DNA of 54,524 nt from Prochlorococcus marinus str. MIT 9302 (GTDB taxonomy: Bacteria; Cyanobacteriota; Cyanobacteriia; PCC-6307; Cyanobiaceae), in contig NZ_JNAM01000001.1 of the NCBI RefSeq assembly GCF_000759975.1, forward strand, positions 1 through 54,524, written 5' to 3'. Within the stretch, counting starts at the first letter, position 1, and each line of letters starts with the position of its first letter. A program made the position numbers and the translations under genes. The notes under the pieces are model-generated. The model was not told the origin of the DNA. It did no database searches and worked only from the letters and a program-made list of their open reading frames with translations. Shown one piece after another: positions 1 through 54,524 of the stretch.

Positions 1-17
1 CTTCTATTGTATTTAAT

Positions 18-392
18 CTATTCTTTAACTTCACTTTTTTTGGGTTCCTCTGATTTTACCTCTGCCTCTATTGTTTCCTTTTTAACTTCACTTTTTTTGG
101 GTTCCTCTGATTTTACCTCTGCCTCTATTGTTTCCTTTTTAACTTCACTTTTTTTGGGTTCCTCTGATTTTACCTCTGCCTCTATTGTTTCCTTTTTAAC
201 TTCACTTTTTTTGGGTTCCTCTGATTTTAATTTTGAATTTTCTAAAGTTTTATTTTCTTCTTTACTTAAAAGGAACTTTAATATTTTTTTTAATAATAAG
301 AGACCTTTTTCAATTCTTTTTGGACCTAAAATTGATAACAAAACAACCAGAATTATGAATATTTCAGGTGAATTTAAACCTAATAGTTTCAT
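18..392 (-). CDS. TatA/TatB-like membrane protein with a 19-residue tandem-repeat tail
   Basis: The 124-residue protein starts with a short polar stretch and a hydrophobic helix (about residues 8-24) ending in Leu-Gly-Pro-Lys. An amphipathic basic segment follows. This is the layout of the TatA/TatB/Hcf106 family of twin-arginine translocase subunits, where the helix is followed by the FGP motif; here Phe is replaced by Leu. From about residue 55 the tail is almost wholly tandem copies of a 19-residue Lys/Glu-rich unit (KSEEPKKSEVKKETIEAEV). Ordinary TatA tails are acidic and low-complexity but not exactly repeated. The role in protein export across thylakoid or plasma membrane is inferred from the N-terminus only. 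Because of the unusual tail it may be a divergent paralogue rather than the working TatA. The reading frame ends in the last repeat. Confidence 0.6.
   Translation of the reverse strand: MKLLGLNSPEIFIILVVLLSILGPKRIEKGLLLLKKILKFLLSKEENKTLENSKLKSEEPKKSEVKKETIEAEVKSEEPKKSEVKKETIEAEVKSEEPKKSEVKKETIEAEVKSEEPKKSEVKE
23..229. repeat. 57-bp in-frame tandem repeat, about 3.6 copies
   Basis: The same marker (gttcctctga) recurs at 44, 101, 158 and 215, giving an exact 57-bp period. The copies are essentially identical at the DNA level, including third codon positions. This points to recent duplication or ongoing slippage or recombination. The unit is a multiple of three, so copy-number change keeps the TatA-like frame open. 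Confidence 0.95.
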
Positions 393-439
393 AAATTTTC
401 ACATTCTATTTTTATTTTAGTACATGCTTAATATTAAAT

Positions 440-832
440 CTAATTATTCTCAAAAGTTGGTAAATAAAGATCCCTATTTGATGCAATTAAGCCCTCTTCT
501 TTAAAAAACATTTCTAATTCATTGAAATCATTTATATCTACATATTCTCCACAGTTATCTAATATATTGTTTTGAGTAAATTCCCACAAATTGTCTAAAT
601 ATTCATCGTCGTCTGGGAAAGCTACAAATTTTAAATATGTATTATTTAAAGCATATTCACTAGCGAATTCAGAATCTAATCCTTCTCTTTTAGCATCACA
701 AAAAACTTTAGCAAATCTTTTACCTACTGATGTCTGAGCAGTTGACAAATCTAAATTATTTTGGAACGCTTTGACATTTATTGGGGCAATAAAAAAGATT
801 ATTGGAAGAATAAGAGATATTAAAATAATCAA
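440..832 (-). CDS. small secreted protein of unknown function
   Basis: The 130-residue protein has a clear N-terminal signal peptide: a hydrophobic stretch of about 20 residues ending near Val-Lys-Ala. The mature part is about 108 acidic residues with two cysteines that could form a disulfide outside the cytoplasm. I recognise no domain. The gene follows no obvious operon partner; the 180 bp upstream, to the dus start on the other strand, is AT-rich with nothing I can name. Probably a periplasmic or lumenal picocyanobacterial protein. Confidence 0.6.
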   Translation of the reverse strand: MIILISLILPIIFFIAPINVKAFQNNLDLSTAQTSVGKRFAKVFCDAKREGLDSEFASEYALNNTYLKFVAFPDDDEYLDNLWEFTQNNILDNCGEYVDINDFNELEMFFKEEGLIASNRDLYLPTFENN

Positions 833-1010
833 GTAATAATCTCCTTTATTTTAGAACTTTAATTCAATATAAACTAGCAAAAAATGTAAAGAATTAGGCG
901 TATTTATGTAAAAGGACCTTTTATAAATATAAAGAAATAAAATAATAAAGGTAAGTTCAACTTTCAATTAGAATTTATAATAAATTAAAAATAAATAAAT
1001 TTAAAATTAT

Positions 1011-2018
1011 ATGTCTTCAAATATAAAGCTAAAAGGAAAAGGTGTTACCAGAATCATTAAAAGTAAAGTAATGCTCTCGCCCCTAGCAGGAGTTACAGAT
1101 AACATTTTTAGGCGACTTGTTCGTAAATGGGCACCTAACTCCTTACTTTTTACAGAAATGATAAATGCCACGAGTCTTAAAAAAGGATTTGGGACTCAAA
1201 AAATCAATCAAATAGGTTTAGAAGAAGGTCCAGTCGGAGTTCAAATATTTGATAATAGACCTTATGCTGTTTCCGAAGCTGCAAAACAAGCTGAGGACTT
1301 TGGAGCTTTTTTAATTGATATAAATATGGGATGTCCAGTAAAAAAAATCGCAAAGAAAGGGGGCGGCAGTGCTTTAATTAAAGACCGTAAACTAGCTGTA
1401 GAATTAGTAAAAAAAGTCGTAAAAGCTGTTAAAGTTCCAGTTACAGTAAAAACACGACTCGGATGGGATAGTAAAGAAGAAAATATAGAAGATTTTTTAT
1501 TTAAGCTTCAAGAAGCTGGAGCAACAATGATTACAATACATGGAAGAACTAGAAAACAGGGTTTTTCTGGTAAGTCAGATTGGGAAATGATCGGGAGACT
1601 TAAAAAATTATTGGAAATACCAGTAATTGCTAATGGAGATATCAAAAATCCAGAAGATGCTCTTAATTGTTTAAAAAAAACAAATGCTGATGGTGTAATG
1701 ATTGGAAGAGGAATTTTAGGATCACCATGGAAAGTAGGCGAAATAGATTATGCAATCAGAAACATTAAAAATTTTAAAGAACCAAATGTTGAACAAAAAC
1801 TATATTTAATAATTGATCATCTTGATGAATTAATAAAAGAAAAAGGTGATCACGGCTTGTTAATAGCTAGGAAACATATTTCATGGACATGCAAAGATTT
1901 TAAAGGCGCTTCAAATTTAAGAAACAACTTGGTTAGAGCTGTTGATAAAAATGAAGTTAAAAAATTAATAACAAAAATGATTAATTCTTTTAATAATGAG
2001 AAAAATCCATTAACTTAA
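1011..2018 (+). CDS. dusB: tRNA-dihydrouridine synthase (DusB/NifR3 family)
   Basis: This FMN-dependent enzyme reduces uridines in the tRNA D-loop to dihydrouridine. At 335 residues it is full length. The N-terminal TIM-barrel start (LSPLAGVTDNIFRRL) binds the flavin phosphate region. The catalytic Cys108 lies in NMGCPVKK, followed by the GGGSAL loop, and a later strand carries VKTRLGW and ITIHGRTR. The C-terminal part is the usual small helical domain. The DUF2470 gene follows 18 bp downstream on the same strand and is probably co-transcribed. The family call is secure; assignment to DusB rather than another Dus subgroup is by overall resemblance. Confidence 0.93.
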   Translation: MSSNIKLKGKGVTRIIKSKVMLSPLAGVTDNIFRRLVRKWAPNSLLFTEMINATSLKKGFGTQKINQIGLEEGPVGVQIFDNRPYAVSEAAKQAEDFGAFLIDINMGCPVKKIAKKGGGSALIKDRKLAVELVKKVVKAVKVPVTVKTRLGWDSKEENIEDFLFKLQEAGATMITIHGRTRKQGFSGKSDWEMIGRLKKLLEIPVIANGDIKNPEDALNCLKKTNADGVMIGRGILGSPWKVGEIDYAIRNIKNFKEPNVEQKLYLIIDHLDELIKEKGDHGLLIARKHISWTCKDFKGASNLRNNLVRAVDKNEVKKLITKMINSFNNEKNPLT

Positions 2019-2036
2019 AATAAATTTTCTGTCCAA

Positions 2037-2291
2037 ATGAAAATAATTAGTAAAGAAACAAGTAAAAGAATTTGTGATCATATGAACAATGATCATCTTG
2101 ATTCAGTGCACAAATATCTTATTCATTATGGGAAGATATCAAGCTTTGAGAATGCTCATATGGCAGAAATTAGTAATAATTATATAAAAATCAATTACGA
2201 TGGCCAATCAGCAATTATTAATTTTAAAAATGAAATATCTGAGAAAGAAATTCATTCAACTTTGGTATCAATGATTAAAGAGATTAAATAA
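2037..2291 (+). CDS. DUF2470 (HugZ-tail-like) small protein
   Basis: The 84-residue protein matches the DUF2470 domain by its opening ICDHMNNDHLDSV, the pattern of an HMN..H motif followed by a Tyr/His-rich helix. In larger proteins this domain is fused to pyridoxamine-oxidase-like haem-degrading folds (HugZ type) and contributes histidines near haem. Here it stands alone, as in many cyanobacteria. It lies 18 bp after dusB on the same strand. A link to tetrapyrrole handling is only an inference from the domain. Confidence 0.8.
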   Translation: MKIISKETSKRICDHMNNDHLDSVHKYLIHYGKISSFENAHMAEISNNYIKINYDGQSAIINFKNEISEKEIHSTLVSMIKEIK

Positions 2292-2318
2292 AAAAATATT
2301 ATTTATTTAAGAAAAAAT

Positions 2319-2483
2319 CTAATTATTATTTTCATAATAATCAGTAATCTTTTTACATTCTTCAAATGTAAGCATACTTAATCTAGAAGTAGCTTTAAAT
2401 TTTAGAATTGCACAAACCGCTAATAAATCAGAACTATCAACATTAAGCGCCTCAGAAAGTTCTAATACCCTTAGACCTTTCAT
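2319..2483 (-). CDS. 54-residue protein resembling the IF-2 N-terminal domain
   Basis: Start ATG is at 2481-2483 and stop TAG at 2319-2321. The peptide opens MKGLRVLELSEALNV and continues with SSDLLAVCAILKFKA. This matches the IF2_N pattern (R-V-x-E-L-A-x-x-L-x-V-x-S-x-x-L-L-x-x-L) found in tandem copies at the N-terminus of bacterial translation initiation factor 2. It is a free-standing single copy with no IF-2 nearby. It could be a small ribosome- or RNA-associated protein. The function is unknown; the domain resemblance is by eye. Confidence 0.65.
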   Translation of the reverse strand: MKGLRVLELSEALNVDSSDLLAVCAILKFKATSRLSMLTFEECKKITDYYENNN

Positions 2484-2519
2484 TAGTAAGGAAAAATATC
2501 TATATCAAGAACTTTGAAA

Positions 2520-2756
2520 TCAATGAGCTGCATTCTTACCAAAACCTGCTACGAATGGAAATGTTTGTTCATCACCAAATATATCTTCTGATGAGGACTT
2601 AGAAATAATAGTATTTTCATTATCCGGTTTAATTTCCTCAATTTCATTAGAAATAATATCATTGTTATTATTTTCAATTTCTTCTGCTAATGAATTACTC
2701 GTACTAGAAAATATTGAAAAAACTAATATACATAAAAATAAAATAATTCTTTTCAT
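2520..2756 (-). CDS. small secreted acidic protein with a hydrophobic C-terminal motif
   Basis: The 78-residue protein has an N-terminal signal peptide (residues 1-24, ending around Ser-Leu-Ala). A disordered Asn/Glu/Ser-rich middle follows, and then a contrasting C-terminus EDIFGDEQTFPFVAGFGKNAAH that looks like the conserved, functional part. I recognise no family. The layout suggests a tethered or secreted short peptide presented on an acidic linker, but this is inference. Confidence 0.55.
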   Translation of the reverse strand: MKRIILFLCILVFSIFSSTSNSLAEEIENNNNDIISNEIEEIKPDNENTIISKSSSEDIFGDEQTFPFVAGFGKNAAH

Positions 2757-2855
2757 ATAAATAATGTATTTAATACTATTTTCTTATGAAAATAAAGTTA
2801 TTTTAAAAAAATAATTATTTTAAAACAAATCTATATAAATCAATTTTAAAAATAT

Positions 2856-3092
2856 TCATCTTTTTAACTTATTTCTATTTTTAAATCTAATTAGAAAATA
2901 AAGACCTAGTAATAAAAGAATAGCAATTGAGTACTGATTAAGAAAAACATAAATCATATAAACGAGAAATGGGAATAAGCATGCCCTCTTGAAATTTAAC
3001 TTTTGGTCTTTTGACATTTTTCTCCAATTTAAATATTCTTCCCATTGAAAAATCTTCTTCATTTTTCTACGACTATTATTTTTATTAAACAT
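2856..3092 (-). CDS. small basic membrane protein, unknown function
   Basis: The protein has 78 residues from the first ATG; a second in-frame ATG at 3060-3062 gives 68 residues beginning MKKIFQWEEYLNW and may be the true start. A basic, Trp/Tyr-rich N-terminal half precedes a hydrophobic segment of roughly 35 residues (about 38-70), long enough for two closely spaced helices. The tail is Lys/Arg-rich. No recognised domain. Confidence 0.5.
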   Translation of the reverse strand: MFNKNNSRRKMKKIFQWEEYLNWRKMSKDQKLNFKRACLFPFLVYMIYVFLNQYSIAILLLLGLYFLIRFKNRNKLKR

Positions 3093-3201
3093 AAATTTAT
3101 AAATATAATTTTATGATTCTTATTTTAATTAAGAATAATAACCTAAAATATCAAAATAAACCTTTTTCTTTTTAAATAAAATATATTTTTTTAATTAAAA
3201 T

Positions 3202-3621
3202 ATGAATTCAAAGCCAGTTTGGAAAATAGAAAAAATTGTTTTACCTCAACATGCAGACCATGCCGGAGTAATGTGGCACGGTACATATTTTAATTGGCTT
3301 GAAGAAAGCCGAATAAATGCACTTTTAAAAGTAGGGGTAAGCTATTTTGAACTAACAAAAAAAGGATTGGATTTACCCTTAATCAATACTTCAATAAATT
3401 ATAAATTGCCTTTATTTCTTGGTGAAAAAATAACAATTGAGAGCGAATTTAATATTCGAAAAAGTCCAAAGATAAATGTAATTTCAAAATTTCTTAATAA
3501 GAAAAATCAAACCTTAACTATTGCTGAAGTCAATTTAGTGCTTATAAATAAACTTAATTTTTCTATAATAAGAAAAAGACCAGATTTCTTATCTGAAGCC
3601 TTTATTAGATTAAACGGTTGA
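3202..3621 (+). CDS. hotdog-fold acyl-CoA thioesterase (4-HBT/YbgC family)
   Basis: The 139-residue length fits a single hotdog domain. The N-terminal block HADHAGVMWHGTYFNWLEE corresponds to the family motif around the catalytic Asp (D19) and the following His (H26) of 4-hydroxybenzoyl-CoA-type thioesterases. It hydrolyses an acyl-CoA thioester. In cyanobacteria a member of this superfamily serves as the 1,4-dihydroxy-2-naphthoyl-CoA hydrolase of phylloquinone synthesis, which is one candidate role here. The sequence alone does not fix the substrate. Start ATG is preceded by an AT-rich leader without a clear ribosome binding site, as is usual in this genome. Confidence 0.8.
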   Translation: MNSKPVWKIEKIVLPQHADHAGVMWHGTYFNWLEESRINALLKVGVSYFELTKKGLDLPLINTSINYKLPLFLGEKITIESEFNIRKSPKINVISKFLNKKNQTLTIAEVNLVLINKLNFSIIRKRPDFLSEAFIRLNG

Positions 3622-3663
3622 AATTATTATCTTTTAATGGAATCATTTATTTAATTTTTAATT

Positions 3664-3861
3664 ATGAATATATTTCAAGTTATTGACTCATACCAATATG
3701 AAATGGAATCAAGATATCAAGAAAAATCAATGCTTACAAATCTTTTTACAGAGAACAAATTCATAGGTTGGCTAGCACTGTTTATAATTTTTTTTTCCAT
3801 CTTTGCAATTTTTGTTTTTCAATTTCTTGAATGGGAAAGTAATGACAATAATAAAAGTTAG
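3664..3861 (+). CDS. 65-residue single-pass membrane protein
   Basis: The protein has an N-terminal polar segment of about 33 residues, one hydrophobic helix (about 34-56, FIGWLALFIIFFSIFAIFVF) and a short acidic tail. It is same-strand with the thioesterase upstream (42 bp) and the next small gene (40 bp). No family recognised. Confidence 0.5.
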   Translation: MNIFQVIDSYQYEMESRYQEKSMLTNLFTENKFIGWLALFIIFFSIFAIFVFQFLEWESNDNNKS

Positions 3862-3901
3862 GGAAATTTATTGCTTATAATTCAATTGAATGATTTTTAA
3901 A

Positions 3902-4153
3902 ATGGCTATTTACTTAAAAATAACTAACTCGACAGAGGTTGTAAAAAAAAAGACATCAAAATGGCTTACAGATATTACACCTGAAAGGATTGATAGAAAA
4001 TTAGTCGAGGATGAAGTAATCAAAGGCATTATTGAGCAATTAACATTAGAAGGTATTAAAGGAGAAATATCAGCAATTAATGGTTTTGAAGTACAAGAAT
4101 CTGAGGTAATAACAAAAAATAATTTTGTTATAAGAAAAACTAAAACTTTTTAG
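3902..4153 (+). CDS. small soluble protein, unknown function
   Basis: I chose the ATG at 3902 (protein MAIYLKITNSTEVV) over the in-frame ATG at 3890, because the latter adds only four residues. The protein has 83 residues and is mixed charged, alternating predicted helix and strand with no membrane segment or signal peptide. It lies 20 bp upstream of the Mrr-like nuclease on the same strand, so the two could be co-transcribed. No recognised domain. Confidence 0.55.
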   Translation: MAIYLKITNSTEVVKKKTSKWLTDITPERIDRKLVEDEVIKGIIEQLTLEGIKGEISAINGFEVQESEVITKNNFVIRKTKTF

Positions 4154-4173
4154 ACCGAAAATAAAAATCCTTA

Positions 4174-5046
4174 ATGAAAAATATTTTTATTATCTTATTA
4201 ATTTTTATCAGTTTTTCAATTTTTGTAATTATTAGGGATTATCAAATTAAAAAGAAAAGGCTTAAATTAAATAATGCCTTAAATTCAAATTTCTTTATTC
4301 AGGTAATTAATAATTTAATTGAAGAAAATAAATACAACTTGTTGGAGGAAAGGATAAGATTAAGAGATATTGATGCCTACGGTAACGAGGATTATAAAAA
4401 ATGGATTGGCAATCCACCTCTTGATGAAAAAGCTATTGAGAAAAATATATTAAATGGCTCAAAACGATTTAGAGAAGGGATTCCATACTTTTGGGAAAAA
4501 GTAATATTAAAAAAATTTGGAAGTACAGAATTATTTTTCGAAAAGTGGATATCTTATTGTTCTGAAAATCCCAATATTGAAGATGAGATACAAGGAACAA
4601 TTAGAAAGCTAGAAACTGAAGATTGGTTTTTATTCATAGCAAGTCAAATAGAGAAATCATGCCTAAAACTAATAGAAAACAATTACTCAAAAACAATTAA
4701 AGAAAACTACAAAAAAGGCATTAAATTTGAAAATCATTGTAAAGAAATTCTCAAACAACATGGCTGGGAGGTAAAAGAAACTCCTAATACTGGAGATCAA
4801 GGGGTTGACTTAATTGCATCAATTAATGATTTGAGAATATGTATTCAATGCAAAGATCATGAAAAAGCTATTGGGAATAAGGCCGTTCAGGAAATTTCAG
4901 CAGGTAAATTATTTTGGAAAGGTACTCATGCAATATTAGTTTCAAAATCAGGCTTTACAAAGTCTGCCCAAGAACTAGCAAACTCAAATAACGTAAAACT
5001 AATTAATGAATTTCAACTGAAAAATTTAGAAAAGTTTATTTTTTAA
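4174..5046 (+). CDS. membrane-anchored Mrr-like (PD-(D/E)xK) endonuclease
   Basis: The 290-residue protein has an N-terminal hydrophobic helix (about residues 2-20) followed by Lys/Arg-rich residues, which suggests an N-out anchor with the body in the cytoplasm. A unique central region (about 30-180) is followed by a C-terminal Mrr_cat-like nuclease domain. Visible in the latter are FE at 185-186, GDQGVD ending in D212, and the Q225-C-K227 motif, the canonical E...D...QxK core of the restriction endonuclease-like fold. Mrr-family enzymes cut modified or foreign DNA, but related domains act in DNA repair. No methyltransferase or restriction partner is nearby. Domain call confident; role unknown. 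Confidence 0.78.
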   Translation: MKNIFIILLIFISFSIFVIIRDYQIKKKRLKLNNALNSNFFIQVINNLIEENKYNLLEERIRLRDIDAYGNEDYKKWIGNPPLDEKAIEKNILNGSKRFREGIPYFWEKVILKKFGSTELFFEKWISYCSENPNIEDEIQGTIRKLETEDWFLFIASQIEKSCLKLIENNYSKTIKENYKKGIKFENHCKEILKQHGWEVKETPNTGDQGVDLIASINDLRICIQCKDHEKAIGNKAVQEISAGKLFWKGTHAILVSKSGFTKSAQELANSNNVKLINEFQLKNLEKFIF

Positions 5047-5051
5047 ATAGT

Positions 5052-5456
5052 TTATATTAACTGGGTTAAACCCTCTTTGTAGAGTACTAGTGTTGCAAAA
5101 ATCCCTGTAGCCCAAATTAGACCTCTAGCGGTTGGGATATTAAATATATATGCACCAATATATAAAAAACGTAAAATAGGATGACTCCATGCTGCAATAA
5201 TTGCAATATTTGAATCAGTTAGGGTAATCAAACAAAGAAGGCATGCAGGTGCATGTAAGCAAATACTTTCCCAACAATTTTGATGACACCAAACTGCTCT
5301 TTTCCCAAAAGAGGGTAGTTCGTCAAAGAAAGCCCTTGGAGCTGACATGTTTTTAATAGAATATCCTGCTTTAATCCTTCCTATAGTTAATGGAATAATA
5401 GATAATAAAACTACACCCACTGAAAGAGAAAGGCTCCAGGCAAAAACTACTTGCAT
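5052..5456 (-). CDS. MAPEG family membrane protein
   Basis: The 134-residue protein has four predicted transmembrane segments, the size and layout of MAPEG proteins (membrane-associated proteins in eicosanoid and glutathione metabolism). The C-terminal part shows the family-like pattern SHPILRFLYIGAYIFNIPT followed by RGLIW. The long middle loop has Cys and His residues (AVWCHQNCWES). Bacterial members may have glutathione transferase or peroxidase activity; the substrate here is unknown. It is convergent with the Mrr-like gene (5 bp apart). Confidence 0.75.
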   Translation of the reverse strand: MQVVFAWSLSLSVGVVLLSIIPLTIGRIKAGYSIKNMSAPRAFFDELPSFGKRAVWCHQNCWESICLHAPACLLCLITLTDSNIAIIAAWSHPILRFLYIGAYIFNIPTARGLIWATGIFATLVLYKEGLTQLI

Positions 5457-5575
5457 CCGATTATAGTAATATTATTAGATTAATAATTTCTGATTGTTAT
5501 CGTGATAAATAAATCATTACCTTAGATAAAAATTCTCAAAGAATGATTTAGGTTATATTTGAAAAAAATTATTTT

Positions 5576-5701
5576 ATGGATATCACAAAGCTTCTTTTAA
5601 CTATTGGAATTAGTTTACTAATATATTTTGCTTTTCTCTTTTTAGGATTTTTTCTTAAAAATAAAAATCTAAAAGCTCAGAATCTACAGAAAGACGAATA
5701 A
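5576..5701 (+). CDS. 41-residue single-helix membrane peptide
   Basis: The frame runs from ATG at 5576 to TAA at 5699-5701. One hydrophobic helix (about residues 4-27, LLLTIGISLLIYFAFLFLGF) is followed by a polar, charged tail (KNKNLKAQNLQKDE). The composition is protein-like and resembles other tiny picocyanobacterial membrane peptides, but I recognise no family. Confidence 0.45.
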   Translation: MDITKLLLTIGISLLIYFAFLFLGFFLKNKNLKAQNLQKDE

Positions 5702-5833
5702 CTGCGTATATTATCAAAATATTCAATTTTTCCTCAATATTTTTATATCTTTTTGGATATATTCTATGGAAATTAAATTTGATCCTAATAATAATTAATG
5801 GGATATTGAAAATTATTATACGGCAGCTTATAT

Positions 5834-6124
5834 ATGAAAAAATTCTCTAAATTTCTTAAAAGTTTTCTATTTATATCATTTTGGCTTATTTTATCTTCAT
5901 TTTTAACCCAATATTGGAATACCTTTCATTGGAAATATATTTACTTAAACTTAAGAATATTTGATAAAGAATTTTGGTTTGTTGTAGAAAAGATTCTTTT
6001 TGGCTTTGATATTAGAAACTTTTTAAAAGAATCACTAAATTTCTTAAGTTATGAAATACCAAAAGACTCATTTAAATATTTTCCAATTTATTTCGTTTTA
6101 AAGTCTATTTGGATAAAGAATTGA
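5834..6124 (+). CDS. small aromatic-rich membrane protein, unknown
   Basis: The 96-residue protein is rich in Phe, Tyr, Trp and Lys. One clear N-terminal hydrophobic helix (about 10-26) carries a basic start (MKKFSKFLKS), and further amphipathic segments follow. The basic N-terminus and helix could be a signal anchor. No domain recognised. The 130 bp upstream contains only short open stretches. Confidence 0.45.
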   Translation: MKKFSKFLKSFLFISFWLILSSFLTQYWNTFHWKYIYLNLRIFDKEFWFVVEKILFGFDIRNFLKESLNFLSYEIPKDSFKYFPIYFVLKSIWIKN

Positions 6125-6133
6125 CTTAAATGT

Positions 6134-6365
6134 TTAAAAGCTTTTAATAAATTCCTTAAAATTTTTTAATAAAGTTGGTTTATTTATTTTTCTTAAGAGA
6201 AATAATTTGCCTTTATCACCTCTGTAAATTCTAATTCTATTACTTAAAAAAGTTATTTCTAACCACCCTTTTTGTTCATTACTTACCTAATTCATAGAAT
6301 TTATATTTTTCCTTCCATATTTTGGACAATAGAAGTAAATTTAAAAATTCATCTTCTAATTTCAT
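6134..6365 (-). pseudogene. probable frameshifted small gene, about 76 codons
   Basis: On the minus strand an ATG at 6363-6365 opens a frame reading MKLEDEFLNLLLLSKIWKEK and ending at a TAA after 28 codons. Directly at that point a second frame carries on for about 50 codons (VSNEQKGWLEITFLSN, then RIRIYRGDKGKLFLLRKINK) to a TAA at 6134-6136, but it has no start codon of its own. The total span of 232 bp is one base more than a multiple of three. One indel near 6281-6284 would join both parts into a single protein. It is either a decayed gene or a sequencing error. Confidence 0.45.
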
Positions 6366-6443
6366 CTAATAACTGTTGAATAAAAAGATAAGAATAAATA
6401 CTTACCTTAGTATGCTATATTCTACCCAGAATATGTTGATTTG

Positions 6444-6728
6444 ATGACAAAGAGCTATTGGCTAAAGAAAATTTCAATTCCAAATGCTGATTTATTTCTG
6501 GAATATATAAGAACGGTGTTGCCATGGATTAAATCTGTTGGAGGAGTGATAGTAAAAAGAGATTTAATACAAGAATCAACCTCAAATGAATGGGATGGAG
6601 GACAGCTAGGGCTGGTAATAGAATTTGAATCAAAATTTGCTGCTAAAAAAGCTTTTTATTCAGAAGTTTTTCAAAAATATTTACAGACTAGAAATTTAAT
6701 GGAACTTGTTACCATAAGTACTCTTTAA
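6444..6728 (+). CDS. DUF1330 family protein (dimeric alpha-beta barrel)
   Basis: The 94-residue protein starts at the ATG at 6444; a TTG directly before it is in frame but less likely. The pattern is that of DUF1330: YWLKKISIPNADLFLEYIRT, a central gly-gly turn (SVGGVIVKRD) and the segment LVIEFESKFAAKKAFYSE near the C-terminus. These are small ferredoxin-like barrels usually found as dimers, with no settled function. Confidence 0.75.
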   Translation: MTKSYWLKKISIPNADLFLEYIRTVLPWIKSVGGVIVKRDLIQESTSNEWDGGQLGLVIEFESKFAAKKAFYSEVFQKYLQTRNLMELVTISTL

Positions 6729-6866
6729 AAAAATTCAAGCTATAGAAATCTTAAACAAACCTCTTATAAGTATTTATTACTATTAAATTATTTATGTAAT
6801 ATTTATCACTTCATTATCAATTAGATATTTTGCAAAATTTGATTATAAAAATAATTTTTTAGTCAA

Positions 6867-7046
6867 ATGAACTATTCAACAGAAAAAGATGATTATTTGA
6901 TGAAAACACCATATACAAAAAAAATTCAGCAAAAATTTGAAAAGGTTAAGTCATTTTTAGAGCAAAATGGATTTAATTCATCATCAGAAAGCTTAATTCA
7001 AGATATTGTTAGTTCAGAAAAATATATTTCTAAAAATGGTTTATAA
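6867..7046 (+). CDS. 59-residue soluble protein, unknown
   Basis: ATG at 6867, TAA at 7044-7046. The peptide is polar and helical (KIQQKFEKVKSFLEQNGFNS), with no membrane segment. Its end lies 3 bp from the end of the convergent Psb34-like gene. No recognised family. Confidence 0.5.
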   Translation: MNYSTEKDDYLMKTPYTKKIQQKFEKVKSFLEQNGFNSSSESLIQDIVSSEKYISKNGL

Positions 7047-7049
7047 AAG

Positions 7050-7229
7050 TCAGAATAAATTAAGAGTCCTTAAGTAATAAAAACCACCTATTAAGACAGG
7101 TAATAATATTCCAATAAATAAAAATAGGGACTTTTTTGATTCGCCTTCAGATATAGGTATGATTTCTGGCTCTATTGAAAATCCATTCTGTCTACCACCA
7201 CTTTCTGTTGTATAACCTTTTTTATTCAT
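7050..7229 (-). CDS. Psb34-like (Ssl1498 family) photosystem II assembly protein
   Basis: The 59-residue protein runs from ATG at 7227-7229 to TGA at 7050-7052. The N-terminus reads YTTESGGRQNGFSIEPEI, very close to the conserved block of the Ssl1498 family (Tyr-Thr-Thr, Gly-Gly-Arg, Asn, Phe, Glu-Pro). One C-terminal transmembrane helix follows (about 36-53). In Synechocystis this family, also called Psb34, binds photosystem II assembly intermediates next to CP47 and is related to high-light-inducible proteins. The helix here lacks the chlorophyll-binding ExxNxR motif. Identification is by motif memory, but the block is distinctive. Confidence 0.72.
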   Translation of the reverse strand: MNKKGYTTESGGRQNGFSIEPEIIPISEGESKKSLFLFIGILLPVLIGGFYYLRTLNLF

Positions 7230-7317
7230 GAGAAAAATAATTTATCGAAATTATCTCATGTAAAAAGTTATTTAAAAAATCTTTTTACATTTAGAATTAT
7301 ACTAATCTCAAGTTCTA

Positions 7318-7449
7318 TTAATTGATTTCGATCTGAGATTTCAATTTGGCTGCTTTTTTTAGCAGTCCTACTACTTCCTTTCGACCAGTTGCAAATTCAG
7401 CCTTATTAAGTAAATCACTATATTTTTTTGAGATTTCCCTGTGGTTCAT
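7318..7449 (-). CDS. 43-residue basic soluble peptide
   Basis: ATG at 7447-7449, TAA at 7318-7320. The peptide is basic and helical (YSDLLNKAEFATGRKEVVGL, then LKKAAKLKSQIEIN). It has no membrane segment. The balanced, non-repetitive composition suggests a real gene. Same strand as the Psb34-like gene 88 bp downstream. Confidence 0.5.
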   Translation of the reverse strand: MNHREISKKYSDLLNKAEFATGRKEVVGLLKKAAKLKSQIEIN

Positions 7450-7640
7450 TTTTATTGATAACTAATTTAAATTATAAAGTTACTAAAAATATTTTTTGTA
7501 TAAAAGATATCAAAATAGAGATTTAGTACCTTTACCTATTTAAACTAAACTTTTTTCTTTGATTTAATATCTTATTTAATAACTTCTTTTTTACTACTCA
7601 ATAAACCCTTTTAATCTACAAAAATTACCACTTTTTATAA

Positions 7641-7820
7641 CTATTTGTAGTAGTTCACTAAGTCGATAATTAATATTGCTAATAATGAAAAACCTAAAAT
7701 AATCGGTAAATAAGGAAATTTATTCAAAATTTTATTTAGTTGATTTTTCGATATTTTTTCCCCTTTTTTCTTTTCTCTAGGTGGCAAACCTAAATCTTCC
7801 CTTCTCTTAGCTTCTCCCAT
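7641..7820 (-). CDS. DUF2839 family membrane protein
   Basis: The 59-residue protein runs from ATG at 7818-7820 to TAG at 7641-7643. It begins MGEAKRREDLGLPPREKK, the signature opening of the cyanobacterial DUF2839 family. A basic linker and one transmembrane helix (about 37-54, PYLPIILGFSLLAILIIDLV) follow. Function unknown; the family is confined to cyanobacteria and plastid relatives as far as I know. Confidence 0.8.
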   Translation of the reverse strand: MGEAKRREDLGLPPREKKKGEKISKNQLNKILNKFPYLPIILGFSLLAILIIDLVNYYK

Positions 7821-7941
7821 AATTTTTAAAAGTGATTAAAACTATTTTATACATTTAGAAATAGTAATGTATTATACGAGATTTAAATTATTAACCATTA
7901 ATTTAGTATATATTTTGGATATATTTAAATAAAAACAAAAA

Positions 7942-8049
7942 ATGATGGAAGTTGTTTGGTCAGTAAATATAATGATTGCAATTCTGATTATTGGTGTTGC
8001 GTGGATTCTTTACTACATATTCACTTATGATCAAAAATTTAGTTCCTAG
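7942..8049 (+). CDS. 35-residue single-helix membrane peptide
   Basis: Two tandem ATG codons (7942 and 7945) open a frame with one long hydrophobic helix (about residues 5-27) and a short polar tail ending at TAG 8047-8049. Its stop is only 4 bp before the ATG of the Nif11-like gene, which suggests one transcript and translational coupling. Size and topology resemble small photosystem or cytochrome subunits, but no specific motif identifies it. Confidence 0.5.
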   Translation: MMEVVWSVNIMIAILIIGVAWILYYIFTYDQKFSS

Positions 8050-8053
8050 ATAA

Positions 8054-8236
8054 ATGTCAGATAAAGATCTATGTAATTTTCTAAAAAAAATAGACCAACT
8101 AAATCAAATTGCTGAGCTTATTAAAAATAATCCGAGTAAAAAGTTTTCCCTTTCAAAATGCAAGAATCATGATGAAGTAATTAGATTAACCTCTTCATGG
8201 GGTTTTGATATTGGTAAAAGGTGGGGAGAATATTAA
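8054..8236 (+). CDS. Nif11-like domain protein
   Basis: The 60-residue protein has the Nif11 pattern: a helical N-terminus with FLKKIDQLNQIAELIKNN, then NHDEVIRLTSSWGFDIGKRW, equivalent to the family core A-x-x-x-G-[FY]-x-[FIL]. Nif11-type domains form the leader peptides of several ribosomally made natural products, including prochlorosins. Here there is no Gly-Gly cleavage motif and no core peptide after the domain, and no LanM-type enzyme nearby. It is therefore a bare domain protein rather than a lantipeptide precursor. Confidence 0.65.
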   Translation: MSDKDLCNFLKKIDQLNQIAELIKNNPSKKFSLSKCKNHDEVIRLTSSWGFDIGKRWGEY

Positions 8237-8321
8237 TTGATATTATTACCAGCATTATTAAAATTGTCATCAACTTCAAATTAAATTCCTAAGATTAATC
8301 AATATTCCTTATATATGAGTT

Positions 8322-9092
8322 ATGAGAGAAATTGAAGAGATAAAAGCAAATATATATAAAATAGCTGCTTTGACGGATAGGGGCCAACGACTAAATAAAT
8401 TAGTTGCTCCTATGTATGAGGAAAAAGCAAATGAAATGGGAGATTTGGTTGAAACTCTTAAAAGTTTAAGTTTCGAAATATCAGAAAAATTATTATCTGG
8501 AGATTGGGAATTGATTTTTTCTAACGTTGAATTATTCAGAAGTTCTCCTTTCTTCCTTGCTATTGAAAAGGCATTAAATAATGAATTCAAAAGTAATCTT
8601 TTTTTTAAACTTCATCAATTACAAGTAGGATCCTTTGGAATATCTACTATTGGGAAAATTGGTCAAAAGATTGATTTTAATAAAAAAGAATTTATATCTA
8701 CTTTTGACACTACGATATTTGGGCTCACAACAGTTCCTATCTTAGGTTGGTTCAAACTTTTACCTACTTTTGGTGGAAGAGTAATAACCCTATCAAGTGA
8801 TTTAGTTTTAAAAAATAATTTACTTGATATGAACGTACAAAAGACTAAAGTTTCCAAAGTTGATGGACTTAATAAGATTCCATTATTTAGTGAATTACTG
8901 ATGGATAGATGGTATCCAGTTAAAGAGGTATGGAATAAATTGCCTTGGAATAAAGAATCACCAAATTGCCAAGTCTCAATTATATTTTTAGATAAAGATA
9001 TGAGAATTATGCAGGATATGTATGGGGCTATTTTTATTTATATAAGGCCTTCAATTTCTTTATTGAGTCAAAATACATTATCTAATAATTAA
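8322..9092 (+). CDS. PAP/fibrillin family lipid-associated protein
   Basis: The 256-residue protein has the PAP/fibrillin layout: a helical N-terminus with ALTDRGQRLNKLV, then LLSGDWELIFSNVE (the SGxWxLlYT-like block) and a lipocalin-like beta-rich body. Near the C-terminus LDKDMRIMQDMYGAIFIYIR corresponds to the family's D-x-x-x-R-I-x-R end motif. Fibrillins associate with plastoglobules and thylakoids and bind lipophilic molecules. The cyanobacterial role is not settled, but photoprotection and membrane lipid handling are the usual proposals. Confidence 0.8.
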   Translation: MREIEEIKANIYKIAALTDRGQRLNKLVAPMYEEKANEMGDLVETLKSLSFEISEKLLSGDWELIFSNVELFRSSPFFLAIEKALNNEFKSNLFFKLHQLQVGSFGISTIGKIGQKIDFNKKEFISTFDTTIFGLTTVPILGWFKLLPTFGGRVITLSSDLVLKNNLLDMNVQKTKVSKVDGLNKIPLFSELLMDRWYPVKEVWNKLPWNKESPNCQVSIIFLDKDMRIMQDMYGAIFIYIRPSISLLSQNTLSNN

Positions 9093-9232
9093 TTGAAGTT
9101 TGACTAATATTCAATATTCTTAGTAATTTTCAGAAGAAATCTATTAAAAAAATTATTTTAAAGATTTATTAATAAATACATGTCGAGTGTCAAATACGAA
9201 TAGGTTATGTTCGTAATGAACAATTTTTTATT

Positions 9233-9547
9233 ATGCTTAGGAATCAAGAAAAAAGCTCACTTGTTAGAGGAATTTTTTTAATAGTGGGATGGGGCTTAGG
9301 TTTAGACCGATTCTATGAAGGAGATAAAAAAGGTGGTTTTTTATCAATCATAGGTTGGAGTCTCACATTTTTTAGCTTATGCTTTTTTAAATGCTCAGGA
9401 TATGAATATGTTGATGGAGTAAAAAATTATTCAGAATATTCTCCTAATCCTTTAATAGTATTACCTTTACTTGCTGGAGCATATGGTGGCTTTCTAATAA
9501 TTAAGAAGGCATTTAGATTAGCAAAACAATTTGAGAATGCTGAATAA
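9233..9547 (+). CDS. TM2 domain membrane protein
   Basis: The 104-residue protein contains GIFLIVGWGLGLDRFYEG followed by KKGGFLSIIGW, the TM2 pattern of two helices joined by a short turn with the (D/H)RFY motif and a Gly-rich second helix. A third hydrophobic segment (about residues 76-91) follows. TM2 proteins are widespread and of unknown function. A cysteine pair lies in the middle loop (CFFKC). The 140 bp upstream hold no gene that I can see. Confidence 0.7.
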   Translation: MLRNQEKSSLVRGIFLIVGWGLGLDRFYEGDKKGGFLSIIGWSLTFFSLCFFKCSGYEYVDGVKNYSEYSPNPLIVLPLLAGAYGGFLIIKKAFRLAKQFENAE

Positions 9548-9565
9548 TACTACAAGTAAGGAAAT

Positions 9566-9727
9566 TCAAGATAATAATCCAGTACCTTTCAAATAAAATT
9601 TAAATAAAAGAATTACTAAAAGGTTTATTATTGCTAAGGCTACCAATCCATTTCTGTTATTAACATCTAACTTCTTAACTAAATTAGAAAGATAAACTAC
9701 TGGATTTTCAGGCTCTTTATTATCCAA
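9566..9727 (-). CDS. 53-residue membrane peptide with a TTG start
   Basis: An in-frame stop directly precedes the TTG at 9725-9727 after one codon, so TTG is the only plausible start. The frame stops at TGA 9566-9568. A polar N-terminus (DNKEPENPVVYLSNLVKKLD) precedes one hydrophobic helix (about 27-46). The composition looks coding, but no family is recognised and the non-ATG start lowers confidence. Confidence 0.4.
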   Translation of the reverse strand: MDNKEPENPVVYLSNLVKKLDVNNRNGLVALAIINLLVILLFKFYLKGTGLLS

Positions 9728-9823
9728 ATTTTATTTAAATATTAATTTGAGTCGAAAATATCACAGTTTCAATAGAAGAATCAATATTGTAAAGATGAAT
9801 ATCCAAAAAGAAAGAAATAATTT

Positions 9824-10198
9824 CTAATCCATAATTCCTGCATTTCTTAAAAAAGCTTTACCAATATTGCCAATCAAAAGAAATGCAGACAAATTAATTA
9901 AAAGGATTATTAATAATGCCAACATTTTGTGGTTTGGATTAGTTGAAATGCCATCAAATCCCTTATTAAGAACTCTTTCAAAAAGTGATTTAGCTTTGTT
10001 TAGTTTTTGTTGCGTTGAATCAAGATTAATTTTTTCTTTAGAAGAATCTTGATTACTTGCTTTCTCTAGGAATTCTGTAAAGGCCTTAATATTCTCTTCT
10101 TTTTTATTCCCCTCATAAAGATCTTTATTATCTTCATTAAGATTGGAGGACGATTCGATTGAATTATTTTCCTCAGGATTAAGATTTGAATCTTCCAA
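9824..10198 (-). CDS. acidic protein with C-terminal membrane helix, unknown
   Basis: Of the 124 residues, the first 75 are Asn/Ser/Glu/Lys-rich and probably disordered. The segment NKAKSLFERVLNKGFDG follows, then a membrane helix (about 92-113). Tail-anchored topology. A perfect 15-bp dyad sits 18 bp upstream of the start and a minus-strand terminator-like hairpin sits further upstream, so the gene probably has its own regulated promoter. No family recognised. Confidence 0.55.
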   Translation of the reverse strand: MEDSNLNPEENNSIESSSNLNEDNKDLYEGNKKEENIKAFTEFLEKASNQDSSKEKINLDSTQQKLNKAKSLFERVLNKGFDGISTNPNHKMLALLIILLINLSAFLLIGNIGKAFLRNAGIMD

Positions 10199-10215
10199 AT
10201 TAGTAGTAAATGCTA

Positions 10216-10230
10216 GGTGTATATTACACC
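10216..10230. promoter_or_regulatory. perfect 15-bp inverted repeat (possible operator)
   Basis: GGTGTA-tat-TACACC is a perfect dyad 18 bp upstream of the minus-strand gene that starts at 10198. It does not match the NtcA pattern (GTA-N8-TAC). It could be an operator or a short 5'-UTR hairpin with a tight 3-base loop. I do not recognise the regulator. Confidence 0.35.
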
Positions 10231-10232
10231 AT

Positions 10233-10267
10233 AAAAAAAACCCACTCGATCAATTGAAGAGAGGGTT
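10233..10267 (-). terminator. minus-strand rho-independent terminator without an upstream gene
   Basis: Read on the minus strand, AACCC-t-CTC pairs with GAG-t-GGGTT across an 11-base loop and is followed by a run of eight T. No minus-strand coding gene ends just upstream; the nearest gene to the right is on the plus strand. The hairpin therefore either ends a small RNA transcribed from about 10270-10350 or attenuates the gene at 9824-10198. Confidence 0.6.
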
Positions 10268-10377
10268 AGCTAAGGTTAAAGTTCTTATAAAGATAATAAT
10301 TTATTTTAATTAACTTTGCTTTAGTAGCATTCTCTAATTTTAACTTAGTTTATAGTAAGCTTAATTTTCTATTAGAT

Positions 10378-10584
10378 ATGCTTGATGCGAATACTAAAAA
10401 AGCATGTAAAGATGATCCCTCAATAAGAGAAATTAAAATTAGAAATATAGAACATGCTATTGAACAAGCAGAATTAATGATAAAAGAATCAAAAATGAGC
10501 CAAGAAGAATTAATCTTCTTAAAAAGAAAAATATCGGACTCAAGACAGGATTTAGAGATACTTTATTTAATGAAAATTCAATAA
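10378..10584 (+). CDS. small helical protein, unknown
   Basis: The 68-residue protein is highly charged and almost wholly helical (IRNIEHAIEQAELMIKESKM), with probable coiled-coil character and no membrane segment. No family recognised. It lies alone, with no gene I can see in the 149 bp that follow. Confidence 0.5.
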   Translation: MLDANTKKACKDDPSIREIKIRNIEHAIEQAELMIKESKMSQEELIFLKRKISDSRQDLEILYLMKIQ

Positions 10585-10733
10585 ATAAAATATTTATGTA
10601 TAAATCTTTATTTCAATTACTGCTATTGGAATAACAGCAGCTACTTATATAGTTACTTAGTTCTCCCTGCTATTTAAATTCTTTGAATATTTTAGATACT
10701 AAATAAATTAAAATATTTTTAAAAAACAATTTT

Positions 10734-10976
10734 ATGAATAAAGTCAAAATAGCAATTTCTGCAATATCGATAATCATATTATCCTTTATCGGAATAAAAA
10801 AATTAATTTATATAAATCAAGCTAAAGATTTAAAAAATAAAGAAGAATCGATCTTAAATGAATATACTCGTGTTTTAAGTGAATGCTTTGATCTAGAAAA
10901 TAAAAATAAAAGAACTCTTAATAAATCAATTGAATTAGTTGAATATTGTTTAGAAGAATATGGATATAAAAACTGA
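10734..10976 (+). CDS. N-terminally anchored coiled-coil protein, unknown
   Basis: The 80-residue protein has a hydrophobic helix at residues 6-21 followed by a charged helical body rich in Lys, Glu and Asn (AKDLKNKEESILNEYTRVLS) and two cysteines. Single-pass membrane anchor predicted. No family recognised. Confidence 0.5.
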   Translation: MNKVKIAISAISIIILSFIGIKKLIYINQAKDLKNKEESILNEYTRVLSECFDLENKNKRTLNKSIELVEYCLEEYGYKN

Positions 10977-11112
10977 TTTCTAAATTTGAATGATGAATTT
11001 CTTTAATACTCCACTAATATGCAGAATAATGCAATTATTTTTGATCAATTAGCTTGGTATTCTCCATGATTTTTTGTTACTAATGATATTTTCCTAATTT
11101 ACTGTTTTTAAA

Positions 11113-11520
11113 ATGACTAAAGTCAAATGTTCTTATTTAGGAAATTTAAATTGTGAGGCTATTCATATACAGTCAGGAAGTCTTATTAGAACGGATGCAC
11201 CTTTAGATCACTATGGTAATGGTGAAAGTTTCTCTCCAACAGATTTATTAGCAACATCTCTAGGTACTTGTCTTCTAACCATTATGGCAATTAAAGCTAA
11301 ATCTAAAGGGTTTGATTTGGATGGTATTTATTTAAATATTGAAAAATTAATGACACAAAATAGCGAGAGAAAGATAAAAGAACTAATAATAGATATTTTC
11401 ATCCCAGATAACACCCCTATTGGAAATATTAATTTTTTGAAAAAAGCTTCCGAAGATTGTCCAGTCACAAGAAATTTATCTGAAGAAATAGATATTAAAA
11501 TTAGTTGGCATCATAAATAA
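11113..11520 (+). CDS. OsmC/Ohr family protein
   Basis: The 135-residue length is typical of OsmC-type peroxidases. Both catalytic cysteines are present: Cys53 in LATSLGTCLLTIMA and Cys116 in EDCPVTRN. The family reduces organic hydroperoxides by a thiol mechanism. The block SFSPTDLLATSLGTC is the characteristic central helix start. It is followed 29 bp later by a 35-codon same-strand ORF. Confidence 0.88.
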   Translation: MTKVKCSYLGNLNCEAIHIQSGSLIRTDAPLDHYGNGESFSPTDLLATSLGTCLLTIMAIKAKSKGFDLDGIYLNIEKLMTQNSERKIKELIIDIFIPDNTPIGNINFLKKASEDCPVTRNLSEEIDIKISWHHK

Positions 11521-11549
11521 ATTACAAAATAATAACTACTTAAAAACTA

Positions 11550-11657
11550 ATGAAATACTTTTTAGGAATAATCATTCTAGTTTTTGGAATCTATATAATT
11601 ACTGATTTAGCCTTAAAGACTAGATATACAAGAAAAAGACTTTCTAATAAACAATAA
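11550..11657 (+). CDS. 35-residue single-helix membrane peptide
   Basis: The frame runs from ATG at 11550 to TAA at 11655-11657. A hydrophobic helix (about residues 3-22) is followed by a strongly basic tail (LKTRYTRKRLSNKQ), giving N-out topology. The stop overlaps the left arm of a terminator-like inverted repeat, consistent with the end of a transcript that also carries the OsmC gene. Confidence 0.45.
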   Translation: MKYFLGIIILVFGIYIITDLALKTRYTRKRLSNKQ

Positions 11658-11677
11658 AAATTTCTTATTTTTATTGT
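11651..11677. terminator. AT-only hairpin at the end of the OsmC transcript
   Basis: ACAATAAAAAT pairs perfectly with ATTTTTATTGT across a 5-base loop (11 bp). It starts at the stop codon of the preceding 35-residue ORF. With no GC content it would be a weak intrinsic terminator and could work in both directions. Confidence 0.45.
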
Positions 11678-11733
11678 TTAATATCAAACAATTAGCTTAA
11701 TTTTTATACATAGAAAAAAGTCTTATATTAATT

Positions 11734-12021
11734 TTATTTTTTAACTATATTCTGATCAATCAAACCAATAAAAGGGATCATGAAATTAACATTAATTCCA
11801 ATAGTACACCAAATATAAGTAATAAGAAAAATTATTTTTATATATAAATTAGGGGGTAAGGTGAAAAATAGTTTGAAAAAACCTCCAATAAATAATACTA
11901 ATATTCCAATTTGAAAAAGACCTTTGACTATCCATATAGGTCCATTTTTTTTAATGTTTTTATAAAACCAATAAAAAACGAAACCAAATAACAATAAATA
12001 TATAAGATTTATAATCATCAT
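11734..12021 (-). CDS. small polytopic membrane protein, unknown
   Basis: The 95-residue protein has about three hydrophobic segments (2-18, 37-54 and 60-85) and a basic loop KNIKKNG after the first. It is convergent with the OsmC group. No family recognised. Confidence 0.5.
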   Translation of the reverse strand: MMIINLIYLLLFGFVFYWFYKNIKKNGPIWIVKGLFQIGILVLFIGGFFKLFFTLPPNLYIKIIFLITYIWCTIGINVNFMIPFIGLIDQNIVKK

Positions 12022-12058
12022 TTTAAAGAAAAACTAACAAATTAGTCCTTAGAAAGGT

Positions 12059-12081
12059 GTGATCACAATTATCACTTTTTT
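12059..12081 (+). terminator. small hairpin followed by a T run
   Basis: GTGAT and ATCAC form a 5-bp stem with a 7-base loop, followed by six T on the plus strand. No plus-strand gene ends nearby. It may belong to an unannotated short transcript or lie by chance in AT-rich DNA. Confidence 0.25.
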
Positions 12082-12158
12082 AGCTGAGATATTTTTTGTA
12101 AAATTGAAAAGTTATACAAAAAAAAATAAAAATAATTTTTAATTCTCAAAACTTTATC

Positions 12159-12542
12159 CTAAAAGATTTTGGATTTTAATAAATCAACTCTTTTTTGATT
12201 TACTCCTAAGTCACTTTCTCCAACTCTTGATTCTGATCTTATTGATAAGATGTTAGATTTAGATAAAAAGGATACTTCTAAGTCGTCTATATACTTCATC
12301 CATTTACTGGTTACCTCCGCATGAAGATAATCTCCATCAATTTCTACTATCTCTGTTCTTGGAGTATTCTCGATTAATGTTTTAATCTCTTCAAAAGGTT
12401 CTTCAATATTGTTAACTTCCCATTCTTCTCGTACACAATGAGCTACTTCGATACAGGGTTTTAATTCTAAATGTGAGGCAAATGATGAAGAAGGGAATAA
12501 AAAGCTTGAACAAATTAAAATTGATAGAAAAATTATTTTCAT
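12159..12542 (-). CDS. secreted DUF1499 protein
   Basis: The 127-residue protein starts at the ATG at 12540-12542 (MKIIFLSILICSS); an in-frame ATG two codons upstream is less likely. An N-terminal signal peptide ends near Ser-Phe-Ala-Ser. The mature part shows the DUF1499 pattern: PCIEVAHCV, then PRTEIVEIDGDYLHAEVTSK, then DDLEVSFLS, and finally SESRVGESDLGVNQKRVD. All family blocks are present, so it looks complete. Function unknown; periplasm or thylakoid lumen is the likely site. A strong run of non-coding structure lies upstream (12549-13044). Confidence 0.85.
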   Translation of the reverse strand: MKIIFLSILICSSFLFPSSSFASHLELKPCIEVAHCVREEWEVNNIEEPFEEIKTLIENTPRTEIVEIDGDYLHAEVTSKWMKYIDDLEVSFLSKSNILSIRSESRVGESDLGVNQKRVDLLKSKIF

Positions 12543-12680
12543 TAACATAAGAATTTAATAAGGCTTAATCTAACGAATTAAATCTCTAATTTGTAATGTT
12601 GGTTCTATTTATTGTAGAAGAAAACATTTAATTCTTTATGTCCAGGTATTACAAAGTATTTTATATATTTCTAATAAATC

Positions 12681-12757
12681 AAAAAAAAAGATCCCTCAAA
12701 GAGAGATCTTTTAAAAAACTGATTTATATTTAGTGTTTCCTTGTTTCCACTAAATTA
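12681..12757 (-). ncRNA. yfr2-like: Yfr2-family small RNA
   Basis: Read on the minus strand, TTTAGTG and CACTAAA form a 7-bp hairpin whose loop contains GAAACAAGGAAA. This places two GGAAACA motifs in and around the loop, the hallmark of the Yfr2-Yfr5 family. About 20 bases later a strong hairpin (AAAGATC-t-CTC / GAG-g-GATCTTT) is followed by nine T, a typical intrinsic terminator. The 5' end is set near the hairpin as in known family members but is not determined. The gene lies in the 500-bp gap between the DUF1499 gene and the next small ORF and is tandem with a Yfr10-like RNA. Confidence 0.78.
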
Positions 12758-12855
12758 AATCAATTCCTCCTACACACAAATCTAATATCACACCTAAATT
12801 TGAAAAATGTAATACCTATTAGACCTCTATCTTAACTGTCACACTGCTAAAAAAT

Positions 12856-12931
12856 ACAAAAAGTACCCGAACAATTTCATTCGAGTACTTTTAAATTTAT
12901 CAGAAAAAAGTGTGTGAGGAGTTTCTGATAT
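12856..12931 (-). ncRNA. yfr10-like: Yfr10-like small RNA carrying the Yfr1 motif
   Basis: On the minus strand the sequence contains ACTCCTCACACAC (12910-12922), the ultra-conserved core of Yfr1 that is shared by the Yfr10 family. Unlike Yfr1, the core here lies in the loop of a stem made by TATCAGAAA (12922-12930) and TTTCTGATA. It is followed by a terminator hairpin AAAAGTAC / GTACTTTT (12859-12892) with a T run. Because structure and neighbours differ from Yfr1, which is present separately at 40.4 kb, Yfr10 is the better call. Rest of the gap 12549-13044: I see no other gene. Confidence 0.72.
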
Positions 12932-13044
12932 ATTTAATCTACTCCTTAAGTAATCTAAAAGGCTACAGTATAAATTACTAATTATTTAAATCCTTCAGTA
13001 AAATTTGGGGTTAATGAAAAAATAATCAGAAACATAAAAAATTC

Positions 13045-13179
13045 ATGAAAAGCATTTATACAAAAACCATCTTTATAATCTCAGTAATTGCTCTTTTCTC
13101 AATAATAGTAGGAGTTGTCAAATATTCGCTTACTTATATTGAGAATAATCCCGAAAAATACTTACCCATAAATAAGTAA
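13045..13179 (+). CDS. 44-residue single-helix membrane peptide
   Basis: ATG at 13045, TAA at 13177-13179. A hydrophobic helix (about residues 8-27, TIFIISVIALFSIIVGVV) is followed by a polar tail (YIENNPEKYLPINK). No family recognised; composition looks coding. Confidence 0.45.
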   Translation: MKSIYTKTIFIISVIALFSIIVGVVKYSLTYIENNPEKYLPINK

Positions 13180-13255
13180 GACAAAATTAAGTATAAATTC
13201 ACTTCAAAAAATCGATAAACTGTCTTAAATATGTCTTAAATATATAGATTGAGAA

Positions 13256-13399
13256 ATGAAAATCAAAAATACTTCAGTTATTAATAAAAATAGTATTCCT
13301 TTAAATCAATTTATAAGTAATCATAAATATCAAATACTTGAGAATTACTGGAAGAAAAGAAAGAAAGAGTGTGATAAAAATCTTTCAAAATTTTGTTAA
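13256..13399 (+). CDS. 47-residue basic peptide, unknown
   Basis: ATG at 13256, TAA at 13397-13399, only 3 bp before the start of the next ORF, which suggests a shared transcript. The peptide is basic with two cysteines near the end (KKECDKNLSKFC) and no membrane segment. No family recognised. Confidence 0.45.
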   Translation: MKIKNTSVINKNSIPLNQFISNHKYQILENYWKKRKKECDKNLSKFC

Positions 13400-13402
13400 C
13401 TG

Positions 13403-13660
13403 ATGAGGATTATGAATTTTATTTTTTCTTTTTTATTAGCTTCTGTAATGTGGGTGCAAGTTCCTCAATGGGAAGCTGACTGGTCAAAATGTGCGGTAGA
13501 TGTTCCCGATTCCTCATGTCACTGGTACGTAGCTGCTCCCGATAATACCTTTGGGGAAGGATTTAATTGGGAAAACGCTCCTTGGTTTGACGCTAATGGA
13601 CTGCAGGATGTAGCTAAGATTGAGAAAGAATCAGTAGTAGAAAAGCTTCAAAAAAACTAA
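13403..13660 (+). CDS. small Trp-rich secreted protein, unknown
   Basis: The 85-residue protein has a short hydrophobic N-terminus (MNFIFSFLLASVMW, with a second ATG at 13412) that can act as a signal peptide. A Trp/Asp-rich mature part with two cysteines follows (WSKCAVDVPDSSCHWY). The conserved-looking aromatic block suggests a folded extracytoplasmic domain. No family recognised. Confidence 0.55.
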   Translation: MRIMNFIFSFLLASVMWVQVPQWEADWSKCAVDVPDSSCHWYVAAPDNTFGEGFNWENAPWFDANGLQDVAKIEKESVVEKLQKN

Positions 13661-13743
13661 AGTTTCTATTTCATCAATTAACTTTTAAAAGTATTTAAAT
13701 CTAATTGCCTAAGGGTTATGGTTTGAATAATTGAAAAAATTTA

Positions 13744-13890
13744 ATGCGTTTCAAGGTAAGTCTCATAAAAAACGGAAAGGAATTTGATGAGGTTGTCATA
13801 GCTAATAATAAAAAAGAAGCTATGCAAGTAGCTTTAAAAAACAATCCAGAAGCTCAGGCATTGAAATCTGATTGGACATTTAAGATTTAA
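13744..13890 (+). CDS. 48-residue soluble protein, unknown
   Basis: ATG at 13744, TAA at 13888-13890. The sequence MRFKVSLIKNGKEFDEVVIA, then NNKKEAMQVALKNNPEAQAL, reads as two beta-strands followed by a helix. It resembles the small strand-strand-helix proteins of phage and picocyanobacterial genomes. Its stop touches the end of the convergent znuB gene with no spacer. Confidence 0.6.
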   Translation: MRFKVSLIKNGKEFDEVVIANNKKEAMQVALKNNPEAQALKSDWTFKI

Positions 13891-14676
13891 TTATTTGCGC
13901 AGTTTAGGAATCAAAAGAGATGCTACACAAATAACACTAATTGCAGGCCCAGGCGACAGATTAAAGACTATAGAGAGAATAAAGCCCAGAAGTGAAATGC
14001 ATAATCCAAAAAATGAAGACCTCATCATTGCAATTCTTAAACTATGAGCCTTATTTAGCCCTAACAAAGTTGGGGTAGAAAGAAGAGCAATTACAAGAAT
14101 TACTCCCACCGCTGACATTGAACTAACAATTACTAATGCCGTCGTAAAACTCAAAGCAAGATTTAATAAAGAAACGTTTATACCACTTGCGGATGCACCT
14201 TCTGGATCTAATCCAACATAAACAACCTTTTCATATCCAAAAGTCATTAAGAGTATAAATACTAAAAAAGCAATTATTGTTCTAAGTAAATCTCCAAAAT
14301 TTGCTGTCAATAAATCTCCAAATAAAACTGCCTCCAAATCAATCCTTATTTCTAGTAGAGGAATAATCAGGACTCCAAACCCAAGCATTCCCGCTAATAT
14401 TGTGTTCATTATTGCTTCATAGTTTTCACTCTTTTTATTAGTTAAACTTTCCGCAATTACAGAACCTAAAAGACCACTGATCACCCCACCAATTGAGGGG
14501 TGAATTTTAAGCGCTAAGGCTAAAGCTAGTCCTGGCAAAACGCAGTGAGAAATTAAATTTACTTGAAGTAATCTCCTATGTGTTATTAATACAGTTCCCA
14601 TTGCTGGACATAGAATTCCTGAAAAAATAGTTATTATTAAAGGAATAAGCCACCAACTGCTATTAATAAAAGACAT
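13891..14676 (-). CDS. znuB: zinc ABC transporter permease ZnuB
   Basis: The 261-residue protein has about eight transmembrane helices, as in the ABC-3 metal permease family. Supporting blocks are the opening IPLIITIFSGILCPAMGTVL followed by the RRLLQVNLISHCVLPGLAL coupling region, and the later VYVGLDPEGASASGI with LVIVSSMSAVGVILVIALL. With ZnuC and ZnuA it would import Zn2+. Its start lies only 17 bp from the start of zur on the opposite strand. Its promoter must therefore lie inside zur, or it is transcribed by read-through from znuC across the antisense of zur. Confidence 0.9.
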   Translation of the reverse strand: MSFINSSWWLIPLIITIFSGILCPAMGTVLITHRRLLQVNLISHCVLPGLALALALKIHPSIGGVISGLLGSVIAESLTNKKSENYEAIMNTILAGMLGFGVLIIPLLEIRIDLEAVLFGDLLTANFGDLLRTIIAFLVFILLMTFGYEKVVYVGLDPEGASASGINVSLLNLALSFTTALVIVSSMSAVGVILVIALLSTPTLLGLNKAHSLRIAMMRSSFFGLCISLLGFILSIVFNLSPGPAISVICVASLLIPKLRK

Positions 14677-14693
14677 TAATCTAAAGATTCGGT

Positions 14694-15128
14694 ATGATCA
14701 AAAATACGGGACAAAAAAAGATTTCGGAAACAATGGTAACTAAGCCTGACATTACCAAAAGACAAGAGCAACTTCTTGAAGAACTTAATAAATGTGATGA
14801 TGAACTGAGCGGTCAAGAGTTGCATAGACAATTGATTGAAAGCGAAAAAGCTATGGGACTGACAACTGTTTACAGGAATCTTCAAGTTCTTATAAAGCAT
14901 GGTTTAATACGTTCAAGACATCTCCCAACTGGAGAGGTTCTTTACACTCCCGTAGATAGAGACATTCATCATTTGACCTGTGTTCAATGTGGTGAGACAT
15001 CAAAAATGGAAGGATGTCCGGTAAAAGATATTCATACACCCAAAACAAATCCAAAGAAATTCCAATTGTTGTTTCATACCCTCGAATATTTCGGACTTTG
15101 CCAGAACTGCTATCAAGCACAAAGTTAA
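14694..15128 (+). CDS. zur: Fur-family zinc regulator Zur
   Basis: The 144-residue protein has a winged helix with the DNA-reading stretch MGLTTVYRNLQVLIKHGLI, a dimerisation domain opening HHLTCVQCG and a second Cys pair GLCQNCYQ. These give the structural Cys4 zinc site of the Fur superfamily. Context with znuABC and a CobW GTPase marks it as the zinc sensor Zur rather than Fur. With zinc bound it would repress the transporter genes. Start at 14694 is the first ATG; an ATG at 14733 (MVTKPDITKRQEQLL) is also plausible. The gene sits antisense between znuB and znuC. Confidence 0.88.
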   Translation: MIKNTGQKKISETMVTKPDITKRQEQLLEELNKCDDELSGQELHRQLIESEKAMGLTTVYRNLQVLIKHGLIRSRHLPTGEVLYTPVDRDIHHLTCVQCGETSKMEGCPVKDIHTPKTNPKKFQLLFHTLEYFGLCQNCYQAQS

Positions 15129-15142
15129 AACTAAATATTTTT

Positions 15143-15913
15143 TTAATCACAACAATTATTATCCTCAATTGAGCTGATATTTATATCCTCTAATTTATCT
15201 TTTATAGAATCAGGGCTTCCAGAGGCCAATACAGCTTTATCCAAAACAATAACTTGATCATAACTATTTAACGAGGTACCCCAATCATGACTGCTTACCA
15301 ATAAAGAAAGACCAGCATCAGCAAGTTGACGAACAATTTTTAGAAAATCCTCCTTTGCAGGTGGATCTAAAGCTGCACAAGGTTCATCAAGAAGGTAAAT
15401 TTTAGCTGGAGACATTAATGTTTTGGCTAATAAAGCTCTTTGTTGTTGTCCACCGGATAAAGAATCAAGCCTTCTGTTAGCAATATTTGCAATGCCGACT
15501 CTTTGCATTGTGGCCTCCAATTCACAGCATTTATTAATCCATGCATTAGGGTTGGCAAGAAGAGCTTTTATTTGAAAAGGACTACTTCTTTTTGATTTTG
15601 AGTAATTTATTTGTCCTAATGAAACTAGTTTTTCTACAGTTATTGGAAATTTCCAATTCATTGAGCTTCTTTGTGGCATGAGTGCCACCTGAGATCTTTG
15701 TCTAATTAACTTCTCCCCGTCAATTGTTATTTGGCCATTATCAGGAATACATTGTCCCTGCAATAATCTTAAAAGAGTAGATTTGCCAGCTCCGTTTGGT
15801 CCGACTAGAGCAGTCAATGTACCTGGTTCAACTGTCACGGAAACTTTACTTATAGCCGGGCTTACATTTTTCGCATACGAATAAGATAAATTTTCTGCTA
15901 CGAGTAGTGACAT
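15143..15913 (-). CDS. znuC: zinc ABC transporter ATPase ZnuC
   Basis: The 256-residue protein has Walker A at residues 38-46 (GPNGAGKST), a Q-loop near MPQRSS, the signature LSGGQQQRALLAKTL, Walker B KIYLLDEPCAALDPP and a switch His in SSHDWG. It powers zinc import by ZnuB and ZnuA. The C-terminus carries a Cys pair (NNCCD) that could bind metal. It is divergent from znuA across a 128-bp region holding a Zur-type palindrome. Downstream on the same strand, after the antisense zur gene, lies znuB. Confidence 0.92.
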   Translation of the reverse strand: MSLLVAENLSYSYAKNVSPAISKVSVTVEPGTLTALVGPNGAGKSTLLRLLQGQCIPDNGQITIDGEKLIRQRSQVALMPQRSSMNWKFPITVEKLVSLGQINYSKSKRSSPFQIKALLANPNAWINKCCELEATMQRVGIANIANRRLDSLSGGQQQRALLAKTLMSPAKIYLLDEPCAALDPPAKEDFLKIVRQLADAGLSLLVSSHDWGTSLNSYDQVIVLDKAVLASGSPDSIKDKLEDINISSIEDNNCCD

Positions 15914-16004
15914 TAATGCGTGAACTTACAACCCCATAATATTTTAATTATGGTAAATAATTTACTTTAAGAACATTTTATACCTAAACTTGCATATAAA
16001 TATG

Positions 16005-16021
16005 AAAATGATTATCATTTT
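16005..16021. promoter_or_regulatory. Zur/Fur-type operator upstream of znuA
   Basis: AAAATGAT-t-ATCATTTT is a perfect 17-bp inverted repeat 20 bp upstream of the znuA start. It has the A/T-rich 7-1-7-like shape of Fur-superfamily boxes. Its position would block the znuA promoter and may also control the divergent znuC promoter. The zur gene within the same locus is the natural partner. Confidence 0.8.
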
Positions 16022-16041
16022 AAAATATCTATCATTTTTAT

Positions 16042-17166
16042 ATGTCAATTTTTAAGAGAATTTTTTCAAACTATATATCTCATAAAAAAGTATCTATCCG
16101 AAATTCACTCATCGCTAGTACGGCATTATTCTCAATAAATACAAACGTTGCCTTTGCTGAAAGTAAAAACTATGTAGCAGTTGAGCCTCTAACCTGCGAT
16201 ATCGTTAAATCTATAGCACTCCCTTCGGATGAAGTTACGTGTCTAGTAGACAGAAAACAAGATGTTCATGATTTAAAAATTTCGCCTAAACAGGCAAGAT
16301 TATTAAAAAAGGCAGATAAAGTTTTTACTTTAGGGACAGAAATGACACCCGCAATGAGGAATTGGGTGAAGAAAAATAGCACTGTTGTTTTAGGTGTAAG
16401 CGCAATTGATATTGACGATCATAGTGACCATGATGACCATGATGATCACGATGACCATGGACACTCAGCAAAGAAACATAACGACCATGATGACCACGAT
16501 GACCATGGACACTCAGCAAAGAAACATAACGACCATGATGACCATGATGACCATGATGACCACGACCATCATGATCACGGAGGCGTAGATCCACATGTCT
16601 GGCATGATCCTCATAACATCATCAAGATGAGTGAAGTCGTATCAAAAAGTCTTATAAAAGATGTGCCTGAAAGAAAACTACGTAAAGCTATCTCTAAAAG
16701 ATTCAAAACTGTTGATAAAACACTAGAAGATCTTGATAAATGGATTGTTAAACAAGTATCTACTATCCCTTCTTCAAATCGTGTAATTGTCTCAAAGCAT
16801 AAAGCTATGGATTACTATAGCGATGCATTTGGTTTTAAAACGATAAGTTTATTAGATTTCTTGGGTCATTCATCTAGCCTAAGGCCTCAGAACATATCAA
16901 AAGTTTTAAATGAGTTAAAGGAAGAAAATGTCAAAGTCATATTTAAGGAGCAAGAACCTGCTTCAAAATTAGTCAATAATTTAAGCAAGCAAAGTTCTAT
17001 CCCACTTTCTTCTAATCAAATTTTTGTAGATGGACTAATGATGAAAGGAAACACTATCACTGTGGCAGTTCATAACACATGCACTATCGTCAATGAACTT
17101 GGTGGCTCATGTGATGAGACAACAGGTTTTGATTTAGCAAGTAACTGGGGATCACTTAATCAATAA
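16042..17166 (+). CDS. znuA: zinc ABC transporter substrate-binding protein ZnuA
   Basis: The 374-residue protein has an N-terminal signal region (about residues 1-40, ending near Val-Ala-Phe-Ala-Glu) with a long basic lead. The mature protein shows the cluster A-I fold: early metal-site region DRKQDVHDLKISPKQ, the second ligand block GGVDPHVWHDP, then VIVSKHKAMDYYSDAFG, and a late acidic site. Between the first and second ligand blocks (about residues 125-182) lies a very long His/Asp-rich loop, which in ZnuA proteins delivers or senses zinc. A Zur-type box precedes the gene. Confidence 0.93.
   Translation: MSIFKRIFSNYISHKKVSIRNSLIASTALFSINTNVAFAESKNYVAVEPLTCDIVKSIALPSDEVTCLVDRKQDVHDLKISPKQARLLKKADKVFTLGTEMTPAMRNWVKKNSTVVLGVSAIDIDDHSDHDDHDDHDDHGHSAKKHNDHDDHDDHGHSAKKHNDHDDHDDHDDHDHHDHGGVDPHVWHDPHNIIKMSEVVSKSLIKDVPERKLRKAISKRFKTVDKTLEDLDKWIVKQVSTIPSSNRVIVSKHKAMDYYSDAFGFKTISLLDFLGHSSSLRPQNISKVLNELKEENVKVIFKEQEPASKLVNNLSKQSSIPLSSNQIFVDGLMMKGNTITVAVHNTCTIVNELGGSCDETTGFDLASNWGSLNQ
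16414..16581 (+). repeat. His/Asp-rich repeat region in znuA with 48-bp tandem units
   Basis: About 56 codons consist mostly of HDD and HGH units. A 16-residue unit (HDDHDDHGHSAKKHND) occurs twice in tandem; the marker acactcagca is at 16461 and 16509, giving a 48-bp period. Smaller 9-bp (Asp-His-Asp) repeats flank it. Near identity at DNA level suggests recent expansion, and length polymorphism is likely. Confidence 0.92.
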
Positions 17167-17250
17167 AATTTTATAGATAAAAACGGTTTTCATTTTGATT
17201 TTTTGATTATTATATTGATAGTTAGCATTACATTTTAAAAACAGAGAGAA

Positions 17251-18600
17251 ATGAGTATTAAGGAAAAGGTACCTGTCACCATACTTACTGGATTCTTAGG
17301 ATCAGGGAAGACTACTTTGCTTAATAGAATACTAAGTGAAGAGCATGGTAAACGAATAGCCGTTATCGAAAATGAATACGGTGAAGTTGGTATAGATCAA
17401 GGACTCGTAATAAATGCAGATGAAGAAGTTTTTGAGATGTCAAACGGCTGCATTTGTTGTACTGTTCGCGGTGATTTAATAAGAGTCCTTGGCAACCTTA
17501 TGAAGAGAAGAGATAAGTTTGACTATGTTTTAGTAGAAACGACAGGATTAGCAGATCCAGGCCCAGTCGCTCAGACTTTTTTCATGGATGAAGAGATTAG
17601 TTCTGAATTTACTCTAGATGGAATTGTGACTTTAGTTGATGCTGCTCATATTGATCAGCAACTAGGAAGGAGTGATGAAAGTTCAGAACAAGTGGCATTT
17701 GCAGATGTTCTGGTCCTTAATAAAACTGATTTAGTCTCTGATGATGCACTAGATACTCTTGAATCGAGATTGAGAGATATGAATCGAATGACTCGAATTA
17801 TTCGAGCCGAGAATGCCAAAGTACCAATTGAAACAGTCTTAAATCTAAGTGCATTTGATCTCGATCAGATCCTTAAACGCAGACCAACATTTCTTGAACC
17901 AGAATATCCTTTTGAATGGACAGGTGTTTACGATCTTGATGCAGGTAAATATGAATTAATGATAGAAGAAGGACCAGATCCAGAAATGTCCCTAGTAGCT
18001 CTTTCTAACCAAGGCGAGAGTGAGGAGGAACTTAAAGATGGTGCTGAATCCTCCGTTAGACTTTATGCAGAAAAAGCTAATAGTTTAGATCCTGGAAATA
18101 CTATCCCATATGGAGAACATATAAATCTCAAATTGGAGGAACAAGGAACTAAATCCTTCATCCTGAACATAGAAAAGCCAACAAAAATAGGTTTATTTAC
18201 ACAGCACACTGCTGAAGAATTCAATATGAAAGTCATTAAAAGTGACGAAAATAAAGAGATTTCATTTAATACTGAAAGGTTCTGGCAAGCAGAGCATGAA
18301 CATGATGATGAAGTAGGCTCAATTGCAATAGAGCGTTTTGGAGATGTTGACCCAGAAAAACTAAATACTTGGATGGGAAGACTTCTCTCAGAAAAAGGAG
18401 TGGATATATTCAGAACTAAAGGTTTCATAAGTTACTCAGGTAACCCAAGGCGAATAGTTTTCCAGGGAGTACACATGTTATTCACTGCACAACCTGATAA
18501 AGAATGGGGTAACGAACCTCGTAGAAATCAACTTGTTTTTATCGGTAGAAATCTAAATGAGAAAGAAATGCAAGAAGGCTTTGATAAATGCCTGATATAG
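17251..18600 (+). CDS. cobW: CobW/COG0523 family GTPase, probable zinc metallochaperone
   Basis: The 449-residue protein has Walker A GFLGSGKTT at residues 14-22, the metal-binding GCICC motif at 66-70, and the nucleotide-specificity motif NKTD at 157-160. A CobW C-terminal domain follows, with a His-rich stretch EHEHDDE near residue 350. COG0523 proteins hand metals to target enzymes; next to znuA and zur the likely metal is zinc. The frame overlaps the following WD40 gene by 13 bp, implying translational coupling. The 84-bp upstream region has a degenerate Zur-like stretch (around 17215-17232) that I do not consider convincing. Confidence 0.88.
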   Translation: MSIKEKVPVTILTGFLGSGKTTLLNRILSEEHGKRIAVIENEYGEVGIDQGLVINADEEVFEMSNGCICCTVRGDLIRVLGNLMKRRDKFDYVLVETTGLADPGPVAQTFFMDEEISSEFTLDGIVTLVDAAHIDQQLGRSDESSEQVAFADVLVLNKTDLVSDDALDTLESRLRDMNRMTRIIRAENAKVPIETVLNLSAFDLDQILKRRPTFLEPEYPFEWTGVYDLDAGKYELMIEEGPDPEMSLVALSNQGESEEELKDGAESSVRLYAEKANSLDPGNTIPYGEHINLKLEEQGTKSFILNIEKPTKIGLFTQHTAEEFNMKVIKSDENKEISFNTERFWQAEHEHDDEVGSIAIERFGDVDPEKLNTWMGRLLSEKGVDIFRTKGFISYSGNPRRIVFQGVHMLFTAQPDKEWGNEPRRNQLVFIGRNLNEKEMQEGFDKCLI

Positions 18601-19661
18601 AACCATTTAGCCCAAGAGGCATGTTCCACGAGGGATGGACAGCTGAAGTTAGCGATTATGCCATAGCATGTGGCTGGGCTCTTAAAGGAAAACAATTTAT
18701 TGTTGGCGACGTGGTAGGTGGTATTTTTGCATTCGAAGGAGATACTGGAAAAATTATTTGGGAAAAAGAAAATACTCACTCTGGAGGTCTACTAGCAATG
18801 GCAATTCATCCAGAGGGTGAAATTTTTGCAACATCAGGTCAGGATGGAAATGTTCAAATTTGTAATTGCCATGAGGGTAAAGTTATTAAAACACTTGATA
18901 TTGGCAAAGGTTGGGTAGAACACCTCAAGTGGTCTAATGACGGTTTATTTCTAGCGATAGCTTCCTCAAAAAAAGTATATGTTTTTAATCAAATTGGTGA
19001 AGAGAAATGGATCTCAGAAGACCATTCAAGCACAGTAAGTGCAATAACATGGTCAAATAAAAATGAGCTAGCAACTGCCTGCTATGGAAGAGTGACATTC
19101 TTTGACATAGTTAATAATAAAACGAATCAAAAACTCGAATGGCAAGGATCATTGGTATCTATGGAATTAAGTCCTGATGGAGATATAGTTGCCTGCGGTA
19201 GTCAAGACAATTCAGTTCATTTTTGGAGAAGATCAACAGGAATGGATGCTGAAATGACTGGGTATCCTGGGAAACCTAGTCACCTTTCTTTTGATGACAG
19301 TGGGAAATTACTAGCAACTAGTGGTAGTGAAAGAATTACAGTATGGAGCTTTATAGGAAATGGTCCAGAGGGGACTATGCCAGGAGAACTATGTCACCAT
19401 ACAGAACCCATTTCGAGCCTAGCCTTTTCAAATAAAGGTATGCTTGTAGCCTCAGGATCTAGAGATGGTTCTGTTGTCGCAAGTTTTCTAAAAAAAGACG
19501 GTAATGGAGACCCTGTTGGGGCTGCATTCGCTGGAGATTTAGTAGGGGCAATATCCTGGAGACCTGATGATTGTGCACTTGCAGCAGTTAATGCAAAAGG
19601 TGTTGTAAATGTATGGAAATTTAAAGTTCGTACAAACCTTTTTTCTAAGGGCTTTAAGTAA
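18588..19661 (+). CDS. WD40 repeat protein coupled to the CobW GTPase
   Basis: The 357-residue protein is a beta-propeller with about seven repeats; typical blades contain LAMAIHPEGEIFATSGQDGN, then LSPDGDIVACGSQDNSVHFW and LAFSNKGMLVASGSRDGSV. There is no signal peptide, so it is cytoplasmic. Its start lies inside the last codons of the CobW gene (13-bp overlap), which points to joint synthesis and a joint job in metal delivery. The propeller would serve as a scaffold for the GTPase or its client; that role is inference from arrangement. Confidence 0.85.
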   Translation: MPDIEPFSPRGMFHEGWTAEVSDYAIACGWALKGKQFIVGDVVGGIFAFEGDTGKIIWEKENTHSGGLLAMAIHPEGEIFATSGQDGNVQICNCHEGKVIKTLDIGKGWVEHLKWSNDGLFLAIASSKKVYVFNQIGEEKWISEDHSSTVSAITWSNKNELATACYGRVTFFDIVNNKTNQKLEWQGSLVSMELSPDGDIVACGSQDNSVHFWRRSTGMDAEMTGYPGKPSHLSFDDSGKLLATSGSERITVWSFIGNGPEGTMPGELCHHTEPISSLAFSNKGMLVASGSRDGSVVASFLKKDGNGDPVGAAFAGDLVGAISWRPDDCALAAVNAKGVVNVWKFKVRTNLFSKGFK

Positions 19662-19663
19662 AT

Positions 19664-19834
19664 TAGAAATTTATAAAATTACCAATAGTTAGCTTTTAAA
19701 TGTCTTTCCATACAAATGACTTCACAGTCATTATCTATACCTTTTGGGTGAATATCGCAATATGAGAGACATTGAAAATATTCGTCTATAGGATTAGATT
19801 GATCAGTTTTCCTAAATTCTTTCGAATGATTCAT
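19664..19834 (-). CDS. 56-residue protein with four cysteines, possible metal-binding
   Basis: ATG at 19832-19834, TAA at 19664-19666. The protein is acidic and contains two spaced Cys pairs, C22-x3-C26 and C37-x3-C41 (YFQCLSYCDIHPKG and CEVICMERHL), plus histidines. This is a pattern that could bind zinc or form two disulfides, as in CX3C-CX3C helical hairpins. It is convergent with the WD40 gene (2 bp apart) at the edge of the zinc locus. No family recognised. Confidence 0.6.
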
Positions 19835-20032
19835 AGAAAGAGTTCCTCAATTATTTAAAATTAAGATAATCGAATTAAATATCAAAAGAAATAAGCAAAA
19901 CTTACTAAAAATATCTCAAAAAAATTAACGCGATTGATTACTACTTTCGGACATTTTTAATTAAAAAGCAATGCGTATAAAAACGGATTGTCTTTAGCGA
20001 AATATTTCCCTAATTTTATATTGTTGAGTTCT

Positions 20033-20080
20033 AGGAGGTCTTTCAAAATGATCGATAGCCTGCCTGAAATTTCGGAATAA
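20033..20080 (+). other. possible 10-codon leader ORF with strong Shine-Dalgarno
   Basis: A near-perfect Shine-Dalgarno AGGAGGT (20033-20039) lies 8 bases before an ATG (20048) that opens MIDSLPEISE and stops at TAA 20078-20080. The stop codon falls in the loop of a small hairpin (TTCGG / CCGAA, 20071-20086). Such strong ribosome binding sites are rare in this window. It could be a leader peptide or a chance feature of the structured RNA region. Confidence 0.3.
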
Positions 20081-20124
20081 ACCGAACTAATTTAATTAAC
20101 TGCTCCAATTATTTTTTATTAATG

Positions 20125-20306
20125 TCTAGGCTTCCTTCTTCTGCATCGTATAGGTGCCCTTTAAGAAACAAGCTTAATTCTAGAGTTTTTGCCCCAGTTA
20201 AAGACAATTAGTTAATTTTGGTGAGCATTAGCTTAAAAGAAGTTAGTAACAAGGATCCATGATTTAGGTGCGTTAATAACTTCAGTAAGAAATATAAGTA
20301 AGAGAT
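20125..20306 (+). ncRNA. ssrS: probable 6S RNA
   Basis: A non-coding stretch of about 180 bases on the plus strand ends just before a strong terminator. It contains TTGGTGAGCAT, matching the conserved segment of 6S RNA next to its central bubble. It can fold as a long rod: an outer stem TTCTTCTG with CAG-t-AAGAA, an inner stem AAGCT-t-AAT with ATTAGCTT, and an apical hairpin. 6S RNA binds housekeeping RNA polymerase and is known in Prochlorococcus (also called Yfr7). Ends are approximate. The rest of the 19835-20394 gap holds no other gene apart from the leader ORF noted. Confidence 0.55.
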
Positions 20307-20310
20307 AAAA

Positions 20311-20337
20311 GAGGGCTTAAATTAGCCCTCTTTTTTT
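20311..20337 (+). terminator. strong rho-independent terminator
   Basis: GAGGGCT and AGCCCTC form a perfect 7-bp GC-rich stem with a 6-base loop followed by seven T. It lies directly after the probable 6S RNA and no plus-strand coding gene ends near it. Confidence 0.9.
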
Positions 20338-20394
20338 AATAAGATGACTTTCTTCTAGTTTTATAGATAATGATTAAAACAATTAAATTTAAAA

Positions 20395-20670
20395 ATGGTT
20401 CGATATTATTGCCCATATTGCAATCCTAAATATCAATTTCAAAAACAATCTTCAAAAGGTAATTTGATTTGTGGATTATGCGGAGAGGATCTCGTAAAAA
20501 AACCATATATTAGGTTAAACCAGATAATCGCTTTAGTTGCTGCTTCATCATTACTCCTACCGTTGATATATACTTTTATTTTTTTAATTAAAAATCAAAT
20601 AAATCCTCCTAATAAAAATTATCAAGCGATTAAGAATTATTTGACAATCATCAAAGATAAAATTTCATAA
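20395..20670 (+). CDS. zinc-ribbon membrane protein
   Basis: The 91-residue protein opens with a zinc ribbon: YYCPYCNPKYQF and then LICGLCGEDLV, i.e. two CxxC knuckles 17 residues apart. One transmembrane helix follows (about 46-66) and then a basic tail. Soluble zinc ribbon on one side and a single anchor. No specific family recognised. Confidence 0.7.
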   Translation: MVRYYCPYCNPKYQFQKQSSKGNLICGLCGEDLVKKPYIRLNQIIALVAASSLLLPLIYTFIFLIKNQINPPNKNYQAIKNYLTIIKDKIS

Positions 20671-20694
20671 AACAATTAAAAAATTTACCAGAGG

Positions 20695-20928
20695 TCAACC
20701 TCTACATAGTGATTTATTTAAACAAGAATTTTTACTCTCAATATTTATTTGATCATCAATATTTTTTAATTTGTTTTTCTTACTTATTACTTTAACTTTT
20801 TGCCCACAATGTTCTTTGCAACCACCATTAAATAAATTATGTGCATATAAATTGGAAATATTCGTAAGTAATAAAAGAAAAATTATTTTATAAATCTGAT
20901 AAAAATAAGACTTCATTTTTAATATCAT
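20695..20928 (-). CDS. small secreted Cys-containing protein, unknown
   Basis: The protein has 77 residues, or 73 from the second ATG (20914-20916, MKSYFYQIYKIIF), which gives a more normal signal peptide ending near Leu-Tyr-Ala. The mature part is about 48 residues with four cysteines (GGCKEHCGQKV and NSCLNKSLCRG), probably two disulfides in the periplasm or lumen. No family recognised. Confidence 0.55.
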   Translation of the reverse strand: MILKMKSYFYQIYKIIFLLLLTNISNLYAHNLFNGGCKEHCGQKVKVISKKNKLKNIDDQINIESKNSCLNKSLCRG

Positions 20929-20959
20929 TTCCCCAGAATTAATAAATAAATAATACCTG

Positions 20960-21196
20960 TTAATTCCAAGGAGTGTTTATAAGACCCCAGATATCGAAGA
21001 AGAAAAATAAAACTGCAATAACCACAAGATCCCAAGCTCTTTCCCTAAAAGCCCAAGGAGCAATAAAAACCTCCCCAAGTCCATGAAGTGCCGCTCCAAC
21101 GGGTAAATGATCAAGGACCAGCAAACTATGAGAGAGAATAAAAAGAAAGCTTGCAAAATATCTAAAAAAAACAAATTGCCAATTACCAGAACTCAT
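20960..21196 (-). CDS. small polytopic membrane protein, unknown
   Basis: The 78-residue protein has two to three hydrophobic segments (8-25, 34-48 and 55-70) with conserved-looking His, Trp and Pro residues (LDHLPVGAALHGLGEVFIAP). The ordered pattern looks like a conserved picocyanobacterial membrane protein. No domain named. Confidence 0.55.
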   Translation of the reverse strand: MSSGNWQFVFFRYFASFLFILSHSLLVLDHLPVGAALHGLGEVFIAPWAFRERAWDLVVIAVLFFFFDIWGLINTPWN

Positions 21197-21323
21197 ACTT
21201 TTAGATTTTTAAGAAATATACTTCAATGATCAAAATAATGAAATAGATCAAGTTAAGAGATATTTTTTTTTGTATCTATAAATACGAATTAAGATTCGAA
21301 GCTAAAGTAAAAGTTATAAAACG

Positions 21324-22766
21324 ATGAAATATATGTTTTCAAGTTATCGTCCTAAAAATAGTTTTGATGAATACTTTAAGGATAATGTTAACTCTGCTAG
21401 AGAAATATTAATTCCACTTCTGTCCTCTTTAGATAATATGGGTCTTGAAGAATTAAACAGAAATCATTCTGCAGCAAAAAAATTATTACTAAGACATGGT
21501 GCAACTTTTAGATTAAACGATACTGGTTTAAAAGGTACTGAGAGAATATTGCCTTTTGATCCACTTCCAAGAATAATTAGTAAAGATGATTGGGTAACAT
21601 TAGAAAAAGGTCTAAAACAAAGGCTTGAGGCAATTGATTTATTCCTAGATGATATTTATAATTCTCAGAATATAATTAATGATGGAATAATTCCAAGAGA
21701 ATTAATAGAAAGTTCAGATGGTTGGAGACCTCAGATGTTAGGTTTCAAGCCTCCATTAAATAAATGGTGTCAGATTTCAGGACTTGATTTAATAAGGGAC
21801 AGAAAGGGAGATTGGCATGTTTTAGAAGATAATTTAAGGTGTCCTTCTGGTGTTGCTTATTTTTTAGAAAATAGATTAGTTATGAAAAATATTTTCCCTA
21901 ATCTTTTCTCTGGAAGAATAGTAAAACCAATTGATGAATATCCATCATATCTTCTCAAAACTCTTCAAGAACTTGCTGTTTGGACAGACACTCCCAAGAT
22001 AGTTCTACTAACCCCAGGAATTTTTAACAGTGCGTATTTTGAACATAGTTATTTAGCTCAAGAAATGGGCATTCAACTTGTTCAGGGTCATGACTTAGTT
22101 TGTAATGATGATTATGTATATTTAAAAACTACCTCTGGATTAAAAAGAGTAGATGTTATTTACAGAAGAATTGATGATGACTTCTTAGATCCTCTTAATT
22201 TTAGAAAAGATTCCTGCCTTGGTGTCAGAGGATTACTTGATGTTTTCAGGGCTGGTCATGTTGCCTTAGCAAATGCACCTGGAACTGGAATAGCAGATGA
22301 CAAAATGATTTATTCTTTTGTTCCAAAAATGATTAAATATTATCTTGATGAAGAAATTATTATAAAAAATGTAGAAACATATATTTGTCATTACCAAAAA
22401 GATCGGGAATATGTTCTAGAAAATTTGCCAAAACTTGTTGTTAAGTCTGTTTCTGAAGCTGGAGGATATGGAATGTTAATTGGACCTCACTCAACAAGCA
22501 ATGAAATAGAAGAATTCGCTAATAAAATTAAAACAAATCCTAGAAATTTCATAGCTCAACCAACATTAGAATTATCTACTGTGCCATCGATATGTGATGG
22601 AGAACTATATCCATGTCATGTTGATTTAAGACCCTATATATTGAGAGGAAAAGATTCATGGGTTAGCCCTGGAGGGCTTACAAGGGTAGCATTAAAAAAG
22701 GGATCATTAGTCGTTAACTCTTCTCAAGGTGGCGGATGCAAAGATACTTGGGTAGTAGGGAAATAA
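21324..22766 (+). CDS. circularly permuted ATP-grasp protein (COG2308)
   Basis: The 480-residue protein is the first gene of a three-gene operon. Its blocks fit the CP_ATPgrasp family: an N-terminal segment with RILPFDPLPRIIS, the central WHVLEDNLRCPSGVAYFLEN, then DVIYRRIDDDFLDPL and LANAPGTGIADDKMIYSF, and the late KPVSEAGGYG-like KSVSEAGGYGML. ATP-grasp enzymes activate a carboxylate as acyl phosphate and join it to an amine or thiol. The alpha-E gene begins 1 bp after its stop. The product is unknown in this family, but a peptide- or amide-bond-forming role is the standing hypothesis. Confidence 0.88.
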   Translation: MKYMFSSYRPKNSFDEYFKDNVNSAREILIPLLSSLDNMGLEELNRNHSAAKKLLLRHGATFRLNDTGLKGTERILPFDPLPRIISKDDWVTLEKGLKQRLEAIDLFLDDIYNSQNIINDGIIPRELIESSDGWRPQMLGFKPPLNKWCQISGLDLIRDRKGDWHVLEDNLRCPSGVAYFLENRLVMKNIFPNLFSGRIVKPIDEYPSYLLKTLQELAVWTDTPKIVLLTPGIFNSAYFEHSYLAQEMGIQLVQGHDLVCNDDYVYLKTTSGLKRVDVIYRRIDDDFLDPLNFRKDSCLGVRGLLDVFRAGHVALANAPGTGIADDKMIYSFVPKMIKYYLDEEIIIKNVETYICHYQKDREYVLENLPKLVVKSVSEAGGYGMLIGPHSTSNEIEEFANKIKTNPRNFIAQPTLELSTVPSICDGELYPCHVDLRPYILRGKDSWVSPGGLTRVALKKGSLVVNSSQGGGCKDTWVVGK

Positions 22767-22767
22767 T

Positions 22768-23709
22768 ATGCTTTTAAGTCGTGTAGCAGAATCTCTTTAT
22801 TGGATCAATCGTTATTTAGAACGTGCAGAAAACATATCTCGTTTCGTGGAAGTAAGTGAAGCAATGTCATTAGATTGTCCACCAGGAAGCGCAGAACCTT
22901 GGCTCCCATTAATTGACGCTTCAAGTGACAGAGAATCTTTTGATAAAAGATTCCCAGAAAAAAAACCTGATGACGTTATTAATTTTTTAATAAGAGATCG
23001 TTTAAATCCAAACAGCATAATTTCTTGTATTCAGTTGGCAAGAGAAAATGCAAGACAAATCAGAGATGTTCTGACCACAGAAATGTGGGAACAAATAAAT
23101 ATTTTATATTGGAATATGCAAGAAGGAGAAGCAATATGGAATAAGCCAAGACAAGAACAATTAAGTGAAATAAGAAGAGAATGTCAACTTTTTTATGGAA
23201 TTACAGATGCAACTCTAAGCAAAGACCTTGCATGGAGATTTAGTATACTTGGAAGATTAATTGAAAGAGCTGACAAAACTTCTAGAATTTTAGATGTTAA
23301 ATATTATTTACTTCTACCCAGCCTGGATAAACTTGGAGGAGTTCTTGATGAGTTGCAATGGATTGCTCTATTACGCTCAGCTGGAGCTTATCAAATGTTT
23401 AGAAAAGCAGAGCAAAATTCTATAAAGCCTAATTCAGTAGCAAGATTCCTTTTACTGGATCCTATTTTCCCTAGATCAGTAAGATACTGTTTAGATGGGA
23501 TAAGCAATACTCTTAAAATGATAGATTCCTCCCCTCCTCCTGAAAACCCTACAGCATTAGAGTGTATGAGAGGTTTGCTTAAAGCAAAGTGGAGTTATAT
23601 CAGAATTGAAGATATAATCAATGATGGTTTGCATGAGGCAATCGATTCATTGCAAATTGATTTAAATAAATTAAATGATCTCATTCAAGAAAAATATTTT
23701 ATTAATTAA
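22768..23709 (+). CDS. alpha-E domain protein (DUF403/COG2307)
   Basis: The 313-residue all-helical protein opens with LLSRVAESLYWINRYLERAE, the signature of the alpha-E family, and contains SILGRLIERADKTSRILDVK in the middle. Alpha-E proteins almost always occur next to the circularly permuted ATP-grasp and a transglutaminase-like protein, as here. Start overlaps the end region of the ATP-grasp gene by proximity (1-bp gap), suggesting translational coupling. No catalytic residues are obvious; a partner or scaffold role is likely. Confidence 0.9.
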   Translation: MLLSRVAESLYWINRYLERAENISRFVEVSEAMSLDCPPGSAEPWLPLIDASSDRESFDKRFPEKKPDDVINFLIRDRLNPNSIISCIQLARENARQIRDVLTTEMWEQINILYWNMQEGEAIWNKPRQEQLSEIRRECQLFYGITDATLSKDLAWRFSILGRLIERADKTSRILDVKYYLLLPSLDKLGGVLDELQWIALLRSAGAYQMFRKAEQNSIKPNSVARFLLLDPIFPRSVRYCLDGISNTLKMIDSSPPPENPTALECMRGLLKAKWSYIRIEDIINDGLHEAIDSLQIDLNKLNDLIQEKYFIN

Positions 23710-23720
23710 TTAATTTATTA

Positions 23721-24578
23721 ATGAGAATTAAATACCTTCACAAACTTGAATATAAATATAAAGAACCTGTTCAATTAGGCGAGCATAGATTGTGTATAAA
23801 GCCAAGGTCAAATGGATTCCAAAAGCTGAAGAATTTTGAATTAAAAATAACCCCAGAACCAGAAATTATTTATCCATTACTGGCTGCCAGTGGCGAAGAG
23901 ATTAATAGAATTAGATTCAATGGGGTAACGGATAACTTAATTATTGAATCAACTAGTGAAGTTGAGACTATTAAACATCCAAACATTATTGATGGGGTTA
24001 AAAATAGAGATTTAACGTTACCTTTTTGCAGAAGTATTATTAATAGAGATTTACAGGGCGCATTAGAAGGGTGGATGCCAAATGGTCAACATGAACCCTC
24101 TGCCGTAGAACTTGCACAAGAAGCTTTAGCAGGAAGCATTAATAACGCATTATCATTTACATACCAACTAATAGAGATCATTCAAGATCGGGTTAAATAT
24201 ACCAAAAGACATACAGGTCCAGCATGGCCAGCCAGCAGAACACTTAGAGAACGTATAGGATCATGCAGAGATTTAGCAATGCTAATGGTTGAAGCTTGTA
24301 GGTCTATTGGTATCCCTAGTAGGTTTGTAAGTGGTTATAATTTTGAAGACCCGTTGCCTTCTGAGTTAGATTTACATGCTTGGGCTGAGTTATATATTCC
24401 AGGAGCAGGTTGGAGAGGTTTTGATCCAAGCGGGAAAGGACTAATAGACGAAAGATATTTAACATTGGTATCTTCATCTAAACCCAATTTAACTTCTGTA
24501 ATTACAGGAAACTTTATAGGGAAAAATAATCTAGAAAATACTTTATCCTGGGAAATCCGCCCTCTTGAAATCAAATAA
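23721..24578 (+). CDS. transglutaminase-like cysteine protease/ligase (COG1305)
   Basis: The 285-residue protein has an N-terminal beta-rich Bact_transglu_N domain (about residues 1-85) followed by a transglutaminase core. The catalytic triad is visible: Cys182 in IGSCRDLAMLM, His219 in DLHAWAELYIP and Asp235 in GFDPSGKG. Such enzymes cleave or exchange amide bonds. No signal peptide, so it acts in the cytoplasm. It lies 11 bp after the alpha-E gene and completes the usual ATP-grasp / alpha-E / transglutaminase trio, in which one enzyme may make and the other cut an amide-linked compound. Confidence 0.9.
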   Translation: MRIKYLHKLEYKYKEPVQLGEHRLCIKPRSNGFQKLKNFELKITPEPEIIYPLLAASGEEINRIRFNGVTDNLIIESTSEVETIKHPNIIDGVKNRDLTLPFCRSIINRDLQGALEGWMPNGQHEPSAVELAQEALAGSINNALSFTYQLIEIIQDRVKYTKRHTGPAWPASRTLRERIGSCRDLAMLMVEACRSIGIPSRFVSGYNFEDPLPSELDLHAWAELYIPGAGWRGFDPSGKGLIDERYLTLVSSSKPNLTSVITGNFIGKNNLENTLSWEIRPLEIK

Positions 24579-24704
24579 AAACTAAATTTTTAATCTTTAA
24601 AAATAAAGAAAAAAGATAAATAAAAATATGTTTCTTTTTTAGTGTTAATTGATACGTTCTAAGAGCTATATATCTGTTTTCATTTGTTTAATCTTTAAAG
24701 AAAA

Positions 24705-25226
24705 TTGAATTCAAGTTTAGAAATTCCTGTAATCAAACCAAACAAATCAAAAATGTTTGAATTGATTAGTTATGAAAAATTTCGCGACACAAAAGATGTC
24801 AGATTCTTCGATATTAGTATTAATGAATCAAATTATAGAGATCTAGTTATTCACAGTGGTCCTGCAGTTAGTCCGCCAAATGATGAAGATTTTAACAATT
24901 GGCAATTTTACATACATCACAATCAAGAAGATAATCTATTAGCTATCTCTGGGGGGAGAACATTTTTTCTTGTAAATTTTGGATGGGATTATCCTTTTTA
25001 TAAAGTTAGATTAGAAACTTGCGGTTACATTTTAAGAATACCTAGAGGAACTTTTCATAGATCATTATCTGACGAAAACGGTTCCATAGTTTTAAATCAA
25101 GCCGTTAGAGATAAAGGAGGTACAGTTGAATCTGAATTTAAGGTTACGAATAGCAAAGAGAACAAAAAACTTCTAGATTGTATAACTAATTTAGAGCCTA
25201 GATTTAAAATTTATAGTGTTAAATAA
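24705..25226 (+). CDS. cupin-like protein of unknown function
   Basis: The 173-residue protein is counted from a TTG start; an ATG at 24753 ([10 protein letters not shown]) is an alternative. The middle region ([20 protein letters not shown], then [14 protein letters not shown]) has the look of a double-stranded beta-helix: two adjacent His early and an Arg-Gly-x-x-His block later. This would fit a cupin with a metal or small-ligand site. It lies 126 bp after the transglutaminase gene on the same strand. Fold is inferred from the pattern only. Confidence 0.5.
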
Positions 25227-25309
25227 TCTTAAAAAGGAGTTCTAAATTTATATATCAACTTAAAATTTTATCTAATTGTTATAGGATAAAATTATTTAAA
25301 TTTTTTAAT

Positions 25310-25828
25310 ATGAAATTTTTTAGATTTTTAAAATATTTTTTATCTATAATTTTTTCTTTCTTAGTTTTATCCTCTCCAGTTTTTGCTGGGGCTAATGTTG
25401 CTGTTAAGGGAGAAGGAGATGAAGTCCCAAGTTACGTAAGATCTAATATTACAGGGTTTGATTTCCATGGAGAGGATCTTCATTTGTCTTCTATAGCTGG
25501 AGCAGTTGCGAGAGACGCAGATTTTAGTGATGTTGATTTACATGGAACTACATTAACCCTATCTGATTTAAAAGGTTCTAATTTAAATGGAATTGATCTA
25601 ACGGATACTCTTTCTGATCGAGTTAATTTCCAAAAAACAGACCTTAGAAATGCTGTTTTAATAAATATGATCGCATCGGGCAGCAGTTTTGCAGGAGCTC
25701 AAATAGAAGGAGCAGACTTTTCTTATGCCATTCTTGACAGCGAAGATCAAAGAAATCTTTGTGAAATTGCTGATGGAATTAATCCAACAACAGGAGTTTC
25801 AACAAGAGAAAGTCTTGAGTGCAGTTAG
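25310..25828 (+). CDS. secreted pentapeptide-repeat protein
   Basis: The 172-residue protein has a signal peptide (about residues 1-27, ending Ser-Pro-Val-Phe-Ala-Gly). The mature part has a run of about 15-18 A(D/N)LxX-type pentapeptides ([11 protein letters not shown], then [11 protein letters not shown] and [10 protein letters not shown]) that form a right-handed quadrilateral beta-helix. The C-terminal tail has two Cys (RNLCEIADG and SLECS). This is the layout of thylakoid lumenal pentapeptide proteins such as TL15/TL17. Function unknown; lumenal location is inferred from the signal peptide. Confidence 0.82.
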
Positions 25829-25837
25829 AGAATTAAA

Positions 25838-26191
25838 TTATAAGTAAACTTTATTTCCTTTGTTAAATTTATAAATTCTTTGTTCATCATCTTGAAATAT
25901 CATTTCATCATTTAATTTGGATTTCTTAAATTTTGAAAGTCTTGCTCTGTGTATATTAGATTTTCTTTTTATATTATCTTCGTCATCATAGATTCCAATA
26001 TAGATATTTATATTAGGGTTTGAAAAAGTTTTTTCTTCCTCTCTTAAAAAAATTCTTTCAATATTTGTTTGAGTGCTCTGCAGTTTATTTTTAAATTTGT
26101 TTAATTTAAAATTCTTAGGTTTTTTAGAATTAAATTTTTTGTAAGCTAAAAAGATAATTCCAAAAATTAAAAACACTGAAAATATTTTCAT
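25838..26191 (-). CDS. N-terminally anchored basic protein, unknown
   Basis: The 117-residue protein has one N-terminal helix (about residues 2-16) followed by a highly basic stretch (NSKKPKNFKLNKFKNKLQST) and a small mixed domain with acidic turns (YDDEDNIKR). Convergent with the pentapeptide gene; 3 bp downstream of the next minus-strand gene, so probably co-transcribed with it. Confidence 0.5.
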   Translation of the reverse strand: MKIFSVFLIFGIIFLAYKKFNSKKPKNFKLNKFKNKLQSTQTNIERIFLREEEKTFSNPNINIYIGIYDDEDNIKRKSNIHRARLSKFKKSKLNDEMIFQDDEQRIYKFNKGNKVYL

Positions 26192-26194
26192 TAC

Positions 26195-26386
26195 CTATTG
26201 AATTTTTATTTTTATATCTACGCCTAAGTTACTTTTAGTAGTTAATATTTCTTTTTTTAAGATTCCATAAGTAAAAATTCTAAATAAAGTTTGCAAAGAT
26301 TTAAAAACCAAAAAAACAGTAACTAAAAAGAAAAAAATAAGGTTTTCTACAAGAATATTTTTATTTTTTTTATCTAAGTTACTCAT
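26195..26386 (-). CDS. 63-residue single-pass membrane protein
   Basis: A polar N-terminus, one long hydrophobic helix (about 13-30, NLIFFFLVTVFLVFKSL) and a basic amphipathic tail. Its stop is 3 bp before the start of the next small minus-strand gene. It lies 16 bp after the PfkB kinase gene on the same strand, so the three may form one transcript. No family recognised. Confidence 0.5.
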   Translation of the reverse strand: MSNLDKKNKNILVENLIFFFLVTVFLVFKSLQTLFRIFTYGILKKEILTTKSNLGVDIKIKIQ

Positions 26387-26402
26387 GAAAGTATTAATTC
26401 AA

Positions 26403-27272
26403 TTATTTTTTATCATTATTTGCATATGGGCCTAAAAATTCACTAGCGTCTCTTCCCATTACTTTAGCAAGATTTAAACTTTTATCTATATCCCATTTAG
26501 ATGCCATTCCATAAAGAATGCCCGCAGCGAAAGAATCGCCACATCCATAAGAATCAACCTTTAATTTTTTATTTTTAAGAGCCTTATATCTTCCTCCTGG
26601 AAATATTATGCCTCCCTTCTCTCCTTCGGTTTTAATAGTATATTTAGGCATTACAGATAATTCGGAAAAAGAAAAAAATTCCCCTGGATCAAGATTACTG
26701 CATATTAATCCATCTAAAAGGACATTTGATTTATTAATTGTATTCAATCCCACCCTTGGTGTTGTACACAGTATTGAAGCTGATCTAGCTATTTTAAAAA
26801 TCTCTGAATCAGATGCAGTAATAAAAATTCCGTCCATTTTTTTTAAAATGCTCCAGTCTAAGTTGTCTTTATAATTTGGAGCTAACCTTTCTCCAATAAC
26901 TGTTATTGCTCTATCCTCTCGATAATCAACCATACTAAACCCTCTTCTAGTAGGTTTATCACGCCATGCCACATGTAACTTAATTCCCATATTTGAGAGA
27001 ATTTTGAAGCATCTATCTCCATATTCATCATTACCTAATGCAGTAAAAAAATGAATTTGGTTTAAAGTTAGTTCAGAAAGTCTTTTTGCGATAACAGAGC
27101 CTGCACCAGCTGGATTTTCGAGGGACTTTTCAGAATGAGAAATAACTCCCGGTTTTGGTAATTGATCGACCTTTAAGAAATTCATCCACTCAACGTGACC
27201 AACTACAGCAAAATTTAAATTTCCTTTTTTAAATTTATAGTCTGCAAATTTATCATTCTTTTCAAACGCCAT
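26403..27272 (-). CDS. PfkB-family carbohydrate kinase
   Basis: The 289-residue protein has a ribokinase-like fold. The N-terminal motif region shows NPAGAGSVIAKRLSEL (the Gly-rich substrate loop). The C-terminal signature DSYGCGDSFAAGILYGMA contains the catalytic Asp and the anion-hole GxGD. It transfers phosphate from ATP to a sugar or nucleoside; the specific substrate cannot be read from the sequence. The N-terminus (residues 1-20) is longer than in minimal family members. Confidence 0.85.
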   Translation of the reverse strand: MAFEKNDKFADYKFKKGNLNFAVVGHVEWMNFLKVDQLPKPGVISHSEKSLENPAGAGSVIAKRLSELTLNQIHFFTALGNDEYGDRCFKILSNMGIKLHVAWRDKPTRRGFSMVDYREDRAITVIGERLAPNYKDNLDWSILKKMDGIFITASDSEIFKIARSASILCTTPRVGLNTINKSNVLLDGLICSNLDPGEFFSFSELSVMPKYTIKTEGEKGGIIFPGGRYKALKNKKLKVDSYGCGDSFAAGILYGMASKWDIDKSLNLAKVMGRDASEFLGPYANNDKK

Positions 27273-27295
27273 AAGCTTTTAAATACTATTATTAA

Positions 27296-27685
27296 ATGAA
27301 ATATTTTTCACTAATGAATTCATTTAACATTTTAAAAGAAAATAAACAGATACTTTCTTATCTTTACCTTTTTCTATCTATTTTAGGCGCTGTCCTTCCT
27401 ATGATGGCAAATTTCGAATTTGCTAGGGAATATGGCAATAGTTTTGATATTAATAACTTCATTTCCTTAGCTAATGCCAACCCTGCAGCTCAGTCAATAT
27501 CTAGAGACTTATTAGTAGGTGCAAGCGCTATTTTCATATGGATAGTAAATGAATCAAAAAAATTAAATATTAAGAATATGTGGATTGTTTATATTGGAAC
27601 TTTTCTTATTGCATTTGCATTCTCTGCCCCTTTATTCTTATTTCTAAGAGAGAGAAGAATTATGGAATTAGAAAAGATTAATTAA
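27296..27685 (+). CDS. DUF2834 membrane protein
   Basis: The 129-residue protein has three to four helices. Its blocks match DUF2834: YLYLFLSILGAVLPMMANFE, then FISLANANPAAQSISRDLLV, and the end SAPLFLFLRERRI. Function unknown. Its stop shares the TTAA at 27682-27685 with the stop of the convergent MFS gene. Confidence 0.8.
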   Translation: MKYFSLMNSFNILKENKQILSYLYLFLSILGAVLPMMANFEFAREYGNSFDINNFISLANANPAAQSISRDLLVGASAIFIWIVNESKKLNIKNMWIVYIGTFLIAFAFSAPLFLFLRERRIMELEKIN

Positions 27686-28911
27686 AATAATCTTCTAAAA
27701 AGAATTGCAAATAAAATAAAGCAAAAACATGAGATAGAAAACCAGATTATTGAAGCATAACCAAATAGATCTAATATTCTTCCCGAAATAAATGGTCCAA
27801 AAAAATAACCCATAGCGAAACACTGTGACAATAGAGCAAGCGCAAAACCTTTTTTGTTTGAAGGGGCTATCCTGAAAACAACATCTGTGGATGTTGGTAG
27901 AAATGAAGCAGTCCCTAAACTTACTAATATCAAAGAAAAAGAAATCAAATAAAAAGCTGGGATATTTAAATAACTAGAAATAAATAATAAAAACGAAGCA
28001 AAAGAGAAGTTTATCAAACTAAATTTCAAGCCAAATAATCTTCCTTTCTTTGATATCCAAGCACCTACAGGCCATTGTAAAAACAATAATAAAATTAATT
28101 GAATAGAAATTATAAGACTAGTAATTTCTTTACTTAACGCATTGCGATATACTCCACCTTTAACAAGATCCAAAGGCAAAGTTACTTGAATCAAAGCTAA
28201 AAACGTAGTTATCAATAAGATAGATATAATTATTATTAAGGAATTTTTGTTCCATTTCAATTGTCCCTGATTTGTTGGATCTTCCAATTTTTTTTGGAAA
28301 TTTTCTAGGTTTCTTTTTATGGAATAACTATTTCTTGATATTAAATATGTAATAACTAACATACAAAATATATCATTAATAAAAATTGACTTGGAGTACA
28401 AAAAATTCGTCATAAAACCACCCAAGAATACCCCTAAGAATATTCCTAAAGCCTCCGAACTTCTAACAAGAGCATAAGCTTTTCGTGTGTCGATCGATTG
28501 GCAAAAATAAGGCACTCCGAATTCCGCAGCAGGCCAATATATTCCTGCAGCTGCCCCAACTAATGATTGTCCAATTATGTAAAAAAAAGTATCTCTTGAA
28601 AAAATGAGGAATAAGCTAGCTGCAATACTTAATATTGATGAAGCTATTAATGGAGATTGTATTTCCCCTGTTTTATTTAGATAATTACCTGTGAAGAGTC
28701 TTGTTATGGTTCCTATTATTGCTGATATAGTAAACCCCAAGCCAATATCTGTTGCCGAAAAGCCAATGTTATTAAAAATGATTGATGTTAAATAAATTAC
28801 ACCTCCGGCACCAAATGCAGCATAAAATCTTATCTTGGTTATTAACCTCAAATGATATGGAAATTGAATCCACCAATTTTTGCTAATTTGAAAACTGTTT
28901 GGACTGATCAC
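27682..28911 (-). CDS. MFS transporter
   Basis: The 409-residue protein has 12 predicted helices. A loop motif of the family, GNYLNKTGE-type between helices 2 and 3 (residues 74-82), and the repeat in the second half (PVGAWISKKGRLFG) support the Major Facilitator Superfamily. The opening WWIQFPYHLRLITKIRFYAA is a distinctive N-terminus. No ATG precedes this segment in frame, so the GTG at 28909-28911 is the likely start. Substrate unknown; possibly an exporter or sugar/drug type. The start abuts a GTG of the divergent hydrolase with only 2 bp between. Confidence 0.85.
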   Translation of the reverse strand: MISPNSFQISKNWWIQFPYHLRLITKIRFYAAFGAGGVIYLTSIIFNNIGFSATDIGLGFTISAIIGTITRLFTGNYLNKTGEIQSPLIASSILSIAASLFLIFSRDTFFYIIGQSLVGAAAGIYWPAAEFGVPYFCQSIDTRKAYALVRSSEALGIFLGVFLGGFMTNFLYSKSIFINDIFCMLVITYLISRNSYSIKRNLENFQKKLEDPTNQGQLKWNKNSLIIIISILLITTFLALIQVTLPLDLVKGGVYRNALSKEITSLIISIQLILLLFLQWPVGAWISKKGRLFGLKFSLINFSFASFLLFISSYLNIPAFYLISFSLILVSLGTASFLPTSTDVVFRIAPSNKKGFALALLSQCFAMGYFFGPFISGRILDLFGYASIIWFSISCFCFILFAILFRRLF

Positions 28912-28913
28912 AA

Positions 28914-30464
28914 GTGAAACACTTTTTTGTAATTTTTTTAGGTTTTTGTGGTTTATTTTTTAATAATGGTTCAAAGGCTGCAGAAAAAATAAATATTAAG
29001 TTTGAAGAAATGAATATCCCTCTTACTATAGAACAATTATCAAAATTAGAAAAATACAAAGATGATTCAACAGAATTAATAGATTGGTTAAAAAAAAATG
29101 GGTTTAAAAGAGTTTTTGAATTATCAAAATTTTTAGAATTTCCAATTTTCAAGGAAGAAGGATTAAATAGAGAAGTATTAAGAAGTTGGATAGGGCGTAG
29201 AATCCTCTCAGAATTAAGCAAAACTATTACAGTTTCAAATGACAATAATGGAATAGAAATTTATAACACTATAGAAAAGTTATTAGATGAAAAAAAAGAA
29301 GTTTCAACTATAGAAATCATAAAGGGATTACCTTCAGAAGAAATTTCACTGGATATTGATAATTTAATTTTAATAATTTCATCTTGGAAAAATGAATTAT
29401 CAATGCAAAAAGATCTCATATCCAAATTAAATAATCTTGAAAGAACGAACCAAAATGCCTTTAAAAATATTGAAAAAAAATCAACTCAAGATCTAATAAA
29501 GATTGATAAAAAAATTTATGCTCCTCACAGAGTAAAACCTTTTGAAATTGAAATATGGAAAAACAATAAAACAAATGATGATAAAGAACTAATAATTTTC
29601 ATGCCAGGACTTGGAGGCGAAATTAATAACTTCAAATGGATAGGCAACGAATTGACTAAAAGGGGATGGCCAATTGCATACATAGACCATAGAGGGAGTA
29701 ATTTAGAATCCTTCATAGAAGTAATCAACGGTAAGGAAGCAATCCCAGGAAGTGCAGACTTTTTCTTATATAGAATTAAAGATTTAGAGGCTGTATTAAA
29801 AGCTCATGAAAATGGGGAATTTGATTTAACTAATAATTCTTATATCTTAATGGGACATTCACTTGGTGCTTTAATAGCACTTTTATATGAAAGCAATAAA
29901 CCAACCTATAAACTTGAGGAAATATGTAATTCGGCATTAAATGACTTTGCACTGACAAATTTATCAAAATTACTTCAATGTCAATTGAGCGAAATCCCAT
30001 TCAATGAGAGAAATAACACTAATAAGGCCAGTGCGATAATAGGTTTTAATTCATTTGGCAGTTTATTATGGCCAACAGAAAAAATTTCTGGGATCAAAAC
30101 ACCAACTCTCCTTATAGGAGGAACATATGATCTGATTACACCCTTAATGAATGAACAATTTATAGTTTTTTCGGCTTTAAATAATCCATCAAATAGGTTT
30201 CTAATTATTGAGGGTGCAAGTCATTTCTCACCCATAAGAATTAATGATAGTAATAAAGAGACTAATGACGTCTTCAAAATAAGTGAATCTTTTATTGGTT
30301 CAGATCCAATATTAGTGCAAGATTTATCTGCGAAATTTATAGTTGAATTTTTAAAAAATATTAAGGAGAAAAAAATACCTACAGTTGTTAAAAATCAAAG
30401 AGATTTGGGACTTGATTTCCATCTTTTGGATCTTGAAACTATTAAAGAAGTTTCTAAAAATTAG
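28914..30464 (+). CDS. exported alpha/beta hydrolase with N-terminal DUF1400 domain
   Basis: The 516-residue protein starts at GTG 28914. A signal peptide (about residues 1-23, ending Ser-Lys-Ala-Ala) is followed by a DUF1400 domain (about 24-160), a cyanobacterial-specific extension. The hydrolase core follows, with the oxyanion block FMPGLGGEINNFKWIG, the nucleophile elbow GHSLGALIAL and a late His in EGASHFSPI. Probably a periplasmic or lumenal esterase or lipase. Substrate unknown. It ends in a 4-bp overlap with the convergent permease gene. Confidence 0.85.
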   Translation: MKHFFVIFLGFCGLFFNNGSKAAEKINIKFEEMNIPLTIEQLSKLEKYKDDSTELIDWLKKNGFKRVFELSKFLEFPIFKEEGLNREVLRSWIGRRILSELSKTITVSNDNNGIEIYNTIEKLLDEKKEVSTIEIIKGLPSEEISLDIDNLILIISSWKNELSMQKDLISKLNNLERTNQNAFKNIEKKSTQDLIKIDKKIYAPHRVKPFEIEIWKNNKTNDDKELIIFMPGLGGEINNFKWIGNELTKRGWPIAYIDHRGSNLESFIEVINGKEAIPGSADFFLYRIKDLEAVLKAHENGEFDLTNNSYILMGHSLGALIALLYESNKPTYKLEEICNSALNDFALTNLSKLLQCQLSEIPFNERNNTNKASAIIGFNSFGSLLWPTEKISGIKTPTLLIGGTYDLITPLMNEQFIVFSALNNPSNRFLIIEGASHFSPIRINDSNKETNDVFKISESFIGSDPILVQDLSAKFIVEFLKNIKEKKIPTVVKNQRDLGLDFHLLDLETIKEVSKN

Positions 30465-31486
30465 TACTCTATTCTTGGATCTAAATAGGCAATTAAAATA
30501 TCTACAAAGAGATTTAAAGAAACTATAAGCATAGAAGTAAAAATTACAATACCTTGAACCAAGGTATAGTCTCTCTGAGAAATTGCTTCATGTAATCTTA
30601 AAGCAATACCTGGCCATGAAAAAGTTACTTCAAATAAAAGAGCACCTCCTGCTAGTGAAGCCATTGTCAAACCAGAAATAGTGACAATTGGTAATAGAGC
30701 GTTAGGCAAAGCATGGTTTAAAAAAATTTTTTTTCTCGATATTCCTCTACATATAGCAGCATTAACATAATCACTTTTTAATGTCTTATCCAAATTTACT
30801 CTTAATGACCGGCTGAATATACCACTTAATAGAAAGCCAAGAGTAATGGAGGGAAGTGAGAGATGATAAAGGCTATCTTTTAAAGCAATAATATTATTTG
30901 AAAGAATACTATCTAAAACTAGAAAACCTGTAATTTGAGGTTGTTGCTGAAAGATTGGAAATCTACCCCCAATTGGGGAAATATTAAAATATACAGAAAA
31001 TAATAATTGAACTAACATTGCTCCCCAAAACGGAGGAATTGCATATGTTGCCATTCCAAATATTCTAACAATATAGTCAGTTTTTTTACCTCTATTTCTT
31101 AAACCAATAAATCCCAATAGAAATCCAATTAGCATGGCACTCAATATTGAAAAGAAACCAAGTTCAAGACTTGCAGGCAATGACTTAAGAATTATATTTA
31201 GGACTGGCTCTTGAGTACTAAGAGATTGGCCAAAATCTAAATGTAATACATCGTTAATGTAGGAAAAATATTGATTTATTAAAGATTCATTTAGCCCCAA
31301 TTTATTTCTTAGAAATTCCCTTGAAACCTCATCTGCTCCTGATCCAAGAATGGCATCAACAGGATCACCTGGAGCAACTCTTAATAAAATAAACACTAAT
31401 GAAGAAATTATCCACAACATTATTGGAATTAATGAAATCTTTAATAAAGAATAATTTAGTAATTTATTTAAATTTCTACTCATCAA
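30461..31486 (-). CDS. peptide/nickel-type ABC transporter permease (DppB family)
   Basis: The 341-residue protein has six helices. The N-terminal hallmark of DppB/OppB is present: LVFILLRVAPGDPVDAILG. The EAA loop that contacts the ATPase reads YVNAAICRGISRKKIFLNHA. It overlaps the upstream substrate-binding lipoprotein gene by 11 bp, so the two are one operon. The second permease (DppC) and the ATPases are not in this window and must be encoded elsewhere if the transporter is complete. Confidence 0.9.
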   Translation of the reverse strand: MMSRNLNKLLNYSLLKISLIPIMLWIISSLVFILLRVAPGDPVDAILGSGADEVSREFLRNKLGLNESLINQYFSYINDVLHLDFGQSLSTQEPVLNIILKSLPASLELGFFSILSAMLIGFLLGFIGLRNRGKKTDYIVRIFGMATYAIPPFWGAMLVQLLFSVYFNISPIGGRFPIFQQQPQITGFLVLDSILSNNIIALKDSLYHLSLPSITLGFLLSGIFSRSLRVNLDKTLKSDYVNAAICRGISRKKIFLNHALPNALLPIVTISGLTMASLAGGALLFEVTFSWPGIALRLHEAISQRDYTLVQGIVIFTSMLIVSLNLFVDILIAYLDPRIEY

Positions 31487-33047
31487 TAATTTTTAGATCA
31501 CTCAATGAAATTATTCCTGCACCATTAAAAATAGGTTTTGATATTTTATTTTGAGACCATGCTTTTTGAGAAGATATCCAAATAGGAATATAAGGGATTG
31601 AATTTGCTGCTATTTTTTCAATTTCAACAAGCTTATCTAGTCTTTTATCTCCACTTATTTTTTCACTCTCAAGAAATAAACTTTCAACCTTATTTGATCC
31701 CCAAAAACTACCGCTGTAGAATGATTCTCCTTTTTTACATATTCCATCAACTATTTCATTACAACTTAAAAGTGGTTTGAGATAGGCTTCTGGGTCTGAA
31801 TAAGCTCCAGTCCAATCGAGAATAACTGCTGTATAAATTCCTAAACTTAGATTCTTATAAATTGTTGTAGATTCAACCCCGTTGAGTTGAATATCAATAC
31901 AATCTTTCAAATAATTTTTTATTTCTTCCTGCCATGTCAAGGCAATAAGTTTATCAGCAGGTACATTCGATCTATAAGTAAGAGGTATTTTAAGTATGTT
32001 TCCATTGCAATAATTTTCTTTTTGCAATAACTTTCTCGCTTCTAAATAATCATATTTAGGCCACATACCTTGATTATCTTTTTTTAATATTGGAGGAATA
32101 ATTGATCTAGATGGCTTCCTTAGCCCATAACTTACTTTTTCACTAATTAATTTTCTATTAAGACTTTTTGCTAAAGCTATTCTTAAATTAAGATTACTTA
32201 ACGGGTAAGAACTAGTTTTAAGGCTTATAAAACTTAATTCGGTAAAAGGACTATTACCTTCTTTAAACTTTTTATTTTTACTTAAATTCTTTAGACTATT
32301 TCTTTGACTATCATCAATTGAATTTGATAAGAGTACGTCAATTTGTTTGCTTTTTAAAGCCCCAAAAAGAGAAGATGAATTTGAATATCCTACAAAATTA
32401 ATACCCTTATTTAAGGGCTTTTCACCCCAATAATTCAAATTTGGATGAATTAATTGGACTTCATTAGAAAAACTGCTCAGTACATACTTACCCGTACCAA
32501 CAAATTTCTCATTTAAAAACTTATTAGAATATTCTTTATAAAAGGTGGGAGATATTGGTGTTAAATTTACTGATGTAAGTAAACCATTTAAAGAACTTGA
32601 TGGTTTATTTAAATTTATTTTAACTGAATATTCACTTGGAGTTTCTATTGATTTAATCTTATTTCCTAAAATATAATTCATCGTTCCAATCCTTTTGAAT
32701 CTATCAAAAGTAAACTTTATTGCATTTGAGTTAAATGAAGTTCCATCGTGAAAAAAAACATTTTTTCTTAAGTTGATAATTATTTGAAGTCTATCCTTTG
32801 AAATAATTGGCATCCCCGATGCCAATTCAGGGATTAATTCTCCGTTAGAATTTAATTCATATAATGTGTCTCCCAGAGAACTAATTAATTGAATTGCTTT
32901 AAGAGTATTAGCTCTAGCTGGATCTAAAGATTCAATTTTTCCAGAACTTGCTACTGTTATTTTTTTAGATACTCTTTTTGAGCCGCAAGAATTGTTTAGC
33001 AAAGAAATTAAAAAAATAAATATTGATAAAAGAACTTTTTTTTTCAT
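31476..33047 (-). CDS. peptide-type ABC transporter substrate-binding lipoprotein
   Basis: The 523-residue protein has a lipoprotein signal: a basic start, a hydrophobic core and a lipobox ending at Cys21 (LLNNSCGS). The SBP_bac_5 fold is shown by ESLDPARANTLKAIQLI, ELNSNGELIPELASGM, NLRKNVFFHDGTSFNS and later LRIALAKSLNRKLI. It binds oligopeptides or a related ligand in the periplasm and passes it to the DppB-like permease, whose gene overlaps its 3' end. The ligand is not clear from the sequence. Confidence 0.9.
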   Translation of the reverse strand: MKKKVLLSIFIFLISLLNNSCGSKRVSKKITVASSGKIESLDPARANTLKAIQLISSLGDTLYELNSNGELIPELASGMPIISKDRLQIIINLRKNVFFHDGTSFNSNAIKFTFDRFKRIGTMNYILGNKIKSIETPSEYSVKINLNKPSSSLNGLLTSVNLTPISPTFYKEYSNKFLNEKFVGTGKYVLSSFSNEVQLIHPNLNYWGEKPLNKGINFVGYSNSSSLFGALKSKQIDVLLSNSIDDSQRNSLKNLSKNKKFKEGNSPFTELSFISLKTSSYPLSNLNLRIALAKSLNRKLISEKVSYGLRKPSRSIIPPILKKDNQGMWPKYDYLEARKLLQKENYCNGNILKIPLTYRSNVPADKLIALTWQEEIKNYLKDCIDIQLNGVESTTIYKNLSLGIYTAVILDWTGAYSDPEAYLKPLLSCNEIVDGICKKGESFYSGSFWGSNKVESLFLESEKISGDKRLDKLVEIEKIAANSIPYIPIWISSQKAWSQNKISKPIFNGAGIISLSDLKIIDE

Positions 33048-33064
33048 ATTTCTAAAGTATTAAA

Positions 33065-33316
33065 TTATTCAGAGGATTCATTTGAGCAAAAAATTTGTAA
33101 GGTTATTTGACTTATTTCTAAAGCAAATGTTTTTTTAGAATTACAGGCAAAAGGCCACTCTCTCACCCAACAAATTTTTTTACCTATATTTATACCAATT
33201 ACTTGAAAAGTCTTATTACTATTTTTAATTTTCACACAAGCACCCTTATAAAGGTTTTCAGAACAAGTTAAATTATTATTATCATTTTTATTATGTAATA
33301 GTTTTGAATGAATCAT
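33065..33316 (-). CDS. small Cys-rich soluble protein, unknown
   Basis: The 83-residue protein has a variable polar N-terminus (about 1-22). The more ordered part, GACVKIKNSNKTFQVIGINI, then GKKICWVREWPFACNSKKTF, looks like a small beta-barrel with scattered cysteines. No signal peptide or membrane segment. The shape resembles a picocyanobacterial conserved protein. Directly upstream of the peptide-transport genes on the same strand, 17 bp apart. No named family. Confidence 0.55.
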   Translation of the reverse strand: MIHSKLLHNKNDNNNLTCSENLYKGACVKIKNSNKTFQVIGINIGKKICWVREWPFACNSKKTFALEISQITLQIFCSNESSE

Positions 33317-33386
33317 TAAGGGGCTAAAACAAAAAACTTACTTTCTTCGGTTTAACAAGCTATTAAGAAATTTGCAAACTATTTTT

Positions 33387-34688
33387 TTAAATACAACTTA
33401 ATTGACTTGCAATAATTTTGACTTCATTTAGAGAATTTATTTCATCTTTCGATTTCTCAAAATTTCCATTATTCACCTTATGAGTTATAACAACAATTTC
33501 AGCTTTGTCCTCACTTGCATCTAGTTGAACAATTGATTCGATTGATACATTATTATTTCCAAAAATATCTCCAATCTTTCCTATTACGCCTGGACTATCA
33601 AGACAAATAATTCTAAGATAATTTTTTTTATTTATTTGAGAAGATCCAATAATATGACAGTTTCTCCAGAAATCAAAGGATAATAATGGATCGATTGAAT
33701 TATTGTTTTTTACTGAGGCGGCATGCAGATTTAATATATCTGATACTACTGATGCAGCAGTTGGGCCACTCCCTGCACCTGGACCATACAACATTATTTC
33801 TCCAAGAGGGTCAGCCTCTATCAATAAGGCATTGTTAACTCCCTTGACTGTTGCTAATGGATGAGATTTTGGAATCAAGGAAGGGCCTACCCAAATATTC
33901 AAAGCAAGAGAATCATTACTATTAATTTGTCGCCTTTCTGAGAGGGCCAAAAGTTTTATTTCAAAACCTAATTTATTGGCATATTCGATATCCTTGAGAT
34001 TAATTTTACTAATGCCCTCAGAATGTATCTCGTCTCTTTTGATTTTACCTCCAAATGCGAGTTCACTAAGAATTGAAATCTTATCAGCAGCATCATGTCC
34101 CTCAACATCTGCCGTTGGATCAAATTCTGCATACCCAAGGCTTTGGGCCAATTTCAAGGTCTCCTTATAATCAGCTTTTTCATTGGTCATCTTTGAAAGA
34201 ATAAAATTTGTTGTACCATTTATTATCCCAACCATTTTTTTTATGCTGTTACTTTTTAATGATCTTTTTAAGGGTTCGATTATTGGAATCCCACCGCAAA
34301 CTGCAGCCTCTGACAATATATAAACTCCTTCTTTAGCAGCAGTCTTATATATTTCTTCTCCATATCTTGCGATAACTGCTTTATTTGCTGTAACAACAGA
34401 TTTACCTGATCTTAATGATTGCAGAATAATATCTTTTGCTAAATCAACCCCACCCATTACTTCAACAATTACATCTATAGAGGTGTCATTAATTAATTCA
34501 AATGGATCATCAGTTAATAAATTATTTTCTAGCTCAATATCTCTTTTTTTACTTAGATCTTTAACTGCTATTTTTGCAATTTCTATTTCTTTTAGAATTG
34601 GATGTGAATCAATTTCAGAGCTTAATATTTTAAAAATCCCTGAACCTACAGTTCCAAAACCTACAATACCAATTTTGCATTTTCTCAT
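33387..34688 (-). CDS. hom: homoserine dehydrogenase
   Basis: The 433-residue protein reduces aspartate semialdehyde to homoserine for threonine and methionine synthesis. Rossmann motif GFGTVG at residues 10-15; the substrate block NKAVIARYGEEI and later GIINGTTNFIL and AEFDPTADVEGHDAADKI are those of the family. The C-terminal 75 residues form an ACT domain (ICLDSPGVIGKIGDIFGNN), the usual site of threonine feedback control. Complete and of typical length for the monofunctional enzyme. Confidence 0.96.
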   Translation of the reverse strand: MRKCKIGIVGFGTVGSGIFKILSSEIDSHPILKEIEIAKIAVKDLSKKRDIELENNLLTDDPFELINDTSIDVIVEVMGGVDLAKDIILQSLRSGKSVVTANKAVIARYGEEIYKTAAKEGVYILSEAAVCGGIPIIEPLKRSLKSNSIKKMVGIINGTTNFILSKMTNEKADYKETLKLAQSLGYAEFDPTADVEGHDAADKISILSELAFGGKIKRDEIHSEGISKINLKDIEYANKLGFEIKLLALSERRQINSNDSLALNIWVGPSLIPKSHPLATVKGVNNALLIEADPLGEIMLYGPGAGSGPTAASVVSDILNLHAASVKNNNSIDPLLSFDFWRNCHIIGSSQINKKNYLRIICLDSPGVIGKIGDIFGNNNVSIESIVQLDASEDKAEIVVITHKVNNGNFEKSKDEINSLNEVKIIASQLSCI

Positions 34689-34732
34689 TTTTTATTTCTT
34701 TTGGATTTGAATTTAATTTTATATTATTAGAC

Positions 34733-35152
34733 CTACAAAAATTCATTTGCTTGAGACTGCATTTTCAATAGTATGTTTAAAAAACCATTTGACCTTGAAG
34801 GGGTTAAGCTTGCTTTTAAACCAGTATCTTCAATAAATTTCTTATTTATTTTAACAACCTCATTTGGGGTTAATTCATTTAATCCAGTAATTAGAAATGC
34901 CAATAAACCCTTGGTTATTAGGGCATCAGAATATCCTTCCCAAAATAGTCTACCGCCTTTAATATTTGCCTTAACAAAAACTTCTGAAACGCATCCTTTA
35001 ACCTTATTTTCTTCAACAAGGACTTTGCTATCTGGTGCTTTCAATTTTTTGCCTAACCATAAAATGAACTCATATTTTCTTTTTGGATCTTCTGATTTCT
35101 GCAACTTTTCGACTAATTTTGATAAATTTTTATATTTTTCTTGATTTTCCAT
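34733..35152 (-). CDS. sufE: SufE cysteine-desulfurase activator
   Basis: The 139-residue protein accepts persulfide sulfur from SufS and passes it to the SufBCD scaffold for Fe-S cluster assembly. The active Cys54 lies in KVKGCVSEVFV. The block RLFWEGYSDALITKGLLAFL is typical. Stand-alone gene, separated from any suf operon here. Complete. Confidence 0.92.
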   Translation of the reverse strand: MENQEKYKNLSKLVEKLQKSEDPKRKYEFILWLGKKLKAPDSKVLVEENKVKGCVSEVFVKANIKGGRLFWEGYSDALITKGLLAFLITGLNELTPNEVVKINKKFIEDTGLKASLTPSRSNGFLNILLKMQSQANEFL

Positions 35153-35191
35153 TTTTATAAAACTATTAATAAACCACTTGTAGATCTCTTA

Positions 35192-35749
35192 TTATACAAA
35201 TATTTCTTTTTCTGTGATAAAGCCTGATAAGGGAATATCCCACTCAGCTCTGGCTAATGGAATCGTACTTACACAATTAGAAGTTAAAACTCCAATGCAT
35301 GGTACAGTCCTCCAATTTTTATTTATCCTTAATTTATCAAAATAACCTCCTCCATAACCTAATCTTATTAAATTTTTATCTACAGAAAGACATGGAACAA
35401 GTATCATACTTATCTGCTTATGACTTAATGAGAAAGAGTTATTTGGACTTAGTATCCCCTCAGAGTCTTTTGTAAGAGGTTTTTCATCCCATGGATAAAA
35501 TAACAACTCTTTTTTATCTTTACATCTGGGCAAAGCTAAAGAAATTTTTTCCTTTAGACTTCTAATATCTACTTCATTTTTTAGAGGCCAATATATTGCT
35601 ATGTAACCAATATTTTTATATTCCTCAATAAATGAATCAACATATAATTTTACGTTCTTTTCTACATTTACTCTTTGATTAAGAGAAATCTCATCTCTAA
35701 GTTTTCTGAAAGTATCCCTCTCCAATTTCTTTTTTTCAAAGATAGTCAT
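35192..35749 (-). CDS. 5-formyltetrahydrofolate cyclo-ligase
   Basis: The 185-residue enzyme converts 5-formyl-THF to 5,10-methenyl-THF with ATP. The signature LIRLGYGGGYFDKLRIN near residue 130 is the nucleotide-binding loop. The N-terminal basic stretch (KKKLERDTFRKLRDEIS) is the usual substrate-side helix. Complete. It lies 9 bp after ruvC on the same strand. Confidence 0.92.
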   Translation of the reverse strand: MTIFEKKKLERDTFRKLRDEISLNQRVNVEKNVKLYVDSFIEEYKNIGYIAIYWPLKNEVDIRSLKEKISLALPRCKDKKELLFYPWDEKPLTKDSEGILSPNNSFSLSHKQISMILVPCLSVDKNLIRLGYGGGYFDKLRINKNWRTVPCIGVLTSNCVSTIPLARAEWDIPLSGFITEKEIFV

Positions 35750-35758
35750 ATTGAATCT

Positions 35759-36232
35759 TCAGTTGAATCCTTCTTCATTTAGTTTTGTGAGTGCTATGGC
35801 CAATGCATCTGCTGAATCATCAGGCTTTGGAGGCTTGTTAAGTTCTAAGTTATGCATAACAGCATCAAGAACTTCTTTCTTAGATGCTTTTCCAGACCCA
35901 GCAATGGTTAACTTTATCTGAGCAGGAGAATATTCACTAACAGGGATTTTTTTAGAGGCCAATACCATCATAATTACTCCTCTAGCCTGCACCACACTAA
36001 TAGTAGTACTTGATCTATAAAAGAAAAATTTTTCTACCGCCGCTACATTTGGATTCCAATGATTTACCAATTCATTAAGATCTTTGAAAATCTCATAAAG
36101 TCTATCTTCTTCTTTTTTATCTTTACCTGTCTCAATAACTCCACAATCTAGTAATATCTTTTTTTCATTTTCTATTTCAATAATTCCATAACCAACTCTA
36201 GCTAATCCAGGGTCAATCCCAATTATTCTCAC
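35759..36232 (-). CDS. ruvC: Holliday junction resolvase RuvC
   Basis: The 157-residue nuclease has the RNase-H-like fold and the acidic catalytic residues of RuvC: Asp7 in [14 protein letters not shown], Glu67 in [12 protein letters not shown], and the Asp pair in [14 protein letters not shown]. It cleaves four-way junctions during recombination together with RuvAB. It lies 5 bp after chlI on the same strand; the pairing with chlI is positional rather than functional. Confidence 0.95.
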
Positions 36233-36237
36233 TGTAA

Positions 36238-37326
36238 TTAAGCTTCTGCAGACAATTGGAATTTTGAAATATTTTCTTTTTCATCTAAATCAAATACTTT
36301 ACAAAAAGCTTGAATAACTCTTTCACCTGAATCAACTTGTTCTAAAGGATCTTTTCTTAGCCTATGTCTTAAAGAACAAGAAATAACCCTTGCTATGTCA
36401 TCTTCTTGCACTTCAGTTCTGCCCTCAAAGGCTGCAATTGCCCTTGCCGATCTATTTGTAACAATATCTCCACGTAACCCATCAACATCAAGTTCTCCGC
36501 AGATTGCAGAAATATTCAATCTAAGATCATCGTCCATCTGAACAGAATTTAATATTTCTTGAGCTTTAATAACCTTTTGTTGAAGTTCATCCTGTTGTTT
36601 TTCAACACTCAATGAAAACTCATCAGGATTATCATCAAAAGAAGTTCTTTGATCAACTACTTGAACTCTTAATTCTGCATCTCTAACTGTCTTAACCTCA
36701 ACACTCATTCCAAACCTGTCCAATAGCTGAGGCCTTAATTCACCTTCTTCTGGGTTACCTGAACCAATAAGAACAAACCTTGCAGGATGTCGAACTGAGA
36801 CTCCCTCCCTTTCAACTGTATTCCATCCGGAAGCAGCCGAATCTAACAGTACGTCAACTAAATGATCATCTAGCAAATTAACTTCATCAACATATAGTAA
36901 ACCCCTATTAGCCTTTGCCAATAATCCAGGTTCAAATGCCTTAATACCTTCACTCAAAGCCTTCTCAATATCAATAGTTCCGCAAAGCCTGTCTTCAGTA
37001 GCCCCTAAAGGTAAATCAACCATAGGCACTTGTTTTTGAATACTCTCTAGATTTTCTCCTTGAACAACTTTTTCCAAAACTTCTTTACTCTGCAAATCAG
37101 GATCAATTAGAGAACTATTATATGGATCATCTTTAACAACTTCTATTGCTGGCAACAAATCAGCTAAGGCTCTTATTGTAGTAGATTTTCCAGTCCCTCT
37201 ATCACCCATTATCATGACTCCTCCAATTCTTGGATCAATAACATTTAACAAGAGTGCTAATTTCATTTCTTCCTGACCAATTACAGCTGTAAAAGGAAAA
37301 ACTCTTCTTTTCTTTGTTGTTGTCAC
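36238..37326 (-). CDS. chlI: magnesium chelatase ATPase subunit ChlI
   Basis: The 362-residue AAA+ subunit drives insertion of Mg2+ into protoporphyrin IX with ChlD and ChlH, the first committed step of chlorophyll synthesis. Walker [10 protein letters not shown] at residues 41-49, Walker [17 protein letters not shown], and the arginine-finger region [13 protein letters not shown] are all visible. Complete and of typical cyanobacterial length. Confidence 0.97.
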
Positions 37327-37447
37327 AGTTTTAGTTTTCTTAAATAATCAAATAATCAATAGATGCTACTTCAGAAAATGTTTTTAGTAAATATCCCTAT
37401 CAAATTTAAACTAGAGAGTAATAAAATCTAATTTAATTTATAAGATC

Positions 37448-38197
37448 CTAATTTTTTTTTGAATTATTCAAAAACCAGTTTATTTGATGGACAACTCCTC
37501 TTAAAACATTTATTTCGTGCATTGATGTATTTGCTCTTAAGATGTAACTCTTAAATTTACTTATTTTTGCCCTTGAGGTATGTTTTAAAAGATATCCAAC
37601 TCCCAGAAGCATTTCCTCTATCTCAACAAATGAATCATGTATTTGTTTTGATGATGCAAGATTAAAAACATCTAATTCCCTATTGAAATTTTTTTTTGAA
37701 GACTTATTTAATTCATACAAAACTATTGAAACTGCGTGAGAAAGATTTAAAGAAGGATTATTTTGAGAAGTAGGAATATTAAAAGTCTTATTAGCCAAAA
37801 GTAATTCACTATTAGTTAAACCTCTATTTTCTCTGCCAAATATAATTGCTAAATTATTTATCTTTTTAAAAGATTTAGTCCAATTAAATATATCTTCTGA
37901 AGATTCAAAAAATGAATCTTTACTTATATCAATCCTTCCACAAGATGCTAGAACTAAATCACAATCAAAAATTGCTTTTTCCAGATTATCAAAAATCTTA
38001 CAATGTTCAAGAAACTTTTGACCTTTAAGGGCCATTTTTTTTGCTTCTAAAGAAAATATATCGCATTTTGGAGAAACAATTCTTAACTCTTCAACTCCAA
38101 AGTTTGAGCATAATCTAGCAACGCTCCCAACATTTAAAGGGCCATTTGGTTCAACTAATATTACCTTTAAATTAGAAAAATTTTTCTTCAAAATCAT
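37448..38197 (-). CDS. SPOUT family RNA 2'-O-methyltransferase (TrmJ-like)
   Basis: The 249-residue protein has the three SpoU/TrmH motifs: EPNGPLNVGSVARLCSNFG (motif 1), IIFGRENRGLTNSEL (motif 2) and IPTSQNNPSLNLSHAVSIVL (motif 3). This fits tRNA ribose methylation at the anticodon loop in the TrmJ branch, but a rRNA target cannot be excluded. Its start overlaps the stop of the cytochrome gene by 4 bp, so the two are one operon. Confidence 0.85.
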   Translation of the reverse strand: MILKKNFSNLKVILVEPNGPLNVGSVARLCSNFGVEELRIVSPKCDIFSLEAKKMALKGQKFLEHCKIFDNLEKAIFDCDLVLASCGRIDISKDSFFESSEDIFNWTKSFKKINNLAIIFGRENRGLTNSELLLANKTFNIPTSQNNPSLNLSHAVSIVLYELNKSSKKNFNRELDVFNLASSKQIHDSFVEIEEMLLGVGYLLKHTSRAKISKFKSYILRANTSMHEINVLRGVVHQINWFLNNSKKN

Positions 38198-38580
38198 TCA
38201 AGGCTATGAAGATATTTTAATAAATTGGACATATTTACAGGATCAATTTCAAAACTTGGCATTGGGGGGGTAAGGCCTCCAGTAACTTGTTTTATTATCT
38301 CTTTATCATTTAAACGTTGAGTTATTGAGTGTAAATCTGGCCCCACTAATCCTCTTGCTGTAATTCCATGACATCCAACACAATTTATTTTAAAAAGAGC
38401 ATCTCCTTCCTCAACAGATCCTTTAAGCTCAAGAGTTTCAATAATATATTTGTTGTTATCACGATGATAAAAGAAAAATATTGAAAAAAATACCAATAAA
38501 ACTGCAAAAATAATTAAAAAAATTTTCAATAGTTCTCTTTTATAGTCTTTTTCTGCTGCAGATGATGAAGATGTTGACAC
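38194..38580 (-). CDS. cytM: membrane-anchored class I cytochrome c (CytM-like)
   Basis: The 128-residue protein has an N-terminal membrane helix (about residues 18-38) that anchors the soluble part on the p-side. The haem site C67-x-x-C70-H71 (NCVGCHG) is present and Met107 in PPMPSF is the likely axial ligand. This length and anchor match cytochrome cM of cyanobacteria, a regulator of electron flow whose role is still debated. Overlaps the methyltransferase gene by 4 bp. Confidence 0.82.
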   Translation of the reverse strand: MSTSSSSAAEKDYKRELLKIFLIIFAVLLVFFSIFFFYHRDNNKYIIETLELKGSVEEGDALFKINCVGCHGITARGLVGPDLHSITQRLNDKEIIKQVTGGLTPPMPSFEIDPVNMSNLLKYLHSLE

Positions 38581-38634
38581 AAAAAATAGTCTCTATGTAA
38601 CAATTGTGATTAAGAAATTATAAAAAGGCAAAAA

Positions 38635-38754
38635 ATGATCGAGCCTCTTCTATGTGGAATTGTTTTAGGGTTAGTTCCAATAACTCTTCTTGGATTATTC
38701 GTAAGTGCATGGAATCAATACAGAAGAGGTTCAGGGATTTTGGACATTGATTAA
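38635..38754 (+). CDS. petG: cytochrome b6f subunit PetG
   Basis: The 39-residue protein runs from ATG at 38635 to TAA 38752-38754. The sequence [20 protein letters not shown] followed by [14 protein letters not shown] is the PetG signature (Glu3, single helix and QYRRG end). PetG is needed for assembly and stability of the b6f complex in the thylakoid. Its last 24 bp overlap the 3' end of rsmD on the other strand. It sits alone between two minus-strand operons. Confidence 0.95.
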
Positions 38755-39330
38755 AAATGTCAATCTTGATTGTCCATAGTCTCTGACATCTATAGTTTCC
38801 CATAAAGTATTTTTTTTAATACAAAGTTTTGGAGAATGTTCACAAATAACTATTGAATCTTTTTTTAAAAAATTACAATTAAAAATTTGATTTAAAACTA
38901 ATTCATGATAATTCAGATTATATGGAGGGTCTAGATAAACAAAGTCAAATTTTAATTTGTTTAAATCCATAATTTTAGATGATAAGTTTCTCTCGTGATT
39001 TGGTTTTGTCCAGTTCAAGACGTCTTTACAAATAACCTCAATATCATTTTTTCTGTCCTCTTTATCCTGCAACGAAAGTAGGTTTTTTAAGCAAATTTTT
39101 GAGTTGTTTTTGTTTTTTTCTATTGCAATTATTTTTCTTGCTCCATGATTATATGCTTCACAAGATATGGATCCTATGCCACTGAACAAATCTAACCAGT
39201 TACTATTTTCAACTCTATTGTTCAATATATTAAATATAGCCTCTCTAACTCTCAAAGTTGTAGGTCTCGTATAAGTATTATTTGGACTTTGAAGTCTTTT
39301 ACCACCTATTAATCTTAAGTTTGTCTTCAT
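38731..39330 (-). CDS. rsmD: 16S rRNA (guanine966-N2)-methyltransferase RsmD
   Basis: The 199-residue protein has a Rossmann-fold methyltransferase domain. The SAM-binding block [20 protein letters not shown] and the catalytic motif [10 protein letters not shown] are visible, with N-terminal [11 protein letters not shown] as in RsmD. Probably co-transcribed with hisH (12 bp apart). The last 24 bp overlap petG. Confidence 0.93.
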
Positions 39331-39342
39331 CAGTAATATCAG

Positions 39343-39960
39343 TTATTGAATATTACTCAGCCATTTTCTTAAAAGTTTTTCTCCAGTTTTACCAGATTTT
39401 TCTGGATGAAATTGACAGGCCATCAAATTATCATTTTCAATCATAGCTGTTAATTTTTCAGTACCATAATTAACCTGAGCTGAAATAAGACTTAAGTCAT
39501 CTGGAATAGCATGATAGGAATGTACAAAATAGACCCAATTATTTAATTCCTCTAGTTCTAGTAAAGTATTTGGTTTTGTAGGTAAAAGTTTGCACCAACC
39601 CATGTGTGGGATTCTTTGGTTAGCTATATTAGGAATTTTTTGTATTTTCCCCTTTAAAATCCCTAGTCCTTGAACTTTCCCTTCATCACTAGATTCAAAA
39701 AGGAGTTGAAGACCTAAACAAATCCCTAAAAAAGACTTTCCACTATTTATCCAATTTTCCAAATCAGTTATCAAATCCGTATTTATAAGATTAATCATCG
39801 CAGGATCAAAAGATCCAACCCCAGGAAGAATTATCGCCTTACAAGCCTTTGATTCCTTAAAGTTTTTAATTAGTAGTATTTCTTCTCCAAGACTTTCTAG
39901 AGATTTTGTTACGGAATGAATGTTACCCATCCCATAGTCTATAAGTCCAATTTTATGCAA
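39343..39960 (-). CDS. hisH: imidazole glycerol phosphate synthase glutaminase subunit HisH
   Basis: The 205-residue class I glutamine amidotransferase supplies ammonia to HisF for histidine and AICAR synthesis. The nucleophile Cys81 is in FLGICLGLQLLFES; the catalytic His and Glu are in ACQFHPEKSG. The N-terminal IGLIDYGMGNIHSV is diagnostic. It lies 11 bp after trxA on the same strand. Confidence 0.96.
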   Translation of the reverse strand: MHKIGLIDYGMGNIHSVTKSLESLGEEILLIKNFKESKACKAIILPGVGSFDPAMINLINTDLITDLENWINSGKSFLGICLGLQLLFESSDEGKVQGLGILKGKIQKIPNIANQRIPHMGWCKLLPTKPNTLLELEELNNWVYFVHSYHAIPDDLSLISAQVNYGTEKLTAMIENDNLMACQFHPEKSGKTGEKLLRKWLSNIQ

Positions 39961-39971
39961 AGCTCTTTATT

Positions 39972-40295
39972 TTATAAATGCTTAGTTAAGGTGCTTGAAA
40001 GAGTTGCTTTTGGTACAGCTCCAACCACAGTATCAACCTTTTGACCACCTTTAAAGATCATTAATGTTGGGATACTTCTAATTCCATATTGACTGGCAAC
40101 ATTTGGGTTCTCATCTGTATTTAATTTAAAAACTTTAATTTTCCCTTCAAAGTCTTTTGAGATTTCTTCTACGACTGGTGCAACCATCCTACAAGGACCA
40201 CACCATGGTGCCCAAAAATCAACCAATACTGGTAGATCACTTTGCAGTACATCCTTGTCAAATGAAGAATCAGTTACGGCTGGAGCTGATGACAT
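39972..40295 (-). CDS. trxA: thioredoxin
   Basis: The 107-residue thioredoxin has the active site W31-C-G-P-C35 ([11 protein letters not shown]) and a cis-Pro in [12 protein letters not shown]. It reduces disulfides in the cytoplasm with electrons from thioredoxin reductase. Between it and guaB lies the sRNA Yfr1, the standard arrangement in picocyanobacteria. Heads a likely trxA-hisH-rsmD transcript. Confidence 0.96.
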
Positions 40296-40386
40296 AATTT
40301 AAGTATTCCTTTAAGAAAATTTAGCAGGCAATTCTTTTAAGTGATGATTTCATTACAGATAAAATAATATAAGTAACAAAATATCT

Positions 40387-40442
40387 AAAAAAGCCCGATA
40401 TAATCGGGCGATTTAGTGTGTGAGGAGTATGGGGTTTCCCCC
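40387..40442 (-). ncRNA. yfr1: small regulatory RNA Yfr1
   Basis: Read on the minus strand: a 5' hairpin GGGG-gaaa-CCCC, then the invariant single-stranded core ACTCCTCACAC, then a terminator hairpin GCCCGAT / ATCGGGC followed by six T. This three-part structure and the position between guaB and trxA are exactly those described for Yfr1. It regulates mRNAs, including porin-type outer-membrane proteins, by base-pairing through the core. The promoter must lie in the roughly 70 bp between 40442 and guaB. Confidence 0.95.
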
Positions 40443-40526
40443 ATCATTTAATAATAACTCCTAATACGAAATTTTTCAGTTTAATAGTTAATTCACAAAG
40501 GTTTTATAAATTTTATCTAAAATAAA

Positions 40527-41690
40527 TTACTTACCCATCCCAAGCTGCTGTGCTTTTTGATAAACCTTACCCTCTGTAAGAAGGGATGGTGCAATAACTA
40601 TTTCAACCTCTTGCATTTCTTGGATGTTTTTAGCCCCAAGAGTACTCATTGATGTTCTAATAGCTCCTAATAAATTATGTGTCCCATCATCAAGTAAGGC
40701 AGGGCCTTTAATTATCCTTTCTAAAGATCCTGTAGAGCCGACTTCAATTCTAGTTCCCCTTGGCAATATAGGACTTGGAGTAGCCATACCCCAGTGAAAT
40801 CCTTTACCTGGAGCATTTGAGGATTTAGCTATTGGAGAACCAATCATTACTGCATCTGCGCCACATGCTAAACATTTACAAATATCTCCACCAGTCACAA
40901 TTCCTCCATCTCCGATAATGGGAATATAATGACCACTTTCTTTAAAATAATCATCTCTCGCCGAACTACAATCAGCAATTGCGGTTGCCTGAGGGATTCC
41001 AATTCCCAGCACCCCTCTTGAAGTACACGCTGCTCCAGGGCCTATACCAACCATCAACCCTGCGACCCCAGCCTGCATAAGAAGTTTAGCAACTTCGTAA
41101 GTAACACAATTGCCAGCGACAACAGGGACTTTCATAGATTGACAGAGATCTTTAATATTTAAGGTTTCCTTACCTTCCATACCGATATGCTCAGTTGAAA
41201 CAACTGTTCCTTGGAGGAAAAATAAATCTATTTTGGAATTATTAAGTGTTTCTTGAAATTTAATGGCAGCTTGAGGCGTTCCACTAAACGCAGCAATGCC
41301 TCCTCTTTCTTTAACCTCATTTATTCTCTGTAAAATCAATTCCTCCTTAACGGGTTCACTATATATCTTCTGCATTAATGGAACAAAATCATTTTTTCCA
41401 ACTGATGCAATTTTACTTAATATTTTATCAGGATTTATATATCGTGTTTGTATCCCCTCCATATTAATAACCCCTAGGGCACCTAATTTGGTAAGTTCTA
41501 CAGCCGTATTAACATCCACAACGCTGTCCATAGCACTAGCTACAATAGGAACTTCTCTCTTTAAATTACCTATCAACCAGGAAGGATCAGTCAAATCGTA
41601 ATCAAGTGTTCTTTTGCCAGGGACTAAAGCTATTTCGTCAATGCCATATGCCCTTCTGACTTTTTTGTTCAAACCAAGTTCAATATTCAC
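40527..41690 (-). CDS. guaB: IMP dehydrogenase (GuaB-like, lacking CBS domains)
   Basis: About 387 residues from the GTG at 41688-41690 (NIELGLNKKVRRAYGIDEIA), which I prefer to an upstream ATG at 41759 that adds 23 unconserved residues. The enzyme oxidises IMP to XMP, the first step to GTP. Catalytic Cys is in GIGPGAACTSRGVLG; the phosphate loop IGDGGIVTGGDICKCLACGA follows. The CBS pair of classical IMPDH is missing, as in the guaB-related group of cyanobacteria and actinobacteria. Confidence 0.88.
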   Translation of the reverse strand: MNIELGLNKKVRRAYGIDEIALVPGKRTLDYDLTDPSWLIGNLKREVPIVASAMDSVVDVNTAVELTKLGALGVINMEGIQTRYINPDKILSKIASVGKNDFVPLMQKIYSEPVKEELILQRINEVKERGGIAAFSGTPQAAIKFQETLNNSKIDLFFLQGTVVSTEHIGMEGKETLNIKDLCQSMKVPVVAGNCVTYEVAKLLMQAGVAGLMVGIGPGAACTSRGVLGIGIPQATAIADCSSARDDYFKESGHYIPIIGDGGIVTGGDICKCLACGADAVMIGSPIAKSSNAPGKGFHWGMATPSPILPRGTRIEVGSTGSLERIIKGPALLDDGTHNLLGAIRTSMSTLGAKNIQEMQEVEIVIAPSLLTEGKVYQKAQQLGMGK

Positions 41691-41869
41691 GAATTTTTTA
41701 TTTATTTTGATTAAATTAACAACTAAAGGGGTAATAAGCCAAGGTTTATTCAAAAACATCAGGTTTTTTTCTGAATTTGTGTGTAAATGTCAGTATTTGG
41801 GTATTAATTATATCTTTTTTTTTATTCATTATGACAATCAGCGATTATTATTAAATAAAGCTTTTATGT

Positions 41870-44467
41870 ATGTCTGATATTGTAGATCCCGGGAACTCTG
41901 GATTAAGCGAAGATAACGATCGAATTATTCAGACCGACTTAAGAAATGAGATGTCTCGCTCTTATCTCGAGTATGCAATGAGCGTTATAGTTGGTCGTGC
42001 TCTTCCAGATGCGAGGGATGGATTAAAGCCTGTTCATAGAAGAATTCTTTATGCAATGTATGAACTTGGTTTAACTAGTGGTAGGCCATACAGAAAATGT
42101 GCAAGGGTTGTAGGAGAAGTACTTGGTAAATACCATCCCCACGGTGACACTGCAGTCTATGATGCTTTGGTAAGGATGGCTCAGGATTTTTCTATGAGGA
42201 TGCCACTAATCGATGGTCATGGAAACTTTGGTTCTGTAGATAACGATCCTCCCGCAGCAATGAGATATACAGAATCTCGTCTACAGTCTCTTACTGATGA
42301 AAGTTTATTAGAGGATATTGAATCTGAAACTGTAGATTTCGCTGATAACTTTGACGGTTCTCAACAAGAACCAACAGTTTTACCCGCAAGAATCCCTCAA
42401 CTACTTTTAAATGGATCATCTGGTATAGCAGTAGGAATGGCAACTAATATTCCACCCCATAACTTAGGAGAATTAATAAATGGTCTCAAAACAATAATCA
42501 GAAATCCATCGATTGAAGATAGAGAACTTTTTGAAGTAATTAAGGGTCCTGATTTTCCCACGGGCGGTCAAATCTTAGGAAGAGATGGAATTAGAGAAAC
42601 TTTTAAAACGGGAAGAGGTTCGATAACCATGAGAGGTGTAGCAAATATTGAGCAAATTAAATCAGCTGGCAGATCAGAAAAAGATGCTGTGATAATTACA
42701 GAACTCCCTTTTCAAACTAATAAAGCGGCCTTGATAGAGAGAATTGCAGATATGGTTAATGAAAAAAAATTAGAAGGTATTTCTGATATTAGAGATGAAA
42801 GTGATCGAGATGGGATGAGGATTGTTATCGAGTTAAAAAGAGATGCCTATCCACAAGTAATTTTAAATAATTTATTTAAATTAACACCGCTACAAAATAA
42901 CTTTAGTGCGAATATTCTAGCCTTGGTTAAAGGAGAGCCCACAACTCTTTCTCTTAGAAAAATGTTAGATGTATTTCTAGATTTTAGAGTAGAGACCATA
43001 AAGCGAAGAACAGGATTTTTATTAAAAAAGGCAGAAGAAAGAGATCACATCGTAAAGGGTCTTTTATTAGCCTTAGGTGCTATGGATGAAATTATTAATC
43101 TAATAAGATCAGCAAAAGACACAACTTCAGCTCGAGAAAGATTAAAAACTGATCATGAATTATCTTCCACACAGGCAGACGCAATCTTACAAATGCAGTT
43201 AAGAAGATTAACAGCTCTTGAGGCAGATAAAATCAAAGCAGAACATGAAGAATTAACTCAAAAAATTAACCAATATAAGCAAATATTAAATAGTAAAGAA
43301 AGAATTCTTGAAATTATTCTTGAAGAACTTAATAAAATTGATGAAAGATTCTCTTCGCCTAGAAAAACAGAAATATTAGACATTGGTGGAGGACTAGATG
43401 ATATTGATCTAATAGCAAATGACAGATCAGTAGTTCTATTAACCGAAGCAGGTTATTTAAAAAGGATGCCTGTTAATGAGTTTGAATCTACCAGTCGTGG
43501 GTCTAGGGGTAAAGCTGGAACAAAGACTCAAGGAGATGATGACGTTAAATTATTTATAAGCTGTAATGATCATGATACTTTATTACTTTTCAGTGATAGA
43601 GGAGTAGCTTATGCTCTACCAGCATATCGAGTTCCTATGAGTAGTAGAACTGCAAAAGGTACCCCATCCGTTCAACTTCTCCCAATACCAAGAGAAGAAA
43701 AAATAACTTCACTATTAGCTGTAGATTCTTTTAATAACGATTGTTATCTATTAATGCTAACAAAGGCTGGCTTTATAAAAAGAACTGCTCTTTCTGCTTT
43801 CTCCAAAATTCGCTCAAATGGACTAATAGCAATTAATCTTGAGGATGGAGACGCCCTAACATGGGTTAGATTATCAAAAGAAGGAGATAGTGTTTTAATT
43901 GGATCTAGAACAGGAATGGCGATCCATTTCAGATTAGATATCAATGAATTAAGACCACTTGGCAGGACAGCAAGAGGGGTTAAATCAATGAACCTAAGAG
44001 AGGGAGACAATCTAGTTTCTATGGATGTTTTAACATCTGATTTAGTTGATCAATTAGCTAAAATTGAAGACCTCAACAAAGAAATTGATGAAAATCCTGA
44101 GGTTAACTCTTCAGAAGGTCCCTGGGTATTAATAGCTAGTGCATTTGGACTAGGGAAGAGAGTACCTGTAACTCAGTTTAGATTACAAAAAAGAGCTGGG
44201 ATGGGTTTGAGAGCTATAAAATTCAGAATTAAAGATGATGTACTAGTTTGTTTGAAGGTCCTTGGTGAAGGAGAAGAATTACTTTTTGTCACAGAAAAAG
44301 GTGTAATTGTTAGAACAAACGCAGATAAAATATCTCAACAGTCTAGAGCCGCTACTGGAGTGAAATTACAAAGATTGGATGAAGGTGATCATTTATCAGA
44401 AGTGGTATTAGTTCCTCGTGAACAAATAGAGGACCCAGACCAACTTAACTCAGGGGAAGAAAATTAA
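41870..44467 (+). CDS. gyrA: DNA gyrase subunit A
   Basis: The 865-residue protein has the breakage-reunion domain with the catalytic Tyr133 in [11 protein letters not shown] and the drug-binding region around [20 protein letters not shown] coiled-coil dimer gate and six C-terminal beta-pinwheel blades follow, with the GyrA-box-like [11 protein letters not shown] near residue 545. With GyrB it introduces negative supercoils. Complete. The next gene starts 24 bp later on the same strand. Confidence 0.96.
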
Positions 44468-44491
44468 AAGGCTAATGGTGAATTAAATAAT

Positions 44492-45703
44492 ATGGAAATA
44501 CTTGATATTTTAATTTTAGGTTCCGGACCTGCAGCATTATGTTTAGCTTCTGAATTAGCAAAGCAAGATCTAAACATAAAGGGCATATCAACAAAATCTC
44601 CAAATGAAAAATGGGAAAACACATATGGCATATGGGCATCTGAATTAGAGGAATTAGGGTTAGAGTCCTTGTTATCACACCGATGGTGTAAAACAGTAAG
44701 TTTTTTTGGGAATGGGGAAAATAAAAAAGGAAACATTCCAACAAAACATAACTATGATTATGGTTTAATAAATCAAGAAGCCTTTCAAAATGAACTTTTA
44801 AAAAAATGCAAAGGTATTGAATGGTTGAATGAAACAGCTAAACATATTTCAGAGAAAAACAAAATCTCTGAAGTAATATGTTTTTCAGGTCTAAAAATAA
44901 AAGCAAGGTTAGTTATTGATGCAAGTGGACATAAAAGTAATTTTGTAAAAAGACCAGCTCAAAATGAAATCGCTCAACAAGCTGCCTATGGAATTGTGGG
45001 GAAATTCTCTTCACCCCCTGTTAATAAGGAACAGTTTGTATTAATGGATTTCCGTCCAAATCATTTAAACAATGAAGAAAAGTTATACTCTCCTTCTTTT
45101 CTTTACGCTATGGATCTAGGAGATGAAACTTTTTTTGTTGAAGAAACTTCATTAGCTAGTTATCCAGCATTATCACAAGAGAATCTTAAAAAAAGACTTT
45201 TTAAAAGACTGAATGGTAAGGGGATTAAGGTGAATGAAATTTTTCATGAAGAGAATTGCCTTTTCCCAATGAATTTACCCCTCCCATTTAAAAAACAATT
45301 TGTTCTTGGTTTTGGAGGGGCCGCAAGTATGGTTCATCCTGCATCAGGATACATGATCGGATCTTTATTAAGAAGAGCTCCACTCCTTGCAGAAAAATTA
45401 GCAATCTTTTTGAAAGAACCTCATCTAAGTTCTCTTGAGCTAGCAACAAAAGGTTGGGATATCCTATGGCCTTATGAGTTAACACAAAGGCATAAGCTAT
45501 ACCAATATGGCCTAAGAAGATTAATGAGTTTTGACGAAAGTAGATTAAGAAGCTTTTTCTCAAATTTCTTTAAATTATCGACAAAAGAATGGGTAGGTTT
45601 TCTTACTAATACACTTCCACTTCCAAAACTAATTTACGTGATGAGTAAGATGTTTATAAATTCTCCTCTAAAAGTAAAATTAGGAATGCTTAAGTTAAAT
45701 TAG
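44492..45703 (+). CDS. crtL: lycopene cyclase (CrtL family)
   Basis: The 403-residue FAD-dependent cyclase has the dinucleotide-binding N-terminus DILILGSGPAALCLASELA. Family blocks are YGIWASELEELGLESLL, FLYAMDLGDETFFVEETSLA and FGGAASMVHPASGYMIGSLL, the last being the conserved cyclase motif. It forms ionone rings on lycopene toward beta-carotene or alpha-carotene. Prochlorococcus carries two such genes (beta and epsilon/bifunctional types). I cannot tell which this is with certainty; the beta type is my guess. Confidence 0.88.
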   Translation: MEILDILILGSGPAALCLASELAKQDLNIKGISTKSPNEKWENTYGIWASELEELGLESLLSHRWCKTVSFFGNGENKKGNIPTKHNYDYGLINQEAFQNELLKKCKGIEWLNETAKHISEKNKISEVICFSGLKIKARLVIDASGHKSNFVKRPAQNEIAQQAAYGIVGKFSSPPVNKEQFVLMDFRPNHLNNEEKLYSPSFLYAMDLGDETFFVEETSLASYPALSQENLKKRLFKRLNGKGIKVNEIFHEENCLFPMNLPLPFKKQFVLGFGGAASMVHPASGYMIGSLLRRAPLLAEKLAIFLKEPHLSSLELATKGWDILWPYELTQRHKLYQYGLRRLMSFDESRLRSFFSNFFKLSTKEWVGFLTNTLPLPKLIYVMSKMFINSPLKVKLGMLKLN

Positions 45704-45707
45704 TATC

Positions 45708-47291
45708 TTAATTTCGCCAATCATCAATATTAATATTAGGAAAAACATTATCTTCTTCCTCAATATCTTCAAGAAATTCTAAATTAATATTGGAATGATT
45801 TTTAATCATTTCAACTAGTTTCCAGAACCTTAACAAATGTCTTTCTATTCTCTCTTTTGCAAGCTCAGTTGTAGTTCCAGCTCTTAGGATAAAACTCCAA
45901 TCTGAGGACTCAGAGAGAAGTAGTTCTCTTGCTGCCTGCTTGAAAAGTCTTGAAGATAAGTCATTATTAAAATTTTTCGAGCATAAATCAATAAAAGTTG
46001 AGCCTGCTTTTGTAATTTCTGGAACGATCCAAGCATTTGAATCATTAATCCAGTAATTATGGTAACCACCTTGCCCCCAGCTAGATGGCGATGGATCACA
46101 AATCTGAAGATTTGGCTTTAGAAGTAAAAATTCTTTTAAATTTGTAAGCTTAATTGAATATTTACGAGAGTTCTTTAAAATATATTCAATAAATAAAGGC
46201 CCCTCATACCACCAATGCCCAAATAACTCTGCATCAAATGGAGCTACCAATAAGGGATTAAAGGAAGAGGATAAAGTTAATTTTTCTAACTGTTTAGATC
46301 TTGCTAGAAGATAAGCATCAGCATGTTCCGCAGCCTTCTTTTTGGCTTCATTTTCTAAGTAAAACTCCTTTTTACCTAATGGTACTCTTTCATCCGTAAT
46401 CTTATGAAACTTTAGACCCAAAGGTCTTTTAGTTGAAATACCCTTCTTTTGGAGCTCAGTAATAGGTAATTCCCAACCCAAATCTTTATGAAATTCCCTA
46501 TAAACTTTGTCACCCGGGAATCCATCCTTAGCAGACCAAACGGGCAAGGTTGACTCACTATCTCTTCCAAAGAATGCAACTCCTTTTTTCGAGCAGATTG
46601 GAGCATATACACCATATCTAGGCCTTGGTGTGGAATTTAGAATCCCATGACCGTCTAAAATTGCATATCGAATTCCAGAATTAAATAGTTTTTCATCTAA
46701 ATTTTCATAATATGCACATTCAGGTAACCAAATACCTAAAGGCTTAGTTCCAAAAATATGTTCATGACTCCTAATAGCTGTGTTAATTTGTCCTTTAACA
46801 GTTTCAGGATTCTCCCTTAGAATTGGCAAATATCCGTGTGTAGCCGCACAAGTAAGAATATCCAAATTTCCAGAGGCATTTAAAACTCTAAACTTCTCAA
46901 TTAAATTTCCAGAACATTTTTGCCAGTATAAGTATTTGTCATTAAGATTTTTCAATAAAAATGCAGAGGCATTTTTTTCCTCTTGTGGCAGTTCATTTAA
47001 GAAATCATTCCTTGTTTTAATCCAGCTTGGGAAAGTTTCTTGAGTTTGTTTATTATCTAGAAGTGATAATAATGTTGGAGACAAACTAATAGTAAGTTTT
47101 GTATTTAAAGGATTTTCATTTTTGGAAGATTCTATTGATTGAAGTAGTGGTATATAACATTCCAATATCGCCTGAAATAACCAATCTTCTTCTAACGAGT
47201 TTTTTTCATTTTTTCTGACATAAGGAAGATGAGCATGTAAAACTATCGCTAACTGGCCTAAAACATTTTTTTTTGGGTATTGCCCATTCAT
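45708..47291 (-). CDS. GH57 family glucan enzyme (branching-enzyme type, DUF1957)
   Basis: The 527-residue protein has the GH57 opening LAIVLHAHLPYVRKNE. The catalytic nucleophile region is PLGIWLPECAYYENLDE and the acid region is PFDAELFGHWWYEGPLFIEY. A DUF1957 C-terminal helical domain follows. GH57 enzymes with this layout are 1,4-alpha-glucan branching enzymes or related amylases, so a role in glycogen structure fits. Convergent with crtL (4 bp apart). The 226-bp gap upstream to leuA shows only a weak short hairpin near 47338. Confidence 0.88.
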   Translation of the reverse strand: MNGQYPKKNVLGQLAIVLHAHLPYVRKNEKNSLEEDWLFQAILECYIPLLQSIESSKNENPLNTKLTISLSPTLLSLLDNKQTQETFPSWIKTRNDFLNELPQEEKNASAFLLKNLNDKYLYWQKCSGNLIEKFRVLNASGNLDILTCAATHGYLPILRENPETVKGQINTAIRSHEHIFGTKPLGIWLPECAYYENLDEKLFNSGIRYAILDGHGILNSTPRPRYGVYAPICSKKGVAFFGRDSESTLPVWSAKDGFPGDKVYREFHKDLGWELPITELQKKGISTKRPLGLKFHKITDERVPLGKKEFYLENEAKKKAAEHADAYLLARSKQLEKLTLSSSFNPLLVAPFDAELFGHWWYEGPLFIEYILKNSRKYSIKLTNLKEFLLLKPNLQICDPSPSSWGQGGYHNYWINDSNAWIVPEITKAGSTFIDLCSKNFNNDLSSRLFKQAARELLLSESSDWSFILRAGTTTELAKERIERHLLRFWKLVEMIKNHSNINLEFLEDIEEEDNVFPNINIDDWRN

Positions 47292-47518
47292 ACTTTTTAT
47301 AATTTATGCGTGTAATTCTATAAAAAATCAAAATTAACCTTTTATAAAAAGGAAGCTTTAATCTTAAAACAATACTTTAATAATTAAAGGATTTTATTTT
47401 TTTTTTCAGAATTTTAACCAATATTGTTAAGTAATAAGCATGCATCAAGTTTTTATTGAACAAAATCTAGTCATTTTTTTTTAATTAGCTTAATATAAAG
47501 TTTAAGTGATTCCTGCTA

Positions 47519-49147
47519 ATGTCCAAAGATCCTGGAAGAATTTTGATCTTTGATACAACTCTTCGTGATGGAGAGCAATCTCCTGGTGCTAGTTTAAATC
47601 TTGAAGAAAAGCTTGCTATCGCGCATCAATTAGCAAGATTAGGAGTAGATGTTATTGAGGCTGGATTCCCTTACGCAAGTCCCGGAGATTTTAAAGCAGT
47701 TAATAAAATTGCCAATGCTGTAGGGAAAGAAAATGGTCCTATTATATGCGGTTTAGCTAGAGCGTCCAAGGCTGATATAGAAGCATGTTATGAAGCAGTA
47801 AGTCCAGCTCCCAAGAAAAGAATACATACTTTTATTGCTACAAGTGATATTCACCTTAAACATAAACTTAAAAAATCCAGAAAAGATGTTCTTCAAATAG
47901 TCCCAGAAATGGTTAATTATGCTAAAGGATTGGTAGATGATATCGAGTTTTCTTGTGAAGATGCCTCAAGGAGTGATCCTGAATTTTTATACGAAGTAAT
48001 TCAACTAGCAATTTCTGCAGGAGCGACAACAATAAATATCCCTGATACTGTTGGGTTTACAACTCCAAGTGAATTTGGCAAATTAATAGCGGATATTAAT
48101 AAAAATGTTCCAAATATTGATGAGGCAGTAATCTCGGTTCATGGTCATAATGATTTAGGCTTAGCAGTTGCCAATTTTCTAGAGGCAGTAAAAAATGGGG
48201 CAAGACAACTAGAATGTACTATTAATGGAATTGGTGAAAGAGCCGGGAATGCCTCTCTAGAAGAATTAGTAATGGCATTGCATGTTAGGAAAAGTTTTTT
48301 TAACAGTTTTTTCAAAAGAAATTCAGAGTCTCCAACTCCTCTTACAGCTATAAGAACAGAAGAAATAACAAAAACATCTAGGCTCGTTTCCAACCTTACT
48401 GGAATGACTGTTCAACCTAATAAAGCAATTGTGGGAGCTAATGCTTTTGCACATGAGTCAGGCATTCATCAGGATGGAGTCTTAAAAAATAGACTAACTT
48501 ACGAAATTATCGATGCAAAAACTGTTGGTTTGAGTAACAACAAAATATCTTTGGGAAAACTCAGTGGAAGAAGTGCAGTAAGAGCAAGATTAGAAGAGAT
48601 GGGATATGACTTGAGCCGGGAAGACTTAAATGATGCTTTTGCTCGTTTTAAGGATTTAGCTGATAGGAAAAGAGAAATTACTGATAGAGACTTAGAAGCA
48701 ATTGTTAGTGAACAAGTACAGCTTCCAGAAGCTAAATTTCAATTAAGTCTTGTACAAGTAAGTTGCGGTAACGCATCTAAACCTACTGCAACAATCACTC
48801 TTTTAAACACGGAAGATAATACTGAGGATACTGCTGTATCATTAGGTACTGGACCTGTTGATGCTGTCTGCGAGGCTTTAAATAAATTAGCTAAAGTTCC
48901 TAATGAATTAATTGAATTTTCTGTAAAGTCGGTGACAGAAGGTATTGATGCTTTGGGCGAAGTAACCATAAGAATTAGAAGGGATAATAAGATATATTCT
49001 GGTCATTCTGCTGACACGGATGTTGTAGTTGCTGCTGCTAATGCTTACGTTAATGCTTTAAATAGGCTTGTATTCTCTGAGAAAAAAAAATCAATTCACC
49101 CACAATTTGATAATTTAGAAAATTCTGAGAAAAATATTTCTATATAA
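47519..49147 (+). CDS. leuA: 2-isopropylmalate synthase
   Basis: The 542-residue protein condenses acetyl-CoA with 2-oxoisovalerate in the first committed step of leucine synthesis. Metal-site blocks [16 protein letters not shown] and [15 protein letters not shown] mark the TIM barrel. The C-terminal LeuA dimer domain (about residues 390-520, with [15 protein letters not shown]) is the leucine feedback site. The long C-terminal tail (about 521-542) is Lys/Ser-rich. Complete. Confidence 0.96.
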
Positions 49148-49240
49148 TCCTGCAAATTAAATTATTTCTTAGGATTATTAAGTAGCATTAAAAATAGTCT
49201 CTCAATACTGTAGATTGAAAAATAACTAAAGCAGTAAATA

Positions 49241-49633
49241 ATGAGAGAAAGGTTACTAGGATATTGGGTACTTTCGTGGGTTGGGTTAATAAGCAATATA
49301 ATTGCACTTCCAATAATCGCATTAATAATAAGTTATGGGCCTCCACTAAAAGTTGCGAATATAACTCTTGCTATAAGTATTGGTTGGCCTGCTGCGATCG
49401 TTGGAATAGTTTCTTCAGCAGCTCTTTTAGCAGAGAGGAAATGGGGAGTAACTTTAACTCTAGTATCTCTATCAATGGTAATTTCTGGTATGGGTCCTTA
49501 CTCAGTAGTAAGGCTTATAACTCTTCAAGACATATTTGGAATTGGTGGGTTTACACTTTTTACAACATTATTAAGTACGTTGGCTCTTCTATATTGGTGT
49601 AATCCAAAACATCGAAGAAGTATCAGGCTATAA
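49241..49633 (+). CDS. conserved polytopic membrane protein, unknown
   Basis: The 130-residue protein has four helices (about 8-31, 44-66, 72-93 and 99-118) with conserved-looking Gly and Pro (ISIGWPAAIVGIVSSAALLA). It lies 93 bp after leuA on the same strand, and ends 8 bp from the convergent HD gene. Looks like a conserved picocyanobacterial membrane protein; no name known to me. Confidence 0.6.
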   Translation: MRERLLGYWVLSWVGLISNIIALPIIALIISYGPPLKVANITLAISIGWPAAIVGIVSSAALLAERKWGVTLTLVSLSMVISGMGPYSVVRLITLQDIFGIGGFTLFTTLLSTLALLYWCNPKHRRSIRL

Positions 49634-49641
49634 ATTTAGAA

Positions 49642-51114
49642 TTAAGAAAAAGTATTGTTCTTGCTAGTTGGATACTGAATTCTTCTATGTCTAATTCTTT
49701 TCCATACATTCAAAAATGCCCTTTTTATTAAAAAAATTTCTCCCTTTGATAAATTACTATCATCTAATTGGCCATCTTTTTGACGTGAGTAGATAATTTT
49801 AGATATTGTTTCCAAAGCTTGTTTATCAGTTGCATTAATATTCATAGCTCTTAGTGCTGCTTCACATCCATCAGCAAGCATTAAAATAGCTGTTTCTTTT
49901 GACTGAGGAATAGGACCATTGTATCTAAAATCATTTTCATTAATCTTGATATTTTTTTCTTTAGCTTTATGAAAAAAATATCCCATTTTTAGAGTGCCTT
50001 GATGTTCTGGGATAAAATTTGCAATTGGTTTAGGGAGCCTATTTTTTCTTGCATACTTTAATCCTTCATCAACATGTGCCTGTAATACCTCTGCACTTCT
50101 AATAGGATCATCTATTTCGTCATGTGGATTTTTTGATCCATCCTGATTTTCAATAAACCAATTAGGGGCATGTAATTTACCAACATCATGATATAACGCT
50201 CCAGTTTTAATTAGATCGATATCACCACCAATCATTCTTGTTGCTTCCTCTGCTAAACCACAGATAAGTAAGGTATGTTCAAAAGTACCAGGAGCTTCAA
50301 GAGACAATCTTCTAATAAGAGGTTTCTCTTTATCAGCCAATTCGAGTAATCTAGCTTTAGTTAACAATCCAAAAATCGATTCAAAAATAGGAATAAATAA
50401 TATAGTAAAAAGCATTACTATTGCTAATAACAGAGAATCTGAAAATATATCTCCTTTAGCAAAAACAAATTCTTGTTTGTCAACAAGAGATATTTTATCT
50501 TTACCTATTAATATCCATTGACTTAAAAAAGATCCAATGGAAACAAAAATTGAGAGTTGAAGTAACTGAGCTCTACTTCTTATTCTTCCTCCAAGTAGAG
50601 ATACTACTGAAGCGCAGACTAATAAAATAAAAAATAAATTATTATTTATAGCAATTGCTGGGTTAGGCCAAATAAGGCTCGCTGTTGAAACCCAACTTAA
50701 CGCCGTTATGCTTCCCATACCTTGAGATATTATTAATGCCGGTGGAATTATAATAGATAATGGACTTATGGTTGAAGCCAAGGATAATTTCGAAGCTTGT
50801 ACTGCTAAAAGAAGAGTTATGATCAAGATAATCTGTCTTGAAGAAATTGTAGGATTCTCTTTTTTTGCAACTAATATCAAAATCCCAGAACTAATAAGTG
50901 CTTCAGTAAAGGTCAAAAACCAAGAAAAAATATCTGAGATATTTAAAGGCGAAAAAACAAGTAATTTATAAGAGGAAATTATTGAAATTAAAATGCATAT
51001 TAAAAAAATTATGAGATTATCAATTTTTGAAATTCTTGTTGGCTGCTTTATTGGAACTTGACTCCTCCTCCACAGATAAAACAATTTTTTTAAGGTAGAT
51101 GTAAGGTTTTGCAC
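49642..51114 (-). CDS. HD-domain phosphohydrolase, PgpH-like but without extracellular domain
   Basis: The 490-residue protein has a membrane part with about seven helices (about residues 30-265). A cytoplasmic HD domain follows, with LEAPGTFEHTLLICGLAEEA, then TGALYHDVGKLHAPNWF and NFIPEHQGTLKMGYFF, carrying the metal-binding His/Asp pattern of the 7TM-HD family. PgpH proteins degrade the second messenger c-di-AMP, so that is the likely reaction. Typical PgpH is about 700 residues because of an extracellular 7TMR-HDED domain, which is missing here. Confidence 0.82.
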   Translation of the reverse strand: MQNLTSTLKKLFYLWRRSQVPIKQPTRISKIDNLIIFLICILISIISSYKLLVFSPLNISDIFSWFLTFTEALISSGILILVAKKENPTISSRQIILIITLLLAVQASKLSLASTISPLSIIIPPALIISQGMGSITALSWVSTASLIWPNPAIAINNNLFFILLVCASVVSLLGGRIRSRAQLLQLSIFVSIGSFLSQWILIGKDKISLVDKQEFVFAKGDIFSDSLLLAIVMLFTILFIPIFESIFGLLTKARLLELADKEKPLIRRLSLEAPGTFEHTLLICGLAEEATRMIGGDIDLIKTGALYHDVGKLHAPNWFIENQDGSKNPHDEIDDPIRSAEVLQAHVDEGLKYARKNRLPKPIANFIPEHQGTLKMGYFFHKAKEKNIKINENDFRYNGPIPQSKETAILMLADGCEAALRAMNINATDKQALETISKIIYSRQKDGQLDDSNLSKGEIFLIKRAFLNVWKRIRHRRIQYPTSKNNTFS

Positions 51115-51188
51115 AGAATATAATTAAATCTATTTGATTAATTTAAAATTATAGGCATGCTAGGTGTAAAAAGGAGATGTTTTTCTAA

Positions 51189-52085
51189 ATGTCATTAAAA
51201 TTAGACGGTAAAAAATTATCTCTTGAAATTGAGGAAAAATTAAATAACTATATTTCCAGTAATAAAAAAATTGCCAAAAGATCTCCTGGTTTAGCTGTAA
51301 TAAGAATAGGAGAAGACCCTGCGAGTGGTGTTTATGTTAATAACAAGGAAAAAGCATGTTCAAGGGTTGGAATAAAGAGCTATATCTTTCATCTAAAAGA
51401 TAATGCAGAGCAAAAAGAAGTAGAACAATTAATAAAAAAACTAAACATTGACAAAGATATTGATGGGATATTGCTCCAACTCCCCATCCCAATGAAGTTT
51501 GATGAGCAACGACTGATAAGTTATATTAATCCAGACAAAGATGTAGATGGATTAAATGAGATAAACATTGGCAAATTAGTGAAAAATGAGCCTGCGATGA
51601 GATCATGTACACCAGCAGGAATTATCAATTTATTAAGATCCCAAAATATTACAATTGAAGGAAAGAAAATTGTTGTTATCGGAAGAAGTTTACTAGTTGG
51701 GAAACCCCTTTCGCTTATGCTTTTAAACCTTAATGGGACAGTAACAATGACTCATTCAAAAACATTAAATTTAAATAAAGTCTGTAAAGAAGCTGACATA
51801 TTAATTGCTGCTGCAGGGAAACCTAATCTTGTAGATTCTAGTTTTATAAAAGAGGGAGCAGTGATTATTGATGTTGGGATACATAGATTAAAAATTTCTG
51901 ATAAAAACAAAACCAGATTATGTGGCGATGTATTATTAGAAGATGTCATTCCTAAAGTATTTGCTTACACACCTGTTCCAGGAGGTGTAGGCCCAATGAC
52001 CGTAACAATGTTACTGGTAAATACTATTTTTAGCTGGCAAAAAAAATTTGGTTTATCATCAACCCTAAATGACCTTTTGCCATAA
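51189..52085 (+). CDS. folD: bifunctional methylene-THF dehydrogenase/cyclohydrolase FolD
   Basis: The 298-residue enzyme interconverts methylene-, methenyl- and 10-formyl-THF with NADP. Family signatures: [20 protein letters not shown] and [17 protein letters not shown] in the substrate region, the Rossmann loop [16 protein letters not shown], and [15 protein letters not shown] at the C-terminus. Complete. It and crtE (36 bp downstream) run in the same direction. Confidence 0.97.
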
Positions 52086-52121
52086 ATCTAAGATGAAAAA
52101 AATTATTTTTAAAGGTATGAA

Positions 52122-53024
52122 ATGACTGACGTTTTAAATAACATTTCAGATTTTGAAAAATATCTTAAAACTGCAAAAAAAATTGTAGAAGAAGCACTTG
52201 ATTTCTCCCTAGGACCCGAAAACCCAGAAATACTTAGGGAGTCAATGAGATATTCTCTTTTGGCTGGAGGAAAAAGAATACGTCCTATTTTATGCTTAGC
52301 CTCTTGTTCACTGGCCGGAGGAGAACCTTCTCTAGCTGTTCCTACGGCGGTAGCGATAGAAATGATTCATACAATGTCCTTGATTCATGATGACTTGCCC
52401 TCTATGGACAATGATGACTTGAGGAGAGGTAGGCCGACTAATCATAAAGTTTATGGAGATGCATTAGCTATTCTCGCAGGCGATGCTTTATTAACTAGAG
52501 CCTTTGAAATGGTCTCTTTAAGAAGTCCAGGAGTTGATCCAACTAGATTATTAAATGTAGTTGGTGAACTTTCCTTGGTTGCAGGTGCACCGGGTCTAGT
52601 AGGAGGACAAGTTGTTGATTTAGAATGCGAAGGCAAAGAAGTAGACCTTAAAACCCTAGAGTATATTCACCTTCACAAGACTGGGGCTTTATTAAAAGCT
52701 TGCGTAAGAACAGGCGCGATGATTGCAGGTGCCAACGAAAAACTATTACAAGCTCTGACAACATATGCAGAGGGAATCGGATTAGCCTTCCAAATTATAG
52801 ATGATATTCTTGATTTAACTTCGAGCAGTGAAAAACTTGGTAAAACGGCAGGTAAAGATCTTTTAGCTGACAAAACTACATACCCTAAATTACTTGGGAT
52901 GGAGGAGTCAAAGAAAAGAGCATTTCATTTAGTAGAAAAAGCAAAAAATGCACTTGAACCTTGGGGTTCAGATGCAAAGTATTTAATATCCCTAGCTGAC
53001 TTTATTACAAATAGAGACAGATAA
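52122..53024 (+). CDS. crtE: geranylgeranyl diphosphate synthase
   Basis: The 300-residue trans-prenyltransferase makes GGPP (C20) for carotenoids, phytol and quinones. First Asp-rich motif is [18 protein letters not shown] (residues about 88-105) and the second is DDILD at 227-231. The small-to-large spacing of the first motif (DDxxxxD) marks the type II bacterial GGPPS/FPPS. Near-complete conservation. Followed 13 bp later by the DUF212 gene. Confidence 0.95.
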
Positions 53025-53037
53025 ATAGTTTTAATTT

Positions 53038-53517
53038 ATGTCTGAGTTTTTTGCCTTTTTTAATAATTCAGTTCTTTTCTGGAGTTTATTGTCCTGTTTA
53101 CTGGCTCAATTTTTTAAAATTGTATTCAATTTCTTTTCAACTGGAGAGATTAAATTTAGAATTATGTTCGAGACAGGAGGGATGCCTTCGAGTCATTCCG
53201 CCTTAATAACTGGTGCTTCATCTGGTATAGGTTATGAATTAGGATTTGATAGCTCAATATTCGCATTATCAGTTGCAGTCGCCCTTATAGTTATGTATGA
53301 CGCTAGTGGTGTTCGAAAATCAGCTGGTATTCAAGCTGCAGAAATCAATAAGCTATCAAAGAAACTAGACCCTAAATCTGAATTACTTCTAAAAGAAACC
53401 CTAGGTCACACAAAATTTGAGGTTATTGTGGGGAGTTTTTTGGGACCATTAATTACTTTGCCTGGAATGTTTTTTTTAGGTTCCCCTCTTAAAATATTTG
53501 ATTTGATAATAAATTAA
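53038..53517 (+). CDS. DUF212 (divergent PAP2) membrane protein
   Basis: The 159-residue protein has about four helices. The family block FETGGMPSSHSALITGASSG (about residues 42-61) is the PAP2-like phosphatase motif, SxxxGxxSSHSA, followed by VALIVMYDASGVRKSAGIQA. DUF212 is related to acid phosphatases that act on lipid phosphates. It directly follows crtE (13 bp), suggesting one transcript; an isoprenoid-diphosphate link is inference. Its stop overlaps the stop of the convergent cobB gene by 4 bp. Confidence 0.88.
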   Translation: MSEFFAFFNNSVLFWSLLSCLLAQFFKIVFNFFSTGEIKFRIMFETGGMPSSHSALITGASSGIGYELGFDSSIFALSVAVALIVMYDASGVRKSAGIQAAEINKLSKKLDPKSELLLKETLGHTKFEVIVGSFLGPLITLPGMFFLGSPLKIFDLIIN

Positions 53518-54524
53518 GAATCCATTGAATAAATAATTTGAGTCGCATTTATAAAGTTTTTTGCAACTTCTTGAGAACTAGGCAAATGTAAGTGAATCCA
53601 ACTTGCATGTAATTTATCATCAAAAAAGCCTTCATTTTTGTATTCAGTTTCCCAAGATTTAATTTTCCACGGAGAAGAGAGTTTACGCTGATAATCAGTT
53701 TTTTTTAAATCAAATTCAGATAAATAATTATTTTCAATTTCCCAGTAATGAAATTCATGTCCCCTAATTAATTGATTTTGTTTAATAATCGGAGTATCTT
53801 TTAAACCCTCAATATATCTATAACCTACTGAAAGTTTACTTTTTTTTGATTTAAAAGGTAGGATGCCACTCATTTTATGATTATTACCATTTTCATCTTT
53901 TATTAAGTCTCCAAGAATCATCATCCCACCGCACTCTGCATATATAAATCCATTTTTGCGGAATTTCCTTAACGAATTTAAACTTTTTCTAGAGTTACTT
54001 ATTTGCTCAGCATATTTTTCAGGAAACCCACCAGGAATAATTAAAGAAGAAGCCTCGTTAGGTATTTCTTCATCATCATAAATACTCCATGAAATCAAAG
54101 GTATGCCTATTTCACTCAAAAACTCCTTAGTTTCAGGGTATTGAAAATGAAAGATTTTATCTTCTGCAATTGCGATAGGTTTACTTTTGTCAATTTTAAA
54201 ATCTTCAACACTAACCGATTTAAATATTTTCTTTTGAGGAGATATCAGAAATTTACTTAGAGAAAACATATCAAGATTTCTTTCGGCGAAACTTGCAAAA
54301 TATTCAACATCAATTTCTTCGCCATTATCGAATGGAGATATCAAACCTAAATTTGCTTTGTTTAAAGTTATTCTTGAATCAGATGGTAAAAAACCAAGGA
54401 TTTCTATATCTTCATTTTTAAAAACCTCTTCGATTAATTTTTTATGTCTAACCGAATTAACGTTGTTAAAGATAATTCCTGCTATCGACAACTCACTATC
54501 GAAATCTCTAAAACCTCGAATGGT
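53514..54524 (-). CDS. cobB: cobyrinate a,c-diamide synthase, 5' end beyond the window
   Basis: The reading frame stays open to the window edge, so the protein is incomplete here: about 336 C-terminal residues are seen, and the ATP-binding N-terminus (about 120-130 residues) is missing. The visible part includes IRGFRDFDSELSIAGIIFNN, LIIPGGFPEKYAEQISNS and AECGGMMILGDLI (nucleophile Cys), as in CbiA/CobB. This enzyme amidates cobyrinate with glutamine in B12 synthesis. The glutaminase half follows the usual order. Confidence 0.92.
   Translation of the reverse strand, partial: TIRGFRDFDSELSIAGIIFNNVNSVRHKKLIEEVFKNEDIEILGFLPSDSRITLNKANLGLISPFDNGEEIDVEYFASFAERNLDMFSLSKFLISPQKKIFKSVSVEDFKIDKSKPIAIAEDKIFHFQYPETKEFLSEIGIPLISWSIYDDEEIPNEASSLIIPGGFPEKYAEQISNSRKSLNSLRKFRKNGFIYAECGGMMILGDLIKDENGNNHKMSGILPFKSKKSKLSVGYRYIEGLKDTPIIKQNQLIRGHEFHYWEIENNYLSEFDLKKTDYQRKLSSPWKIKSWETEYKNEGFFDDKLHASWIHLHLPSSQEVAKNFINATQIIYSMDS

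Follow-up and report, generated by a model that had tools for sequence, protein, structure and literature searches.

Why should the gene for a FUR-family regulator lie, on the opposite strand, between two genes of a metal importer? The question is raised by a 54,524-nucleotide stretch of the 1.75 Mb genome of Prochlorococcus marinus str. MIT 9302 (the window, below), in which znuB and znuC occupy the minus strand and zur the plus strand between them. On the far side, znuA diverges from znuC and is followed, also on the plus strand, by a CobW/COG0523-type gene. The relevant features are:

13891–14676, minus strand: znuB, ABC-3 family permease (Pfam PF00950, E 4.8e-43)
14670–14698, plus strand: promoter-like pair for zur, AAGACA-17-TATGAT, its first hexamer overlapping the znuB start codon
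14677–14732: region between the znuB start and the likely zur start, 56 bp, without a Zur box
14694–15128, plus strand: zur, FUR family, longest open reading frame (PF01475, E 2.8e-19)
14749–14793: 45-bp block in zur, approximately codons 6–21 counted from 14733, under strong synonymous constraint in the window's genus
15129–15142: convergent zur/znuC gap, 14 bp between stop codons, without a terminator-like site
15143–15913, minus strand: znuC, ABC transporter ATPase (PF00005, ABC_tran)
16003–16023: putative Zur box TGAAAATGATTATCATTTTAA between znuC and znuA, 26.2 bits, the top score of the position weight matrix (PWM) in the window
16042–17166, plus strand: znuA, substrate-binding protein with a His/Asp-rich loop (PF01297, ZnuA)
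17178–17198: second Zur-box-like site, upstream of the CobW/COG0523-type gene, 16.6 bits
17251–18600, plus strand: CobW/COG0523-type GTPase (Pfam cobW)

The original prediction described znuC and znuB as minus-strand genes split by a plus-strand zur, with 14 bp separating the zur and znuC stop codons; coordinates, strands, gene types and this gap all hold. The 17 bp that it placed between the znuB and zur starts are true of the longest open reading frame only, the gap between the genes being about 56 bp. Very probably zur starts at the ATG at 14733 and not at 14694. The upstream start is doubtful because its ATG overlaps the -10 hexamer TATGAT (14693–14698) of the promoter-like pair, which stands at the same place in 89/89 unique same-genus sequences; because two same-genus relatives (L104 and L105) carry a stop codon inside the 14694–14733 extension; and because an ATG matching 14733 is present in 103/103 same-genus loci. 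Among 68 low-GC loci of other genera (73 minus five re-fetched same-genus loci), the zur ATG lies 51–57 bases from the znuB start in all but one (L200), and in GC-rich loci the two starts are approximately 24–33 bases apart (57 in L228). With the zur start so corrected, the nested layout is confirmed as genuine.

Tight packing by itself is unremarkable. The window's 50 open reading frames (at least 100 aa) include 11 strand-flip triads, and because four of the 11 have both gaps below 30 bp, tight gaps alone are not evidence. RNA folds at both junctions are likewise unremarkable (z -0.71 to 0.09). The strong part of the observation is conservation, which the original prediction had offered as a check in other picocyanobacteria: the strict layout is present in 90 of 120 Cyanobiaceae genomes and in 30 of 48 genera, GC-rich ones among them (the sample combines 30 best-match genomes with 90 picked from 300 genomes of 59 genera). 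Outside these 90, genome G278 (L196) shows the same gene order, its znuB being truncated where the contig ends. In the best 80 of 175 confirmed loci the full layout was found 79 times, the remaining locus (L029) being too short for all of znuB; another scan recovered the order in 110 of 111 loci, the last of which is, by elimination, L002, where the same genome has another gene of the FUR family. The distance between the 3' ends of zur and znuC ranges from -16 to 95 bp, with a median of 13, across 186 loci that include some duplicates. In the loci examined the layout is kept beyond background synteny: eight of them (L265–L271 and L276) retain znuC–zur–znuB while the window's other proteins are missing from approximately 15 kb (open reading frames no shorter than 100 aa, matched at E 1e-10 or lower, CobW- or ABC-type matches excepted).

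The nested position is also dispensable, since 18 of the 48 genera have zur outside the layout. Among the 30 genomes without the strict layout, znuC sits immediately next to znuB in g31, g2, g34, g5 and g29, with zur elsewhere, and the two share a strand but are further apart in g9 and g18. Eight genera gave no close ZnuB match (g23, g24, g30, g32, g37, g48, g51 and g59), and for eleven genomes coverage was of the zur surroundings alone (G122, G129, G098, G131, G265, G213, G186, G082, G101, G005 and G278). Beyond the Cyanobiaceae, 20 loci (L240–L259) showed no zur match within about 1.5 kb of znuB; in 13 of these znuC sits beside znuB on the same strand. The znuA–CobW neighbourhood occurs with znuC–znuB and without zur in L278 and L279. 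Three irregular cases were also seen. In L272 (G001, g2), zur is beside a second znuC that aligns only as two overlapping pieces, no znuB was found beyond it, and an adjacent znuC–znuB pair lies approximately 4.6 kb away. In L171 (G102:C1:60784-62839) the zur match falls into two parts separated by about 1.6 kb, of which one adjoins znuB, and the gene looks split. Finally, the incomplete genome G016 (81%) has two nested zur–znuB loci, L112 and L142, on different contigs, reflecting either duplication or a mixed assembly.

Candidate operators were scored with a PWM trained on sites from the znuC/znuA intergenic region, 16003–16023 included; the sites are putative, and the informative part of the scan is the contrast between regions. 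A Zur box of at least 16 bits lies upstream of znuC in 176 of 184 loci; scores fall below 11 bits in L131, L158, L159, L205, L207, L211 and L214, the last three having partial znuC alignments. At the zur/znuB end, by contrast, the best score in 14600–14800 is -3.3 bits, and the same region reaches at most 8.9 bits in any of 186 nested loci (some places fetched twice). The second box-like site suggests that the CobW/COG0523-type gene is possibly part of the same regulon.

The closest solved structure to the zur protein is 7ne9 (E 2.1e-45), which we take to be Zur of Synechococcus WH8102, and the protein also matches 2o03, a 'probable Zinc uptake regulation protein FurB' (E 3.9e-17). The NCBIfam Zur equivalog PRK11639 was not reached (29.7 bits against a cut-off of 167); the PerR and Fur models score higher (50.9 and 48.6 bits), also below cut-off, and among the NCBIfam matches listed there is no cyanobacterial Zur model. 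The importer is probably a target repressed by Zur.

Pfam matches to an ABC-3 permease, an ATPase and a ZnuA-type binding protein make the parts of a ZnuABC importer complete. Among the NCBIfam matches listed, neither zur nor the importer proteins reach any cut-off; the best importer models are those of zinc AztB, AztA and AztC, all below it. Most solved structures that match znuA are of manganese or iron proteins; they include zinc AdcA. The homolog of the window's znuA in MED4 is presumably PMM1032. In the parts of the literature available to us, PMM1032 appears as an ABC binding protein, marked 'possibly Mn', and is mentioned together with slr2043 (PMC9606707, PMC4079066). The available part of a further study reports a predicted zinc-binding ZnuA cluster nearly missing from Prochlorococcus and a predicted manganese-binding MntC cluster in nearly all picocyanobacteria (PMC8786288), a distribution that counts against a simple zinc reading of znuA here. 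It is mainly the predicted Zur box that favours zinc as the substrate, and the metal specificity of znuA is uncertain.

How, then, would znuB be expressed together with znuC? The locus has the form of a non-contiguous operon, with an opposite-strand gene between functionally linked genes of the same strand. The reading best supported by the sequence, to which we give a little under an even chance, is that a shared znuC–znuB transcript crosses zur in antisense. Read-through is favoured because the Zur box lies at znuC/znuA, none lies at zur/znuB, and terminator-like sites are few. From znuC to znuB, the window scan found no terminator-like site of the intrinsic type on the minus strand. Six of 161 unique loci have such a site there, where simple shuffles would give 27.8, and two of the 161 have one downstream of zur on the plus strand, where 6.2 are expected. 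Comparisons of the low-GC loci to dinucleotide shuffles concern intrinsic sites only, and the counts come from related coding sequences and hence are not independent. With this in mind, antisense zur holds five sites against 34.7 expected and sense zur 49 against 16.5; for znuC the figures are 19 against 45.8 in antisense (ratio 0.41) and 55 against 39.4 in sense. Antisense znuB has eight against 12.5 (ratio 0.64), and its sense strand is depleted too, with 28 against 88.7 (ratio 0.32). No promoter-like pair was found within 300 bp upstream of znuB in any of 89 unique same-genus sequences, by a scan that is insensitive (the commonest znuC site was detected in four of 94 same-genus sequences). 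The direct adjacency of znuC and znuB in g31, g2, g34, g5 and g29 is a further point in favour of a shared transcript.

Under this shared-transcript reading, low zinc would release Zn-Zur from its operator, and polymerase starting at the znuC promoter would pass the convergent junction and transcribe zur in antisense. The transcript would supply at least part of the znuB mRNA in the manner of a non-contiguous operon. In a weaker step, traffic from znuC to znuB would oppose zur transcription through collision and duplex formation, and zur output might dip while the importer is on; modest tuning would be expected, and not a switch.

The operon as originally predicted is therefore plausible, given few terminators, a box at znuC/znuA only and a conserved layout; what tells against it is the constrained block at the start of zur, which may be a separate znuB promoter. 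The block 14749–14793 sits 73–117 bp upstream of znuB. In the window's genus, third-position diversity in zur is 0.00–0.056 across the first 20 codons compared to 0.12–0.23 later, and the synonymous diversity of codons 2–20 is 0.18 of that expected (p<0.001; here and below p values are by codon permutation, and the sequences are not independent). No such low is seen in zur genes located elsewhere (g34 0.96, g5 1.14). The block might serve as a promoter for znuB, as a signal for the translation of zur or as a binding site. If it is a promoter, then the locus would comprise two interlocked divergent pairs: znuA and znuC sharing the Zur box, and zur and znuB, with znuB served by its own non-Zur promoter within the 5' part of zur. 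Read-through from znuC would not be needed and overlap by znuC RNA would be incidental. An embedded znuB promoter, if confirmed, is also what the original prediction had itself named as evidence against it. We consider this account, the main rival, possible rather than probable. On the znuB strand no hexamer pair above threshold was found across zur in the window, a result that agrees with the 0 of 89 upstream of znuB in the genus, and strong constraint is confined to the window's genus. In g56, codons 2–10 are mildly low (0.50, p=0.035) and codons 11–20 high (2.12); pooled g11, g17, g39 and g52 are mildly low at codons 2–10 (0.70, p=0.043); and the distant nested genera are unconstrained (1.15 for codons 2–20). 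Moreover, the low could reflect translation of zur, the first codons of znuC being mildly low also (0.72, p=0.041).

It may instead be that zur simply landed between znuC and znuB and the order froze, the antisense overlap being without effect. Tight strand flips are frequent within the window, as the four triads attest, and the location of zur elsewhere in 18 of 48 genera fits such a relic. So does antisense RNA in MED4, which is pervasive and for which no effect was detected: in the available portion of a directional RNA-seq study it is present at approximately 73% of genes and does not account for differences between transcript and protein (PMC3430701). We think this unlikely, given that the block is found in 30 of 48 genera, GC-rich ones included, and that znuC–zur–znuB stays in place where its surrounding neighbours are gone. 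The MED4 operon map, as described in the accessible text, joins adjacent same-strand open reading frames (PMC3898218), so a znuC–zur–znuB unit would presumably go unreported by it; across titles and abstract openings in part of the open-licence literature we found no report of the nested layout or of antisense zur.

At the other extreme, de-repression might cut Zur enough to lock the importer on. The geometry allows it, since the antisense of zur would be contained whole in a znuC–znuB transcript, and neither a Zur box nor any other indication that zinc controls zur was found. Two considerations make this strong positive feedback very improbable: a Zur box is also missing from 23 of 28 zur genes that are not nested in this way, and existing Zur protein would be lost just by dilution or decay, which makes a strong switch unlikely in a slow grower. 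Any lowering of Zur by antisense feedback is speculative. We also tried the idea that antisense RNA substitutes for self-regulation, in which case zur genes elsewhere should carry boxes. It was unsupported: in 23 of the 28 loci scanned the region upstream of zur stays at or below 3.6 bits, and in the other five (L162, L167, L204, L170 and L168) it reaches 13 to 22 bits. In Synechococcus sp. WH8102, the available text reports that zur mRNA is zinc-independent (P > 0.80), with no Zur binding apparent at the zur promoter region (PMC9337993). Because of both results a zur without self-regulation is normal, and absence of the box is not special to the nested layout. The wider proposition, that picocyanobacteria carry a conserved non-contiguous operon whose importer mRNA acts as antisense regulator of its repressor, giving box-free zinc-dependent control of zur that is absent where zur lies elsewhere, we hold to be doubtful on the present sequence comparisons.

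In Listeria, a long mRNA of the repressor gene mogR covers flagellar genes. As the available text has it, this second mogR mRNA starts from a promoter 1,697 nt upstream of the start codon, and the resulting excludon, like the locus described here, sets a repressor gene opposite its targets with overlapping transcripts that could exclude each other (PMC7154746). The direction differs: in znuC–zur–znuB it is the target mRNA that would cover the repressor gene. The menE–menC–MW1733–ytkD–MW1731 operon of Staphylococcus aureus, from the same partly available source, also has an opposite-strand gene within one functional unit, with full-length antisense overlap expected (PMC7154746). For that operon, reports describe co-transcription, transcriptional interference and RNase III processing, whereas for znuC–zur–znuB they are inferred, and here the enclosed gene is likely to be the repressor of the unit itself.

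The nearest comparison is WH8102, made by arrangement, with orthology between its znu cluster and that of the window assumed. As far as the available text goes, a Zur box lies between divergent znuA and znuC, znuB stands with znuC, and the cluster is Zur-regulated; unlike in the window, zur (synw2401) is elsewhere, and znuC and znuB (synw0970 and synw0969) are consecutive (PMC9337993). In the zur mutant synw0968–0973, znuB, znuC and znuA among them, were raised, and we counted the rise of the adjacent znuC–znuB for the shared-transcript reading. At zero zinc, znuB rose just 1.4-fold (P = 0.83) although it adjoins znuC (PMC9337993), and we counted this against. With zur elsewhere and its mRNA zinc-independent, WH8102 offers a clean comparison with nested strains.

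Were the wider proposition of antisense control correct, the locus would be a family-wide case of a target that encloses its repressor gene in antisense orientation. Highly abundant photosynthetic cells with few regulatory proteins would have feedback wired in gene order and not in an operator. Lineages with zur elsewhere would serve as natural controls in which the effect is directly measurable, and one would have to reckon with deletion or tagging of zur in place changing znuB expression.

The polarity of the rearrangement depends on how a few loci are called. On the ZnuB tree, parsimony places a nested state at the root of the family clade (5 changes) when L127, where no znuC was found and zur looks split, is called nested; setting L127 to unknown makes the root ambiguous; adding outgroups makes it contiguous; and with L127, L133 and L128 all unknown it is nested (3 changes). 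A contiguous clade, L115–L117, falls inside nested clades (support 0.93–0.999). A fossil argument, by which zur had been inserted into an overlapping znuC–znuB junction, was dropped. In 13 of 14 contiguous-type loci znuC is adjacent, and 11 of the 13 have an in-frame GTG 8 nt before the znuC end (L116 and L278 being the same place); the GTG occupies the same position in 139 of 186 nested loci, and the conserved ZnuC tail explains it equally well. This His/Cys tail, commonly MGNHCCG, is frequent at the end of ZnuC in nested and in some contiguous loci, reads EDNNCCD at the end of the window's copy (15143–15170), and could be metal-binding.

Further observations concern the surroundings. A 48-aa open reading frame on the plus strand (13744–13890, read by eye) abuts the znuB stop codon, and znuB RNA might run antisense into it. 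About 1 kb past the znuB stop lie two Rfam small RNAs on the minus strand, Cyano-1 (RF01701, 69.1 bits; 12712–12779) and Yfr10 (RF02362, 55.6 bits; 12847–12929). Elsewhere in the window, 26403–31486 holds a run of open reading frames on alternating strands with gaps of 23, -4, 2 and -4 bp, and neighbouring transcripts probably overlap there too.
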